Positions 1 to 64,000 of a stretch of 64,000 nucleotides of DNA are shown piece by piece. Source of the DNA: Candidatus Methanosphaera massiliense. GTDB taxonomy: Archaea; Methanobacteriota; Methanobacteria; Methanobacteriales; Methanobacteriaceae. The position numbers were made by a program, and so were the translations under genes. The notes beneath the pieces were generated by a model, which was not told the DNA's origin, made no database searches, and was given only the letters and a program-made list of their open reading frames with translations. The stretch spans positions 560,501-624,500 of the forward strand of contig NZ_JARBXM010000001.1 of assembly GCF_028890305.1 (NCBI RefSeq). The letters are read 5' to 3'. Positions within the stretch are counted from its first letter, which is position 1. Every line of letters begins with the position of its first letter.

Positions 1-228
1 GTCTTTTTAGCAGATGGAATGCATACAAAAGCAGATATACCAACATTATTAAAATTTTGTGCTAAAGGTTCAGAACCAGATAATGTTAATATTGAATCAT
101 CAGATAATAACGAGATTATAAAGTCAGAATCATCTGCATTTACTGGTGAACTAATTTATCTTGAACCAATAGGTCCTGATGACGGTATAGCAAATCTCAT
201 CACCCAACGTATACAGGAAAATTTATAA
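1..228 (+). CDS. Class II chelatase (CbiX/CfbA family), C-terminal part only
   Basis: The reading frame is open from the first base of the window, so the N-terminus lies outside it. The visible 75 residues match the C-terminal half of the chelatase encoded at 770-1252: both share VFLADGMHTK followed by DIP, then a variable linker, then a GE(L/I)IY strand and a closing helix. The family inserts Co2+ or Ni2+ into sirohydrochlorin for B12 or F430. The linker here is rich in Ser, Asn and Glu and lacks the His run of the neighbour. Family assignment is firm; which metal it handles cannot be told. Confidence 0.8.
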   Translation, partial: VFLADGMHTKADIPTLLKFCAKGSEPDNVNIESSDNNEIIKSESSAFTGELIYLEPIGPDDGIANLITQRIQENL

Positions 229-399
229 ATAATTTCTTGATTAATAAAAAATTGTATAATTTATTCTTTTCTTTTTTAAAAAATTATGTTAATAATACTA
301 ATATAAGGTAAGTTTTTAAATGATTAAAAATAAATAGATAGTAAATAAATATATAATTATTAAGATAACTAATATCAATTTTAAGGGAGGATTTAATAT

Positions 400-798
400 A
401 TGAGTGATATTATAAAAGGATGGCGTCATAGCGATCAGAGATATAATTTAATAGGAACAAAGTGTAACAAGTGTGGATGTACTTTTTTCCCAAAAAAAGT
501 AGTATGTCCAAACTGTAGAAGCCATGGTGAAATAGAAGACATCCAATTTAAAGGAACAGGAAAAATATACACTTATTCTATAATACACAGCGCAACAGAT
601 GACTTTAAAAATAATTCCCCATACGCAGTAGGAATTATAGAACTAGATGAAGGTGCAAAAATAACAGCACAAATAGTAGATTGTGATTTAAACGATTTAC
701 ACATAGGTGACGAAGTAGAAGTTGTATTTAGAAAAATAAAAGAAGAAGGCAAAGATGGAGTTATATCATATGGATACAAATTCAAACTCAAAGAATAA
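400..798 (+). CDS. Zn-ribbon/OB-fold protein (DUF35, COG1545)
   Basis: A 132-residue protein with an N-terminal rubredoxin-like zinc ribbon (C22-x2-C25 and C36-x2-C39) followed by a small OB-fold beta domain, the normal size and order for DUF35. Archaeal members often accompany thiolase and HMG-CoA synthase and are thought to shuttle acyl-CoA intermediates; no such partner is visible here. A strong Shine-Dalgarno (AAGGGAGG, 383-390) precedes the ATG. Its last 29 bases overlap the start of the downstream chelatase, so the two are probably co-transcribed. Fold is confident; role in this setting is unknown. Confidence 0.85.
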   Translation: MSDIIKGWRHSDQRYNLIGTKCNKCGCTFFPKKVVCPNCRSHGEIEDIQFKGTGKIYTYSIIHSATDDFKNNSPYAVGIIELDEGAKITAQIVDCDLNDLHIGDEVEVVFRKIKEEGKDGVISYGYKFKLKE

Positions 799-1252
799 TA
801 CAGGAATACTACTAATAGGCCATGGAAGCAGACTACCCTACAACAAAGAAGTAGTTAACAAAATCGCAGAAAAATATTCAGAAAAAAATCCTGAATATAA
901 CGTAGAAGTAGGATTCATGGAACTAGCAGAACCAAACATACCAACAGCATTCAACAAACTAAAAGAAACAGGAGTAGATAGAATTATTGTAACACCTGTA
1001 TTTTTAGCTGATGGAATGCATACTAAACGTGACATACCTAAAATATTAGGTCTTGAACCAGAAATAGAAGAAACAAACGAAGAACACCATCATGACCACG
1101 AACACGGACATGAACACGGACATCATCACCATCATCATGATGAAGAACCACAACACGTAGAGTTTGATGGAGAAATAATATATACAAAACCTCTCGGCGC
1201 TGATGATTTAATAGTAGATATCGTTGCAAGTAGAGTGAATGAACATTTATAA
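770..1252 (+). CDS. cfbA: Sirohydrochlorin cobalto/nickelochelatase with His-rich loop
   Basis: A 160-residue class II chelatase of the short archaeal type, which in methanogens makes Ni-sirohydrochlorin for F430 and can also serve B12. The N-terminal IGHGSR motif (His18) and His84 in GMHTKRD are the expected metal-binding histidines. Residues 106-123 hold 13 histidines mixed with Asp, Glu and Gly, a metal-collecting loop known from CfbA/CbiX proteins. The ATG at 770 is preferred over the one at 755 because GGAG (757-760) lies at good distance. It overlaps the DUF35 gene. The symbol could equally be cbiX. Confidence 0.88.
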   Translation: MDTNSNSKNNTGILLIGHGSRLPYNKEVVNKIAEKYSEKNPEYNVEVGFMELAEPNIPTAFNKLKETGVDRIIVTPVFLADGMHTKRDIPKILGLEPEIEETNEEHHHDHEHGHEHGHHHHHHDEEPQHVEFDGEIIYTKPLGADDLIVDIVASRVNEHL

Positions 1253-1277
1253 AATAATAACTCAATCTCCTCCATAA

Positions 1278-1318
1278 ATCTTTTTTTTATTAAATTAATA
1301 GTAAAGAATCTTTTTTTT
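1278..1318 (+). terminator. Tandem oligo-T terminator
   Basis: Two copies of AATC followed by eight T residues (1278-1288 and 1308-1318) lie 30 bases apart just after the chelatase stop codon. Oligo-T tracts without a strong hairpin are the usual intrinsic terminators of archaea. Seen directly; the function is inferred. Confidence 0.55.
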
Positions 1319-1349
1319 AAACTAAAAATAATTATAATACATGATAATT

Positions 1350-2354
1350 ATGAAAATATCAGAACTAGGAGAAAGAAAATTAATAAAAATACTTCTTGAA
1401 AAAAGAGATGAAAAACTAACAGTTAAAGATGAAAGAATAATAGAAAGTTATCATGATGACGCGGCTATACAAGAAAATAAGCAGAAATACACAGTACTAT
1501 CCACAGATATGCTAATACAACATACCCATTTTCCTAAACAGATGACATATTACCAGATGGGCGAAAAAGTAGTGACTGTAAACGTTAGTGATATCTTAGC
1601 AATGAATGCAAAACCCGAATCTATACTAGTATCTATGGCATTACCACCAACAATGCTAGTCAATGAATTCAATGAACTAGTAGAAGGTATATTAGATAAA
1701 TGCAGTGAATATAATATCACTCTTATTGGTGGAGACCTAAATGAGAATGATGAAATTATATTAACAGGGACAACAACTGGGCAAATAAATAAAAACATTA
1801 AATTACAAAGTAATATACAAGAAGACAATTTAATAGCTGTAACTGGACAACTTGGAACTCCAGCAGCAGCACTAGACATCCTAAATAGTAATGAAATCAT
1901 AGACATACCAGATAATGAAAGAAAAAATATCATAAATAGTATTCTTGAACCAAATCTTCCACTTAAAACATCAAAATTCCTACAAAAACACCCTGAACTT
2001 GTTACAAGTATTACAGACATAACTGATGGTTTAGCAATAGAACTAAAACACTTGCAAGAAAAAAATAACCATTTAGGATTCCAAATAATTAAAAATAAGC
2101 TACCTTATAACAAATATATCCAAAAAATAGCTGATTGTAATAATAAACCATTGAATGATTACTTATTACATTTTGGAGAAGAATTTGAATTACTATTAAC
2201 ACTAGATTCAGAAGAATATGAACAATATCGTGAAAAATTAGTGGATGTAACTGTTATAGGTAGAGTAAATAATAGTAAATTAATAACTATACTAGAAGAT
2301 GATTGTCTTAAAGAAATAAAGATAAAAGGTTATGAACATTTAAAGGATGATTAA
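1350..2354 (+). CDS. thiL: Thiamine-monophosphate kinase
   Basis: A 334-residue ThiL that phosphorylates thiamine monophosphate to the active diphosphate. It belongs to the PurM/SelD ATP-binding superfamily: ISELGE at the N-terminus, the HDDAA acidic Mg-binding motif near residue 36, LSTDM, an AMNAKP loop and GGDLNE are all in the expected order. Length is typical. The second ATG (1350) gives the family N-terminus; an ATG three codons earlier has no better ribosome site. The stop codon abuts the next ATG at 2355, indicating an operon with the radical SAM gene, though no functional link between the two is known. Confidence 0.93.
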   Translation: MKISELGERKLIKILLEKRDEKLTVKDERIIESYHDDAAIQENKQKYTVLSTDMLIQHTHFPKQMTYYQMGEKVVTVNVSDILAMNAKPESILVSMALPPTMLVNEFNELVEGILDKCSEYNITLIGGDLNENDEIILTGTTTGQINKNIKLQSNIQEDNLIAVTGQLGTPAAALDILNSNEIIDIPDNERKNIINSILEPNLPLKTSKFLQKHPELVTSITDITDGLAIELKHLQEKNNHLGFQIIKNKLPYNKYIQKIADCNNKPLNDYLLHFGEEFELLLTLDSEEYEQYREKLVDVTVIGRVNNSKLITILEDDCLKEIKIKGYEHLKDD

Positions 2355-3305
2355 ATGAATAGATGTAATATTTGCCCAAATCATTGTAGTTTCGATGGTA
2401 ACTCAATATGTCAACAAACTCCCATATATGATTCTGAGGATGCGATATATACTACTGCAGTAGCTATTGATCCGATAGAAAAAAAACCATTATATCACTT
2501 TCTTCCAGGTACATTTACTTTATCAATTGGTACTCTTGGATGTAACTTAAAATGTTTAAATTGTCAAAATCATACAATAGCCCAGCCAGAGCAAAGTATT
2601 CTTGTTCCTACAACAACATACACTCCAGAGGATATTGTTAATCAGGCAATAGAAAATAATCTTGAAAGCATATCCTGGACATATAATGAACCAACAATTC
2701 ATCCAAAATGGATTATAAGTACTGCTAAAGTAGCAAAACAATATAACATTAAAACAATAGTTGTTTCTAATGGTTATACTAGTGAGGAAACACTTGCAGA
2801 TTTAGTTAAATATGTTGATGCTGTAAATATTGATATAAAAAGTATGAGTAATGATTTTTATAGAGAGGTTTGCTCTGGTCTAGTTGATCCTGTTTTAAAC
2901 TCTGTTAAATATTACGTCAAACATGATGTACATGTAGAATTAACAAATCTTTTAATTCCAGGATATAATGACACTACCGAAGATATGAGAAATATTATTA
3001 ATTTTGTGGGAAACACTTCTAAAGACATTCCTCTTCATTTCACAAGATTTTATCCTAACTTTAAATTAATGGATGTTGAAGCCACACCTGAAAGAACAAT
3101 ATCTAAAGCCTGTGATTTAGCCCAGTATCTGGGAATTAAATATGTTTATCCAGGAAATGTATCACCATCATATAAGGATAATACATATTGTAAACATTGT
3201 AGACACGTATTAGTAGAAAGAAACGGGTATGATATTAAAAGTTATGTTACAAGCCAATGTGCTTGTCCTAATTGTAGTCATAAAGCAGATATAATAATTA
3301 AATAA
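2355..3305 (+). CDS. amrS: AmmeMemoRadiSam-type radical SAM enzyme (PflA-like)
   Basis: A 316-residue radical SAM protein. The cluster-binding C63-x3-C67-x2-C70 motif sits in LGCNLKCLNCQNH, followed by a TIM-barrel similar to pyruvate formate-lyase activases. N-terminal cysteines (C4, C7, C11) and a C-terminal ribbon (CKHC with VLVERNGYDI, then CACPNC) are typical of the AmmeMemoRadiSam subgroup, in which the enzyme occurs with AMMECR1 and Memo proteins; neither partner is in this window. It begins directly after the thiL stop. The substrate is unknown. Confidence 0.85.
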   Translation: MNRCNICPNHCSFDGNSICQQTPIYDSEDAIYTTAVAIDPIEKKPLYHFLPGTFTLSIGTLGCNLKCLNCQNHTIAQPEQSILVPTTTYTPEDIVNQAIENNLESISWTYNEPTIHPKWIISTAKVAKQYNIKTIVVSNGYTSEETLADLVKYVDAVNIDIKSMSNDFYREVCSGLVDPVLNSVKYYVKHDVHVELTNLLIPGYNDTTEDMRNIINFVGNTSKDIPLHFTRFYPNFKLMDVEATPERTISKACDLAQYLGIKYVYPGNVSPSYKDNTYCKHCRHVLVERNGYDIKSYVTSQCACPNCSHKADIIIK

Positions 3306-3346
3306 ATACTATTTTTAAAAAAAAAGTAAGGGTATTTGGTAGAGTA

Positions 3347-5143
3347 CTAGAATACTCCACCTCCACCTCCACCAAATCCACCAGATCCGATATCTCCAAT
3401 GTCTCCAAAGGAACCAGGGTCAGTATCAGTTTCCGGCGTGTTTAATGTATTAAATGATGAATACATTATAGCCCATCCACCATAATATGAGAAGTATAAT
3501 GTATCATAGTCAGAATAGTACTCCTCTGATACGTTATATTCTTTGAAGTATTTTTTCATGTTTTTATTTACTTCATCAGCACATCCTAGTGCTGTTGCAT
3601 ATACTAAGTATCTTCCCCAGACTTGCACTGATTCTGGAGGATATTCTTTAATTAAACTATAATCTTTAAGATATTTCTTGAAATTTTCCCATTTATCATT
3701 AAATTCTTTTCCTTCAGGCGTCCATCTTCCCATAATTCCATTTGAATCAGATAATAATATTAGTACTGATTCTATAAGCACTAATACTCCTAATATGAAA
3801 ACATTTGATAATTGTGATGAAGAATCAATAAATACGAAGAGAATTATTATTCCTAATATTGCAATAATTATTGAAACAAGAGATATTAAGTTCATTATAG
3901 AATCACCTGTATCATCAAATAATTCTTTTACTCTTGCTGATGTTACTTCTTTATTAACATCTATTTCCCATGCATCCATGAATTGTGAAAATTCTCCTCT
4001 ATCGCCCTCAGATATACTTTTTAATGAAATATTACCTTTTTTATCTTCATATCGTTTTAAGTATTTGATAATATCTTTTTCATATTGTTTAAGAGATGAT
4101 TGATCTTTGTCTTTCCTCTTAATAATCATATCATTATCATTACCAACAATTACTTTATAGTATTTTTTATCTATTAAATCTAATAGAGTGGCTTGAAATC
4201 CATTTAAATCTGAAGTTCCTATAGGCTTACCTATCATAGCATTTACAAATACGGCTGAATCATTTGTAGGTAATTGGCTTTCATAATCTGCCTTATAATC
4301 TATTTTAGGCTCCCGGCCATACTTATAATAGACTCCTACTGGTACAAATAATAATATTACAAATATTATTTCAAGTACATAACACATATTATCCTGGAAT
4401 TGGATACTATTTGCATAATCTTGTTGATCTTGTTCTATAATAGTTTTTGCATCTTTATTTATTACATCAGCATTTTCAGTACTGTTGAAATATGATTTTG
4501 GTATTAACATTCTTATTTCAGTATTTTGTCCTGAGTCTAAATGATTATATACAGTTTTAAGTGTATTATCAGAGGTCCATGTGCTTTCTTTAACATCACT
4601 TGGAGGATTATTCCATAATTCCACTTCATTATGACTTCCAGGTAACTGGATATAAGTTGTTAAATTATCTACACTAGAATCCCATCCGGAACCCCATGCC
4701 ATGTACTGGTATTCAGCAATATCATTGTATATTTTTACTCCTTTATTGAAGTTATAATGATATATTATACGTACATCCTCATCAGACACTTTTTGTGTTT
4801 TAGCTTCATCTTTATATAACCATACCTTTATCTGTACATTATTAGATGAATTTATTACTTCCACTGTATTATAGTACCCTGGAGTTTCTACAGATATATT
4901 ATCTATACTCTGATTACCACTTATTGTCACATCACGATAAACACCATTTACAGTTCCACTAATCTTATATGTTACATCCTCTGCTATTTGTGTTGCTCCG
5001 TTATCTTGGATTGTGATATGTTTTTCCACATTTCCTAAATTGTAGCTACCCTCTTCAGCAAATGAAAAAGGTATACATAAAAGTGTTATTACCATGACTA
5101 GAATTAGAAACTTTCTAAGACTACTTGTTTTTAATCTTTTCAT
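3347..5143 (-). CDS. DUF2207 membrane protein
   Basis: A 598-residue membrane protein with an N-terminal signal peptide (residues about 10-29), a large extracytoplasmic beta-rich DUF2207 domain, a membrane segment near residue 255, two more near 420-470, and a C-terminal tail ending in a run of Gly and Phe. This layout, including the Gly-rich end, is standard for DUF2207. The family is commonly found beside LemA, which here lies upstream on the same strand (5361-5915), separated by about 217 bases. Function is unknown; a role at the cell envelope is inferred. Confidence 0.85.
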   Translation of the reverse strand: MKRLKTSSLRKFLILVMVITLLCIPFSFAEEGSYNLGNVEKHITIQDNGATQIAEDVTYKISGTVNGVYRDVTISGNQSIDNISVETPGYYNTVEVINSSNNVQIKVWLYKDEAKTQKVSDEDVRIIYHYNFNKGVKIYNDIAEYQYMAWGSGWDSSVDNLTTYIQLPGSHNEVELWNNPPSDVKESTWTSDNTLKTVYNHLDSGQNTEIRMLIPKSYFNSTENADVINKDAKTIIEQDQQDYANSIQFQDNMCYVLEIIFVILLFVPVGVYYKYGREPKIDYKADYESQLPTNDSAVFVNAMIGKPIGTSDLNGFQATLLDLIDKKYYKVIVGNDNDMIIKRKDKDQSSLKQYEKDIIKYLKRYEDKKGNISLKSISEGDRGEFSQFMDAWEIDVNKEVTSARVKELFDDTGDSIMNLISLVSIIIAILGIIILFVFIDSSSQLSNVFILGVLVLIESVLILLSDSNGIMGRWTPEGKEFNDKWENFKKYLKDYSLIKEYPPESVQVWGRYLVYATALGCADEVNKNMKKYFKEYNVSEEYYSDYDTLYFSYYGGWAIMYSSFNTLNTPETDTDPGSFGDIGDIGSGGFGGGGGGVF

Positions 5144-5360
5144 AGTATATACCTCATAATTTATTAAAAATTGTTAATAGTTTCTCTTTATTATGTAATA
5201 TATTTATTTGTCTTTTAAACTTGTTGTTGATAAAATAAAAGTAGATTATGAGTGAGATATAGTTTAGATATTTATGACAAACTTACATTATATGAATAAA
5301 AAATAATTTTAATTAATTAGAAAATAATATAAAAAAAATAAAAAAAGAGAAATTCTGGAA

Positions 5361-5915
5361 TTAGAATTTTATATTTGGTGCTGCACGAGTTCCTTCCTGT
5401 GCTTCAAAGAATTCTGATTCTTCAAAATGGAATATACTTGCTACTATATTACTTGGGAATTGTTGACATAGGTTATTATATTTTAGTACGGTGTCATTAT
5501 AGAATTGTCTTGCATAGGATATCTTGTCTTCTGTATCAGATAATTCTTGTTGTAATTCTAGGAAATTCTGGTTAGCTTTTAGATCAGGATATGCTTCTGC
5601 TACTGCAAATAAAGATTTTAATGCATCTGTTAGCATATTATCTGCTTCAGCTACTTCTTTAACACTTGAAGCATGTGCCATGTTTGATCTTGCCTGAGTA
5701 ATTTGTTCAAATGTTGATTTCTCATGGCTTGCATATCCTTTAACTGTTTCTACAATGTTTGGTATTAAATCATTACGTCTTTGTAGCTGTACATCTATTT
5801 GACTCCATGCATTAGACACTCTGTTTTTACCATTTACTAAATCATTGTAGTATTTTACTAGTAATAATATAATTGCAATAATTATAATTACAATAATTAT
5901 CAGTAACCAATCCAT
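5361..5915 (-). CDS. lemA: LemA family protein
   Basis: A 184-residue protein with one N-terminal membrane helix (residues about 4-22) followed by the LemA helical bundle; [19 protein letters not shown] and [11 protein letters not shown] are hallmark stretches. LemA proteins are anchored with a short tail outside the cytoplasm and usually accompany DUF2207 or similar Gly-tailed membrane proteins, as here. A GGAGG-like site (AAGGAGG) precedes the ATG. The biochemical role is not established. Confidence 0.92.
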
Positions 5916-6060
5916 TGTTATAACCTCCTTATATTAATAATAAACCTACTTATTGTATAGTTTATACTATTTATTCATATTTTCTATTATATAATATAAA
6001 AATTTATTTATTAGATATCCTTATATTAATTAAATACTAATAAATATTGGAGGGATTTTG

Positions 6061-7188
6061 ATGAGCACATATAAAGATTTACAGGTATTATCTGATGCGG
6101 CATATTATGACCGTTGTAATTATGTTAATTATAATGTGGATAATGTTCTTAAAGAAACAGATAAGATTAAAGACGGTATTTATCATGCAAAAGCCGGAAA
6201 TATGGATGTACCTTTATTCAAAGTATTATTAACAAATCAGTGTAATAATGATTGTGCTTATTGTACTAATTGTATGAATCATAAATATCAGCGTGCTCGT
6301 CTTAGTCCAGAAGCTCTTGCACGTATATATATGAAATATTATGAGAATGGTACTGTTGAAGGTCTTTTCCTTAGTTCTGGTATAATAAAAGATGCTGATA
6401 CTACCATGGAGGAAATGATTGAAGCAGTTAGCTTACTACGTAACAAATATTCATATAAGGGCTATGTTCATTTAAAAATTATTCCTGGTGCTAGTAAAGA
6501 CCATATTAAATATGCTATGCAATTAGCAGATAGAGTTAGTATTAATATTGAAGCAGCAACCAGGGATGGATTAAGTGACCTTAGCAGTACTAAAAATTAT
6601 GATAAAGATATTTTGAAAAGACTTGACTGGATTGATAATCTTCATAGAAGAAATCATAATCTGGCAAGTAGTGGACATACCACACAGATTATTGTAGGAG
6701 CTAATGAGGAAACTGATGAAGATATTTTAAAACAGGTTTACCACCTAACACAGAAGTATGATGTGCTGTATAATTACTTCAGTAACTTCAAACCTCTTGA
6801 AGGAACACCACTAGAAAACCATGAAGCAGGCGACCCTCGAAGAACAGGAAGATTATATCAGGCAGAATACCTATTCACAAAATACAATTATAACAAAGAT
6901 GACATAATACTAGATGACAATGGAAACCTAGAACTTACAAATGACCCAAAATACACAATAGCATTACAACACATGGAGGACTATCCAATAGATGTTAACA
7001 CGGCAAAATATAAAGAATTAATCAGAGTACCAGGCATAGGATTAAAATCAGCACGAAGAATAACACACCTACAAAAAGAAAACAAAAAAATCACGAGCCT
7101 AAAACAATTACAACAACTAGGAGCTAATATTAAAAAATGCAAAATATTTGTAAAAGTTGGTGGGTCATATCAAAGTACCTTGATATAA
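6061..7188 (+). CDS. Radical SAM protein with C-terminal helix-hairpin-helix, putative DNA modification/repair
   Basis: A 375-residue protein: a radical SAM core with C61-x3-C65-x2-C68 (NQCNNDCAYCTNC), then a C-terminal DNA-binding helix-hairpin-helix (VPGIGLKSARRI, about residues 322-334). This fits the family annotated as putative DNA modification/repair radical SAM protein, often paired with a uracil-DNA-glycosylase-like gene; that partner is not visible. The ATG at 6061 is chosen because GGAGGG (6049-6054) lies six bases upstream. From about 6780 on, codon endings change from mostly T to mostly A and C. The substrate is unknown. Confidence 0.85.
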   Translation: MSTYKDLQVLSDAAYYDRCNYVNYNVDNVLKETDKIKDGIYHAKAGNMDVPLFKVLLTNQCNNDCAYCTNCMNHKYQRARLSPEALARIYMKYYENGTVEGLFLSSGIIKDADTTMEEMIEAVSLLRNKYSYKGYVHLKIIPGASKDHIKYAMQLADRVSINIEAATRDGLSDLSSTKNYDKDILKRLDWIDNLHRRNHNLASSGHTTQIIVGANEETDEDILKQVYHLTQKYDVLYNYFSNFKPLEGTPLENHEAGDPRRTGRLYQAEYLFTKYNYNKDDIILDDNGNLELTNDPKYTIALQHMEDYPIDVNTAKYKELIRVPGIGLKSARRITHLQKENKKITSLKQLQQLGANIKKCKIFVKVGGSYQSTLI

Positions 7189-7247
7189 AAAAAATAGATT
7201 GAAATTGTATAGTTTAACCACTATACACTACTAATATGCTTGAATTA

Positions 7248-7592
7248 TTATAAATCCTCAAATAACTTCCAGATTTCGGGATACTTATCCGCAATTGCTT
7301 CCTCTAAAATTAGTGAAGCTTCACTACTAATACTAAATTCAGGTGTTGTTTTTTTAAGATATCTTAAACATGCAGCTGATTTTGGAGACCATAAACTTAT
7401 TCTAGGATTTTTTTCAACTTCTTCTTTTATTTCATTTAACTTATCATCAGATAATGTTAAAAATCTATTGTCCCTAATATTTTCAGAGGATTGTCGTTTA
7501 TTGCTAGATTTTTTTGACTTTCTTGGTTTTGATTCTTTTGCAGGTTTTTTTATCAGTGCATCTAATCCTTTTCCCAGTACATTATCAGTCAT
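7248..7592 (-). CDS. Small ParA-partner protein with ParB-like N-terminal peptide
   Basis: A 114-residue protein starting one base after the parA stop; GGTGA inside the end of parA serves the ATG at 7592. Residues 4-12 (NVLGKGLDA) followed by LI match the short N-terminal peptide with which bacterial ParB proteins stimulate ParA. A Lys/Arg/Ser-rich linker follows, then a C-terminal segment of about 70 residues with a SLWSPKSAACLRYLKK stretch. No ParB CTPase or helix-turn-helix DNA-binding domain is present. I do not recognise the C-terminal part. The likely role is a ParA regulator or adaptor. Confidence 0.7.
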   Translation of the reverse strand: MTDNVLGKGLDALIKKPAKESKPRKSKKSSNKRQSSENIRDNRFLTLSDDKLNEIKEEVEKNPRISLWSPKSAACLRYLKKTTPEFSISSEASLILEEAIADKYPEIWKLFEDL

Positions 7593-7593
7593 A

Positions 7594-8370
7594 TTATTCT
7601 TCACCTTCTAATTTAATAAATTCTTTTGCTAATTTTCTATATGCCTTTGCACCTTTTGAATCAGGATCATAAGTTATGCATGGTTGACCAAAGCTTGGTG
7701 CTTCTGCTAATTTAACATTACGTGGTATTTTTTCTTTAAAGATATACTCTGAATCTTTGAAGAAGTCTTTAACATTTTTTGACACGTCTTTTGCTAATTT
7801 AGTTCTTGGATCATATAATGTTATCAATATTCCTTTTATTGGACATGGACTTTTTAATCTAGTTTCTACTAATTTTATTGTTTCAAGTAAGTCTGCCATT
7901 CCTTCTAATGCATAGAATTCTGCTTGTATTGGTATTATAATACTATCTGATGCTACTAATGAATTTAATGTTAATATACCTAGTGATGGAGGTGCATCTA
8001 TGAATATATAATCAAAGGCGATTTCCTGACTACTTAATTTTTCTTCTAGTATTGATTGAAATCCTATTTCTTTACTTAATTCTATTTCTGCTCCACTTAA
8101 TGAAATATTACTTGGTATAATAAATAGGTTTGGTGTGTTTGTCTCCATTATTGCTTCTTCATAGGTGCATTTTCCTGTTAGTAATGTGTATATAGTTGTA
8201 TCTAATTCATTTTTTTCAATTCCTACGCTTGTCGTAGCATTACCTTGAGGATCCATATCTATTATTAATATTGATTTTCCTAATTCTGCTAATGCAGCTC
8301 CTAAGTTTACAGCTGTCGTTGTTTTTCCACAACCACCTTTTTGATTTAATATTGTTATTGTTTCTGTCAT
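7594..8370 (-). CDS. parA: ParA/Soj family ATPase
   Basis: A 258-residue ATPase with the deviant Walker A KGGCGKTT (K11-T18), a DMDPQGNAT switch region and the Walker B-like FIDAPPSLG, all features of chromosome and plasmid partition ATPases. A GAGGA ribosome site precedes the ATG. It is followed immediately by a small protein with a ParB-like peptide, and a palindromic repeat cluster (8429-8470) lies 60-100 bases upstream. The chromosome origin is about 16 kb away. A role in DNA segregation or positioning is inferred. Confidence 0.9.
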   Translation of the reverse strand: MTETITILNQKGGCGKTTTAVNLGAALAELGKSILIIDMDPQGNATTSVGIEKNELDTTIYTLLTGKCTYEEAIMETNTPNLFIIPSNISLSGAEIELSKEIGFQSILEEKLSSQEIAFDYIFIDAPPSLGILTLNSLVASDSIIIPIQAEFYALEGMADLLETIKLVETRLKSPCPIKGILITLYDPRTKLAKDVSKNVKDFFKDSEYIFKEKIPRNVKLAEAPSFGQPCITYDPDSKGAKAYRKLAKEFIKLEGEE

Positions 8371-8428
8371 TTTTAGTAGTTCCTCTATAATATTAATATT
8401 CTATTAATAGTTATGATAATATTAGTAT

Positions 8429-8470
8429 TTATAAGTTATAATAGTATAAATTATAAGTTATAACTTATAA
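8429..8470. promoter_or_regulatory. Palindromic repeat upstream of parA, possible operator or partition site
   Basis: The 13-mer TTATAAGTTATAA occurs at 8429-8441 and 8451-8463, exactly 22 bases apart, and its inverse at 8458-8470, so that 8451-8470 is a perfect 20-bp palindrome. Two helical turns between copies suggests a protein bound on one face. It lies in the parA promoter region. It could be an operator for autoregulation or a centromere-like site. AT-rich DNA makes chance palindromes more likely, but the exact repeat spacing is striking. Confidence 0.5.
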
Positions 8471-8559
8471 CTAAAATTAAATTATATAATAACAAAAAAA
8501 ATGAATCAAAAAAATAAGATAAAAAAAAGAGGAATAATTAATATTAAAAAATATTAATT

Positions 8560-10404
8560 TTAATCAAATTTTACACGTTTAGATACGTGGTATGGTAAAG
8601 GTAACTGTCTAAATGGCATTCCTTCGGTCTTTGAATGAATCTCGTTAATTAAATCTTCAATACTAATTTCCTCTTTAGTATCATCTAAACGTCTATTAAC
8701 AGTAATGCTGTTATTTTCTATTTCATTATCTCCAACAACGATTGTGTAAGGGACCCATTCTTTACCAGAATTTCTAATTTTCTTACCAAGTCTTTCCTGA
8801 GTATCATCAATATCTACTCTGACATTAAGATCTCTGATTTTCTGGTAAACTTCTTCTGCATATTCCATATGTTTATCAGTTACTGGGATAATTCTAACCT
8901 GTGTAGGTGCTAACCATAATGGTAATGATGGTTTTTTACCTTTATCTGTGGATGTTTTCTCTAATAAACTACAAATTACTCTTTCAATACTACCTGTAGG
9001 ACTGCAGTGTAATATTGTAGGATATTGTTGTTCTTCATTCTCATCAAGGTAAGTTATACCAAATCTTCTAGCACTTTGAATATCCATTTGTACTGTTGGA
9101 TTTTCAATTGGTCTACCAAGGTCATCAATTGCTGCAAAGTCTACTTTAGCGTTCCAGTAGTGTTTCATTTTAGGAATAATTTCAAGAAGTACTGGTTTCT
9201 TAATGTTTTCTCTTACAACTTGTTTAATCCAATCTTCATTATCATCGAAGAATTTCTGTGTTACACGGAATGCAACTTCATAATGTACTTCTAAATCAGA
9301 TTCTGTCTGTGAACACATGTCAACCTGTTTAGCAAATACTTGTCTTGCATGTTCATCATTTAAACATACACTGTGGAAGTCAGGCATTGTAAATGCTCTT
9401 AATCTTTTAAGTCCAACAACTTCTCCTTGTCTTTCAAATCTGAAACTGAATGTTGATAACTCATATATTCCTACTGGAAGATTTTTCCATGTTAAGAAGG
9501 AATCTGCTAGTATTCTGAATGCACCGAAACAACATGCGAATCTTAACATTAATTCTCGGTGTTTTGTTTTTAATCTGTATTGTCTTTCACCGAATTTAGC
9601 TGCATGTTCTCTTATAGCAGGGTCTGCTAAATCATACATTACAGGAGTTTCTACAGGCATTGCTCCTCTTGCTGTAACTAGTTGATATACATAATCACTA
9701 AGTAAGTCTTTAACTAATTTTCCTTTAGGATACCATCTTATATGACCTACATCTGCGGATGGTTCATTGCTTGCTAATTCTTTTTCTTTCATTAATCTTA
9801 CGTGTGGAGGTTGTTTACCTGTGTCTTTAGTTTTACCTTCTTCATGGTCAACTAATTGTCTTAATGTTTTATTTTTATAATTATATTCCTCTACATCATA
9901 AATTTGTCCATCTTCTTCTAATATAAGTAATTTTGATGGTTCTGAAGGTTCTTTAGATTCTTCTTCTTCATCTTCATCAGGTTCTACTGTGATTGTTCTG
10001 GATAATTCTGATAATGGATGTCCTTTACATGCTAATTCAAATGATTTATACCAACCGAATGGTACTCTTAGAACTGCTTCATTATTATCTACTAATTCAG
10101 CTTCTATTCCTTTAAGAATCTTTTGAGCTACATCTGGATTACTGAGTGATGAACTTAAATGTGCATATGGGTATACTACAATATTTTCTGCATTAACCTT
10201 GTTTTGTACATTTAATATTTCTTTAACTGCTTTTTTAACAATTAATTCTGGATCTTCTTCGTCTTCTTTTTCAACAGCAATAAATGCAACTAATGCGTTG
10301 TCTACTCCTGCTGCTCTTTTTTCATCTTCAATATCTTCAGCCATTTTAGTTTTACTTCTAGTTTTATAACGTAAATAGTCTGAATGTATCATCAACGTTC
10401 GCAT
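8560..10404 (-). CDS. thrS: Threonyl-tRNA synthetase, archaeal type
   Basis: A 614-residue class II synthetase that charges tRNA-Thr. The first about 140 residues form the archaeal editing domain related to D-aminoacyl-tRNA deacylases (N-terminus [15 protein letters not shown]). An acidic linker near residue 150 (a run of Asp and Glu) leads to the catalytic core with motif 2 ([18 protein letters not shown]) and the C-terminal anticodon domain ([17 protein letters not shown]). GGAGG precedes the ATG. Length and domain order are normal for euryarchaeal ThrS. Confidence 0.95.
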
Positions 10405-10622
10405 TTTTAATTATTCCTCCATAGTTAAGTGATAAAATTAATAAGAAATTTTTGTCAATAAAAATTATCTCTAAATAAGATTTAAAATATCTTTATATTT
10501 ATTTATATTTATATAACTTCTATTATATTAATTTCAGTATATGAAAACTAATATAAAGATAAAAATACACTTGAAAAATAAGTATTGATGTAAAAAAAAT
10601 AGTTAAAAGAAAAAATGTTAAT

Positions 10623-10943
10623 TTAGCTTGTTGTGAGTTTAAGACCAACTACTCCTGCAATTATAAGAAATAAAAATAATAATCGTAGAGGAGATGTTGA
10701 TTCATTAAGGAAGATCATACCCACAATAACAGTTCCAGCTGCACCAATAGCAGTCCAACAAGCATATTCTGTTCCTAATGGTATACCTTTTAAGGAATAT
10801 TCTAGAAATACCATACTTAATATTAAGAATATCACTGTTAATACAGAGGGTACAATCTTTGTAAAACCATCAGAAAATTTTAATGGAACAGCCCAACATA
10901 CTTCACAAATTCCAGCAATAACTAAATAAATCCATGAATTCAT
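10623..10943 (-). CDS. SMR family exporter, SugE/Gdx type
   Basis: A 106-residue protein with four membrane helices and the essential membrane glutamate E14 in helix 1 (IAGICEVCWAV), as in small multidrug resistance transporters. The pattern CWAVPLKFSDGFTK and PLGTEYACWTAIGA resembles the SugE/Gdx branch, whose members export guanidinium in exchange for protons. Archaeal genes of this kind are often acquired horizontally. It stands alone between thrS and argS on the same strand. SMR membership is firm; guanidinium as substrate is inference. Confidence 0.85.
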   Translation of the reverse strand: MNSWIYLVIAGICEVCWAVPLKFSDGFTKIVPSVLTVIFLILSMVFLEYSLKGIPLGTEYACWTAIGAAGTVIVGMIFLNESTSPLRLLFLFLIIAGVVGLKLTTS

Positions 10944-11035
10944 ATTAATGCTCTTTTTATTATAAAATTCTAAATATTAATAGTTAAAAAAAGATTAAAA
11001 GAAGTGATGGTGAATAAGGTAGATAATTTCTTATC

Positions 11036-12718
11036 TTACATGTATTCAGGTGCTTTGATACCTAGTAGTTTTAATGAGTTTTTAAGTGTTATTCTGGATG
11101 CATCTACTAGTTTTAATCTTAAAGCTTCGTGTTCTGATCCTATAACTTGTTGTGTTTTATAGAATTTGTTGAATGCTCTTGATAGACTTAATGTATATTC
11201 TGCTAGGTGATGTACTCTTCTTTCTTCTGCTGATTTACGGATAATTTCTGTGAACCTAGATAATTCTTTGACTAATTCTTTTTCTTCGTCTTCTAATTCA
11301 TAGTCACATTTAACGTTATCAAATTCAGAGTAATCTGTTTTAGAGAGTAATTTACATGCTCTTGCATGTGCATATTGTACTGATGCACAGCCTCTTTCGA
11401 AACTTAATGCTTCTTCCCATTTGAATGTTATTGGTTTTTCTGGTGATATTTGGTTAATGTAGAACCTGATAGAGCCTATACCTATTTTTTCAGCTACGTC
11501 CTCTATTTGTTTTTCTGTTAAATCAAGGTCACGTTTAATGATTTCATCACGTGCATGACTTATTGATTGTTCAATGAATTCATCTACTGATATGAATACT
11601 CCTTTTCTTGTTGACATAGATCCTTCTGGTAAATCTATGAATTCATAGAATACTACTTCTGGAGCTCTGTTACCTGATAATTCTAGTGCTAAGCTTAATT
11701 GTTTAGCTGCAAGTTTATGGTCAGCTCCTAGTATATCTAAGGATATATCACTGTTTTTAGTCTTATATTGATGATAAGCTAAATCCCGTGTAGCATATAA
11801 GCTTGTACCATTTGATCTTCTTAGTACTAATTCTTTATCTACTCCATATCTTTCCAGTGGAAGATATAATATATCTTTTTGTATTGTAAATGGTTGTATT
11901 TTTTCTAATACGTCTTCAACATCACCATTTCTTAGAAATGTACTTTCCCACTTGAATAGGTTGATTTTTATGTTTAATCTTTTTAGTGTTTCTTTTATAC
12001 CATCAATACAATATTCCACTACTGATTCGAATTTATCTGATAATTTGGAGTCATTTCCTTCTTCGTATCTGCGTAATATATCATTGATTTCTTCGTTAAA
12101 TTCAGGGTTTTCTTCTAGTTTTTGGTTGCATTTAAAGTATACTTCCCCTATTGCATGGTCTGATTTTTTTTCTTCATCTAATTTAAAGTTGAATTTATTC
12201 ATTCCCCATACAATTATTGCTATTTGTCTACCCATATCATTTACATAATACTGAGCTTCTACTTTGTATCCTGCATGTTCAAGTACTCTTTTTAGGGAAT
12301 CACCTAGTATAGCATTTCTAAGGTGTCCTACGTGTAATGGTCCATTAGGATTTGCAGAAGTGTGTTCTAATAATATTCTTTCGCTTTTTTCAGGTAATTC
12401 TCCATAACTTCTATCTATATAGTTTGCCACCTTTGATGTGAATAGTGTGTAATCTATAAAGAAATTTATGTAAGGACCTTTTGTTTCTACTTTATTAAAG
12501 TATAATGGTAGTTTTATGTTTTCTTTTATTTCTTCTGCTATTTCTACGGGTGATTTTTTTAATTTACTTGCTAATGAGAATGCAATGTTACATGACATAT
12601 CTCCCATTGATGGATTTGGTGGTTCTTCTAGTATAATTTCATCATCATAGTTTATTCGTAACTTGTTTAAAGCGTCTGTTATACTATCATTTAGTTCATT
12701 CTTTAGTTTTGAATACAT
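11036..12718 (-). CDS. argS: Arginyl-tRNA synthetase
   Basis: A 560-residue class I synthetase that charges tRNA-Arg. It shows the Arg-N domain, the HIGH-type signature NPNGPLHVGHLRNAILGD near residue 130, a degenerate KMSKS-type loop (MSTRKG) and the C-terminal DALR anticodon domain (FNKFYKTQQVIG). Two ATGs compete; the second (12718) is preferred because GGAGG lies six bases upstream of it but touches the first one. Length is typical. Confidence 0.95.
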   Translation of the reverse strand: MYSKLKNELNDSITDALNKLRINYDDEIILEEPPNPSMGDMSCNIAFSLASKLKKSPVEIAEEIKENIKLPLYFNKVETKGPYINFFIDYTLFTSKVANYIDRSYGELPEKSERILLEHTSANPNGPLHVGHLRNAILGDSLKRVLEHAGYKVEAQYYVNDMGRQIAIIVWGMNKFNFKLDEEKKSDHAIGEVYFKCNQKLEENPEFNEEINDILRRYEEGNDSKLSDKFESVVEYCIDGIKETLKRLNIKINLFKWESTFLRNGDVEDVLEKIQPFTIQKDILYLPLERYGVDKELVLRRSNGTSLYATRDLAYHQYKTKNSDISLDILGADHKLAAKQLSLALELSGNRAPEVVFYEFIDLPEGSMSTRKGVFISVDEFIEQSISHARDEIIKRDLDLTEKQIEDVAEKIGIGSIRFYINQISPEKPITFKWEEALSFERGCASVQYAHARACKLLSKTDYSEFDNVKCDYELEDEEKELVKELSRFTEIIRKSAEERRVHHLAEYTLSLSRAFNKFYKTQQVIGSEHEALRLKLVDASRITLKNSLKLLGIKAPEYM

Positions 12719-12761
12719 GTCCATCCTCCAATTACGTTATTAATTATTTTTTATGGTTTTA

Positions 12762-13286
12762 TTATAATCCTCTGAACCATATGGTTATATAACCTATTTT
12801 TGGTATTACTAATAGTGAATTGTTTATTGTTATTACTTTTGCTCTTATCTGATCAGGTGTTACTAGGTATGGGTCTGCAACATCATTATTATCTCCTTTT
12901 ATCAGATAATATTTAGAACCATTAATATCTTCTATACCTATAACTCTATGGATAACTGGTTCTGGATACCATTCAGCGTTATATACTACAACATCTCCTA
13001 CTTTAACATCATTATATGGGTCAAATTCATGTACTCCATAATAGGTTTGAACATTTTCTGTTGCTACAATATCTCCTCTGTAAAAGGCTGGCTCCATACT
13101 TCCTGATACTACTACGCTTAGATGTGAGGACAGTAATACAGCTACGATTATTATAATAGCATAGCTTGTTATCTCTTTTAGAACATATTTTGTATCTTTC
13201 TGTTTCGTTTGTGTGTTTTTCTTTTTCTTTTTGTTTTTATTTCTATTTTTACCATTGTTTTTATTGTTATTATGCTTTTTTGACAG
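12762..13286 (-). CDS. Signal peptidase I, archaeal type, probable CTG start
   Basis: The membrane protease that removes signal peptides. Catalytic residues are visible: Ser in SGSMEP, His in PVIHRVIG (archaeal enzymes use His instead of Lys), and Asp in IKGDNNDVADP. The only ATG (13097) lies inside SGSMEP and would cut off the nucleophile and the membrane anchor. Upstream the frame stays open through a hydrophobic helix (AIIIIVAVLLSS) and a Lys/Asn-rich head to a stop at 13302-13304, with no in-frame ATG, GTG or TTG. A CTG at 13286 preceded by GGGGGTGA is the best start, giving 174 residues. Confidence 0.8.
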   Translation of the reverse strand: MSKKHNNNKNNGKNRNKNKKKKKNTQTKQKDTKYVLKEITSYAIIIIVAVLLSSHLSVVVSGSMEPAFYRGDIVATENVQTYYGVHEFDPYNDVKVGDVVVYNAEWYPEPVIHRVIGIEDINGSKYYLIKGDNNDVADPYLVTPDQIRAKVITINNSLLVIPKIGYITIWFRGL

Positions 13287-13360
13287 AAGTTCACCCCCTT
13301 GTTATGTAGATATTAAAATAATAGAAGTTATGGAATAATTAATTGTTAATTATTCTATAA

Positions 13361-15010
13361 TTATTTGAGTATTGCTCCTTTGTCAGCTGAGGTTGCTAAT
13401 TGTTGGTATTGTTTTAACCAACCTTTAAGATTTCTTTCTACTGGTTTTACTTTAGATAATCTTTCTTCTATTTCTTCATCGCTTAATTCGAGTTTGATGG
13501 TTCTTTCTTTAACATTTATATGTACTATGTCACCATTTTCTATTGCTGCTATAGGTCCTCCTTCAGCAGCCTCTGGTGATATATGTCCTACACATGGTCC
13601 TCTACTTCCACCAGAGAATCTTCCATCTGTAATTAAAGCTACATGGAATAGTTCACGTCCCATTATTGCTGCTGTAGGATTTAACATTTCACGCATACCC
13701 GGTCCACCTTTTGGACCTTCATATCTTATAACAACAACATCGCCATCTACAATTTCATCATTTTCTATTGCTGCTACACATTCTTCTTCTGAGTTAAATA
13801 CTTTACATGGACCTGAATGCTCTAACATGTCTTCATTAACTGCTCCTTGTTTAATTACACAGCCATTAGGTGCAACATTACCATATAATACAGCTATTCC
13901 ACCTTCAGTTCTTATAGGATTATCTAAAGTGTGTATTACATCATAGTCTATATCTGTTACATTAGCAATGTTTTCACTGATTGGTTTGGATGTACAGGTC
14001 ATGCAGTCTGTGTTTAGTAATGATTCTAGGTTTTTCATTACTGCTGGAATTCCTCCAGCATTTTCAACATCTATCATACGGTTTGTTCCGCCAGGTCTTA
14101 TACTGCAAATGTATGGTACTTTATGACTTAGTTTATCAAATAAATCTAATGTTACATCTACACCTTCTACTTCATTTGCTATTGCTGGTATGTGTAGTGT
14201 TGTGTTTGTTGATCCACCAAGAGCAAGGTCAACTATGATTGCATTTTCAAATGCTTCCTGTGTTAATATATCAGAAGGTCTTATATCCTTTTCTAGTAAT
14301 GTGAAGATTTGCTTAGCTGATTTTCTTGCTATTTCTACTTTTTTATCACTGACTGCGTGTGCTGTAGCACATCCTGGTAAACTTAATCCAAGAGTTTCTG
14401 TTAAACATGCCATAGTGTTAGCTGTGAATAATCCTGCACAGGAACCTGCACCTGGACATGCACATCTTTCTAATTCATATAAGTCTTCTTCAGACATTTT
14501 ACCAGACTGTACTGCTCCAACAGCTTCTGTTACATTAATGAAATCTACTGTTTCACCATGGAATTTACCAGGCATCATTGGTCCACCAGTAATTACTATT
14601 GCTGGTATATTTAGTCTTGCTGCTGCCATTATCATTCCAGGTACTACTTTATCACATGATGGCATTAGAATTAATGCATCAAACTGATGAGCCATAGCCA
14701 TACTTTCAACTGTATTTGCTATTATCTCTCTTGATGGTAAGGAATAATACATTCCTTCATGGTTCATTGCTATACCATCACATACTGCCATTGTGTCAAA
14801 TTCAAATGGTACTCCACCTTGTGCTCTGACAACTTCTTTTACTTCTTCAACTAAACTTCTTAGATGTATATGACCTGGTACTATGTCAGTATAACTGTTT
14901 GCTATTCCTATAAATGGTTTTTTCATGTCGTTATCATCTAAGCCACATGCTCTTAGTAAAGATCTGTGTGAAGTTCTGTTTATTCCTTTTTTTATATTGT
15001 CACTTCTCAT
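13361..15010 (-). CDS. ilvD: Dihydroxy-acid dehydratase
   Basis: A 549-residue Fe-S dehydratase making 2-oxoisovalerate and 2-oxo-3-methylvalerate for valine, isoleucine and leucine. Conserved cluster cysteines are in SCDKVVPGM and [14 protein letters not shown], and the C-terminal region shows [19 protein letters not shown]. Length is typical. GAGGATGAT precedes the ATG. It stands apart from the other ilv genes of the window (ilvE 43305, ilvC 48836, ilvB/N 50736-55195). Confidence 0.96.
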
Positions 15011-15598
<588 letters not shown>

Positions 15599-16888
15599 AT
15601 GCCATATGATTTTAATTTAAAAAAAGAAAATAATCATCTTATAATTGGAAATATTGATGCAAACGACTTAGCAGAGAAATATGGAACACCATTATATGTA
15701 ATTGATGAAGAAAAAATTAGAGATAATTACAACAAATTATATACAGCATTCAGCAGTAAATATGAAGACCTACACATGTGTTATGCTGCAAAAGCAAATA
15801 CAAGCTTAGCAGTAATGAGAATATTAGAAGATGAAGGAAGTTATATAGATGCAGTATCTCCTGGTGAAATATATACAGCATTACTATCAGGATTTTCACC
15901 TGACAGAATAGTATTCACAGGAAACAACGTAACAACAGAAGAATTAGAATACGCACATAAAACAGGAGTTACTATAAACTTAGATAGTGTATCAGCACTA
16001 GAAAGACTAAGTACTATTGAAGGTACAGAAGGAAAAGAAATATCTATAAGAGTAAATCCAATGGTAGAAGCAGGACATCATGAACACTGTATAACCGGAG
16101 GTCCAAAAAGTAAATTTGGTATCAAAGAAGAAGAAGCAGTTGAAGTATATCAGAAAGCAATAGACCTTGGATTTAAACCAATAGGAATGCATTCACATAT
16201 AGGATCAGAAATACTAGAATCTGAACCATTTATGTTAGCAGTGGAAACTATGATGGATATAGCAGGAGAAGTACATCAAAAAGTAGGTATTGACTTTAAA
16301 TTCCTAGACTTTGGTGGAGGATTTGGTATACCATATGAACCAACAGAACAAGAATTAGATTTAGAAAAATTTACAACAGATATAATTAATTTATACAAAT
16401 CTAAATTAGAAGAGTATGATATGGGTAAACCATCAATGTACATTGAACCAGGAAGATTCCTAGTAGGAAACTCTGAAGTGTTACTAACACGTGTAAATAC
16501 AATAAAAGAAAGCTACCGTAAATTTGCAGGAGTAGATTGTGGATTTGGTACATTACTAAGACCTACAATGTATGGATCATACCATCATATAGTAGTAGCT
16601 AATAGAATTAATGATGAAAATGAGGAAAAAATTGATATTGCAGGTAACTTATGTGAATCTGGAGATTTATTTGCAAGAGATAGACAAATGCCTAAATTAG
16701 AGGAAGGTGACCTTCTAGCAATACTTAATGCTGGAGCATATGCATTTAGTATGGCATCACAATATAATTCCAGACCTAGACCTGCAGAGGTATTAGTAAA
16801 TAAAGATCAAGTAGATGTAATTAGAAGAAGAGAAGAATTTAGTGACTTATTTAATGGTCAGTCAGTCCCTACAAGGTTATTAAAATGA
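15599..16888 (+). CDS. lysA: Diaminopimelate decarboxylase
   Basis: A 429-residue PLP enzyme that decarboxylates meso-diaminopimelate to lysine. The PLP lysine is K65 in [36 protein letters not shown] and the active-site GNLCESGD are present. GAGGA lies upstream of the ATG. The stop overlaps the start of dapF by four bases (ATGA), so the last two steps of lysine synthesis are translationally coupled. Codons here mostly end in A, unlike the adjacent dapF. Confidence 0.96.
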
Positions 16889-17763
16889 TGAAAGAAATAG
16901 AATTTACAAAAATGCATGCTCTTGGTAATGATTATATTGTTATTAATGAAACAGAACAAGAAGTCATACCAGAACAGTACAAAAATAAATTAAGTGATGA
17001 TATAAGTACTCGTAGATTTAGTGTTGGCTCTGATGGTGTTATTTTTGCATGTAAATCTGCAGTAGCTGATGTTAGATTCCGTATATTTAACAGTGATGGT
17101 AGTGAGGCAGAGATGTGTGGAAATGGTATCCGATGTCTTGCTAAATATGTGTATGATAATGATATTGTTAAAAAGGAAACTATGCAGATAGAAACCATGG
17201 AAGATATTAAGGAAGCTAGACTTACAGTTGAAGATGGTGAGGTTACTAGTATTGCTATTGACATGGGTAAAGGATACTTTAAACCTGAGGAAATTCCTGC
17301 TATTGCACCTAGTGGTGATACTGAGGAATTCATTGATGAGGAAATTGATGTTGAGGGTGAAAAAGTTATCATGAGTTCTGTTAGTGTTGGTAATCCTCAT
17401 GCTGTATGTTTTACTGATGTTAATATTGATGATATTGACTTAGACTATTATGGTCCTCGTATTGAAAATCATGAGGCTTTCCCTGAAAAGGTTAATGTTC
17501 ATTTTGTTAACATTATATCTCCTGAGGAAATTAATATATTAACATGGGAACGTGGTGCTGGTTTTACATTTGCTTGTGGTACTGGTACTACTAGTTGTGT
17601 ATTATTAGGTTATAAGATGGGTCTTCTTAATGAGAAGGTACATGCTCATCTTTCTGGTGGAGATCTTGATATTACTATTACTGAGCATGATGATTTCTTG
17701 ACTGCTGTAATGGAAGGTAAAGCTATTACTGTTTATGAAGCTAATATGACTGTTGAGTTATAA
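16885..17763 (+). CDS. dapF: Diaminopimelate epimerase
   Basis: A 292-residue PLP-independent epimerase converting LL- to meso-diaminopimelate. Both catalytic cysteines are present: C78 in [13 protein letters not shown] and C231 in FACGTGTTS. It starts inside the lysA stop (ATGA); an ATG one codon later is equally possible. Codons strongly favour T endings, an abrupt change from the A-ending codons of lysA although both genes belong to one unit. Confidence 0.96.
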
Positions 17764-17831
17764 TTAGTTTCATTATTTTTACTATTTTTTTGTTTTAATT
17801 TTGGGTTTGGAAGTATGAATTTTTAATAAAT

Positions 17832-17855
17832 CCAGACATATATTTCAAGTGTAAA
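17832..17855 (+). repeat. Isolated origin-box-like sequence
   Basis: CCAGACATATATTTCAAGTGTAAA matches the boxes of the origin at 24.7 kb, both in the 13-base core TTTCAAGTGTAAA (17843-17855) and in the AGAC extension ahead of it. It lies between the convergent dapF and cbiH genes, about 7 kb from the origin. It may bind Cdc6/Orc1; it could also be a stray match. Confidence 0.45.
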
Positions 17856-17889
17856 TTTTGTTATAAAAAAAGTATTAATTGAAGAATAA

Positions 17890-18996
17890 TTATTCTTCAT
17901 CGTCACCTAAATCATAGTTACGGCCATAATCAAGGTCTCTTGTTTTATATATTGTTGCTCTTCTAAGTTTTAATAAATCTTTTTTCTTGGTGTCGAAGTC
18001 TTCCATTGATTTAATGTTTTCTTTAACATAATCTAGTACTTCATCGACTACTGCATCTTTATGTATCCAGTTACATTCTTTACAGTTCCATACATTTTTA
18101 TCTTCTATCCAGTTTCCTCCTGTTGATCCGTCTGCACATGGATAGAATGGACAGTAACAGAATGTGCAGTTTTCTTGTTCTCCATGACATGGGAAATATT
18201 CGCAGTCAGTATTTGGTCCTATTTGAATGTCACCTTTAAAGAATCTGTCATAGAATTGTTCTGTTAATTCAGGTAATTTAGCATCCATCTTGTATCCTCT
18301 TGGAGTAATCATTTTACCTTTTTTAACGTATGTTAATGAGTTTCCTACAATTATTGTTGTTGACATGTTAATGTCTTGGTCTTTTAGTTCTTTTAGTTTG
18401 CATATGTGTGTTATTGTTTCTGTTCCTTTGGTTGTTACTATTCCTACTGGTGTTTCAGGGTTTCTGTTTTCTACTAGTATATCACATGCTGTTTCAAATG
18501 GTTTTGTTCTGGTTTTACTTTTAGGATTGTAGAATGCTATTACGAGGTCTGCTATTGCTGCGTATTTTATTTTTCTTTGGATTTCTTCTAGTGGTGTTAG
18601 TAAATCACTTAGGCTGATTATTGCTAAGTCGTGTAATGGTGCTCCTAGTGCACTTGCTGAGTATGTTGCTGCTGTTACTCCTGGTATTACTTCAAATTCC
18701 AGATTACTGTATTTGTCGATTATTTGGAAGTATACGTTTGCCATTCCATAGATTCCCGGGTCTCCTGAGCTGATTATTGCAACTTTTTTTCCTTCTTTTT
18801 CTTTTTCTATTGCAAGTTCTACTCTGTCCATTTCATCGCCCATACCTCTTCTGTATACTTCTTTTCCTTCTATTAGGTCTTCTATGTGTGTTAAGTATGG
18901 TTTGTATGCTATTATTACATCAGCTTCTTTTATTCTGTCTGCTGCTTTGAGAGTCATGTGCTCTCTTTTTGATCCTATACCTATTAAACTTATCAT
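17890..18996 (-). CDS. cbiH: Precorrin-3B/cobalt-factor III C17-methyltransferase with C-terminal Cys-rich domain
   Basis: A 368-residue protein. Residues 1 to about 240 form the SAM-dependent corrin methyltransferase that methylates C17 and contracts the ring in B12 synthesis; the N-terminus LIGIGSKREHMT and SSGDPGIYGMAN are family motifs. Residues about 255-310 are a small cysteine-rich metal-binding module (CEYFPCHGEQENCTFCYCPF and WNCKECNW) of the type fused to archaeal CobJ/CbiH proteins. The rest is a charged tail. The gene stands alone here; cbiG and cbiB lie 4-6 kb away. The symbol cobJ is used for the aerobic homologue. Confidence 0.9.
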   Translation of the reverse strand: MISLIGIGSKREHMTLKAADRIKEADVIIAYKPYLTHIEDLIEGKEVYRRGMGDEMDRVELAIEKEKEGKKVAIISSGDPGIYGMANVYFQIIDKYSNLEFEVIPGVTAATYSASALGAPLHDLAIISLSDLLTPLEEIQRKIKYAAIADLVIAFYNPKSKTRTKPFETACDILVENRNPETPVGIVTTKGTETITHICKLKELKDQDINMSTTIIVGNSLTYVKKGKMITPRGYKMDAKLPELTEQFYDRFFKGDIQIGPNTDCEYFPCHGEQENCTFCYCPFYPCADGSTGGNWIEDKNVWNCKECNWIHKDAVVDEVLDYVKENIKSMEDFDTKKKDLLKLRRATIYKTRDLDYGRNYDLGDDEE

Positions 18997-19213
18997 AATA
19001 ATTCCCCATTTATTTACAGATTTTTAACTCAAATTAAAATAGTTTATATGTAACTGAATTATTATGTATTTTTTATATTATTTATTGATTAAGGTCATTT
19101 AAATCCAATTATAGTGATATTTGTTATGTTTTTCTATAATTTTGTTTTAAAAGATAATAAAAAAAGTGGGGGTTATATTATTCATCTTTTAGTAGGGAAG
19201 TTGAATAATTGTT

Positions 19214-19828
19214 TTATGCTCTTGCTCTACTTGTTGATGTATTATTTGCTGCTGTTGTGTTTGTAGCAGTTGTATTGTTTTGTGCATATTGTAAGAGGTT
19301 GTCTATTGATTGATTTGATGATGTGTTATTGTTTTGGTTGTATAAGAGTATTTTTTCTTTGATTGATATGGAGCTTGTGTTTATTTTTACTTTTCCGCTG
19401 GAGTATACTTCTCCTATTGCTGTTGCTGTTATACTATATGTTTGTTCTGGAACTATTTCTATTGCTCCTCCAGAGGTTACCTGTGCATCTTTTGTTGCTG
19501 TTGCTGTGATTGTAACTGTTTGATTACCAGGATCCTCACTAGACACCTTCGCAGTTACCGAGTTCAAGTTAACACTTAAATTTGTCATATTATTTAGTAA
19601 TAAGGCTACATCATCATCATTTGTAATATTCATCGTGTTTTGATCATTAATATCTTTTTCACCAGAAAATGAACCTACAAAGTCAGATATACCGTTTAAT
19701 TGTACTGAAACTAAATCCACGGGATTTGCAGAATCAGATGATATTAGACTATAAGATGCAAATAAACCTATTTCAAAGAATACTATAAGTCCTACAATAA
19801 ACAGAATTATTTTCAAAATCCTTGACAT
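19214..19828 (-). CDS. Membrane-anchored surface protein, unknown
   Basis: A 204-residue protein with an N-terminal hydrophobic segment (residues about 6-28) that could be a signal peptide or anchor, an extracytoplasmic middle rich in beta-forming Val, Thr and Ser (for example TVTITATATKD), and a low-complexity Asn/Thr tail ending SRARA. No family is recognised. The Asn-Xaa-Thr density suggests many N-glycosylation sites, as in archaeal surface proteins. It is divergent from polB. Confidence 0.7.
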   Translation of the reverse strand: MSRILKIILFIVGLIVFFEIGLFASYSLISSDSANPVDLVSVQLNGISDFVGSFSGEKDINDQNTMNITNDDDVALLLNNMTNLSVNLNSVTAKVSSEDPGNQTVTITATATKDAQVTSGGAIEIVPEQTYSITATAIGEVYSSGKVKINTSSISIKEKILLYNQNNNTSSNQSIDNLLQYAQNNTTATNTTAANNTSTSRARA

Positions 19829-20025
19829 TAATTCACCATCCCTATTTTTTCTTTAATATAATCAGAAAAAGCATTATATTTTTTAAAGTCTATTATTATT
19901 TTAAGTTAATTATCATATATATTATATTTTATTATTCTTGAAAAACATAAATAATTAATATTAAATAAAGAAAAAATAATTTAAGAACAATATAAAAAAA
20001 AATATTTTTAATAAGTGTGCTGATT

Positions 20026-21492
20026 ATGTCAAGTGATATAATAAAAAAATTTCAACAAGCAAATCTTTTATTAAATAATAATGCATATGCAGAAATTAGA
20101 GGAAATGATGATTACGATTATTTAATAAATGAATTAATTCAATATGTAGAAGAAAATGAGAATGATCAGTATATAATAACAACCCAGACCATCAGAAATT
20201 ACCAGGAACATGAAAGACAGCGTATACACGAAGCAATAATTGAAAATCCTAAAACAAGAGAAATCAGAGCAAAACAGGAAACACCATATGAAATAGTATT
20301 AGATGTGACAAACAAGTCATATACTGATGGAGATATTCAGGATTTAAATAAATACTTTAACAGCCGATATGATAAGCTTAAAAAAATAATACAACAAAAC
20401 CCTGAATTTAAGAAAATTAATGAACTAAAAACAACCAAGACCAACATTGATAATCTTCATGCAATAGGTATAGTAAACAGTATCAACAACACAAAGAATG
20501 GTCATAAAATAGTGGAGATAGAAGATCCTACAGGTACCGGCAGTGTAATAATCCTTAAAGATAATGAGGACTTGATGAATGCTAGCCAATCATTAGTTAA
20601 GGATGAGATTATTGGTGTTAGTGGAAGTACTAATGGTAATCTTATACGAGCTGATGAAATAGTACATCCTGGTATTCAGAGAAGAAATATAGAAAAACCA
20701 ATGGATTTCTCAATAGTATTCTTATCAGATGTACATATTGGAAGTAAACAATTTGATGAACAAGCATTCAATAAATTTATCAAATGGATTAATGGTAATT
20801 ACGGTTCTGAAAAACAACAAGACCTCGCTAATGATGTAAAGTACCTTGTAATTGGTGGTGATCTTGTTGATGGTATAGGAATATATCCAAACCAGGAAAA
20901 GGAATTGAAAATCAAGGACATATACCAACAATATGAGGAAGCTGGTAGATTATTAGGTGATATAACAGATATTCCTATTATATTAAGTCCAGGTAACCAC
21001 GATGCAACAAGATTAGCAGAGCCACAACCAGCAATAACTGAAAAATATGCTAAAGACTTATGTAATCAGAAAAATATTGAAATGGTAAGTAATCCTACAG
21101 TTGTTAATCTGGATAATATTAAAGTTGAAGTATATCATGGAAGAAGCTTTGATGATATTGTAATGGCACTGAATTATAGTCATGCAGAAACTGATAAAAT
21201 TATGAAATTATTACTTGAAAAAAGACATCTTGCTCCTATTTATGGTGAAAGAACACCTCTTGCAAGTGAATTTGAGGATTATCTTGTTATTGATGAAGTT
21301 CCAGATGTATTACATACTGGTCACGTTCATATCAATTCTCATGTTAAATATAAAGGTGTTCATATGCTAAACTCAGGTACTTTCCAGAAACAGACAGAGT
21401 TCCAGAAAATATATAATATTGTACCAACTGTAGGACAAGTTCCAATACTTAGTCATGGAACTTTTCAGATGCTTGACTTCAGAAGTGATTAA
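20026..21492 (+). CDS. polB: DNA polymerase D small subunit (DP1)
   Basis: A 488-residue subunit of the archaeal replicative polymerase D. The N-terminal half is helical, followed by an OB fold (AIGIVNSINNTKNGHKIVEI) and a calcineurin-like phosphoesterase domain with all metal motifs: DVHIGSKQF, GGDLVDG, SPGNHDATR, and HTGHVHINSHV. This domain carries the 3'-5' exonuclease. An earlier GTG (20017) is possible but the ATG at 20026 gives the expected N-terminus. It lies about 3 kb from the origin; the large subunit is elsewhere. Confidence 0.95.
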   Translation: MSSDIIKKFQQANLLLNNNAYAEIRGNDDYDYLINELIQYVEENENDQYIITTQTIRNYQEHERQRIHEAIIENPKTREIRAKQETPYEIVLDVTNKSYTDGDIQDLNKYFNSRYDKLKKIIQQNPEFKKINELKTTKTNIDNLHAIGIVNSINNTKNGHKIVEIEDPTGTGSVIILKDNEDLMNASQSLVKDEIIGVSGSTNGNLIRADEIVHPGIQRRNIEKPMDFSIVFLSDVHIGSKQFDEQAFNKFIKWINGNYGSEKQQDLANDVKYLVIGGDLVDGIGIYPNQEKELKIKDIYQQYEEAGRLLGDITDIPIILSPGNHDATRLAEPQPAITEKYAKDLCNQKNIEMVSNPTVVNLDNIKVEVYHGRSFDDIVMALNYSHAETDKIMKLLLEKRHLAPIYGERTPLASEFEDYLVIDEVPDVLHTGHVHINSHVKYKGVHMLNSGTFQKQTEFQKIYNIVPTVGQVPILSHGTFQMLDFRSD

Positions 21493-21517
21493 TTAAGTAG
21501 AATAAGGAGTTTTTATT

Positions 21518-22099
21518 ATGATGAATAATAATATAATAGATAAAATAGTTAAAACAGCACATCATTTATATGATTTAGGGATGGTTATTGGTAAATCAGG
21601 AAATATTAGTATAATTGATGATGAAGGTGAATATGTTTACATCACAGCATCTGGTACTGACTTTAAAAGTCTTGTATATGAAGATATCTTGAAAGTTAAA
21701 ATTGATGACTTAACATATACTTCAACTGATAACAGGGTTCCTTCAATGGAAACTAATCTTCACATAGGTGTTTATAAAAATAGGCCTGATGTAAAAAGTG
21801 TGGTTCATGTACATTCACCTTATGCTACTGGATTTGCATTTAGTAAAAGACATTTATATCAACAGGAGGGCTTTGGCGAAATCACTAGCGAATATATTGC
21901 TGAAGTTGACTATTATCCGCCAGGTAGTAAAAAATTAGCTAAGCATAGTAGTGATGCTCTTAAAAAAGAAGATGCTGTATTATTAAAAAATCATGGGGTT
22001 ATTAGTGTTGGTAAAAATATTGAAGAAGCTACACTTCTATGTGAATATATAGAAGGTATAGCTAAAACACAATATATTACACATGTACTTAATCTTTAA
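21518..22099 (+). CDS. Class II aldolase (fuculose-1-phosphate aldolase family)
   Basis: A 193-residue zinc aldolase. Glu78 and the zinc histidines in HVHSPYATG (H97, H99) and KNHGVIS are present, with SGNISI near the N-terminus binding phosphate. In methanogens a homologue has been linked to making lactaldehyde for coenzyme F420; that role is inferred here. AAGGAG (21504-21509) precedes the ATG, and a second ATG follows directly. The 3' end overlaps the convergent UPF0147 gene by 11 bases. It may share a transcript with polB, 25 bases upstream. Confidence 0.88.
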
Positions 22100-22355
22100 C
22101 TGCTTCTAATTCACTTAGAATGTTCCAAACAAGAATTCTTGCATGAATTGGTATGTTTGGATCATTACTTATATCATCTAATATTGATATAACAGTACTT
22201 GCCTTTATTGTTGGCTCTTCATCTTTAGCTAAAAGATTTGTTGAATCTTCTGCTGCTTTTCTTATATTACGTGGTACACTATTGTCATTGATTATTTGTG
22301 ATAATATTTCAGTACAATTTTCAAATATTTCATCGTTACTCATTATATCATTCAT
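22089..22355 (-). CDS. UPF0147 family protein
   Basis: An 88-residue all-helical protein with the conserved stretches [15 protein letters not shown] and [16 protein letters not shown], which identify the archaeal UPF0147 family. GGGGAGTG lies seven bases ahead of the ATG. The family is widespread in euryarchaea; its function is not known. The end overlaps the convergent aldolase gene by 11 bases. Confidence 0.85.
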
Positions 22356-22683
22356 AATTACACTCCCCTATTACAGTATATTATATAATTTATTTTTTAT
22401 TAAATAAAACATGTAATGTAAAATTATCTTGTTATTATTAACAAAAATTACTGAGTATTTCTATTTTTTTATTCTTTGATTGATTATTAATATGCATAAA
22501 TTAAATTTTTTTATATTATTATATTTATGGTAGTTATAATATATAAAAACAAGTGTTATGAACATTTTTGAGGGATAAATAGAATAAAAAATTTATTGTA
22601 GTGAAAATATGGAAAAAGAATGATTTCAAGTGATAATTAAAAATAAATGTTAAAAAGAAAAAGATATGTTTCTAGTGCAAAAG
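22356..22683. other. Gene-free AT-rich intergenic stretch
   Basis: About 330 bases between the UPF0147 promoter side and the 3' end of cbiG with no supportable gene. It holds a partial origin-box core, TTTCAAGTG (22624-22632), and oligo-T runs near 22460; nothing else is evident. Confidence 0.45.
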
Positions 22684-23676
22684 TTAGTTATTATTAACTG
22701 AAACAGCAATAGTAACACCATTATATGCAGTTTTTTTAAAGATTAACTCTGAATTATCACCATTAACTATCAAACATGCTGGTTCACAAACTCCTTTCAC
22801 TCCAAATTGTTTCATAACAAAATCAGACTTTGAAATATCATTATTTTCATAATTCTTAATATCAGACATTTCAACTATTTCCAATATCTTATCATATTTA
22901 GACATTACATCCAATATTCCTTGTTCTTTAGCTTTAACATCAGCAGTGGCAAATAAGTCAATTCTATCAACAGGTACTTCTAATATTTTACAGGCTTCAA
23001 GTACAGCATGTTCAACTTTACTAGTAGCTATATTCTTCCTAGCACCTATGCCCATAACTAATCTTCTTGGCTTTAATATAACTTTGTGACCATCAATTTC
23101 TGAAACAATCATTTCAAGTGTATTATCTATATGAATATTATAGGAATATCTAACTGAATCAGTTAATATAAATGAAAATTTAGAAGGTAAATAAAGTTCC
23201 ACTTTTCTATCATCAACTAATGCTCTGTTAATAAATTTAATATTACCAGTATTTTCTAAATTACAATAATAATGCTTTGCTATTGAATCAATACCTATTT
23301 TATTATTTATATCAGTTGAAGTAGTTATAACAGGAGTAGCATCAATAATATCAGCTATTTTATGTGTTAAATTATTAGCTCCGCCAAAATGTCCACTAAG
23401 TAAGCTTATTACAAAATTACCATTATCATCAACTAATAAAATTGCCGGATCAGATAACTTAGAATTAACGTAGGGAGCTATGGACCTGATCATAATACCA
23501 GATGCCATAATACCAATAATACAATCATATTCATTGAAAATATTTTTTATTGTTTTTTTAACATTTTTATGATATTGCTGAACATGAAGTATTAATGGAT
23601 TATTTTTAAGATTAGAATATAATTTGTCTGAAATTAATTGTCCTTGTTCTGTTATAGAAATTATTGCTATTTTCAT
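22684..23676 (-). CDS. cbiG: Cobalt-precorrin-5A hydrolase
   Basis: A 330-residue CbiG that opens the delta-lactone and releases acetaldehyde in anaerobic B12 synthesis. The N-terminal domain shows GIMASGIMIRSIAPYV and LLSGHFGGANNLTHKIA; the C-terminal domain starts around LVMGIGARKN and ends with GVCEPACLI, all in family order. ATG 23676 is preferred over an upstream GTG (23685). It follows cbiB with a 20-base gap on the same strand, so the two probably form an operon. Confidence 0.94.
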   Translation of the reverse strand: MKIAIISITEQGQLISDKLYSNLKNNPLILHVQQYHKNVKKTIKNIFNEYDCIIGIMASGIMIRSIAPYVNSKLSDPAILLVDDNGNFVISLLSGHFGGANNLTHKIADIIDATPVITTSTDINNKIGIDSIAKHYYCNLENTGNIKFINRALVDDRKVELYLPSKFSFILTDSVRYSYNIHIDNTLEMIVSEIDGHKVILKPRRLVMGIGARKNIATSKVEHAVLEACKILEVPVDRIDLFATADVKAKEQGILDVMSKYDKILEIVEMSDIKNYENNDISKSDFVMKQFGVKGVCEPACLIVNGDNSELIFKKTAYNGVTIAVSVNNN

Positions 23677-23696
23677 ATTTAACACGCCAATTTATT

Positions 23697-24656
23697 TTAT
23701 AATAATAACATTGCTATTATAAAGTAAACTAAAAGAATTGTTACGATAAATAGTATTGATGTTACTTTAGTAAGTTTAATTGATTCGGTTATTTTATCAC
23801 TTGTTAACTCGGTTGTTCCATAGCCTAGCTGATATACTCCTTCTTTAGTTAAGGTTATATTTAGTGCTCCTGCTGCTGCAGACATTGTGTAACCACTATT
23901 TGGACTTGGTGTTTTCAATGCAAATTCTTTCATCACATGATATGATTGTTTGTAATCATAGCGTAGTATGTATGCTGATAGTATCATATAATATCCTGCT
24001 ATTCTTGCAGGTATATAATTTAGTATATCATCGAGTTTTGCAGGATAACAACCCACATCTATTAATTCTTTTGTCTTGTAGCCTAACATTGCATCCATTG
24101 TATTACATACCCTGTATATTACAGCACAGGGTATTGCTATGATCATTCCGAAGGGTATGCTTATTATTGTTGTGTAAAATAATGGTGATATTATACTGTC
24201 AGTTATGTTTTCAGTTAGTGTTTCTATTGCTGCTGATGTTATTCTTGATTCTGTTAGTTCCTGTGTATCTCGGCTTACTAGATAGGACATTGATTGTCTT
24301 GCCTTGTCAATATCTTCATTTAAATCTTTTTGAATGTCTTTAACAGATTTTATTAGGAAATTGATTGAGAATGTTGTTGATAATATGATAGATGCTATTA
24401 TTACATATAACCAGTTGTTGAGGTATGCTGTGATTAATAATAATATTAATGTTATTATTGAAAATGTGAAGTTTGTTGCTAGGATTATTAATAGTCCTGA
24501 TGTTTTTGTAGCCGGCAGGTAATTTTTTAGTTTTGAAATAAAATGTCCCATATATATTACTGGATGTATTTTATCAGGTACCTCTCCTATTAATAAATCA
24601 ATAAGTACGGCTAGACCTAGTATTGAAATTGAGTAAATTAAACTTTCATATATCAT
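23697..24656 (-). CDS. cbiB: Adenosylcobinamide-phosphate synthase
   Basis: A 319-residue integral membrane protein with at least five hydrophobic helices that attaches aminopropanol (phosphate) to adenosylcobyric acid. DLLIGEVPDKIHPVIYMGH at the N-terminus, SYLVSRDTQELTES and CNTMDAMLGYK are family motifs. It is the first gene of the cbiB-cbiG pair and its promoter lies next to the origin boxes, which begin only 35 bases upstream. Confidence 0.93.
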   Translation of the reverse strand: MIYESLIYSISILGLAVLIDLLIGEVPDKIHPVIYMGHFISKLKNYLPATKTSGLLIILATNFTFSIITLILLLITAYLNNWLYVIIASIILSTTFSINFLIKSVKDIQKDLNEDIDKARQSMSYLVSRDTQELTESRITSAAIETLTENITDSIISPLFYTTIISIPFGMIIAIPCAVIYRVCNTMDAMLGYKTKELIDVGCYPAKLDDILNYIPARIAGYYMILSAYILRYDYKQSYHVMKEFALKTPSPNSGYTMSAAAGALNITLTKEGVYQLGYGTTELTSDKITESIKLTKVTSILFIVTILLVYFIIAMLLL

Positions 24657-24690
24657 TATTATTATATTATATTAAAGTTGTATATAATAG

Positions 24691-24918
24691 ACGTGTATTT
24701 CAAGTGTAAATATTTGTTTTTCCTATCAAAACAAATAGTGAGACGTACATTGCAAGTGTAATGTTTTTTTCATAGCAAAAATTTTCAAATAGTGAGAGGT
24801 ATTTTTCAAGTGTAAAATTTTTTTGTACCTAACGCAAAAAGTTAAGACGTTTATTTCAAGTGTAATTTTTTCTGAATAAAAAATTTTGAAAAAAATAAAA
24901 TTAAATTTCAAGTGTAAA
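24691..24918 (+). repeat. Left cluster of origin recognition boxes (five copies)
   Basis: Cores at 24698-24710, 24750-24762 (one mismatch), 24804-24816, 24854-24866 and 24906-24918, spaced about 50 bases apart. The first four carry an upstream extension related to GTGAGACGTA, which is most complete in the second copy; the fifth has only the core. All read TTTCAAGTGTAA on the plus strand. The near-constant spacing (52, 54, 50, 52 bases) suggests a regular arrangement of Cdc6/Orc1 molecules. Confidence 0.9.
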
Positions 24919-25271
24919 AATTTTTGAAAAATATTTTTAAAAGTATTACTATAATACTTATAAGTATTTTTATATTACTTTTTTATTAAATTTTTAAATT
25001 AAATTAAATTAAATTAAATAATAAAATAATAAATAATAATAAATAGAATAATAAAATAATAATAAATAATAAAATAAATAATAAATAAATAATAATTAAT
25101 AAAATAAATAGAAAAATAAATAAAAATAATAAATATTATATAATAAAAATTATTAATTTTCTTTTTTATTAATAAAAAAGAATTATTTAACTTTATTTTT
25201 AGCTAAAAACCATTTTTAAACATTTTTATTTTTCACTTTTTGCGGAATTTTAGTGGGGGGTACCTTTTTAA

Positions 25272-25388
25272 TATACACTTGAAATATACGTCTCACTCTC
25301 TAAACCTTTTTATAGTATAAATTAGAAATAAAATATTATTAATTTTTCACTTGAATTTCTAATATTACATTTAAAATTATACTTGAAA
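25272..25388 (-). repeat. Right cluster of origin recognition boxes (three copies)
   Basis: Inverted copies: a full one at 25272-25296 with core TACACTTGAAA plus the ATACGTCTCACT extension, a degenerate one near 25345-25359 and TTATACTTGAAA at 25377-25388. The last is only 25 bases from the cdc6 start codon, so the initiator may also regulate its own gene. Confidence 0.85.
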
Positions 25389-25413
25389 TTAAACTACATA
25401 ACCAGGCGATTAT

Positions 25414-26568
25414 ATGACAAACATTTTTGAAGATTTAAATGACAGAAAAACAATATTCAAATCTAAACAATATTTAGATCATCGTTTTATTCCAGAAACA
25501 CTGCCACACAGAGATGAAAAAATTAAATCAATTGCAAACTATTGGGTTGAAGCATTACAAAAAAACACACCACCTGACATAACTATCTATGGTAAAACAG
25601 GAACTGGTAAAACAGCAGTAACCCTATACGCTAAAAAACAGTTAGAAGAAGTAGCATCAAAACGAAATTTAAACATCAGAATCGAATACATAAGATGCAC
25701 TGATTACAATACAGAATATCAGATACTAGCAAGATTATGTCAACAATTAGGAAAACCAGTACCGTACAGAGGATGGACCAAAGCAGAAGTAGTCAACACA
25801 TTTAGAAATTTATTTAAAAAGAATATATTAGGTGAAGATTTAATACTAATCGTAATATTAGACGAACTTGATGTTATACTCAAAAATGATGGAGACAGTA
25901 TTTTATATACATTAACTCGAACTGATAATGTATCTATAACATCCATAAGTAACTATGTTGACTTCAAAAGTTTTATTAAACCAAAAGTAAAAAGTAGTTT
26001 AAGAGACCGGGAAATTGTATTTCCTCCATACAATGCACAGCAACTAATAGATATTCTTAAAGAAAGATCACAACTATCCTTCAAAGAAGGAACAATAGCT
26101 GATCCAGTAATACCTTTATGTTCAGCATTAGCAGCAAAAGAAGAAGGAGATGCAAGATATGCTCTTGATTTATTAAAAACTTCAGGTGAAATAGCAGATG
26201 AAAAAGGGGCAGATGTTGTAGAAGAAAGCTTTGTTATAGAAGCTAAAGATCGTATAGAACACAATAAAATTATTGATGTTGTAATGACTTTACCTATTCA
26301 ACAACAAAGAGTATTACAAGCTATAACATATCTTACAAATAAAAAAGAAGAAATCACATCTGGAAGATTATACGAAATATATGAGGACTTAGCTAAAAAT
26401 GATAAAGTATCATATCGTAGAATCTTCGATTTTATCAATGAATTAGAAATGCTTGGTTTAATTTCCGCAAATACAATATCTCGTGGTAGAGGAAAAGGAA
26501 GAACAAATATCATCACATTACAATGTGATCCAGAATTAATTGAAAAAGCATTAGTATTTAAAGATTAA
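25414..26568 (+). CDS. cdc6: Cdc6/Orc1 replication initiator
   Basis: A 384-residue AAA+ ATPase that binds origin boxes and loads the MCM helicase. Walker A is GKTGTGKT (G60-T67), Walker B is VILDELD (D150, E151), sensor 1 follows, and the C-terminal third is a winged helix ([16 protein letters not shown], then [20 protein letters not shown]). It lies immediately beside the origin, as the origin-linked Cdc6-1 does in most archaea. Boxes on both sides of the gene suggest autoregulation. Confidence 0.96.
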
Positions 26569-26701
26569 ACTCTTTTTCAATTTCTTATTTTTTTCTAATT
26601 GTTTAATTTACAGTTATAATTAATCTTTTTTTATGAAAATAGCAGTTAATATTTTAGAATTTCTATTAAAATTTATATTTTTTAATATTGAAAAAATGAA
26701 C

Positions 26702-26730
26702 TTTACACTTGAAAATAATCTCAAGTGTAT
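26702..26730. repeat. Inverted pair of origin-box cores after cdc6
   Basis: TTTACACTTGAAA (26702-26714) is followed six bases later by TCAAGTGTAT (26721-26730), forming a head-to-head pair 130 bases past the cdc6 stop. The pair may extend the origin or bind Cdc6/Orc1 for another purpose. Confidence 0.75.
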
Positions 26731-26801
26731 AAAAAAAAATAATAATTTATATAAATTGGTATTTATACTTGTAATACAACTTTACAGAAAATAATCGTAT
26801 C

Positions 26802-27122
26802 TTATTCTGATTTTATCATAGATAGTATCATTTTAAATCTTTCAGCTGCATGTAATGCATGTGGAGCATTTGCTGGCATTATAATCATATCACCCTTTTC
26901 AAGTGTATATAATTTTTTGTTTAATGTTAATTCTAGTTTTCCATCTATTATTTGAATCATTGCATCGTATGGAGCTGCATGTTCGGATAATCCTTCTCCT
27001 TTATCAAATGCAAATACTGTTATTGTTCCTGTTTCTTTTTTTACTAATTCTTTACTTACAACAGAATTTTCCTGATATTCTACTAATTTATCTATTTGAT
27101 ATATTGTTGATTTTTCAGTCAT
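26802..27122 (-). CDS. Cupin-domain protein
   Basis: A 106-residue single cupin barrel. Motif 1 is degenerate (GEGLSEHAAPYDAMIQIIDG) and motif 2 reads LEKGDMIIMPANAPHALHA. Small proteins of this kind bind a metal and are often annotated as mannose-6-phosphate isomerase-like, but no substrate can be assigned. It stands alone between the origin region and pyrB. An origin-box-like core (26897-26909) falls inside it by coincidence or otherwise. Confidence 0.85.
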   Translation of the reverse strand: MTEKSTIYQIDKLVEYQENSVVSKELVKKETGTITVFAFDKGEGLSEHAAPYDAMIQIIDGKLELTLNKKLYTLEKGDMIIMPANAPHALHAAERFKMILSMIKSE

Positions 27123-27215
27123 ATTTATTCCTATCCTTTTGATTTTTCTATTTAACTTCTATATTAGCCTTGTTTATATAATAATTTGTAACTTAAATAG
27201 TTAATTAGAAACATC

Positions 27216-28130
27216 TTATTTTATTATGGAATCAAGTAATGCCATTCTAATTGGAACACCATAAAATGCTTGTTTAAAGTACATAGCATTATCTAGTTTA
27301 TCAACATCAAATGATATTTCATCAACCCTGGGAAGTGGATGCATAACTATGACATCAGAATTCTCCAAATCTTTTCCCTTTAATGCATATTGACCTTTAA
27401 CTTTCAAGTATTCCTGTGGATCAGGGAATCTTTCCTTCTGTATTCTAGTCATATAAACAACATCAACATCACTTATATTATCAGCTAAAGAACTTTTAAT
27501 ACTGAATTTACAATTAATCTTCTCCAAATCTTTAAGAATCTCCGGAGGCATCTGTAATTCATTAGGTGATATAAACACTATCTCAGCATTAAACATTGCA
27601 AGAGCATATACAAGACTATGAACAGTACGTCCATATTTCAAATCTCCAACAATAGCAATTTTAATATTATTAATATTATCTAATGTTCTTCTCATAGTAT
27701 AAAGATCAAGTAATGTTTGTGTAGGATGTTGTCCTGCTCCATCTCCAGCATTAATAACAGGAACATCAACCTTGTTAGATATGAATCTTGCAGCTCCTTC
27801 CATATCATGTCTTAAAACAATAGCATCAGTATATTGGGATATAATCTGTGCAGTATCATATAATACTTCACCTTTCTGTATACTTGTTCCCTGTTTCTGG
27901 TTAAATCCTATTACATCTCCACCTAATCGTTTCATTGCAGTTTCAAATGATAATCTTGTACGAGTTGATGGTTCATAGAACATTACTCCTAATAATTTAC
28001 CATCCTTTTTATGACATACTTTCTCTGATTTAGCAATTGGCTCCATGTCTTCAGCAAGATCTAATATGTATTCAACATCACTTTTCTTAAAATCTCTGAT
28101 AGAAATTATATTTTCTAAATTAAAACTCAT
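27216..28130 (-). CDS. pyrB: Aspartate carbamoyltransferase catalytic subunit
   Basis: A 304-residue catalytic chain for the first committed step of pyrimidine synthesis. The carbamoyl phosphate loop STRTR (S55-R59), [24 protein letters not shown] and HPLPRVDEI are all present, distinguishing it from ornithine carbamoyltransferase, which has HCLP. The regulatory subunit pyrI is not adjacent. It precedes the cupin on the same strand by about 93 bases. Confidence 0.96.
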
Positions 28131-28170
28131 AATACTTCAACTCTTTATTAATCCACTTCTTATTTTTTCA

Positions 28171-28905
28171 TTATAGCTTTCTTGCAAATGTAATATATCC
28201 TGTATGTCCTGCCATTCTACTATTAGGCCTTGTTTTATTATTTTTTATTTCTAATTCTCTAACATTACCCTCTCTTATTCTGATATTTTTAAATTTATTC
28301 TTCTGTAATTCTCTTGTTACTACTTGAAACTGTTCGACATAAGGAGTATACACTGCTATAAATCCACCAGTCTTAAGTATCCTATAAGAATCTTCAATTA
28401 CATCTCCTGGTCTTGGAAGATCTAAAAATACTAAATCAACTGAATTATCTTCTTCTAAAAATCCTTCAGTAACATCTCTGTTATGTAATGTTATATTATT
28501 AAAATCAGTACCTTCAATGTTTTCTTTTATAATTTCTACAAAGTCTTCTCTTATCTCATAACTAGTAACATGTCCTTCTGGTCCTACAATGTTAGCAAAG
28601 AATAGTAGACTACTACCAGCACCTGTACCTGATTCTACAATTTTACTACCATAGCCTACTCCTGTAAATCCAATTATTAATCCAAGATCCTGGGGTAGTA
28701 ATATTGAGCATTTTCTTTTCATTAATTCGATATAATCATTAATATTAGGTTCTATAACAGTATACTTTTTACCCATATGTGTTTCTAGTACATCACCTAC
28801 TTTAGCATTTTTAATATCTTCTTCAGGTATTACTCCCTTTTCTGAATGAAATTCTTTATCATGTACTACGTATTTCCTGTTTTTTCTGTCTACTATTATC
28901 TTCAT
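28171..28905 (-). CDS. trmI: tRNA (adenine-N1)-methyltransferase, TrmI/Gcd14 family
   Basis: A 244-residue SAM-dependent methyltransferase. The N-terminal beta domain (MKIIVDRKNRKYVVH, THMGKKYTVIEP) is followed by the Rossmann core with VESGTGAGSSLLFFANIVG (SAM loop) and VFLDLPRPG. This order is that of archaeal TrmI, which makes m1A at positions 57/58 of tRNA. Length fits. It lies 40 bases upstream of pyrB on the same strand. Confidence 0.92.
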   Translation of the reverse strand: MKIIVDRKNRKYVVHDKEFHSEKGVIPEEDIKNAKVGDVLETHMGKKYTVIEPNINDYIELMKRKCSILLPQDLGLIIGFTGVGYGSKIVESGTGAGSSLLFFANIVGPEGHVTSYEIREDFVEIIKENIEGTDFNNITLHNRDVTEGFLEEDNSVDLVFLDLPRPGDVIEDSYRILKTGGFIAVYTPYVEQFQVVTRELQKNKFKNIRIREGNVRELEIKNNKTRPNSRMAGHTGYITFARKL

Positions 28906-28960
28906 ATTTTATCCCTTGTATATTATATAGGCTTTGTAGAGTTATTATTTTTTATTGAAT

Positions 28961-31789
28961 TTAATTAATAAAATATTCATAAATGTCCTCTCGTACCGGA
29001 TATTTTAGTTTTAATTTAAAGTTCACAGTATCCTTAAGTTCACCATTCTTATCCATGACTTTAGCTTGAGCTGGCTGTGTAGGAATAATAGGACCCATGT
29101 AATAGAATGTTTTTCCTTCTTCATTATTTTTTTTCATAAACAAGTAGAATTTCATATTTGTCTTTTTATAGTTAAGAATTTCTTTAATATCCTTTGATTC
29201 AAATGTTCTGGAACTAGTGGCCATCCAACTTAGTGTTTCATTATCATAGAATTTATTAACATATTTAGTGCTTTCTTCATTATTTTCTTTTTTATCATAT
29301 GTTACACAGAATGGACATGTTTTCTCATTATCTATATTATTTTTTATCACATAACCGTATATAGCATCTTTTTCAGGCCAGTTTAGTAATTTAGCTATAT
29401 CTGCTCTTGAATATCTTTCATATAACTTGAAATTCATGTTATCGAGATGTTCATTATAGTTATCTTCATATTCAGTTAATCCTACTTTTAAAAGGTCACA
29501 TACATTATCTTTAAATTCTTTATTATCTAATAGTCTTTTAAATATTGGATCTATTGTGATTTCATCGTCTTTAACATCTATTATTTTACTTTTTAAGTAA
29601 TAATCATGTTCTCTTGGTTTGTAGAATGATTTGTCAAGTACACGTATGGCACTTTCAATGGATATTCTGTCGTTAATAATATTATATCTTTCTTTGAGTA
29701 TATTTTCAAGAACATAAATTTCAAGTGTATTATTTTTAATCAATTCCTCTATAATTACCAGTTCATGAGGTCTTCTACCATTTGCAAGTTTCTGAGTAAT
29801 AAATTCTAAATATAATAATTCTAAGGTATTCATTGAATTATTATAATCATTATCAACTTTAGCAACAAAGTAAGGGTATGTTTTACTTTCCTTTAATGAA
29901 TTAAGCTTATTCATACAATTAATTATAAACATAGGATTCAATTGATTATACTTGTAGAACTCATAAAGAGTAGGAATGTGTCCAAGCTTGTTTTTTAATT
30001 TGAAATACTCGTTTCTAATAAAATTCAAGTTATTGAATTTAGCTTTATTGATGGATTTATAAATTCTCTCAGATGATATTTTATCAAAATTGATTGTAGA
30101 ACATCCAACAAGCATATTATCACGGTTAATCATAAACTTACGAATTGTATCCTTATCATAAGTGGTATCTCCTGATAATGCTATGGGAATCATGAAATTA
30201 TTATTATAATTACCAATAAAGTCCAGTACGACAACATATTCCTTTCCTGGTGATTTACGAAGTCCTCTTCCAAGTTGTTGTATAAATATTATACTGGACT
30301 CTGTTTCACGTAACATTACTATTTGATTAACTTCTTTAATATCAACACCTTCATTGAAAATGTCAACTGTGAATATATAGTCAAGGTAATCTTCACGTGT
30401 ATCACTAGTTAATCTATCGATTGCTTCATCTCTTTCCTTTTGTGAGTTATCACCACTAAGACTAATTGTTTTATATCCGCGTCTATTAAATTCATCGGAT
30501 AATAATTTTGAATTTTTATTAGTATTACAGAAGACTAATCCTTTAACTCGATTTCCACTGTAACCATAATATTCAATGTTTTCAATTATATTATCTATAC
30601 GAGTGCTGGATAAATCATTAACATCTAATGCTTTATCAGTTATACCAAAATAATTAAATGTGCAGAGCATATTCTCTTCCAAGGCATCTTTTAATCTTAT
30701 CTCGTATATTATATTATGGTCAAATAAGGAGTAGATGTCAAAGTCATCTGATCTATCTGGAGATGCTGTCATTCCTATATAAAACTTAGGCTCGAAATAA
30801 TTCATTATTTTCTGGTAACTTTTAGCTCCTGCTCTGTGTACCTCATCTATTACAATGTAGTCAAAATGATTCTTATCATATTTAGTATAATTCTCTTCAC
30901 GTGACATCATTTGAATAGTACTGAATATAAAGTCGCTATCATAGTTTTTATTATTTCCTGAGAGCATGCCCATAGTTTTATTGTTAAATACATGTTCATA
31001 TGATTGTTTTGCTTGTTTTGCTATTTGTTCCCTGTGTACTAGGAATAATACTCTTTTAGGATTAAGTTTTTTTAATCCAAATGCTGATGCATATGTTTTA
31101 CCTGTACCTGTTGCACTTATCAGTAATCCTCTTTTCTTACCTGAATCTACTAGTTTACTTAGATTTTCCATGAATCGTTTCTGCATATTATTTGGTTTAA
31201 ATTGTTTTGGAGCAGGTTTTATCCATGATTTCATCTGTAATTCTATATTTTCTTCATATAATTCTTCATATTGAGTTATACACTCATCTATATCTATTGA
31301 ATTATTCCAATATTCATTGAATGTTTGTATTATCTCCTTGTTTACTTCATTATTAATACTGTCTTTTGTTAGTATATTCCATTCTTTGTTAACTGTCAAT
31401 GCTTTTTGTGTTATGTTGGAGCTTCCTATCAGTATATCATAGTTTTCCTTGTTTTTAAATATGTATCCTTTAGTATGAAAGCCATATCCCTTTTCATTTA
31501 CTGAGTATAATCGTACATCTATGTTTTTTAGTTGATTTAGTTTTCTTAATGCTTTAGGTTCACTGAAAGATAGGTAATCTGTTGTTAATATTTTACCAGG
31601 TATGTTATTTTCTTCTAATTCTTTTAGTGTTTGTAATAATGGTGTTATTCCACTTTCTGTTATGAATGCTACACTTATATAGAATTCTTCACAGTTTTCT
31701 AATTCAGCTTGTAGCGTACTTATCACTTTAACATTGTATTTTGAGTTGTTTATTATGAATTTAGAATTAGACAAGGTATAACTCCCCAT
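28961..31789 (-). CDS. SF2 helicase with N-terminal PLD nuclease-like domain (DUF3427 type)
   Basis: A 942-residue protein. Residues about 30-165 resemble a phospholipase D-type phosphodiesterase (FHTKGYIFKNK, LIGSSN). The helicase follows with SATGTGKTYAS (Walker A), VIDEVHRAG (DEVH box), TASPDRSDDFD and QQLGRGLRKSPGKEYV (motif VI), then a long C-terminal DUF3427-like part. Such proteins are often seen with restriction or defence genes; here it sits 46 bases downstream of hef. DNA processing is likely; the exact role is unknown. Confidence 0.85.
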   Translation of the reverse strand: MGSYTLSNSKFIINNSKYNVKVISTLQAELENCEEFYISVAFITESGITPLLQTLKELEENNIPGKILTTDYLSFSEPKALRKLNQLKNIDVRLYSVNEKGYGFHTKGYIFKNKENYDILIGSSNITQKALTVNKEWNILTKDSINNEVNKEIIQTFNEYWNNSIDIDECITQYEELYEENIELQMKSWIKPAPKQFKPNNMQKRFMENLSKLVDSGKKRGLLISATGTGKTYASAFGLKKLNPKRVLFLVHREQIAKQAKQSYEHVFNNKTMGMLSGNNKNYDSDFIFSTIQMMSREENYTKYDKNHFDYIVIDEVHRAGAKSYQKIMNYFEPKFYIGMTASPDRSDDFDIYSLFDHNIIYEIRLKDALEENMLCTFNYFGITDKALDVNDLSSTRIDNIIENIEYYGYSGNRVKGLVFCNTNKNSKLLSDEFNRRGYKTISLSGDNSQKERDEAIDRLTSDTREDYLDYIFTVDIFNEGVDIKEVNQIVMLRETESSIIFIQQLGRGLRKSPGKEYVVVLDFIGNYNNNFMIPIALSGDTTYDKDTIRKFMINRDNMLVGCSTINFDKISSERIYKSINKAKFNNLNFIRNEYFKLKNKLGHIPTLYEFYKYNQLNPMFIINCMNKLNSLKESKTYPYFVAKVDNDYNNSMNTLELLYLEFITQKLANGRRPHELVIIEELIKNNTLEIYVLENILKERYNIINDRISIESAIRVLDKSFYKPREHDYYLKSKIIDVKDDEITIDPIFKRLLDNKEFKDNVCDLLKVGLTEYEDNYNEHLDNMNFKLYERYSRADIAKLLNWPEKDAIYGYVIKNNIDNEKTCPFCVTYDKKENNEESTKYVNKFYDNETLSWMATSSRTFESKDIKEILNYKKTNMKFYLFMKKNNEEGKTFYYMGPIIPTQPAQAKVMDKNGELKDTVNFKLKLKYPVREDIYEYFIN

Positions 31790-31835
31790 TAATATGTTGA
31801 TTAGTTAAAAATTATGGTGGTGAGGTTGTGTAACA

Positions 31836-34079
31836 TTATTCATCTCTGAATTCTCTTTGTGTTACATCTATAATATTCGTAGCTGTTTTTTCTCCTATTC
31901 CTTCTACTTCTTTTAATTCATTTTTTGACGCATTTATCATGTTTTTAACAGTTTTAAAATGTTTGAGTAGACTTTTTGCTGATACTGGTCCTATTCCTGG
32001 TAGGCTTTCTGTTATGAATAATTGCTGTTCTGGTAGTGTAACTGGTTTTGTTTGTGTTCGTATACTTACTGGTTTTTTGTTGTCTTTGTCCTGTTCTCTT
32101 AATGCTATTCTTTTTAATAGGAATGCTGTGTCGGTTTCACTTTGAGTTTGAATAATTGGTATTCTGAAGTCAAGTGCTATAGATGCAAGTGCACCTCTTA
32201 TAGCATTTGGATGAAGGAATGTATGATAAATGTTTTCACCTTCAATTATCATAAGGGGTTTTCTACAATTAGTGGTTAATTCTTTAGCTTGTTGATATAA
32301 TCTTTTATCTGTTATTGACTTGCTGAAATCTTCAACAGTTTTTCTTTCAATAATAATATCATCAGTAATTTGATAATCACCAACACCCATACTTTTTACT
32401 TTTATCTCACAATTGATTTTATCTAATTCTCGCATCATGTTAGAATTTTTCTCACGATAATCAACATATATAGTTACTTCAGCATTATCTGGGTCTGTGT
32501 TGATATTATAAGATTGTACTTCTTCATTATTAGCCACGTAGTTATCAAGTGAAATATTATTCTTGTTGTATGCATTGTAGATGTTATTCTTCATTGCTCT
32601 TTCTTTTCTTTGACTAGCCCAGTAATATGATTCATCAAGTGTACCTTTAGTCATTAATATATACATTTCACCTTGATGTTTACGTCCTGTTCTTCCTTTT
32701 CTCTGAATCATTCTAATTTCAGATGGCACTGGTTCATATAATATAACATAATCTACAGCAGGTATATCAATACCTTCCTCTGCAACACTAGTTGAGATAA
32801 GCACGTTGTATTCATCATTCTTAAATTTATCAATTACTTCAATCTGTTTTTTCTGACTTAATCCCTTATCATTATCTCGTGATGCCTGACCATAAAATCT
32901 GATAGATTTAATATCATTTTTTTCACAATGTTCATGAATACTTTTTGTGGTATCTCTAAACTGACTGAATACTATAATCTTATTCTGATTATTTTCATCA
33001 AGAATTTGTTGAATTAACTCCATTAATCTTTTCATTTTTGGATGATCAATACCTCTATCCACATATTTTCTTGTTAACATCACAGCTTTATTAAACTTAT
33101 AATCATTTTTCAATGATTTAGATGCTTTTGTTTTCTTCTTTTCAAGTTTATTAAAGTAATTATTCAATGTTTTAATACTCTGAGTTTCAAGAAGTTCTTG
33201 AGAATGCATAATATTTATTACTTCAGTTAATATTGAAATTCCTGTGAAATATTCTTTTTTAGGATTATTACTTGAGGCTATTTTTTGTTGAAGTCTTTTT
33301 TGTTCAACAAGAATTTCTCTTTTTGATGGTTTAGCTATTGAATCTATAATACCTAATTTTTTAAGAGTTTTTAATCTTATTTTCAGAGTTTCTGCTAATA
33401 AATCTTTTATTTCTTTTAATTCAGGTGTTAGTTTTACCTTTATCCATTTAGTCTGCACTTGATTAAAGTATGGTGCTACGTCAGGGTCATCTTCACTTTT
33501 AATTATAACATTATTTATGTAGATGTTATGGGATACTTCTTTTATTTTTTTCTCTTCCCATCCTGGACTAGCTGTTAAACCTAATACTAGTTGGTCTTTA
33601 GCTTGCTGAATATACTTTTGTGCTAAGTATACATAGGAATATGATCCTACTGCGTGATGACATTCATCAAAGACAATTAAAGAAACATCTTTAAAATCAT
33701 ATTCACGTGATATAATATCAGATTCTACAGTTTGTGGTGTAGCACAAATTACTCTATTTTCCTTCCATAATTCTTTTCTATCAGCAGGTTTGTTATTTCC
33801 TGTTATACTAGTTACTGAAGTATTTAAAAATTTTTTAAAGCTTTTTTCATGTTGTAATGTCAGTGGTTTACTTGGTGCTAATATTAAAATCTTACTATTT
33901 TCATAGTTTTTTAGTCTTTCAGCTGATATTAAAGCTGCAATTACTGTTTTACCCATTGCAGTAGGTGCTATTATCATTGTGTTACCTTTTTTAAGTACAC
34001 TCATAGCTAAATTCTGTTGGTATATCCTTCCTTCTATCGTATTTTTATTTATGTATTTATGATCTATCCAATTTTTCAT
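31836..34079 (-). CDS. hef: Hef helicase-nuclease (FANCM/XPF family)
   Basis: A 747-residue fork-processing enzyme. The N-terminal SF2 helicase has APTAMGKT (residues 38-45), FDECHHA, LTASPG and the motif VI stretch QRKGRTGRKHQGE. The C-terminal ERCC4 nuclease carries VDYREKNSNMMREL and GDYQITDDIIIERKTVEDF with the GDnxERKxxxD signature intact, and two helix-hairpin-helix motifs (LPGIGPVSAKSLL, VEGIGEKTATNI) end the protein. Hef cuts and unwinds stalled replication forks. Its promoter side borders the 1.6-kb repeat region. Confidence 0.96.
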   Translation of the reverse strand: MKNWIDHKYINKNTIEGRIYQQNLAMSVLKKGNTMIIAPTAMGKTVIAALISAERLKNYENSKILILAPSKPLTLQHEKSFKKFLNTSVTSITGNNKPADRKELWKENRVICATPQTVESDIISREYDFKDVSLIVFDECHHAVGSYSYVYLAQKYIQQAKDQLVLGLTASPGWEEKKIKEVSHNIYINNVIIKSEDDPDVAPYFNQVQTKWIKVKLTPELKEIKDLLAETLKIRLKTLKKLGIIDSIAKPSKREILVEQKRLQQKIASSNNPKKEYFTGISILTEVINIMHSQELLETQSIKTLNNYFNKLEKKKTKASKSLKNDYKFNKAVMLTRKYVDRGIDHPKMKRLMELIQQILDENNQNKIIVFSQFRDTTKSIHEHCEKNDIKSIRFYGQASRDNDKGLSQKKQIEVIDKFKNDEYNVLISTSVAEEGIDIPAVDYVILYEPVPSEIRMIQRKGRTGRKHQGEMYILMTKGTLDESYYWASQRKERAMKNNIYNAYNKNNISLDNYVANNEEVQSYNINTDPDNAEVTIYVDYREKNSNMMRELDKINCEIKVKSMGVGDYQITDDIIIERKTVEDFSKSITDKRLYQQAKELTTNCRKPLMIIEGENIYHTFLHPNAIRGALASIALDFRIPIIQTQSETDTAFLLKRIALREQDKDNKKPVSIRTQTKPVTLPEQQLFITESLPGIGPVSAKSLLKHFKTVKNMINASKNELKEVEGIGEKTATNIIDVTQREFRDE

Positions 34080-34222
34080 GCTAAATAAGTGTTTGTTTTA
34101 TATTGTTTATTAATTATGTTTTTTTCATCGATATTTTATTCATAATAATAACACTGTGAGTTATTAATAGACAATGTTTAGTTATATACCTATAGAAACC
34201 TATATATACTAGTAAATATAAT

Positions 34223-34397
34223 CTATTATTGTGAATAAGTATAAAGAAAAGAAATAATTTCTAAAATATTTATAAACAATAATAAATAAAATTAAAAAAT
34301 AGATAATAAGTAAATTAATATTAACATTGTATATTAAAATAAATATAGAAAGATATATATAATAACAAAATATATTTATTATTGTGAATAAGTATAA
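34223..34397 (+). repeat. Direct repeat pair upstream of hef
   Basis: TATTATTGTGAATAAGTATAA occurs near 34225-34245 and again at 34377-34397, 152 bases apart, each preceded by AAATATA. The copies agree over about 20 bases within otherwise unrelated AT-rich DNA. They lie 145-320 bases upstream of the hef start and could be binding sites or promoter copies. Confidence 0.65.
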
Positions 34398-34480
34398 TTA
34401 AATTAAAAAATTTCTAAACAATTAACTCTATTAATTGTTGTAATATACAAATATTAACAAAGAAAAAAATTTCACATAAA

Positions 34481-35203
34481 GTGATGAAAATGAAGCGATG
34501 AAAAAAATTATTCTTAAAATAACGAAACAAAAAAAATATGAACAACTTATCACAAGCATATCACAGTTGTGATGAAAATGAAGTAAATACAATAAAGAAA
34601 TTATAACATATAATACAAAAAAACTAACATTATAATAAATGAAAAAATAGATGAAATAATTTTTTGTAGTCGTGATTAAAATGAAGAACTAAAAACAACA
34701 ACTTTAAATCGAATATTCTATTACAACATTACAAATTACAATATAATTAAGATAAAATAATAATTCAAATAATCATTTAGAGCGTGGTTGATATGAAGTG
34801 AGTCATATACTTAAGGAATCAAATAAATTAAATAAAATAATAAGAAAAAGGAATTTCAAGTAATAAATTATAGTGACAGTGGTTTATATGAAGTGAATCT
34901 TTTAATTAATGAATTAAATCATTGATTAAATAAAAAAAAGATCTAAAAACATAAAAAAAACAAAACATAAAAAAGACACTAAAATAAAAAATTCAAATTT
35001 AAAACAAAAAATAATCACATATGTTGTGATGAAAATGAAGTGAAGGTTAATAAAATATATAATTAAAGCTATATCGTAAATATAAATAAAAATTACTATC
35101 AAATATTCTAGTCGTGATAAAATGAAGAACTAAAAACATTTATCCTTAAAAAAATATTTCCAAAATAAATCACCACGACGAGAAGTGATGAAAATGAAGC
35201 GAT
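34481..35203 (+). repeat. Array of eight start-stop repeats (GTG-n6-ATG-AAG-stop)
   Basis: Copies begin at 34481, 34569, 34672, 34784, 34879, 35026, 35114 and 35185, spaced 71-147 bases. The typical unit is GTGATGAAAATGAAG. In every copy ATG AAG is followed by a stop directly (TAA once, TGA three times) or after one codon (CGA or AAC, each twice). Seven of eight also keep GTG in frame three codons before the ATG. TCAC precedes and pairs with GTGA in copies 1, 2, 6 and 8. The plus-strand element before the ATG resembles local ribosome sites such as GGTGA. Confidence 0.8.
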
Positions 35204-35630
35204 AGAATAAAATATTATAAACCTAATCTAAAAACTCTTCAAAAATAATAATGAAAGATAAAATAATACCTTATAAGTATATATGACTAATAAATAAAAT
35301 CTTTTCGGTGATAATTTAAATCAATTAATGATATTTATTAAAAAATATCTATAAAATAATCTCTTAATAAAAAAAATCAATAGAATTAAATCAATAAATT
35401 AATTAAACTACCATATTAAATAAAAAGAAGAATACCTGAACCTATAAAAGTAGTATAATTAATAAAAAGAATTGTTTACTTCTCTATTGATTTCATGTTT
35501 TATAATTAATAGAAATAATGATATTAAAAACATGTAAAAAAAGTTGTGTTAAAAAAAAGTATTGACGTGGTTGAAAAATACTTTTCTCAAATAAATTTCA
35601 TAATTTGTTAATAAAACAAGGAAAAAAGGA

Positions 35631-35689
35631 AATATAAATTACAAAATCCCGGTGTAAAGGTAGGATTCCTTTATATTGTAATTTATATT
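35631..35689 (-). terminator. Nested hairpin after acnX
   Basis: A perfect 14-bp inverted repeat (35631-35644 with 35676-35689) encloses a 31-base loop that itself contains AATCC/GGATT arms (35645-35649 with 35663-35667) and an alternative TAAAGG/CCTTTA pairing. On the minus strand it lies 30 bases after the acnX stop and is followed by a T-rich run, so it may end or protect the acnX mRNA; a structured small RNA is the alternative. Confidence 0.55.
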
Positions 35690-35718
35690 CTCTAAACTAT
35701 TTTTTTTATATTTAAAAT

Positions 35719-36918
35719 TTATTCAGATATCATATCAATTAAATTCTCTACAGTATCATAAACAACATCTAACTTACACATGTTAGGCACATAATTTGCT
35801 GCTTTTGCTGAATTAACTCCAATAACTTCATAATCAAGTTCTTCAATAGGAGCTACAACCATACATGTATCAGAAACTATTTTTCCACCAGCTTGTTCTA
35901 TAATATCAAGATATCCGCATTGTTGACTTATTGCTTTTATAGCTTTAGATGTGCAAATCCATAAGTCTTTAACTAGTTTTTTACCTTTAACAAGTTGAGT
36001 TACTTTCTGAATTTCAGTTATTGACGCATGTGGACATCCGAGACATACAAGATCAGGAATTTTATCTGTAGTAGATAACTTACTAATAGTATCCTTGATT
36101 ATAGTTTCATCAATATCTATTGTTTCAAGTTCATCGAATGATTCATGATTTCTTGCAAACTCGGCTTCTGGAGTAATTCCTTCTACATGGTATTGACTTA
36201 CAGCTCCACTACTTGCGAGAGCTGCTCCTAATAGTTTTAGATTATTTCTTCCAGGATTACTTGTAAGTTTAAAGTATGGTTTTTTATCATTAACTATTTG
36301 TCCAACATAGTATCCTAGTGCTCCGATTTCTGCTTCATTATTAAAATCATAGGATACATCAAATATCATGTCAGCTACTCTATTTTCTAAGATATGATTT
36401 CCATAGTATGGTGTTCTTCCAACTATTGCTGCTAGTAATGCACTTGGACCACCTTCACGGTTTGTTCTAGCACCTATAACACTATTTACATAGCATACAG
36501 CTGATGATTCGGACCATGATACATGATCATTCAGCATTGGAGTATTACCTATTAGGTATGGTGTACATGTACATGTGCTCATTACACCTATACTTTCATA
36601 TCCTTTTATTATATCAATCTGTTTTTTAGTGAATTCTTCGCTGAATCCTAATTCTTCCCAGTTTTCAATATCTACTCCAGCAGGGTTAAGCATGGTTTCT
36701 AGTGTAACATCTGCTTTTTTACCTAAATCAACTACAAAATCCAGTCCCGCATCACCAATAGTTTTGTATGATACTCCAGATACTTGTGCAGATGTAATTG
36801 GTATCATTTTTTCTGCATCATATATTTTTCCTAGACTTACTAGTATTTCCATACATTCTGCTTTTCCTTCACCATATTCACCATTATACATGTCTTCTTC
36901 ATACTTTGTAAGTTCCAT
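35719..36918 (-). CDS. Aconitase X catalytic subunit (DUF521), probable phosphomevalonate dehydratase large subunit
   Basis: A 399-residue protein of the aconitase X family. Characteristic stretches are ITSAQVSGVSYKTIGDAGL, STCTCTPYLIGN, ARTNREGGPSALLAAIVGRTPYYG and LVCLGCPHASI, with Fe-S cysteines in the second and last. In archaea the large plus small aconitase X subunits dehydrate mevalonate 5-phosphate in the modified mevalonate pathway for isoprenoid lipids. The small subunit is not adjacent. The ATG at 36918 is preferred to a GTG three codons earlier; the sequence before it (GTGGTAGATATG) resembles repeat copy 4 at 34784. Confidence 0.85.
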   Translation of the reverse strand: MELTKYEEDMYNGEYGEGKAECMEILVSLGKIYDAEKMIPITSAQVSGVSYKTIGDAGLDFVVDLGKKADVTLETMLNPAGVDIENWEELGFSEEFTKKQIDIIKGYESIGVMSTCTCTPYLIGNTPMLNDHVSWSESSAVCYVNSVIGARTNREGGPSALLAAIVGRTPYYGNHILENRVADMIFDVSYDFNNEAEIGALGYYVGQIVNDKKPYFKLTSNPGRNNLKLLGAALASSGAVSQYHVEGITPEAEFARNHESFDELETIDIDETIIKDTISKLSTTDKIPDLVCLGCPHASITEIQKVTQLVKGKKLVKDLWICTSKAIKAISQQCGYLDIIEQAGGKIVSDTCMVVAPIEELDYEVIGVNSAKAANYVPNMCKLDVVYDTVENLIDMISE

Positions 36919-36950
36919 ATCTACCACTCATATCTTATTATATTTTTTTC

Positions 36951-38321
36951 CTAGTTGTTATTTATTTGATATTCTACCATTTCATCTACTAGGTGTATGA
37001 AATTATCTTTTTGGTTAGCAGGGATTGTTGCACCAGCTGCTATGTTATGTCCACCACCAGATCCATTGAAGTTGTTAGATGCTTGGTTCATTATAACACC
37101 TAGATTAACACCTTGTTCTACCATATTGTCTGTTGTTCTAGAGGATACTTTGATTAAGTTATCCATCTTCATCAGACTTAACACAGGTTTATCTGGAAGT
37201 ATGCCAAGATCTATACCAATACTACTTACTGCTGCTGCAACTTTTTTAAGTTCTTTGTCTTCTGTGTATATGTATTGGATATTTTCTTCTTGAATACTGC
37301 CTTCTCTTTTTATCCACTCAATTCCATTCTGCATATTACTACTGTACTTAGATAATAATGATTCTGCATAGTCTATTTGTGCGTATTTTCCTAGTTGTAT
37401 GCTTAGTGCTGCTGTGTATTCTTTGTTTTTACCACATGCATTTAATAGATTAGAATACTCTTCAATATTTGTTAGTTCTCTTCTGATATTAGGTATAGTG
37501 TATATTTCGCCATATATATTCTCATTAATATTGATTAATTCATTTTTCAATGTTTCATATTCTTCTTTAGATAGTTGACTTAGTAGCTTATCTTTAGGAA
37601 TGTTATGATTATCTAAGAATTGTTTTGTTTCATCAATATTTCCAGATAATCCTTGAATTACTGGGTTGTATGTGTATGTTATTGCTTTGTATAATGGTTG
37701 ACTGTTAGAGTATGCTAGTTTTAATTCGTCTTTGATTTCCATTGTATTATGTTCAATGGCTTCATCTAAAATTAGTTTGTTTATGCCTGTTGGACCATGT
37801 TTGAATTGCATATCACCATATGCACCAGTTAATGCTAATCCTGCTAGTTCATAGAATTCATAGCCATGCACTGATAAATATGAAAGTCCAGAACCACTAA
37901 CATCTTTGGTTCCATCAATATTAAATATATGAGGATTCACGTGTATTATCTGCTTATTATCCACTTGTATTTCTGGGTCTGTACCTTCGGGTACTTGATG
38001 ATGGTCTGCTATTATCACATCACCCTTGAGTTTAGAAATACTGTCCAGATTTCCACTTCCCATATCTGAGAAAATAAATAGTTTATATTTGGATTTGTTA
38101 AGTTCTTTAACGTTACTGTCTCTAAGACGTGGTAATATTGTTGTATGGAATCTTCCACCTGCCTTCTGTATTGCGTTAGCAAATATTCCAGCAGATGTTA
38201 GTCCATCAGCATCATTGTGAGATATTAATCTCACAACATGCTGTTTTTCAATGTGTGATTTAAGTAAATCACAAGCTTCGTCAGCTCTATTTAACAAGTA
38301 AAGCTGCTGTTGTTGGGTCAT
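36951..38321 (-). CDS. DHH-family phosphoesterase, archaeal RecJ-like
   Basis: A 456-residue single-strand nuclease or phosphodiesterase. The DHH domain shows [30 protein letters not shown] and [10 protein letters not shown]; the C-terminal DHHA1 domain ends with [15 protein letters not shown]. Archaeal RecJ homologues act with the GINS/MCM complex or in RNA turnover. ATG 38321 is chosen because GGAG lies just ahead, although this makes the start overlap the rpsO end by 35 bases, so expression is coupled to rpsO. Confidence 0.9.
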
Positions 38322-38688
38322 ATCTCCATCCTTCAGGAAGAACATTGTTTTTAGTGTAGTATTTTACTAATCTTCTGATTTTAGATTCTATTTTGATTAA
38401 TCCTCTTTTTGAGTGGATATCTTTTGGGTTTTCTTCGAGGTGTTCTCTTATGTTTACTGCTCTTTTAATTAAGTTTAGTAAATCTTCTGGGTAATCGAAT
38501 ACTATTCCATTTTTTTCGAGGATATCTGTAATTTTTTCACCTAAAACTGTTTTTGTACTTGGAATTCCGTATTGGTCTCTTAGTGTGATACCAATTTGGC
38601 TTGTACTTTGTCCGTCTCTGTATAGTTTTACGATTAATTCTTCTATTTCTTCTGGGCTTTGTTCTACCCATTCAGGTTTGTCTGCCAT
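38287..38688 (-). CDS. rpsO: Ribosomal protein S15 (archaeal S15p/S13e)
   Basis: A 133-residue small-subunit protein; the archaeal/eukaryotic N-terminal extension ([19 protein letters not shown]) precedes the S15 core ([27 protein letters not shown]). TAGGAGA precedes the ATG. The 3' end overlaps the recJ-like gene. The pairing of rpsO with a RecJ-like DHH gene is common in euryarchaea. Confidence 0.96.
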
Positions 38689-38806
38689 GTTATATTATTC
38701 TCCTAATTTATTAGTCTGTTTTTTTTAAGTAGTTTATATTATTTTAAAAAAATGTTTTACCTATTTTTTGTTTTAAATAATATAATAATGTTTTACTTGT
38801 GAATGT

Positions 38807-39358
38807 TCATTGTTCAGAATACCATTTGGCAAATTTTTCCATTGATTTTCTTCTATGGGAACATTCATCTTTTTCACCAGTAGTGAGCTCTCCAAATGTT
38901 TTATTATATTCTTTTACATAGAAGAGTGGATCATATGCAAATCCATTGTTACCTCTTTCTTCTGATAAAATTTCACCAGCGACAGTGCCTAAAAAAGTCT
39001 TGGGTTCACATTTGGGTGCACAGTAACCAATACATGACCTGAATTCGGCGTATCTGTCCTGTTCATCTTTTAGTAATTTTATAATTCCCTTATTGGTTAG
39101 TGTTTCCTGGACATAAGATGAGTATGTTCCTGGAAAACCGTTAAGGGCTCTGATAAACAAGCCGGTATCATCTACTATTATTGGTTTTTGAAGTTTTTCA
39201 GCAACGTATTTTGCTCCATATGCTGCTACTTCTTCTATTGAACCTTGAACTTCAGGATATCCTGGATTTTCATGGTTAACTTCTATTCCAAATTTTTCGA
39301 AGATATCTCTTGCCTCTTTAACTTTATGTTCGTTTCCAGTAATAAATGTTACTAACAT
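38807..39358 (-). CDS. rdgB: XTP/dITP pyrophosphatase (Ham1/RdgB)
   Basis: A 183-residue enzyme that hydrolyses non-canonical purine nucleotides to keep them out of [18 protein letters not shown] at the N-terminus, [16 protein letters not shown], and the C-terminal FAYDPLFYV and [11 protein letters not shown] are family motifs. The internal ATG at 39358 gives the conserved N-terminus, eight codons after an earlier ATG. It lies about 120 bases upstream of rpsO in the same direction. Confidence 0.94.
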
Positions 39359-39460
39359 ATTTATAACTATGTTTTTTATCAATAATACTTTTTATGTATA
39401 CTTAATTTTTTTTAAGAAAAAGAATTTATAAAGGGAGGGTAAAAGAGTTGTATACTTTTC

Positions 39461-40534
39461 TTAATCAAAGTTTGCTCTTGTTAATTCCTCTGCTTTTTTA
39501 CGGTATTGCTCTGGGGTTATACCCTTAAGATATGCATAGAATATAGCTCCTCCTGCTCCTACTCCTTCTTTAATACAGCCTTTTGTATAGTTAACAAGTC
39601 CTTCCTCTGTTGAATTTTCAAACTTAGGGTCAGCAGCATATATTGATACATCACATATTTGTCTGAATATATCAACCATATTTGCAGTTTCATCATTAGC
39701 AACATAGATTGTTGTTGCTACACATATGTTATCAAAATTAAATTCTGGGTCCATAGCTTTAATTATACCACAAACAGCTGCCATCTGAGTACCACCACAT
39801 AGTGTTACTGGAACAGTACTTCCCATTACTATACCTGCTGTAGCAATCATTGTAGGATCTCCTGCTATTTGAACAGCTTTAATTGGGTCGTCTTTGAGAT
39901 CTCCTGGTTTAATATCATGTTTTTCTAGTGTAGCGTCTACAACACTATTTTTTAGTTCATGAGGATTAGTAACCATACATCCACTAACTTTATTTCTAAC
40001 ATCATATCCTAATGCTGTTAATACTCCCTGTGCAGTTGTTGTACCTGCAGGTGTGGATTCACCAATCATAATATGGTCTGTTATTTTAGATAATGTTGAA
40101 CCTATCTCTTTAGCATTAATGTATAGTTCTTTAGCGTTTTCTACACCTATTCCTTCTCTTAGGTCTCCTCCAGGGGTTCCATGTAAATCAATGTATGGTA
40201 CTTTTGGTGCAATTTCTAGTCCTGCATTAATAGGAATGAAAGGCATATCTAATAAATCGATTGTTGCCTTTGCCAGAATAGCTGGTGATGGTGCAGATAA
40301 TTCCTCACTGTCTGTACTAGCAATTTCAGGTAAGGTAAGTGGTTCATCTCTTAATATTACTTCTACATCTAGTGCAGGAGTGTATGATGTAAATTCTGGT
40401 CCTCCAGCTCCTGTTAAATGGGGTATTTTAGAAATAGCTGTGTTTGATAATACACAGAGAAATACTGTATTTTTTGAATCTTCAACTACTTTCATTTGTT
40501 TGTCTGATCCGAATATTTTTATGTTTTCATACAA
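39461..40534 (-). CDS. CobT-like nicotinate-nucleotide phosphoribosyltransferase family (UPF0284)
   Basis: A protein of about 357 residues related to CobT, which makes the lower-ligand nucleotide (alpha-ribotide) of B12. HGTPGGDLREGIGV, HIMIGESTPAGTTTAQGVLTALGYD and TLCGGTQMAAVCGII are typical of the archaeal UPF0284 branch; a M. jannaschii homologue has been assigned CobT activity. GGTGA at 40540-40544 places the start at the TTG 40534, four codons inside the longest frame. It fits the other corrinoid genes of the window. Confidence 0.85.
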   Translation of the reverse strand: MYENIKIFGSDKQMKVVEDSKNTVFLCVLSNTAISKIPHLTGAGGPEFTSYTPALDVEVILRDEPLTLPEIASTDSEELSAPSPAILAKATIDLLDMPFIPINAGLEIAPKVPYIDLHGTPGGDLREGIGVENAKELYINAKEIGSTLSKITDHIMIGESTPAGTTTAQGVLTALGYDVRNKVSGCMVTNPHELKNSVVDATLEKHDIKPGDLKDDPIKAVQIAGDPTMIATAGIVMGSTVPVTLCGGTQMAAVCGIIKAMDPEFNFDNICVATTIYVANDETANMVDIFRQICDVSIYAADPKFENSTEEGLVNYTKGCIKEGVGAGGAIFYAYLKGITPEQYRKKAEELTRANFD

Positions 40535-40681
40535 TTTTTTCACCAAAATATAATTGTTTAATTATTAATGTCCTTTTCATAGAAAAAGAAATCCTATTAT
40601 ATTATTATAATATAGATTTTAAATATAATAATAATTATTAAAAATTATTAAATTAGATAAACAAAGATGGGAGAAATTTAT

Positions 40682-42292
40682 TTGATTTGTTTAGGAATTG
40701 AAGGAACAGCTGAGAAAACAGGTATTGGAATAGTTGATTCTGATGGAAATATATTAGCTACCTGTGGAGACCAATTATATCCAGAAAAAGGTGGTATACA
40801 TCCAAGAGAAGCAGCTAATTTTCATGCTGAGCATATTGTTCCATTAATACAGGATGCACTAGAAGAGTCATCACTCACACTAAATGATATTGACCTAGTT
40901 TCATTTGCAAAAGGTCCTGGTTTAGGACCAGCACTAAGAACAATAGCTACAGCTGCAAGAAGTCTTTCACAAAATATTGGCGTGCCTCTTATTGGAGTTA
41001 ACCATTGTATAGGTCATGTTGAAATAGGAAAATTAACAACAGGCGCAAAGGACCCTGTTACATTATATACTAGTGGTGGAAATACTCAGATAATAAGTTA
41101 TGAAGCTGGCAGGTATAGAATTATAGGTGAAACACTGGATATTGCAATTGGTAATTGTTTAGACCAATTTTCACGTGACATCGGATTAGGTCATCCAGGA
41201 GGACCTATTGTAGAAAAACATGCTAGAAATACTGATGAAACAATAGAATTACCCTACGTTGTTAAAGGTATGGACTTATCATTCTCAGGTATTCTCACAA
41301 GTGCTATCAATAAGTATAATAGTGGAATTGACCTTGATGTGATATGTAATAGTTTTCAGGAAACATGTTTTGCAATGTTATGTGAAGTTACTGAGAGAGC
41401 ATTAAGTTACACGGGTAAAGATGAAGTATTATTATGTGGTGGTGTAGCTGCTAATAGTAAGTTACGTGAGATGTTACAGGTAATGTGTGATGACCATTAT
41501 GTTGATTTTTACATGCCACCAATGAAATATTGCGGGGATAATGGTTCAATGATTGCAAGACTAGGATTATTATCATACAGTGAAGATAAGACTGGTATTA
41601 AGAATAGTTATATCAATCCTAAGTATAGGACAGATCAAGTAGAAGTAACATGGATTAAAGATAAAGTAGAGCATAACATAAATCTCCCTAATAATATTAA
41701 ACATAAAGGTGCGGAAGCTGATATACTAGAAGCTTACTGGGATAATAAACCAGCTATCATAAAAAACAGAGTTAAAAAGAATTATCGTATAGATAAATTA
41801 GATAATAAATTACGAGTTGAAAGAACAAAAGAAGAAGCAAAACTATTATCTGATTGTAAACAATACAATGTAAGAACACCATTTATATACTCAGTGGACA
41901 TCAACAATAAACAATTAATACTAGAAAAAATAGACGCACCACAACTACATGAAATAATAACAGACAATAAAACAGACGGCATGGAATCATTATTTAATAA
42001 CATCGGCGAAGTAGTTTCAAGCATGCATAATGGGGGAATAATTCATGGTGACTTAACTACATCAAACATACTAGTAGATAATAACATGCCAATATTCATT
42101 GACTTTGGACTTGGAAAATATAGCGATTTATTAGAAGATAAAGGAACTGATTTGCTAGTGTTTAAAAAATCATTAACTACAATAACACCTGAAATGTCAG
42201 AACAATACTTCAAATGGTTTCTCAGTGGATATGATGATAAAAAAGTAGTAAAAAAAATAGATGAGATCGAAAAGAGAGGAAGATACCTCTAA
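40682..42292 (+). CDS. Kae1-Bud32 fusion (KEOPS complex, t6A synthesis)
   Basis: A 536-residue bifunctional protein. Residues 1 to about 325 are Kae1/TsaD, which transfers threonylcarbamoyl to A37 of ANN-reading tRNAs (metal site NHCIGHVEIG, ATP loop TSGGNTQ, GGVAANSKLR). From about 345 on comes the Bud32 kinase/ATPase (IIHGDLTTSNILVD, FIDFGLGK). Such fusions are known in several euryarchaea. TTG at 40682, eight bases after GGGAG, gives the expected N-terminus ICLGIEGTAEKTG, better than the ATG at 40667. The Bud32 part uses more A- and C-ending codons. Confidence 0.95.
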   Translation: MICLGIEGTAEKTGIGIVDSDGNILATCGDQLYPEKGGIHPREAANFHAEHIVPLIQDALEESSLTLNDIDLVSFAKGPGLGPALRTIATAARSLSQNIGVPLIGVNHCIGHVEIGKLTTGAKDPVTLYTSGGNTQIISYEAGRYRIIGETLDIAIGNCLDQFSRDIGLGHPGGPIVEKHARNTDETIELPYVVKGMDLSFSGILTSAINKYNSGIDLDVICNSFQETCFAMLCEVTERALSYTGKDEVLLCGGVAANSKLREMLQVMCDDHYVDFYMPPMKYCGDNGSMIARLGLLSYSEDKTGIKNSYINPKYRTDQVEVTWIKDKVEHNINLPNNIKHKGAEADILEAYWDNKPAIIKNRVKKNYRIDKLDNKLRVERTKEEAKLLSDCKQYNVRTPFIYSVDINNKQLILEKIDAPQLHEIITDNKTDGMESLFNNIGEVVSSMHNGGIIHGDLTTSNILVDNNMPIFIDFGLGKYSDLLEDKGTDLLVFKKSLTTITPEMSEQYFKWFLSGYDDKKVVKKIDEIEKRGRYL

Positions 42293-42335
42293 ATTAAGAG
42301 TTATTTCATGACTCTTTCCCTTTTTTTATTAATTA

Positions 42336-43166
42336 TTATAATACTATTGATAATACAAATGTTAGTATACCAACAATCCAACAGTAGTATGCAAATATAT
42401 CTAGACTCCATCCTTCAATCATTTTCATGAGTAATTTAATGGATAAATATCCGAATATTACTGAGGATAAAAATCCAGCTACAAGAACTGTTGTAGTAGC
42501 ATCGATAATAGCTAAATCTTTAACTTTAAATACTGCTGCTCCTACTACTGCAGGTACACTTAAAAGGAAACTATATCGTGCAGCGTATTCTCTGTTTAAT
42601 CCAAGACATAAACCTGATGCTATAGTTGCACCTGACCTTGAAATACCAGGTAATACTGCAATTCCCTGACAAATACCTATAGTTATTGCCTGTTTAAATG
42701 ACATGTCTTTTTCTGTTATGTTTCCTGATGAATGTCTTTCAGAGTAGTATAATATTATTCCTGTAATTATTAAGAATAGACCTACAAATACAGTTCCTCT
42801 GAAAATTGTTTCGACAGCGTTATTAAATAACAATCCTATAATTCCTGTAGGTATTGTTGCAATAAGTATCAGCCATGCAAAACGTTCTTCAGGTACTCTT
42901 CGTAATCCATCCTTAAATTTATCAAAACCCTCGGTTAGATTAATTATACTAACAATAAATCCTTTAATAATATTTATAATATCTTTCCAGAAGAAAGTAA
43001 ATATAGCAACTAATGTTCCTACGTGTAGTATGACATCAAAAGCAAGTCCTGTTTCTACACCAAGAAGATGTGGAACTATAACTAGATGTCCTGAACTACT
43101 TATTGGTAGAAATTCACTAATACCTTGTACTGCTCCTAGAATGATTGCACTAATTATATCTAGCAA
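42336..43166 (-). CDS. uppP: Undecaprenyl-diphosphatase (UppP/BacA family)
   Basis: A 276-residue membrane protein with about eight helices. Both family motifs are present: GAVQGISEFLPISSSGHLVI near the N-terminus and GICQGIAVLPGISRSGATI later. In archaea the enzyme would recycle a polyprenyl carrier for surface polymer assembly; Methanobacteriales have pseudomurein, so such a need is expected. It is convergent with kae1-bud32, 43 bases apart. Confidence 0.94.
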   Translation of the reverse strand: MLDIISAIILGAVQGISEFLPISSSGHLVIVPHLLGVETGLAFDVILHVGTLVAIFTFFWKDIINIIKGFIVSIINLTEGFDKFKDGLRRVPEERFAWLILIATIPTGIIGLLFNNAVETIFRGTVFVGLFLIITGIILYYSERHSSGNITEKDMSFKQAITIGICQGIAVLPGISRSGATIASGLCLGLNREYAARYSFLLSVPAVVGAAVFKVKDLAIIDATTTVLVAGFLSSVIFGYLSIKLLMKMIEGWSLDIFAYYCWIVGILTFVLSIVL

Positions 43167-43304
43167 TATATCACCATTTAATATGAATTAGGAAAGATGT
43201 AAATTTTCCTTAATTACTATTTGTTAAACAAGATATAAGGTTGTTAGTAATTTATTTAAAAATAAGATAAAAAAATAGAAAAAGAAAGATAATATTGATG
43301 GAGT

Positions 43305-44225
43305 TTAGATGAAATCTAACCATCCGTATTTATCTTCTACTTTATTGTTTAATACATCAAACAAGTGTTCCTGTATTTTCTTGGTTACTGGGCCACGTTT
43401 TCCTTTACCAATTTGTATTTTATCAATAGATCTAATTGGTGATAATTCAGCTGCGGTACCTGTGAAGAATACTTCATCAGCTGTGTATAATCTTTCTCTA
43501 GGTATACGTTCTTCATGTACTTTGTAACCTAAATCTTTTGCAATAGTTATGACAGTATCTCTTGTAATACCTTTTAATACTGATGATCCAATGTTTGGGG
43601 TGTATAGTTCACCATCTTCTACAAAGAACACGTTTTCACCAGTACCTTCTGCTACCTCACCATTATAGTTTAGTAATATACTTTCCTTGTAACCATTAGA
43701 AGTTGCTTCTATTTTAGCTAATTGTGAGTTCATATAGTTTGATCCAGCTTTAGCTAGGTTTGGCATAGTGTCAGGTGCCATTTTTCTCCAAGAGGAAGTG
43801 CATACATCTATTCCTTGTTCTAATGCATCTTCACCGAGATATTGACCCCATGCCCAAACACCTATAACTGTTTCTATAGGACAGTTTAATGGGTAAACAC
43901 CTAATTCCTGATATCCTCTGAATACGATTGGTCTTATGTAACAAGATCGGATATTGTTTATGTTAATTGTATCCTTGACAGCTTCACACATTTCATCTAG
44001 TGTGTATGGGATGTCCATTCTGTATACTTTTGCTGAGTTTTCCAATCTTTTCATGTGGTCTTTTAATCTGAATACTGCTGGTCCTTTTTCTGTATCATAG
44101 CATCTAAGACCTTCAAATACACTACTACCATAGTGAACTACGTGTGACATTACATGTATTTGAGCGTCTTTCCAGTCTATTAATTCTCCATTGAACCAGA
44201 TTTTTCCTGTTTCATCGAATGCCAT
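43305..44225 (-). CDS. ilvE: Branched-chain amino acid aminotransferase
   Basis: A 306-residue fold-type IV PLP enzyme for the last step of valine, leucine and isoleucine synthesis. KIWFNGELIDW and HYGSSVFEGLRCYDTEKGPA open the protein; AKAGSNYMNSQLAKIEA carries the PLP lysine region, and EGTGENVFFVEDG and EVFFTGTAAELSPI follow. Length and order match IlvE. It completes the branched-chain set of the window. Confidence 0.95.
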   Translation of the reverse strand: MAFDETGKIWFNGELIDWKDAQIHVMSHVVHYGSSVFEGLRCYDTEKGPAVFRLKDHMKRLENSAKVYRMDIPYTLDEMCEAVKDTININNIRSCYIRPIVFRGYQELGVYPLNCPIETVIGVWAWGQYLGEDALEQGIDVCTSSWRKMAPDTMPNLAKAGSNYMNSQLAKIEATSNGYKESILLNYNGEVAEGTGENVFFVEDGELYTPNIGSSVLKGITRDTVITIAKDLGYKVHEERIPRERLYTADEVFFTGTAAELSPIRSIDKIQIGKGKRGPVTKKIQEHLFDVLNNKVEDKYGWLDFI

Positions 44226-44425
44226 ATTATTAATTCCTTCTATTTATTCTTATAATATTATATCTTTTTCTTATAATATAACTATTAAGATTATAAATAC
44301 TAATTCACAATTTCCTTTATAAAGAAACATGCTTTTCATAGTAATATTTAATAATTCTTTAATCATTTATCTATAAAAAAAAGTTCATGACAAGAAAGTG
44401 TCTTGCCATATCATGTTTTAATCAT

Positions 44426-45046
44426 TTAATTTGAACTTGAACTTGACCCTGAGCCTGAGCTTGATCCAGAGGATGAACTTGATCCGGAATCTTCATAGTC
44501 TTGACTTGACCCTTCATCTGAGCTAACAGTATTTGAATTAGAGTTACTTTCCCCGTTTATGTCATCTGTTCCATTGATATCCATTGTTTCATTTGTTTCA
44601 TTTGTCATGTTAGTTGTATTTGTATTATTTATAGTTGTATTATTGTTATTGTTTGTTGTATTATTTGTTGAATTATTAGTATTATTAGGAATAAATGGTG
44701 TAATTTGTCTAAGCATGTTTAAGAAATCATTCCACCACATGTCAACATGTCCTATTATTCCAGTTTCTTTTGGATGTTTACAGGAACAGTTATCTGGACA
44801 GTCACATGATTCGTTACAATAGTAACATCCATTATTATTCCTTATCTGATTTTCATTTCCAGTTATGTTTTCAAAGTTTGGATCTTTACATAAGCATGAA
44901 TTATTACAATGACATTCTGTAGAATTACATGCATAACATGGTGCACTTTGGTCATTATAAGTAGGTTGTGCTGCTGATAATGAGGTTATGCCTATTGTAA
45001 TAACTGCAATTAAAGATATGATTGCTATTATTATCTTTTTATTCAT
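44426..45046 (-). CDS. Secreted cysteine-rich protein, unknown
   Basis: A 206-residue protein. A signal peptide (residues 1-26, ending SLSAA) is followed by two cysteine modules with spacing C-x2-C-x3/4-C-x-C-x3-C-x-C: C37, 40, 45, 47, 51, 53 and C74, 77, 81, 83, 87, 89. Then come about 50 residues dominated by Asn and Thr and a Ser/Gly tail. No known family is recognised. The 12 paired cysteines suggest disulfide knots or metal clusters outside the cell; the tail may be a spacer in the wall. Confidence 0.7.
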   Translation of the reverse strand: MNKKIIIAIISLIAVITIGITSLSAAQPTYNDQSAPCYACNSTECHCNNSCLCKDPNFENITGNENQIRNNNGCYYCNESCDCPDNCSCKHPKETGIIGHVDMWWNDFLNMLRQITPFIPNNTNNSTNNTTNNNNNTTINNTNTTNMTNETNETMDINGTDDINGESNSNSNTVSSDEGSSQDYEDSGSSSSSGSSSGSGSSSSSN

Positions 45047-45205
45047 AGTATCCTTCTCTATTTATCAAAAAATTATTTCCTTATCAATTTAATCTGTTAT
45101 ATTATATCATTTTTAGTAAATAAAATATTTTGGATATTTCACGTGATTTTATTCTATTATTTTCAGACTTTATTATTTAATTAATCATGATAATTTATGG
45201 AAATG

Positions 45206-45216
45206 TTTATATATAA
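45206..45216 (+). promoter_or_regulatory. TATA box of the first tRNA-Val gene
   Basis: TTTATATATAA lies 47 bases before the mature tRNA-Val start, consistent with an archaeal TATA box and a leader of about 20 bases. Inferred from sequence and position only. Confidence 0.45.
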
Positions 45217-45262
45217 TGATTATAAAAAGTATAATATGTTGATATAATTTATATCATAACAT

Positions 45263-45334
45263 GGGCTGGTGGTCTAGGGGTATGATACCTCCCTTACAAG
45301 GAGGGGATCAGGAGTTCAAATCTCCTCCGGCCCA
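45263..45334 (+). tRNA. tRNA-Val (anticodon TAC), copy 1
   Basis: A 72-base cloverleaf: acceptor GGGCTGG pairs with CCGGCCC (one G-U), anticodon stem CCTCC/GGAGG with loop CTTACAA gives TAC (Val), T arm AGGAG-TTCAAAT-CTCCT, discriminator A, no encoded CCA. An identical copy follows 231 bases downstream. Confidence 0.94.
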
Positions 45335-45493
45335 TTCAAATTAACTAAAATAACTAATTTTCAGTTTAACATTACATGATTCAATATAATCATATTATTT
45401 TAAAATGTCAAATAAAATAGTAACATTTATATAGTACTTTAAAGTAATAGTATAATAGTGCTTTAATTAGGACTACTACGATTTTTTTAACAT

Positions 45494-45565
45494 GGGCTGG
45501 TGGTCTAGGGGTATGATACCTCCCTTACAAGGAGGGGATCAGGAGTTCAAATCTCCTCCGGCCCA
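45494..45565 (+). tRNA. tRNA-Val (anticodon TAC), copy 2
   Basis: Identical over all 72 bases to the copy at 45263. The identity extends about five bases upstream (TAACAT) and about 30 bases downstream (to AACTAATTTTCA), so the unit was duplicated with its 3' flank. The upstream region differs and has its own TATA-like ATTTATATAG (45425-45434) and a 12-bp palindrome TACTTTAAAGTA (45435-45446). Confidence 0.94.
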
Positions 45566-45777
45566 TTCAAATTAACTAAAATAACTAATTTTCATACAAT
45601 TAATCAGATTATTACTAAAATTAAATAATTTATTCTAAAAAATCCTTAGAAGTTATAATACTTATTTTAAAAACAGTAACTCAGTTTAATTAAAAAAATA
45701 GTATAGTCTAATTTTAAATTTAAGTTTTTTATATTTTAAAAAAATAGAAAATGAGAGAAACTTTAAATATTCTAGTT

Positions 45778-46635
45778 TTACATTGTTAATGTTGCAATAG
45801 CTATTATTAGTGATATAAAGAATAATACAAATCCTTTGAATAATACATCAGATAGGTTTCTATCCACCAGTAGTAATCCACCGAAACAAATTACTGCACT
45901 TGTACCAATTTTACCTATACCTGTGTATGGTCCCATTGTCATTATATTAAATAAGTAAGATACTGCTGATGCAATAATTAATAATACTATCATGTATACT
46001 ATGGTATGGTTTTTGAAGAAATCTAATACTCCACCCATATTCACTGAAACATGACTTACACTAGAACCAACATTACTTAATCTGTTACGTGAAGAGTAAG
46101 ATGGTCTTGAATAATTAATATTTCTATTATTATTGTTATTTCTTTTAAATAAGGAGTGGGAGCTACTTCTATTGCTACCTCGATGTGGATTTAGACTAGC
46201 TGGTTTAGTATTAACCGGTTCATAGTATTCGTAGTCATCATAGTCTTCTTCATCTGTTGGCTCTGTTACTATGGTACGTTTTGCCGCATAGTTTTTAGCT
46301 ATTTTTATTAATCCTTTTCTGTCTACAAGTTTAATATTTCTTTTTTGTGCATATACTGCTGCACTATGTGTATAACTACTTGTTGTAAATATGATTATTT
46401 TAGATGCATTGGTAGCTCTTGCTGCATTTTCCATATCTTTTAATACATCTAATCCTATCTTCCAGGGTTCTTCATAGTTTTTACAAGCTACTATTACGTT
46501 AACTTCTCCTACAGAAGTATTAAGAACACCATAGATATCAATTACTTGATTAGCTATTTTATAATTTTTTGTTATTCTAAAACCACTATCTTCCATGATA
46601 GTAGCAATAAAATTAACCAATCGATCTTTTTCCAA
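45778..46635 (-). CDS. Mrr-like restriction endonuclease-fold protein with C-terminal membrane helices
   Basis: A 285-residue protein. Residues 1-115 follow the Mrr/archaeal nuclease fold: VIDIYG (Asp33), VNVIVACKNY (Lys52) and a Rossmann-like SKIIIFTTSSYT strand. The usual Glu or Gln two residues before the lysine is Ala50, so nuclease activity is doubtful. A Ser/Asn/Arg-rich linker (about 150-200) leads to two or three membrane helices at the C-terminus. Membrane-anchored Mrr-like proteins are common in methanogens; the role is unknown. Confidence 0.78.
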   Translation of the reverse strand: MEKDRLVNFIATIMEDSGFRITKNYKIANQVIDIYGVLNTSVGEVNVIVACKNYEEPWKIGLDVLKDMENAARATNASKIIIFTTSSYTHSAAVYAQKRNIKLVDRKGLIKIAKNYAAKRTIVTEPTDEEDYDDYEYYEPVNTKPASLNPHRGSNRSSSHSLFKRNNNNNRNINYSRPSYSSRNRLSNVGSSVSHVSVNMGGVLDFFKNHTIVYMIVLLIIASAVSYLFNIMTMGPYTGIGKIGTSAVICFGGLLLVDRNLSDVLFKGFVLFFISLIIAIATLTM

Positions 46636-46892
46636 GTTTCTCCCTCAATATAATTAGCTTTATGTTTGTTTTGTGTATATTTTTTATATTTAATACTGAG
46701 TTATATTTTTATTATTTCATGTATAATAATTTAACGATATACCTATTTTTTTGGTAATTACTATATTTCTATGTATTATCTTGTTAATTTATTGGAGAAT
46801 AGATTATTTTCTCATGGTTTCAAGGGGCTTCTAGTATTATTTTTTAGTAAATGTTTAAAGAATAATAAGAAGAACGTGATATACATAATAAT

Positions 46893-47666
46893 ATGAAAAT
46901 CTTAATAACGAACGATGATGGAATACATTCTAGTGGTCTTCTAGCTGTGAATAATGCTGTGAAGGATTTTGGAGAAACAACAATAATAGCACCAGTAACA
47001 CAGCAAAGTGGTGTAGGACATGCAATAACATTAATGAAACCTTTAAGAGCTTATGATACAAAATTAAAGGATGGAACTATAGGATATGCGGTAACAGGAA
47101 CACCTACTGACTGTGTGATAATAGGGTCACAGGGTATTATGGATGAACAGCCTGATCTTATAATATCTGGTATAAATACTGGTGAGAATTTAGCTAAATC
47201 AATTACAACATCCGGAACTTTAGGCGCTACTTTCGAAGCATCAACATTTAATATACCTGCAATTGCTGTATCTATACAGGTTATACGTGAAGATATTAAA
47301 TTTAAAGATGGTGCACATGAAATTGATTATAGTTTTGCTGAGAAGATACTTAATAAATTAGTTAAAAAGGTCATGAAACAGGGAATGCCGGATGGAGTAG
47401 ATATTTTAAATTTAAATGTACCATCAAAACCTAAATCTGAGGAAATTATTCAAGCTCCATTTGCTGATAGAATGTATAGTACTAATGTAGAAAAAAGAAT
47501 AGATCCATATGGTCATCCTTACTATTGGATAGTGGGCAGTCTTACAGGAGAAGAAGATGTTGGAACAGATGTACACACATTACGGGTATTACGCCAACCT
47601 GTAGTAACACCAATATCAACAGATATGGATGCTAATGTAGATATTACTAAATGGTTAGAAGAATAA
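46893..47666 (+). CDS. surE: 5'/3'-nucleotidase SurE
   Basis: A 257-residue metal-dependent nucleotidase/phosphatase. The N-terminal metal motif ILITNDDG (D8, D9), VTGTPTDCVIIG, SGINTGENLAKS and TSGTLGATFEA are all conserved, and length is typical. It is convergent with the UPF0285 gene, only 11 bases apart. Confidence 0.95.
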   Translation: MKILITNDDGIHSSGLLAVNNAVKDFGETTIIAPVTQQSGVGHAITLMKPLRAYDTKLKDGTIGYAVTGTPTDCVIIGSQGIMDEQPDLIISGINTGENLAKSITTSGTLGATFEASTFNIPAIAVSIQVIREDIKFKDGAHEIDYSFAEKILNKLVKKVMKQGMPDGVDILNLNVPSKPKSEEIIQAPFADRMYSTNVEKRIDPYGHPYYWIVGSLTGEEDVGTDVHTLRVLRQPVVTPISTDMDANVDITKWLEE

Positions 47667-47677
47667 ATATTTTTTAC

Positions 47678-48691
47678 TTATTTTCTAATCACATCAATAC
47701 CCATGACTTTGTCCACACCCTTTTTTTCTATATCATACGCAATATAACTGCTTCCAATAGCACCACTTTTACTTGTAAGAACCCGTACTGGTGCTAGACG
47801 TTCAACTTTTTCTTTTATCATACCACTTATGTTGATGGGAGTTGTCATACATCCTCCAGAACCTGTAAGGATAATACCATCAAGGTCAGATTCCATGATA
47901 CCATATAATCCATATATTTCCATAACAACACTCATTACAAGGGAATCTATTGCTAATAATCCTTTCTTATCTTTTTGAACAGCTTTTTTTATTATATCCT
48001 CTTTCACATTGTTTATTTTACTGTTTACATCTGCAATTTTTGATATTCCAGCATGTGAAAAGCATTCATTTGCTGTTTTCTTGCCTTCATCTATTTCCCG
48101 TATCATGCTTAGGTCTAGAGGACCGTGTATAAATCCCATTGCTCCTAGACATGCATCTATTGCACCTTTTATTTCACCATTTTCTACCAGTATGCAGACA
48201 GTGTTTGAGCTAATATCTGCTATTATCATGTTTTTCCATCCAGTTGTTTGATATGCGTAGTAGGTTAGGCTTACTTTTTCTGAACTTGCACAATGTGAGT
48301 AGCTTGCCCTGAATCGGTCATCTAGGAATTCACAGTCTGAATGTAGTCCTGGTATGAGTACTGCTGGTATTTTTAGGGATTCAATGTCTGTGTATACGTT
48401 ACTTCCTCCTCCTGTTACTTTTCCAGCACCGTGTATTGATTGTATTCCTCTGTTTTTTACTTGTCCTAGCGGTGTTATTTTTGTTATTGCATCACCCATT
48501 GCATAGGTCATTGCCAGTAGTTTTATTTTTTTTATATCTACTTTTTCTTGAAGTGTATCTTTGAATGATACTTCTTTTCTGGATAGTTTATTCCTGTTTA
48601 GTTGAATATATGTTACCTCTTCTTTGTTTTCATCTATTATTTCGAAGGATACTGCTGTTGTTCCATGATCCATACCCATATAGTAATTCAT
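47678..48691 (-). CDS. UPF0285 / methanogenesis-marker-12-type protein
   Basis: A 337-residue protein with an ASKHA (sugar kinase/Hsp70/actin) fold signature: MGMDHGTTAVSFEII as phosphate-1 loop and ILTGSGGCMTTPI near the C-terminus. GAGKVTGGGSNVYTD and ACLGAMGFIHGPLDL are, to my recollection, typical of the UPF0285 family, which is limited to methanogens and listed as a methanogenesis marker. No reaction is known. The assignment to marker 12 rests on memory of the family, not on a search. Confidence 0.75.
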   Translation of the reverse strand: MNYYMGMDHGTTAVSFEIIDENKEEVTYIQLNRNKLSRKEVSFKDTLQEKVDIKKIKLLAMTYAMGDAITKITPLGQVKNRGIQSIHGAGKVTGGGSNVYTDIESLKIPAVLIPGLHSDCEFLDDRFRASYSHCASSEKVSLTYYAYQTTGWKNMIIADISSNTVCILVENGEIKGAIDACLGAMGFIHGPLDLSMIREIDEGKKTANECFSHAGISKIADVNSKINNVKEDIIKKAVQKDKKGLLAIDSLVMSVVMEIYGLYGIMESDLDGIILTGSGGCMTTPINISGMIKEKVERLAPVRVLTSKSGAIGSSYIAYDIEKKGVDKVMGIDVIRK

Positions 48692-48835
48692 ATTTTCACC
48701 GTTAAATCTATTTATTTTAAAATTAGTGGGGTGTAATGTAATAAAATAAGAGTGTTATTGTTTAAAAAGAGTTATTATATTTTTAGTTTAAGTTGTAATT
48801 TTTTTAAAAAAAAGAGTTAAAAGAGGTTATTGTAT

Positions 48836-49828
48836 TTATTCCTCTTTTTCTAATCCACATGCGATTCTTAGGTTTTTACCTACTTTTTCGATTTGTTTTT
48901 CTCCTTCTAATCTTCTTTGTGTTAAGAGTTTAGGATAGGAGTTTGAAGAGTCTACAGCAAATTCAGTTGCGAATGTACCGTTCTGAATTTCTTTTAAGAT
49001 TTCTTTCATGTTTGCTTTTGATTCGTCTGTGATGATTCTATCTCTTCTTGTTAATCCACCGAATTCTGCGGTGTTACTTACATCATGCCACATGTTTCCG
49101 AATCCTTTTTCATAGATTAAATCTACGATAAGTTTCATTTCGTGGCAGGTTTCGAAGTATGCCATTTCTGGTTTGTATCCTGCTTCTACTAGTGTTTCAA
49201 ATCCAGCTTGAATAAGTGCTGTTAATCCACCACATAATACAGCTTGTTCTCCGAATAAGTCTGTTTCTGTTTCTTCTCTGTAGGTTGTTTCAATTACACC
49301 TGCTCTTGTGAGTCCTACTGCTTTTGCCATTTCCATTGCAATGTCAAATGCGTCTCCGGTTGCATCTTGTTCAATTGCTACTAGACCTGGTGTTCCGAAT
49401 CCTTCGAGGTATGTTTCTCTTACTTTGGATCCTGGTGCTTTAGGTGCAATCATTGTGATGTTTACGTCTTCAGGTACTCTTATACGATTGAAGTGTATGT
49501 TGTATCCGTGTGAGAATGAAATTGTGTTTCCTGGTTCAAGGTTGTCTTTGATTTGGTTTTCATATACATCTTTTTGTATTTCATCAGGAATTAAGATGTG
49601 TATGATATCTGCTTCTTTAGAAGCTTCTTCGATTGTTTTTACTGTTAAACCTGCTTCTTTTGCTTTGTTCCAGGATTTTCCGCCTTCTCTTAAACCCATT
49701 ACAATGTTTAATCCGCTATCTTTCATGTTTAGGGATTGTCCATGTCCTTGGCTTCCGTATCCTATTACTGCAATGGTTTTGTCTTTTAATACGTTTGTTG
49801 TAACGTCATCGTCATAATAAACTTTCAT
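48836..49828 (-). CDS. ilvC: Ketol-acid reductoisomerase (NADP+)
   Basis: A 330-residue class I enzyme that rearranges and reduces acetolactate for branched-chain synthesis. The Rossmann motif [17 protein letters not shown], the loop LREGGKSW, the metal site [12 protein letters not shown] and [13 protein letters not shown] are in place. The tandem ilvB/N pairs start about 900 bases to the right and are read in the same direction, but the Cas4-like gene on the other strand lies between. Confidence 0.96.
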
Positions 49829-50029
49829 TTTATCGAGTACTCCTATAATTTAAATAAATTTTATAAATTACAAATCTGTATACAATAAATAATATGTCAT
49901 GTCTTAATATAAAACATTTTATTTTATTATCATAACCAAAAGTTATTTTTTAATTATTTAATAGTCAATTAAAATAAAGAATGCATGCATATATATTATA
50001 TAAGATTAGATTACCCTAGGTGAAAATAT

Positions 50030-50710
50030 ATGAAGCCATTAGAATTTAGAGATACAGAAATACGTGGAAGAAAACATCCTGCAATTGACCAGGTTCAGAT
50101 TATAAATAATCAGACAAACTTTCCTATCAGTTGGTTAAATACTCAGGGGTATTGTGAATATTCCCTGTATTTAGAAAACTTTCAGCATATTAAAGTTAAA
50201 GCAAATAAAGCAATGCTAAGGGGTACAAAGGTACATAATAAACTTGAAGAGAACTTTAAGAAGGATGCGGTTGTTAAGCCATTAGATGAGATAATATCAA
50301 CATCAAAGACACAGGAAGTTCTCTCCAGGGAATTTTTTGTCATGAGTGAATCCTATGGTATAAGAGGGTATATTGATGAAATATGGCTTACTCCAGATAG
50401 TATTGTTATAATAGATGATAAACCAGGTAGTAGAGCTTATTATTCAATGATTCATCAGGTATATGCATATTGTTTAGCATATAAGGATTCTATTGGTGAT
50501 GATAGGAAAATTGAGGGAGCACTTAGAACTAGAGGTACTGATAATATATTTTGGCGTCATGAATTTGATGAGGAAGCTGAAAATGAGATAATAGATCTTA
50601 TAGAACATGTGCAGAATTTAATTGCAGGTGAAGATGACTTTATTCCAACAACTAATCCGAATAAGTGTCGCGCATGTAGATTTAATAATGCATGTCCTAA
50701 TGCACAATAA
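50030..50710 (+). CDS. Cas4/Dna2-like PD-(D/E)XK nuclease with Fe-S cysteines
   Basis: A 226-residue nuclease of the RecB/Cas4 type. One cluster cysteine lies near the N-terminus (C42, GYCEYSLYL) and three near the end (C213, C216, C222, KCRACRFNNAC), the four-cysteine Fe-S arrangement of Cas4. The nuclease core shows GTKVHNKLEE, GYIDEIW, IIDDKPG (Asp, Lys) and the QVYAYCLAY helix. GGTGA precedes the ATG. No cas genes or CRISPR array are in the window, so a solo DNA-repair role is as likely as a CRISPR one. Confidence 0.85.
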   Translation: MKPLEFRDTEIRGRKHPAIDQVQIINNQTNFPISWLNTQGYCEYSLYLENFQHIKVKANKAMLRGTKVHNKLEENFKKDAVVKPLDEIISTSKTQEVLSREFFVMSESYGIRGYIDEIWLTPDSIVIIDDKPGSRAYYSMIHQVYAYCLAYKDSIGDDRKIEGALRTRGTDNIFWRHEFDEEAENEIIDLIEHVQNLIAGEDDFIPTTNPNKCRACRFNNACPNAQ

Positions 50711-50735
50711 AAAAAGAGTATATATAAAAGGGGGA

Positions 50736-51236
50736 TTATAATACTTTATGTCCCCGTGTAATTGCTGTCACACCCGTTTTTGCTGTTTCTTTTATACCAT
50801 AGGGTCTTACTAATTTTGTCAATGCCTTTATCTTTGTTGGGTCTCCTGTTATCTCTATTGTCACTGATTTTTCTGTAACATCAACTATATGTCCGCGGAA
50901 GATGTTGGTGTACTGTATTATCTCTGATTTTGTTTTCTCATCTGGTGCATGTACTTTTATCAGTGCTAATTCTCTTCTTATACTGGTACTTGGATTTAGT
51001 TCTCTGACTTTTATTATTTCTATTAGCTTGTTTAATTGTTTTGTTATCTGTTCCAGTATCTGGTCGTCTCCTGTTGTTGTTATTGTTATACGTGAAAGTG
51101 CTGGGTCATCTGTTTTTCCTACTGTTATATTATCTATGTTAAAGTTACGTCTTGTGAATAGTCCTGAAACTCTTTGTAGTACTCCTGGCTTATTTTCTAC
51201 TAATATGCTTATGGTGTGTTTTTGTATTTTACTCAT
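50736..51236 (-). CDS. ilvN: Acetolactate synthase small subunit, copy 1
   Basis: A 166-residue regulatory subunit with an N-terminal ACT domain ([19 protein letters not shown]) and the C-terminal ALS_ss domain ([19 protein letters not shown]). It confers valine feedback control on the large subunit encoded five bases upstream. Except for the N-terminus and a patch near residue 81, it is identical in protein sequence to copy 2 at 53012, and the DNA is almost identical too. Confidence 0.95.
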
Positions 51237-51241
51237 ATTAA

Positions 51242-52918
51242 TCAGTCCTCTGTTTTATATTCTCCAACTATTTTTGTTATTTTTTCACCAGGTGGTACCA
51301 TTGGTAGTAGTTCATCTGAATCTATCACTACATCGATTACTGTTGGTTCTCTTGATTTAAGTGCATTTTGTATTGTTTCTCTTAATTCTCCTGGTTTTTC
51401 TACTTTTGTTCCTTCTATGCCATATGATTTAGCTAGTTGTACAAAGTCTGGTCTTGGTGATAGTTTTGTCTGTGATATTCTGTTGTTGTAGTATAGTACT
51501 TGCCACTGGTATACCATTCCGAGGTATCTGTTATCTAATATAACTGTTACAATAGGTAGGTCGTAGTCTTTTATTGTTGCTAGTTCCTGGGATACCATTT
51601 GGAATCCTCCGTCACCAACTACTGCCAGTACATTTTCTTCTGGTTTTGCTACTTGTGCTCCTATTGCTGCTGGTAGTCCGAATCCCATTGTTCCCAGTCC
51701 ACCGGATGATATGAATGTTCGTGGTTTTCTTGTTTTATAGTAGTGTGCCATCCACATCTGGTTCTGTCCTACATCTGTAGTTACAATGGTTGTTGGTGTA
51801 ATGGAATCCATTATTTCTTTTATTGTATCCTGTGGTTTTAAGGGTGTGGTATTAAATGTCATTTTAGGTACATATGCCTGTCTTTTTGCTACTACATCAT
51901 TTGTCCATGCATCATGATTTCCATCTTCTATCTCAGATATCATGTCTCTTAGAACTATTTTTGCATCTCCAACTATTGGAATGTCTATTTTAACATTTTT
52001 ACCTATCTCTGCCGGATCTACATCAACCTGTATCTTTGTAGCATTAGGTGCGAATTCGGATACTTTTCCTGTTGTACGGTCTGAGAATCTGCATCCAATA
52101 GTTATTAGACAATCACAATCAGTGACAGCATGATTTGTTGATTCAAGTCCATGCATTCCAAGTAATCCTAGGGATAATTCATCATCCTCTGAAATAGCTC
52201 CTTTTCCCATTAAAGTAGTGGCTACTGGTATGTTTGTAATCTTTGCAAATTTAGCTAATTCATTTGATGCATTTGCTAGTATAACTCCTCCACCAGCAAG
52301 TATTATAGGTTTTTCTGCATTTTGTATAGTTTTTACAGCATGAACTATTTGTTTCTTATTTCCCTTGGTTGTTGGTTTGTATCCTGGTACCTTAAACTCC
52401 TTACGCATATCATGCTCTGTTACCTCACCTTCAAGAACATCCTTTGGTAGGTCAATTACAACTGCTCCAGGTCTTCCAGTTGATGCTATATGGTATGCTT
52501 CATCAACTACTTGCGGTAATATACTTGATTTTCGTGGTTGAAAGTTTTCTTTTGTAATAGGCATGGTTAAACTTACAGTATCTACTTCCTGGAATGCATC
52601 TGTTCCTATGATTCCTGTTGTTACCTGTCCTGTTAATGCTATTATTGGTGATGAATCTATATTTGCTGTTGCAATACCTGTTATTAGGTTGGTTGCTCCA
52701 GGACCTGATGTTGCAATACATACACCTGGTTTTCCGGATACTCTTGCATATCCATCTGCCGCATGTGCTGCTGCTTGTTCGTGTCTTACTAGTATATGTC
52801 TAATATCAGAATCATATATAGAATCATATAATGGCAGTAGTACTCCTCCAGGATATCCAAATACTGTGTCTGTACTATTTTCTTTTAGTTTTTTTAGTAG
52901 TGCTTCACTTCCGTTCAT
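51242..52918 (-). CDS. ilvB: Acetolactate synthase large subunit, copy 1
   Basis: A 558-residue TPP enzyme for the first common step of branched-chain synthesis. [13 protein letters not shown], the TPP-activating Glu in [15 protein letters not shown], and the C-terminal TPP/Mg motif starting [13 protein letters not shown] are present. GGGAG precedes the ATG. It is a clear paralogue of ilvB at 53531-55195; the two diverge over most of their length but share a 154-base identical block (51630-51783). Confidence 0.95.
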
Positions 52919-53011
52919 GTTTTATAGCTCCCATAATTGAATTATTCTTTACTTTCTATTATTTTATTCTCAAATATTTTTCTTTTTTTTTATAAATTCA
53001 TAGATTGACAT

Positions 53012-53512
53012 TCACAACGTTTTATGTCCCCGTGTAATTGCTGTCACACCTGTTTTTGCTGTTTCTTTTATACCATAGGGTCTTACTAGTTTTGTCAATG
53101 CCTTTATCTTTGTTGGGTCTCCTGTTATTTCTATTGTCACTGATTTTTCTGTAACATCAACTATATGTCCGCGGAAGATGTTGGTATACTGTATTATCTC
53201 TGATTTTGTTTTCTCATCTGGTGCATGTACTTTTATCAATGCCAGTTCTCTACGAATAGTATTCCCTGGTTTAAGTTCTCTGACTTTTATTATTTCTATT
53301 AACTTGTTTAATTGTTTTGTTATCTGTTCCAGTATCTGGTCGTCTCCTGTTGTTGTTATTGTTATACGTGAAAGTGCTGGGTCATCTGTTTTTCCTACTG
53401 TTATATTATCTATGTTAAAGTTACGTCTTGTGAATAGTCCTGAAACTCTTTGTAGTACTCCCGGCTTATTCTCTACTAGTATACTAATTGTATGTTTACG
53501 TGTACTATTCAT
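53012..53512 (-). CDS. ilvN: Acetolactate synthase small subunit, copy 2
   Basis: A 166-residue regulatory subunit, same domains as copy 1. Differences are confined to the first few residues (MNSTRKH against MSKIQKH), a patch around residue 81 (KPGNTI against NPSTSI) and the last two residues (TL against VL). It follows the second ilvB by 18 bases and belongs to that pair. Confidence 0.95.
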
Positions 53513-53530
53513 CTTTTATTCTCTCCTAAC

Positions 53531-55195
53531 TTAATGAAATTCTGTTTTCATACAATCAAGTCTGCTACCTGGTGGTACAATAGGTAATAATTCATCTGGA
53601 TTTATTACAACATCTATCACAGTAGCTTCTCTTGATTTAAGTGCATTTTGCACTGCTTCTTTTAGTTCTCCTGGTTTTTCTACTCTTTCTCCTTTAAGTT
53701 TGTATGCTTCGGCTAGTTTTACAAAGTCAGGAGTATCTGTTAGTTTTGTAGCATATACGTGTTTGTTGAATAATTTCTGTAGCTGTGCTACCATTCCAAG
53801 GTATCTGTTATTTAGAATACATACTACAATTGGTAGATCATTTTCTTTTATTGTTGCTAATTCCTGAGATACCATTGCAAATCCGCCATCACCTACAATA
53901 GATACAACATTTTCTTCTGGTTTTGCTACTTGTGCTCCTATTGCTGCTGGTAGTCCGAATCCCATTGTTCCCAGTCCACCGGATGATATGAATGTTCGTG
54001 GTTTTCTTGTTTTATAGTAGTGTGCCATCCACATCTGGTTCTGTCCTACATCTGTAGTTATTATTGTGTCAGGGGTTACAGCTTCCATCAATTCTTTAAT
54101 TGTCTGCTGAGGTTTTAATGGAACTTCATCGTAGCTAATATTTTCTACAGAGTTCTGTCTTATTTTTGTAAGTTCCTTTGTCCAATTAGTTCTGTCTGGA
54201 AATTCTACTTCTTTAATAAATTCATTTAGCGTGATTTTTGCATCACCTACTATTGGAACATCTATTTTAATTGTTTTACCGATTTCTGCAGGGTCTATAT
54301 CTATCTGAATCTTTGTAGCATTTGTTGCAAATTTATCCATGTTGCTGACACTACGATCTGAAAACCTGCATCCAATAGCTATTAGACAATCACATTCCGT
54401 TAATGCTTTGTTTGTGGATTGTATTCCATGCATTCCAATCATTCCAAGAGATAAGGGGTCTTCCTCTGAAATTACTCCTTTTCCCATTAAAGTAGTTGCA
54501 ATTGGAATCTCAGTTAGTTTAGCAAATTTAATTAATTCCTCAGATGCATTAGATAATATAACTCCTCCACCAGCAAGTATCAAAGGCTTTTTTGAATCAT
54601 TAATTATTTCAATTGCCTTTTTTATCTGTTTTTTATTTCCTTTAGTAGTAGGTTTATATCCTGGTGTCTGAGTATTTGGTTTAATATTATCTAATGATAT
54701 TTCCTCTTTAAGAGCATTAGTAGGTAAATCTATAACTACAGGACCTGGTCTACCTGTTGAAGCAATATAATATGCTTTATCCACCACTTCTGGTATTTTA
54801 TCTGCACTTCTTGGCTGATAATTGTGTTTACTAATAGGCATTGTGATTCCAATAGTATCTACTTCTTGAAATACATCTTTTCCAATGAGATTTGTAGCTA
54901 CTTGTCCTGTTAACAATACTATTGGTGAAGAATCCATATGAGCAGTTGCCACGCCTGTGATTGTATTGGTTGCTCCCGGACCTGATGTTGCTAGGCACAC
55001 ACCCACTTTTCCTGATGCTCTTGCATATCCATCCGCTGCATGAGCTGCTGCTTGTTCATGTCTTACGAGAATATGATTAATATCTGATTCACATAGGGCA
55101 TCGTAAAATGGCAGTAGTACTCCTCCAGGGTATCCAAAGATAGTATCTGTACCATTTTCCTTTAATTTCTTAATTAATAGTTCACTACCTTTCAT
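53531..55195 (-). CDS. ilvB: Acetolactate synthase large subunit, copy 2
   Basis: A 554-residue TPP enzyme paralogous to copy 1. ATG 55195 (MKGSELLIKKLKENG) is chosen because GGTG lies just ahead and it aligns with the start of copy 1; a frame start seven codons earlier exists. Catalytic and TPP motifs are intact ([32 protein letters not shown]), so both copies look active. It is the first gene of the four-gene run ilvB2-ilvN2-ilvB1-ilvN1. Confidence 0.95.
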   Translation of the reverse strand: MKGSELLIKKLKENGTDTIFGYPGGVLLPFYDALCESDINHILVRHEQAAAHAADGYARASGKVGVCLATSGPGATNTITGVATAHMDSSPIVLLTGQVATNLIGKDVFQEVDTIGITMPISKHNYQPRSADKIPEVVDKAYYIASTGRPGPVVIDLPTNALKEEISLDNIKPNTQTPGYKPTTKGNKKQIKKAIEIINDSKKPLILAGGGVILSNASEELIKFAKLTEIPIATTLMGKGVISEEDPLSLGMIGMHGIQSTNKALTECDCLIAIGCRFSDRSVSNMDKFATNATKIQIDIDPAEIGKTIKIDVPIVGDAKITLNEFIKEVEFPDRTNWTKELTKIRQNSVENISYDEVPLKPQQTIKELMEAVTPDTIITTDVGQNQMWMAHYYKTRKPRTFISSGGLGTMGFGLPAAIGAQVAKPEENVVSIVGDGGFAMVSQELATIKENDLPIVVCILNNRYLGMVAQLQKLFNKHVYATKLTDTPDFVKLAEAYKLKGERVEKPGELKEAVQNALKSREATVIDVVINPDELLPIVPPGSRLDCMKTEFH

Positions 55196-55425
55196 TTTAA
55201 CACCAATTTTTTCCATATTGAAATTGTAAATCTCAATTATTTTTTATTATTATATAAATATGTTATTTGAAAGAATTATATTTTTTTATGAATTAAGCTA
55301 GCTGGATGTGAACAGTTAAATAGAATAATTATTAAAAATTTTACAAAAGAATTAAGATATCCAGTATTCTCATATGAATTCTTGAAAAATAGGAAGATAT
55401 AATTTAAGTTTTATTTGGTGAAGAA

Positions 55426-56808
55426 ATGGATGAAAACAAAAGTAATGATAATGTTGATATAATTAGAGGAGATCCTAAAGAAGCAATTAGAAAATTAGCA
55501 CCGCCTTTAATTATTTCACTTTTAATTATGAGTCTGTATAATATTATAGATAGAATATGGATTGCAGGTTTAGGAACTGAGCCGCTTGCAGCATTAGGAT
55601 TTGTAGCACCTCTTTACATGGTTATTGTAGGATTAGGTAATGGTTTAGGTGCTGGTGCAAATTCATTAATCTCACGATATATTGGTTCTAATAATTATGA
55701 TGAAGCAAGTAATGCTGGTATTCATGGATTGTTGATTGTAGTACTATTTTCAATATTAATTCCAATCATAATAATACCTTTTTTAAAACCTATAATTGTT
55801 TTAATAGGAGCTTCAGAAGTATTAACATATGCTGAAAGTTATATTTCTATAATATTTATAGGTACATTTGCATTCCTGTTAAATGGTCTTTTTGCAAATC
55901 AATTAAGAGCTGAAGGGGATGTAAAACGTTCAACATTTATCATGGTTTCTGGAGGAATAATAAATATTGTCCTTGATCCTGTAATGATATATCTATTAAA
56001 CTTTGGATTAACTGGTGCAGCTTATTCCACTGTGATATCGAATATTATTCCTGATTTACTGGCAGTTTACTGGTTATATATAAGTAAGTCTACTTATCTG
56101 GATTATGGAATTAATAGGTTTAAATTCAAATGGACTGTTATTAAGGATTTATTAGCTGTCGGACTTCCTGCAAGTATTGAAGAATTAATAATGGCAGTTG
56201 TAAACATAGTTACAAATGGAATGTTGTCAATTGTTGCTGGAACTGCTATTGTAGCATCATTCACATCTGCATTTAGTATTATTGAAATTGCTACAATGCC
56301 TACAGTCGGTGTTGGTATAGCTGCTATTACAGTTGCGGGAGTTGCATTTGGTGAGAGAAATTATAATAAACTTAAAACTACAGGTCATTATTCAATTAAA
56401 TTAAGTTTAATAGTCTCCTGTATATCATTAATTATAATATACTTGTTTGCTCCACAAATAGCATATCTATTTGCATATGGTTCTAATAGTGGATCTTTAA
56501 ATACATTAATAGTTCAATGTTTAAGAGACCTGTCTTTATTCCTTATTGCTGGTGCAATAGGTATTGTTTCTGCAAATGTTTTACAGGGAATGGGAAAAGG
56601 AACAATGTCTTTAATCCTAACAGTTAATCGTGAAGTAATCTTGATATTGTTATTCTCTTATATCTTAGGCTTTGTATTCTCATGGGGAGTAAAAGGCATA
56701 TTATATGGTATGACTATAGGTGTGCTTGTAGGTTCATTAGTAGCTTTATTAGTATTTGAATTATATTTAAAAAGATTTAAAGAGATTGAACTAAGAGGCA
56801 CGCATTGA
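55426..56808 (+). CDS. MATE family efflux transporter
   Basis: A 460-residue membrane protein with about twelve helices in two homologous halves, as in MATE exporters that expel drugs or metabolites with Na+ or H+. PLIISLLIMSLYNIIDRIWI and LGNGLGAGANSLISRYIG are family stretches of the DinF/NorM type. GGTGA precedes the ATG. The substrate is unknown. It is divergent from ilvB2; the insertion sequence lies 117 bases downstream. Confidence 0.92.
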   Translation: MDENKSNDNVDIIRGDPKEAIRKLAPPLIISLLIMSLYNIIDRIWIAGLGTEPLAALGFVAPLYMVIVGLGNGLGAGANSLISRYIGSNNYDEASNAGIHGLLIVVLFSILIPIIIIPFLKPIIVLIGASEVLTYAESYISIIFIGTFAFLLNGLFANQLRAEGDVKRSTFIMVSGGIINIVLDPVMIYLLNFGLTGAAYSTVISNIIPDLLAVYWLYISKSTYLDYGINRFKFKWTVIKDLLAVGLPASIEELIMAVVNIVTNGMLSIVAGTAIVASFTSAFSIIEIATMPTVGVGIAAITVAGVAFGERNYNKLKTTGHYSIKLSLIVSCISLIIIYLFAPQIAYLFAYGSNSGSLNTLIVQCLRDLSLFLIAGAIGIVSANVLQGMGKGTMSLILTVNREVILILLFSYILGFVFSWGVKGILYGMTIGVLVGSLVALLVFELYLKRFKEIELRGTH

Positions 56809-56925
56809 ATTTAATAATTACTAACTAATAGTAGTTATTTTTTCTATTTTTTTTAGATGCTTATTTTAACTTTATTAAGTATCCTTTCTGAATTAATGAT
56901 TAATGTTAAATTTAATAGAAAATTA

Positions 56926-58128
56926 GGCTTTGTAGAAATCCTATTTTTGCAAAATTTGAATAGATCTATAAATATTATAAAACACATTTTTTAATTTTGT
57001 TTCTTTTATTTGTAATTTCGTAGATCTACTATTGTTTATTCCATTAAATCTTCTTTTTTGAATACTATTCACACATTCTACTTGATTTCTGAAGTTATAT
57101 ACTGGTTTTAAGAAGATAGTTCTACATTTACTCCTATATTTTCCTGATTTTTGTCTAGTTTTCACAGGTATTTGTGGTAATGCTGTTGTTTCTTCTACTA
57201 TTGTTTTTTTAATTATTTCTGAGTCATATGCTCTATCTGCTAATATATACCGTGGTTTGTACTTCTTTATTGCTCTAATTGCACTTATTGCAAATACTGT
57301 ATCGAATTTTGGTCCTTTTAAAGCATTGTAATGTCTTATTAACATATATTTTGAATCGATTGTGATATGGTTTTTTATGTATTGTCGTCTTGTTTTATTT
57401 GTTCTATTGTTGTAATAGATGTCTGAATAGGAATTAGTGTATCCTGTTCCATCTAAACTGAAATAACACTCTTTCACAGGGAAATATTGTAATAATAGTC
57501 TGTTAATATTGTTTATTTGTTTTGTTTCTATTCTTTTGAAGAATTTCTGAATTGTTGTGTGATGTGGTATCGTTTTTAGTCTTAAAGCTTTCTGTAATTT
57601 AGTTGATACGTTTAGATTATCAATTGTTGTTCTGTAATCGTATTTATTGTATATTTTATAAGCTATTATTGCAAATAATTGTGGTTGTGTGTATTTTTTC
57701 TTTGAATAGTGTGATGAATATTTGTTAAAAGTTAATTTAGCATAATTATATGCTGTTAATACGAAATCTAACATCATATTGTGTGTTAAATTTATTTTTT
57801 CATTTTTGGATATTTCTGATAAATAATTATTATTTTGTCTTTGAATTCCAAAATCGAAAAGTTTAAGTTGTTTAGAATTCAAATACTTATTTGTAGAATA
57901 GATATTTTCGTTTAGCATATTTATATCTATTCTACTCTTTAAATAAATACTTATTCTTATTGTATTACTTTTAAACTTATTATTATTCTTTGATTTTATA
58001 ATTTAGATTAATTTCAAGTGTAATTTTTTTATTTAATTATCTATTTTCTATTATAATTTAATTTTAAAAGATCTGATAATGTTTTCATAAAGATTTTTAT
58101 TATAAAATTATATGTTTTCTACAAAGCC
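56926..58128 (-). mobile_element. Intact insertion sequence, IS4/IS5-like, 1203 bp
   Basis: The ends carry a perfect 13-bp inverted repeat, GGCTTTGTAGAAA at 56926-56938 and its complement at 58116-58128. The element is bounded on both sides by the 8-bp direct repeat GAAAATTA (56918-56925 and 58129-58136), a target duplication. One transposase gene fills most of the element and is uninterrupted, so it may still move. Between the gene start and the right end lies an origin-box-like sequence (58010-58024). Family assignment rests on the DDE transposase type. Confidence 0.92.
56941..57918 (-). CDS. DDE transposase
   Basis: A 325-residue transposase. The catalytic triad is visible: Asp in FSLDGTGYTNSYS, Asp in ILADRAYDSEIIKK and Glu in NQVECVNSIQKRRFNG. 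An N-terminal DUF772-like helical domain precedes it (FAIIAYKIYNKYDYRTTI). The frame is complete from ATG to stop, and the stop lies only two bases inside the left inverted repeat. Codon use is strongly biased to Asn, Lys and Ile as in the host, so the element is adapted to AT-rich genomes. Confidence 0.92.
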   Translation of the reverse strand: MLNENIYSTNKYLNSKQLKLFDFGIQRQNNNYLSEISKNEKINLTHNMMLDFVLTAYNYAKLTFNKYSSHYSKKKYTQPQLFAIIAYKIYNKYDYRTTIDNLNVSTKLQKALRLKTIPHHTTIQKFFKRIETKQINNINRLLLQYFPVKECYFSLDGTGYTNSYSDIYYNNRTNKTRRQYIKNHITIDSKYMLIRHYNALKGPKFDTVFAISAIRAIKKYKPRYILADRAYDSEIIKKTIVEETTALPQIPVKTRQKSGKYRSKCRTIFLKPVYNFRNQVECVNSIQKRRFNGINNSRSTKLQIKETKLKNVFYNIYRSIQILQK

Positions 58129-58235
58129 GAAAATTAATAAAAATATAAAAATTATATATATTAATAACGTTACTATTTCATGATAGATTAAGAAATAACG
58201 GAATATCACTTAAATTAACGGGATGTGAATATAGA

Positions 58236-59552
58236 ATGAAAATATTAGTAGTAGGTAGCGGTGCACGTGAACATGCAATAGCTAAGGCATTAGATAGGAC
58301 TGCAGATGTATACACATATATGGGAAGAAAAAATCCAGGACTAGCAAGATTATCTGTAAACTATGAAGTAAATGATGAATCAGACTTTGGTTCAATAATT
58401 AAATTTGCAAAGGATAATGAAGTGGAATTAGCATTTATCGGACCTGAAGCACCTCTGGAAAAGGGTATTGTAGATGAATTAGCAAAAGAAGGAATCCCTT
58501 CTGTAGGACCAACAAAGAAAGCAGCACAAATAGAAACAAACAAAGCATTTATGAGACAGTTATTCGATGATTATAATATACCAGGATCAATAAAACATGG
58601 AACATTTTATGATCTTGACGAAGCATTTAAGTACATCGATGAGTTTGGTGGTCCAGTAGTAATAAAACCTATAGGATTAACTGGTGGAAAAGGAGTTAAA
58701 ATTGTTGGTGATCAACTAGCAGATAATAATGAAGCAAAAGAATATGTAAAAGAGATTTTCGACCAGAAAATGGGTGGATTTGAAGGAGTAGTAATAGAAG
58801 AATTATTACTCGGAGAAGAATACACAATACAGGCATTTGTAGATGGAGAACATATTTTACCAATGCCAGCAGCACAGGATCATCCACATGCATTCGAAGG
58901 AAATAAAGGACCGATAACTGGTGGAATGGGTTCATACTCTGATAAAAATCATCTATTGCCTTTTTTAACTAAAAAAGATTACGATGAATCAGTATCCATA
59001 ATGAAACAAACAATAGATGCAATAAAAGAAGAGGCAGAACCATACAAAGGAATATTATATGGACAATTCATGCTATGTGCAGATGGACCAAAAATCATAG
59101 AATACAATGCAAGATTTGGTGATCCAGAATCAATGAATGTATTATCACTACTAGAATATGACTTAGCACAGATAGCAAGACAAATAGTAGACGGAGAATT
59201 AAATACAGTAGTATTCAGTAACAAAGCATCTGTATGTAAATATGTAGTGCCAGATAAATATCCAAACACAGAAGCAAATGACACAATAGTAACAATTGAT
59301 GAAGAAAAAATCAATGATTTGGATGCTGAAGTATACTATGCAGCAGTATACAGTGATGAAAATGATGATATAAAATTAACTTCATCAAGAGCAATAGCAG
59401 TACTAGCAGTAAGAGATACAATAAGCGAATCAGAAAAAGCATGTGAAGAAGCAATAAACTATATTAATGGTGAAGTATACCATAGACGTGATGTTGCTAC
59501 AGAAGCATTGTTAAATGAGAAAATAGAGCATATGAAAGAGATTAGAGGATAA
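58236..59552 (+). CDS. purD: Phosphoribosylamine-glycine ligase
   Basis: A 438-residue ATP-grasp enzyme for step two of purine synthesis. The N-terminal KILVVGSGAREHAIAKAL, GPEAPLEKGIVDELA, VIKPIGLTGGKGVKIV (ATP loop) and YNARFGDPESMNVL are all conserved. GGGATGTGA lies upstream of the ATG. Codons mostly end in A. Its promoter side borders the insertion sequence, whose right end is about 107 bases away. Confidence 0.96.
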   Translation: MKILVVGSGAREHAIAKALDRTADVYTYMGRKNPGLARLSVNYEVNDESDFGSIIKFAKDNEVELAFIGPEAPLEKGIVDELAKEGIPSVGPTKKAAQIETNKAFMRQLFDDYNIPGSIKHGTFYDLDEAFKYIDEFGGPVVIKPIGLTGGKGVKIVGDQLADNNEAKEYVKEIFDQKMGGFEGVVIEELLLGEEYTIQAFVDGEHILPMPAAQDHPHAFEGNKGPITGGMGSYSDKNHLLPFLTKKDYDESVSIMKQTIDAIKEEAEPYKGILYGQFMLCADGPKIIEYNARFGDPESMNVLSLLEYDLAQIARQIVDGELNTVVFSNKASVCKYVVPDKYPNTEANDTIVTIDEEKINDLDAEVYYAAVYSDENDDIKLTSSRAIAVLAVRDTISESEKACEEAINYINGEVYHRRDVATEALLNEKIEHMKEIRG

Positions 59553-59757
59553 TTTTAATATTATTCTTATTTAATTTCATACTACCACTATTTTTTTCTT
59601 AATCAATCATATTTTATAATTTTTTTTTAATTATTTTCGATAATATCTACGTAATTTAATAATCTTTTTTAATTACTTAAAACAAATAGATATATTATTT
59701 ATTATTCGAAATTATAGTTTATAAAAAAAATTTTTTTATTAAAGGGGAAGGAATAAA

Positions 59758-60663
59758 ATGGACAATTTATTATCAATGTCTGATGCAAAAGATGAAGTAT
59801 TCGATATACTTGACACAGCAGCAGATTTAAAATCAGGCAAAATAAAAGAAAAACCGTTTAAAGACAAATATTTAGGAATGATTTTTGAAAAATCATCAAC
59901 AAGAACAAGAGTATCCTTTGAAGTTGGAATGAATCAGCTAGGTGGAACACCATTATATTTATCAAGTAAAGATTTACAGTTAAATAGAGGAGAACCAATA
60001 TCTGACACAGCACGTGTACTGTCACGATTCCTTGACTGTATAATGATAAGAGCAAAGAAACATGAAACAGTAGAAGAACTAGTTAAGTATGCTACAATAC
60101 CTATTATCAGTGGATTAACTGATAAAGAACATCCTTGTCAAGCATTCGCTGATTTATTAACAATCAAAGAATATAAAGGAGATTTTAATAGGAAACTAGT
60201 GTTTGTTGGTGATGGAAATAATGTATGTAATTCACTACTATTAGCAGCAGCATATGTAGGTATGGATATGACTGTATCATGTCCAAAAGGCTATGAACCA
60301 GATAAAGAAATATATGATAGAGCAAAAAAAGTAGCAGAAAAAACGAATGCTACAATAACAATTGAAGAAGACATACACAAAGCAGTAGAAAATGCAGATA
60401 TACTATATACTGATGTTTGGGTAAGTATGGGTGATGAAGAAGAACAAGAAGAAAGAGAGAGGATATTCAGACCATACCAAATAAACAAACAACTATTATC
60501 AGAAGCAAAATCCGATGCAATAGTTATGCACTGTTTACCTGCAATAAGAGATCAAGAAATAACAGATGAAGTAATGACCTCATCTCAATCAGCAATATGG
60601 GATCAAGCAGAAAATAGGTTACACGCACAGAAAGCAATATTATATCATATATTAAAAGAATAG
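59758..60663 (+). CDS. argF: Ornithine carbamoyltransferase
   Basis: A 301-residue enzyme making citrulline for arginine synthesis. The carbamoyl phosphate loop SSTRTR (S46-R51), [12 protein letters not shown] and the ornithine-specific [12 protein letters not shown] distinguish it from PyrB at 27216. GGGGAAGGA lies upstream of the ATG. Length is typical. Confidence 0.96.
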
Positions 60664-60767
60664 AAGATAATTAACAAAAGAACCTTTCCCAAATTATCTT
60701 TTTATTACAATAAATCAACACCATATAAAAAATAATTTTTTTTTAAACTTTTAGAGTGGAAGTAAAA

Positions 60768-61592
60768 ATGTTATCAAAAAGAATAATACCATGTTTAGAT
60801 TGTGATTTACAAGTACCAGAGGGACGTGTAGTAAAAGGAGTTGAATTTAAACAGATTCGATATGCAGGTAATCCTGTAGAATTAGCAACAAAATACTACC
60901 AACAAGGTGCTGATGAAATAGTATTTCTAGATATAACTGCATCCCATGAACACAGGTCAACCATGGCTGATGTTATAAAAAAAGCAGTAGAAAATGTATT
61001 TGTACCAATATGTGTTGGTGGAGGAATACGTAAAGTGGATGATTATGTTAACATGTTAAAAGCAGGAGCTGATAAATGTTCTACAAATACTGCTGCTATA
61101 AAAGATCCATCACTAATCAACAGAGCATCTGAACTAGTAGGAAGCCAAGCATGTGTAATAGGTATAGATGCAAAGAGAAGATATGTTGATAATCCAAGTG
61201 AATCAGATGAACACTATATAGTGGAAACTGATGAGGGATATTGTTGGTTTGACTGTAGTATATATGGCGGACGTGAATTCACAGGAATAGATGCAGTTAA
61301 ATGGGCAATTGAATGTGAAGAACGTGGAGCAGGAGAAATACTACTAACAAGTATGGACCGTGATGGAACTAAAGTAGGATATGATTTAGACTTAACACGT
61401 ACAATAAGTGAGAACGTCACAATACCTGTTATAGCATCAGGTGGTGTGGGAAATCCAGAACATATATACGAGGCATTTGACAAGGGAAAAGCTGATGCAG
61501 CACTAGCAGCTAGTATATTTCACTTTGATGAATATCCAATACATGAAGTAAAACAATATCTTAAAAATAAAAATATTTCAATAAGATTATAA
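60768..61592 (+). CDS. hisF: Imidazole glycerol phosphate synthase cyclase subunit
   Basis: A 274-residue TIM-barrel that forms the imidazole ring using ammonia from HisH. Catalytic Asp11 lies in [32 protein letters not shown] carries the second catalytic Asp, and [10 protein letters not shown] and [11 protein letters not shown] bind phosphate. The CDLQVPEG insertion after Asp11 is, as I recall, typical of Methanobacteriales HisF. ATG 60768 is preferred over the GTG at 60756. It runs 18 bases ahead of the Ntn hydrolase gene. Confidence 0.95.
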
Positions 61593-61610
61593 AAAGAACT
61601 GGCGATTAAT

Positions 61611-62537
61611 ATGACACTAATTATAAACGTGACAACACCTGATGGAATAGTAATGGCCTCAGATAGTAGACAAACACAGAGAAATAATAAACAGATAACA
61701 AGAATATCAACAAACAGTGCATACAAACTATTTGAAGTAGATAATAGAATAATAATCGGAACAGCAGGATTAGCATTCTTTGCAGATAAAACAGGAATTC
61801 AAAAAAATGTGTCAACATATATTAAGGATTATTGTAATAAAACAGACCTTGAAAATTTAACAGTAGAGGATATAGCTGTAGGAATACATGAATATACAAA
61901 TGATAACTATCCATGGGAACAACAATTAGATATGTCTGCACAACAACTAAAAATGGATGCAGAACGAAATGGAGCTGAAGTATTATCAATAGAAAAAATC
62001 AATGATTCAGTAGAATTCAGAATTAAACAGCCATCAGGAAAAATAGAAAAAGGTCATCTTAATATAGAACCAGTAAATCTACTGATTAGTGGATATAATA
62101 AAGATGGAACTTCAGAAACATATGAAATAAGATTTCCTGGAAGAATAGATAAAAAACGTGGAAATAATGAGTATGGAAGTACCTGGGTAGGACAAGGAGA
62201 TCTTGTATCAAGGATGATTTTAGGATATGATGGAAAAATGCTAAATCTACCGTTATTCCAAAAAACATTATCAACAGTTCCACAAGAGGAAGTATTACGA
62301 CAATTAAGAGGTATAGAATACAACATACCATGGGGATTACTAACATTACAGGATGGAGTAGACATCGCAGTATTTCTAATAAAAGCAACATCAATGATTC
62401 AAAGATATGCTGATGGAGTAAATATGGATAATGGAGACATACAAGGAGTAGGTGGACCAATAGATGTTGCAACAATAACGAAAGAGAATGGAATTCAATG
62501 GGTAAAACAAAAACAGATAACATACCCTGAATTCTGA
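61611..62537 (+). CDS. Proteasome-like Ntn hydrolase, unknown substrate
   Basis: A 308-residue protein that begins Met-Thr. If Met is removed, Thr1 aligns with the nucleophile of proteasome beta subunits; Asp17 falls in MASDSRQT exactly at the proteasome position, and a lysine near 38 (NSAYKLFEVDNRIIIGTAG) matches catalytic Lys33 with a longer loop. The remaining about 200 residues exceed the usual beta subunit. There is no propeptide. It follows hisF by 18 bases, so they may be co-transcribed. The fold is well supported, the substrate unknown. Confidence 0.78.
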   Translation: MTLIINVTTPDGIVMASDSRQTQRNNKQITRISTNSAYKLFEVDNRIIIGTAGLAFFADKTGIQKNVSTYIKDYCNKTDLENLTVEDIAVGIHEYTNDNYPWEQQLDMSAQQLKMDAERNGAEVLSIEKINDSVEFRIKQPSGKIEKGHLNIEPVNLLISGYNKDGTSETYEIRFPGRIDKKRGNNEYGSTWVGQGDLVSRMILGYDGKMLNLPLFQKTLSTVPQEEVLRQLRGIEYNIPWGLLTLQDGVDIAVFLIKATSMIQRYADGVNMDNGDIQGVGGPIDVATITKENGIQWVKQKQITYPEF

Positions 62538-62599
62538 ACACAACACAAATTTCAATTACATCCTTTTTTTGAAAATTCTTTTATTTATTTGGTGAAATA

Positions 62600-63523
62600 A
62601 TGGTAACAGGAAGCTTTACAATTAACAATGAGGAATATGATGGAGATTTTAACCTAGAATTAACACTAAATTCAGGACAAACAAGTCAACCACCATGGAA
62701 TCATGAAGGTGACGTATACTCCGAAATATTACTAGTAGATGATACATTAGTATTAGTAGAAGTAACACAGCAAGATACAAACACGCCTTTAATTGTTAAC
62801 TATTACAGTAAAGAAGAAGTGAATGAAGAACACATAAGAAGTACATTATTCTATATATTTGACCTAGAATACAATATAACAGAAGTATATGATTTTCTAG
62901 CAGATAATAATGAGTTAAGTGAGGTATATAGTTTTAACAAGGGATTAAGATTATATAAAGCTCAATTTCCATTTGAATGTATAATTTCCTCAATATGTTC
63001 AGCAAATAATTCTATAAAACGATGGACATCATCAATAATGCAAATAAAAGAAGCATATGGTAAAAAAGTAACAATCAATAATAAAAGTGGATATATCTTT
63101 CCAGATGAAGAGGTATTTGTTGACATACCAGAGGCAGACCTTAAAGAATATGGTGTAGGATACAGAAGTTCATACATGATAAACTCATCTAAAATGATAT
63201 TATCCGATTCAGAATTCCATGATACATTAGATAAAATGAATTACAGCGATGCATATGATAAGGTAATAGAATTAGAAGGAGTAGGACCTAAAGTAGCAGA
63301 TTGTATTTTATTATATGGTTATCATAAACGTGAAGCATACCCTGTTGATGTATGGATAAACAGAATAACTTCCTATTTATATTTTGATAGTAAAAGACAA
63401 GCTAATAATGTTATAGTGGATTTTGGACAAGAAAAGTTTGGACAATATGCCGGATATATACAGTTATATCTATTTAACTATGCAAGACTATCTGGATTAA
63501 TGGAAAAGATTAAAAACATCTAA
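62600..63523 (+). CDS. ogg: 8-oxoguanine DNA glycosylase/AP lyase (OGG1 type)
   Basis: A 307-residue base-excision repair enzyme. The N-terminal OGG domain is followed by the helix-hairpin-helix GPD core: ELEGVGPKVADCILLYG with catalytic Lys231, and YPVDVWINRIT with Asp250, spaced as in OGG1. It would remove oxidised guanine and cleave the strand. GGTGA precedes the ATG. The order hisF-Ntn hydrolase-ogg is on one strand with small gaps. Confidence 0.88.
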   Translation: MVTGSFTINNEEYDGDFNLELTLNSGQTSQPPWNHEGDVYSEILLVDDTLVLVEVTQQDTNTPLIVNYYSKEEVNEEHIRSTLFYIFDLEYNITEVYDFLADNNELSEVYSFNKGLRLYKAQFPFECIISSICSANNSIKRWTSSIMQIKEAYGKKVTINNKSGYIFPDEEVFVDIPEADLKEYGVGYRSSYMINSSKMILSDSEFHDTLDKMNYSDAYDKVIELEGVGPKVADCILLYGYHKREAYPVDVWINRITSYLYFDSKRQANNVIVDFGQEKFGQYAGYIQLYLFNYARLSGLMEKIKNI

Positions 63524-63563
63524 AATAAGAATTCCTAGAAATATGTTAGAAAATGTATTTTTA

Positions 63564-63596
63564 GGGAGGTGAAGGGTTAGAATGAATATTACATAA
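63564..63596 (+). other. Strong ribosome site before a four-codon frame
   Basis: GGGAGGTGA (63564-63572) is one of the best Shine-Dalgarno matches of the window, yet the next ATG (63582) reads Met-Asn-Ile-Thr and stops at 63596. No longer frame follows. It may be a decayed gene start or a regulatory mini-frame. Confidence 0.4.
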
Positions 63597-63645
63597 ATTC
63601 TATTATTCTATCTATTTTTTTTATTATTTAAAATTTTATTTAATT

Positions 63646-64000
63646 TTATTCATCTGTAACTGTTACTTTTGTCATAACGTCACCTTGTCTAATTTTGTAG
63701 ACAACATCCATACCATCAATTACTTGACCAAATACAGTATGTACTCCGTCGAGATGTGGTTGTGGGCTATGAGTTATGAAAAATTGACTTCCACCAGTAT
63801 CTTTTCCTGCATGAGCCATGGATAAAGCACCAGTACCGTGTTTATGTGGGTTACCTTCGGTTTCACATTTAATTGTGTATCCAGGTCCACCGGTTCCATC
63901 TCCGTTAGGATCTCCACCTTGAATTACAAAGTCTGGTATTACTCTGTGGAATGTTAGACCATCATAAAATCCACTGTTTGCTAATTTTTCAAAGTTTGCT
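63646..64000 (-). CDS. Peptidyl-prolyl cis-trans isomerase, cyclophilin type (N-terminus outside window)
   Basis: The frame is open to the window edge, so only the C-terminal 117 residues are seen. They contain the cyclophilin core: [20 protein letters not shown] with the catalytic Arg, [40 protein letters not shown]. The enzyme speeds proline isomerisation during folding. The stop codon is at 63646-63648. It is convergent with ogg. Confidence 0.95.

Follow-up and report, generated by a model that had tools for sequence, protein, structure and literature searches.

The gap between hef and acnX in this Methanosphaera genome carries eight plus-strand copies, all in the same orientation, of the motif GTGrTnnAnATGAAG, each of which runs into an in-frame stop no more than two codons after the ATG-AAG. 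The array is real and unusual, and its conserved core bears a translation-start signature. We tentatively read its units, at somewhat less than an even chance, as start-stop minigenes that would load ribosomes on a plus-strand RNA.

The hef-acnX gap and its eight units

The window (the whole stretch of 64,000 nucleotides that was analysed) corresponds to G000:C1:560501-624500 of a 1.79-Mb genome. Within it, a gap of 1,639 bp (34080-35718) with a G+C content of 17.7% separates hef from acnX, both named on the basis of the original prediction and inspection of the protein sequences. The only open reading frames inside the gap encode 53 and 58 aa (ORF list with a minimum of 50 aa). The following features were located:

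31836-34079, minus strand: hef, left border of the gap
34171-34270 and 34324-34423, plus strand: two AT-rich copies of 100 nt, 76% alike; both contain a TATATATA run and the same TTATTGTGAATAAGTATAA
34481-34501, plus strand: unit A1, GTGATGAAAATGAAG then CGA TGA (M-K-R-stop)
34569-34586, plus strand: unit B1, GTGATGAAAATGAAG then TAA (M-K-stop), with TCAC arms upstream at 34550 and 34561
34672-34692, plus strand: unit C1, GTGATTAAAATGAAG then AAC TAA (M-K-N-stop)
34784-34801, plus strand: unit D1, GTGGTTGATATGAAG then TGA (M-K-stop)
34879-34896, plus strand: unit D2, GTGGTTTATATGAAG then TGA (M-K-stop)
35026-35043, plus strand: unit B2, GTGATGAAAATGAAG then TGA (M-K-stop), with an ATCACA/TGTGAT hairpin
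35114-35133, plus strand: unit C2, GTGATAAAATGAAG, one base shorter with GTG at -8, then AAC TAA (M-K-N-stop)
35185-35205, plus strand: unit A2, GTGATGAAAATGAAG then CGA TAG (M-K-R-stop), with ATCAC/GTGAT arms
35623-35710, strand not assigned: hairpin with T runs on both sides (fold z of -2.6)
35719-36927, minus strand: acnX, right border of the gap

All eight units of the original prediction, which had described them as GTG-n6-ATG-AAG in a gene-free region of about 1.6 kb, were recovered, as was the arrangement of their stop codons: directly after AAG in four (TAA once, TGA three times) and one codon later in the other four (CGA-TGA, CGA-TAG and AAC-TAA twice). GTG is in frame with ATG in seven of them, as had also been claimed, the unit at 35114 alone deviating by a missing base. 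Recomputed spacings between successive units (88, 103, 112, 95, 147, 88 and 71 bases) reproduced the irregular range of 71-147 on which the prediction had set the array apart from CRISPR; a CRISPR array was rejected on this spacing and on a 15-bp core with four variable positions.

Eleven of the 15 core columns are invariant across the eight copies, and mean pairwise identity is 1.0 in these columns and 0.25-0.29 at the first base outside the core on either side; isolated A/T positions farther out (-13, -16, -17, +16 and +20) are also high in identity. Paired by eye, the units form subtypes A (34481, 35185), B (34569, 35026), C (34672, 35114) and D (34784, 34879), their succession along the array being A B C D D B C A. 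The core begins with GTGAT at -9 in five units, GTGAT at -8 in one and GTGGT at -9 in two.

The claim that four copies carry TCAC/GTGA arms held as far as the arms are concerned, since four of the eight have TCAC in the 20 bases preceding them, while the hairpins that they were proposed to form fared less well. Arms that would mask the Shine-Dalgarno (SD)-like sequence are plain in B1 and B2, possible in A1, A2, D1, D2 and C2, and almost absent from C1. Their total pairing, a level that 49 of 3000 shuffles and, with pool draws, 10 of 3000 also attained, is modestly above controls, and single-unit folds gave z values above -1 in six of the eight units and below -2 in B2 and A2 only. The 3' arm of the hairpin covers GTGAT, the motif being found in this arm or outside the hairpin and not in the loop. 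Support for SD-masking hairpins is thus weak.

The strand that bears the array is A-rich (AT skew of +0.32 across 34440-35230) and adjoins minus-strand genes, the flanking kilobases 33001-34000 and 36001-37000 having skews of -0.24 and -0.20. This is compatible with plus-strand transcription without proving it. The paired 100-nt copies (34171-34423), both of which contain TATA and lie left of the array, represent a possible promoter or leader region; the 19-mer TTATTGTGAATAAGTATAA occurs exactly at 34226-34244 and 34379-34397 (G000:C1:594726 and 594879) and nowhere else in the genome. At the opposite end, the hairpin at 35623-35710 with its T runs may mark the end of acnX and possibly that of a plus-strand transcript. 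To the right of the array acnX lies on the minus strand, and the next plus-strand ORF of at least 180 aa is at 40667. A scan for sigma-70 promoters returned 22 against 20.5 expected and was disregarded, the model not being meant for archaea.

Likeness to genuine starts and the in-frame stops

The core is best read as the ordinary translation-initiation context of Methanosphaera, to judge from its likeness to coding starts. At the acnX starts of 16 genomes (this one and 15 others; G017 was left out because its acnX match is partial, and the borders of acnX and of the slot between the two genes were taken from tblastn ends), GTGGT occurs at -9 in six, GTGAT at -9 in six (one of these before TTG), GTGAT at -8 in one, and neither motif in three. 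The variation between GTGAT and GTGGT and between -9 and -8 at these starts thereby mirrors that among the units. Of 48 ATG starts within the window, four have GTG at -8 and three at -9, and none of the remaining offsets between -4 and -15 has more than one case. In 36 other starts of the same genome GTG lies at -9 in six, -10 in five and -8 in one, in a sample that is biased to -9 since most of its loci were collected for that pattern; the -9 register is not exclusive, as the five cases at -10 demonstrate. The resemblance to local starts that had been predicted stands in register and in the GTGAT/GTGGT match with acnX, but not in the GGTGA of some real starts, as no unit has a G directly before GTG.

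Pairing with the assumed anti-SD sequence (the complement of the 16S 3' end) places the units at the 93rd-96th percentile of all ATGs in the window and at about the 67th-73rd percentile of 138 gene starts, a pool that includes hef, acnX and recJ orthologues together with loci chosen for core matches. The 16S of this genome was looked for and not found.

Outside the array, GTGnnnnnnATGAAG has 22 matches in the genome, five of which open frames of 162-327 codons. When core matches in relatives were inspected, 8 of 13 lay at coding starts as judged by frame length (79-1290 codons, six of the frames running past the end of the compared stretch), several of them with a signal-peptide-like N terminus. 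In G016 and G019, a secreted-type protein family with signal-peptide-like N termini begins with exactly the letters of the C1 core. Matches away from coding starts include one frame of 47 codons (L124) and three that end after 2-4 codons and lie within longer genes read in other frames (L130-L132). A lone GTGATGAAAATGAAG in G014 (L126, match at 992), outside the listed ORFs, stops after four codons and may be a start-stop element or chance. At three contig ends of G019 (L121, L122 and L123) there are almost identical coding starts, GTGATTAAAATGAAGAGAATAAAA, whose products have a signal-peptide-like N terminus, and a multi-copy family may have broken the assembly there. The invariance of AAG exceeds the needs of ribosome binding and would fit an effect on tRNA-Lys or a protein ligand.

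All eight units reach a stop in frame 0 no more than two codons past ATG-AAG, and none of the eight does so in either of the other two frames, against a background of 0.21 per site. Furthermore, members of one subtype differ in their stop codon in A (TGA/TAG) and in B (TAA/TGA). The original prediction had cautioned that shared ancestry reduces the independence of the stops, and rightly so: because the copies form four subtype pairs, the eight stops were counted as approximately 4-6 independent events, which gives a P of approximately 0.0001 to 0.02 depending on the choice of null. Given this ancestry, and since three sense codons or fewer precede a stop at 5 of the 14 plus-strand ATGs of the gap that lie outside the cores, the stop pattern constitutes moderate evidence. 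All seven matches of GTGNNNNANATGAAG in the window fall in the array, against 0.16 expected from shuffles; exact GTGATGAAAATGAAG occurs four times in the whole genome, always in the array; and a generic start-stop pattern has 15 matches over both strands of the window, eight of them in the array. These three patterns were all picked after the copies had been seen.

Conservation of the core and distribution of the array

Within the four subtype pairs, 2 of 60 core positions are mismatched (one of these being the deletion), as opposed to 29 of 80 in the 20 bases downstream (Fisher P of 8.6e-7). Agreement of the downstream flanks is 14/20 in A, 13/20 in C, 15/20 in D and 9/20 in B, versus a random mean of 7.4; pairs A, C and D therefore look duplicated, while B is not above background there. 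That the core was retained while the flanks decayed argues against dead relics, and the suggestion that the units are decayed gene ends consequently fits poorly. Short-tract conversion may also keep the cores alike, and the subtypes were partly defined on the core itself. The two genomes of the species are identical from 34159 to 35482, so that comparison between strains is uninformative in either direction.

While hef is present in all 20 genomes of the genus, the array lies beside it in two, both of the same species, with G005 and G006 covered only for short stretches upstream of this gene. No such cluster was found with one-mismatch and two-codon start-stop patterns in the 18 other Methanosphaera genomes (70-99% complete, some of them drafts). 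Among the 149 genomes of the order, 23 (this one included) contain the exact 15-mer, with more than two copies only in the two of this species, and by this search the array was not found in the 147 others. Viral contigs gave 10 single matches and no cluster. RUG genomes are rumen-derived, and one of them (RUG12825, of this species) was the single stretch with three matches among 72 matching stretches of GTDB genomes, the other 71 having one each; in a scan of 185 loci (1.0 Mb in total), every locus with a cluster belonged to this species.

A sequence model (R1, at most 150 candidates scored per genome) run over 31 genomes placed the eight copies among the best, with no other cluster among the matches listed; among these, three G019 matches on three separate contigs outscore four of the copies. 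Nor was a second cluster found in the genome itself, either at one mismatch or among the R1 matches listed. A BLASTN search of the genus with 34140-35640 as query yielded AT-rich matches of low score outside the species (best E of 2.5e-12 among the matches listed). The best of these, 34253-34439 against G003:C1:60483-60660 (71%), is AT-rich and may be of low complexity; the matched segment may, judged by its distance from hef, belong to the origin region of G003. The array is species-restricted within the genomes searched, by searches based on this core, which a diverged array with a different core would escape. Copies elsewhere that lack the ATG-stop pattern, which the original prediction had named as counting against it, occur as single cores, often at coding starts; no clusters of them were found in the genome, genus or order with the patterns used.

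The hef-acnX slot itself is a hypervariable hotspot among relatives. Its length in 16 other genomes with both borders ranges from 108 to 4,347 bp, G005 and G006 being set aside as their contigs extend upstream from hef by just 338 and 183 bases, and several of the slots house unrelated genes. By eye, these comprise (L021, L024, L025, L030, L031 and L032) a transporter-like membrane protein of 498 aa, a surface-type protein of 389 aa, glycosyltransferase-like ORFs of 515 and 609 aa, an ORF of 128 aa and, in three relatives, a similar membrane protein of 82-87 aa. The slots of L026 (9937-10080), L036 and L029 contain plus-strand ORFs of 47, 53 and 54 aa, pointing in the same direction as the array, which are mutually unrelated by eye.

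Possible roles and known counterparts

The start-stop reading gains from the GTG-to-ATG register that matches real starts, from the interchange of GTGAT and GTGGT, and from stops that vary inside subtypes A and B, whereas the hairpins add little. On this reading, we infer that a plus-strand RNA would start left of 34481 and end near the hairpin before acnX. Each unit would consist of an SD-like GTGAT or GTGGT, a spacer of 3-4 nt, AUG-AAG and a stop, at which a ribosome would bind, initiate, make a peptide of 2-3 residues and stop, the unit thereby serving as a ribosome-loading or holding point and not as a protein gene. The likeliest effect would be local, repeated ribosome occupancy protecting an otherwise untranslated AT-rich RNA or sustaining its elongation; alternatively, initiating ribosomes or tRNA-Lys might be titrated in trans. 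The most specific form of the proposal appears unlikely: a dedicated archaeal RNA, so far in one Methanosphaera species, whose eight minigenes load ribosomes without making protein, either as a reserve of initiating ribosomes or tRNA-Lys or in order to shield or extend the RNA, as a translation-level counterpart of CsrB. If the units do load ribosomes, they would form a multi-site minigene RNA without an attached gene and hence a testable case of translation that serves a non-protein purpose.

To our knowledge, no regulatory RNA of this sort has been described in Methanosphaera. Lambda bar is one bacterial two-codon minigene or mini-ORF. Others are mg2 of axe-txe and the LEE mini-ORFs. Like the units, such elements combine an SD-like sequence with an AUG that is followed by one or two codons and a stop. 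In PMC8708949 a two-codon minigene is reported to need active translation, and is proposed to protect an AU-rich leader, the shielding being ascribed to occupancy by ribosomes. All eight units have a stop within the approximately 2-6 codons of such elements, and their SD-like GTG lies at -9 or -8 as at the window and acnX starts (with the anti-SD sequence assumed). However, where PMC8708949 describes single or paired elements that precede a gene, the array has eight, is archaeal and intergenic, and leads into no cis-regulated gene, as acnX to its right lies on the minus strand and no plus-strand gene follows directly. Eukaryotic start-stop (AUG-stop) uORFs, as far as the sources describe them, similarly have a start almost directly before a stop, but are elements of coding-mRNA leaders. 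Among the matches listed, open-access literature on archaeal minigenes, start-stop elements and sponge RNAs held no such array, and that on Methanosphaera transcriptomes or RNA-seq and intergenic regions returned nothing.

Other explanations were weighed against the start-stop reading. It is rather unlikely that the units are neutral local repeats, that is, gene-start fragments duplicated in the slot and functionless today. The hypervariability of the slot with its differing inserted genes, the restriction to a single species, the past duplication visible in the flanks of three subtype pairs, the identity of the C1 core with the start of the secreted-type family and the low cost of early stops in AT-rich DNA would all be in keeping with this, but the core is nearly identical in pairs whose downstream flanks show 36% mismatch, and its 11 invariant positions over eight copies stand amid flanks near background.

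A CsrB-like sponge, in which a plus-strand noncoding RNA would offer eight start-site mimics that titrate a protein binding start regions and the stops would be incidental, is unlikely. According to PMC10729762, CsrB has 22 GGA motifs, 14 of them in predicted loops, and sequesters up to nine CsrA. As with CsrB and CsrC, a start-region-like motif is present many times on one strand; the irregular spacing, a core longer than a ribosome needs (AAG being invariant) and the short hairpin arms adjoining four copies would also suit a sponge. In contrast to those RNAs, which that paper describes as bacterial with GGA in hairpin loops and CsrA as partner, the array has another motif, another structure and no known partner or candidate binding protein; its motif is never in a loop, its hairpins are weak and C1 has almost none, and a sponge does not predict frame-0 stops. 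Binding of the 15-bp directional motif as DNA, by a regulator, a partition factor or a chromosome-organising factor, is the least probable of these explanations. The motif is sharp-edged, repeated, non-palindromic and in a single orientation, and a likely cdc6-linked origin lies approximately 9 kb away, as the original prediction of an origin-near DNA-binding array had stated; that array is nevertheless without the CAAGTGTAA repeats of the origin, its spacing is irregular and no multiple of the helical turn, no second cluster was found in the genome at one mismatch or among the R1 matches listed, and neither the start register nor the frame-0 stops are predicted by DNA binding.

Further classes of element were also considered. 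Archaeal C/D box sRNA genes contain box C (RUGAUGA) and box D (CTGA); GTGATGA in four of the eight units matches box C, and this class was rejected as there is no CTGA on either strand of 34440-35230. A scan of 33900-36000 against Rfam gave no match at E up to 5. An origin (ORB) or iteron array was rejected since CAAGTGTAA, present in five copies at 24701-24909, is absent from 34080-35718. These five direct repeats belong to an origin-like region (24689-25390) beside a cdc6-like ORF (25414-26568), where together with an inverted TACACTTG at 25274 they flank an AT-rich core, and they resemble the mini-ORB repeats of the Methanothermobacter origin.
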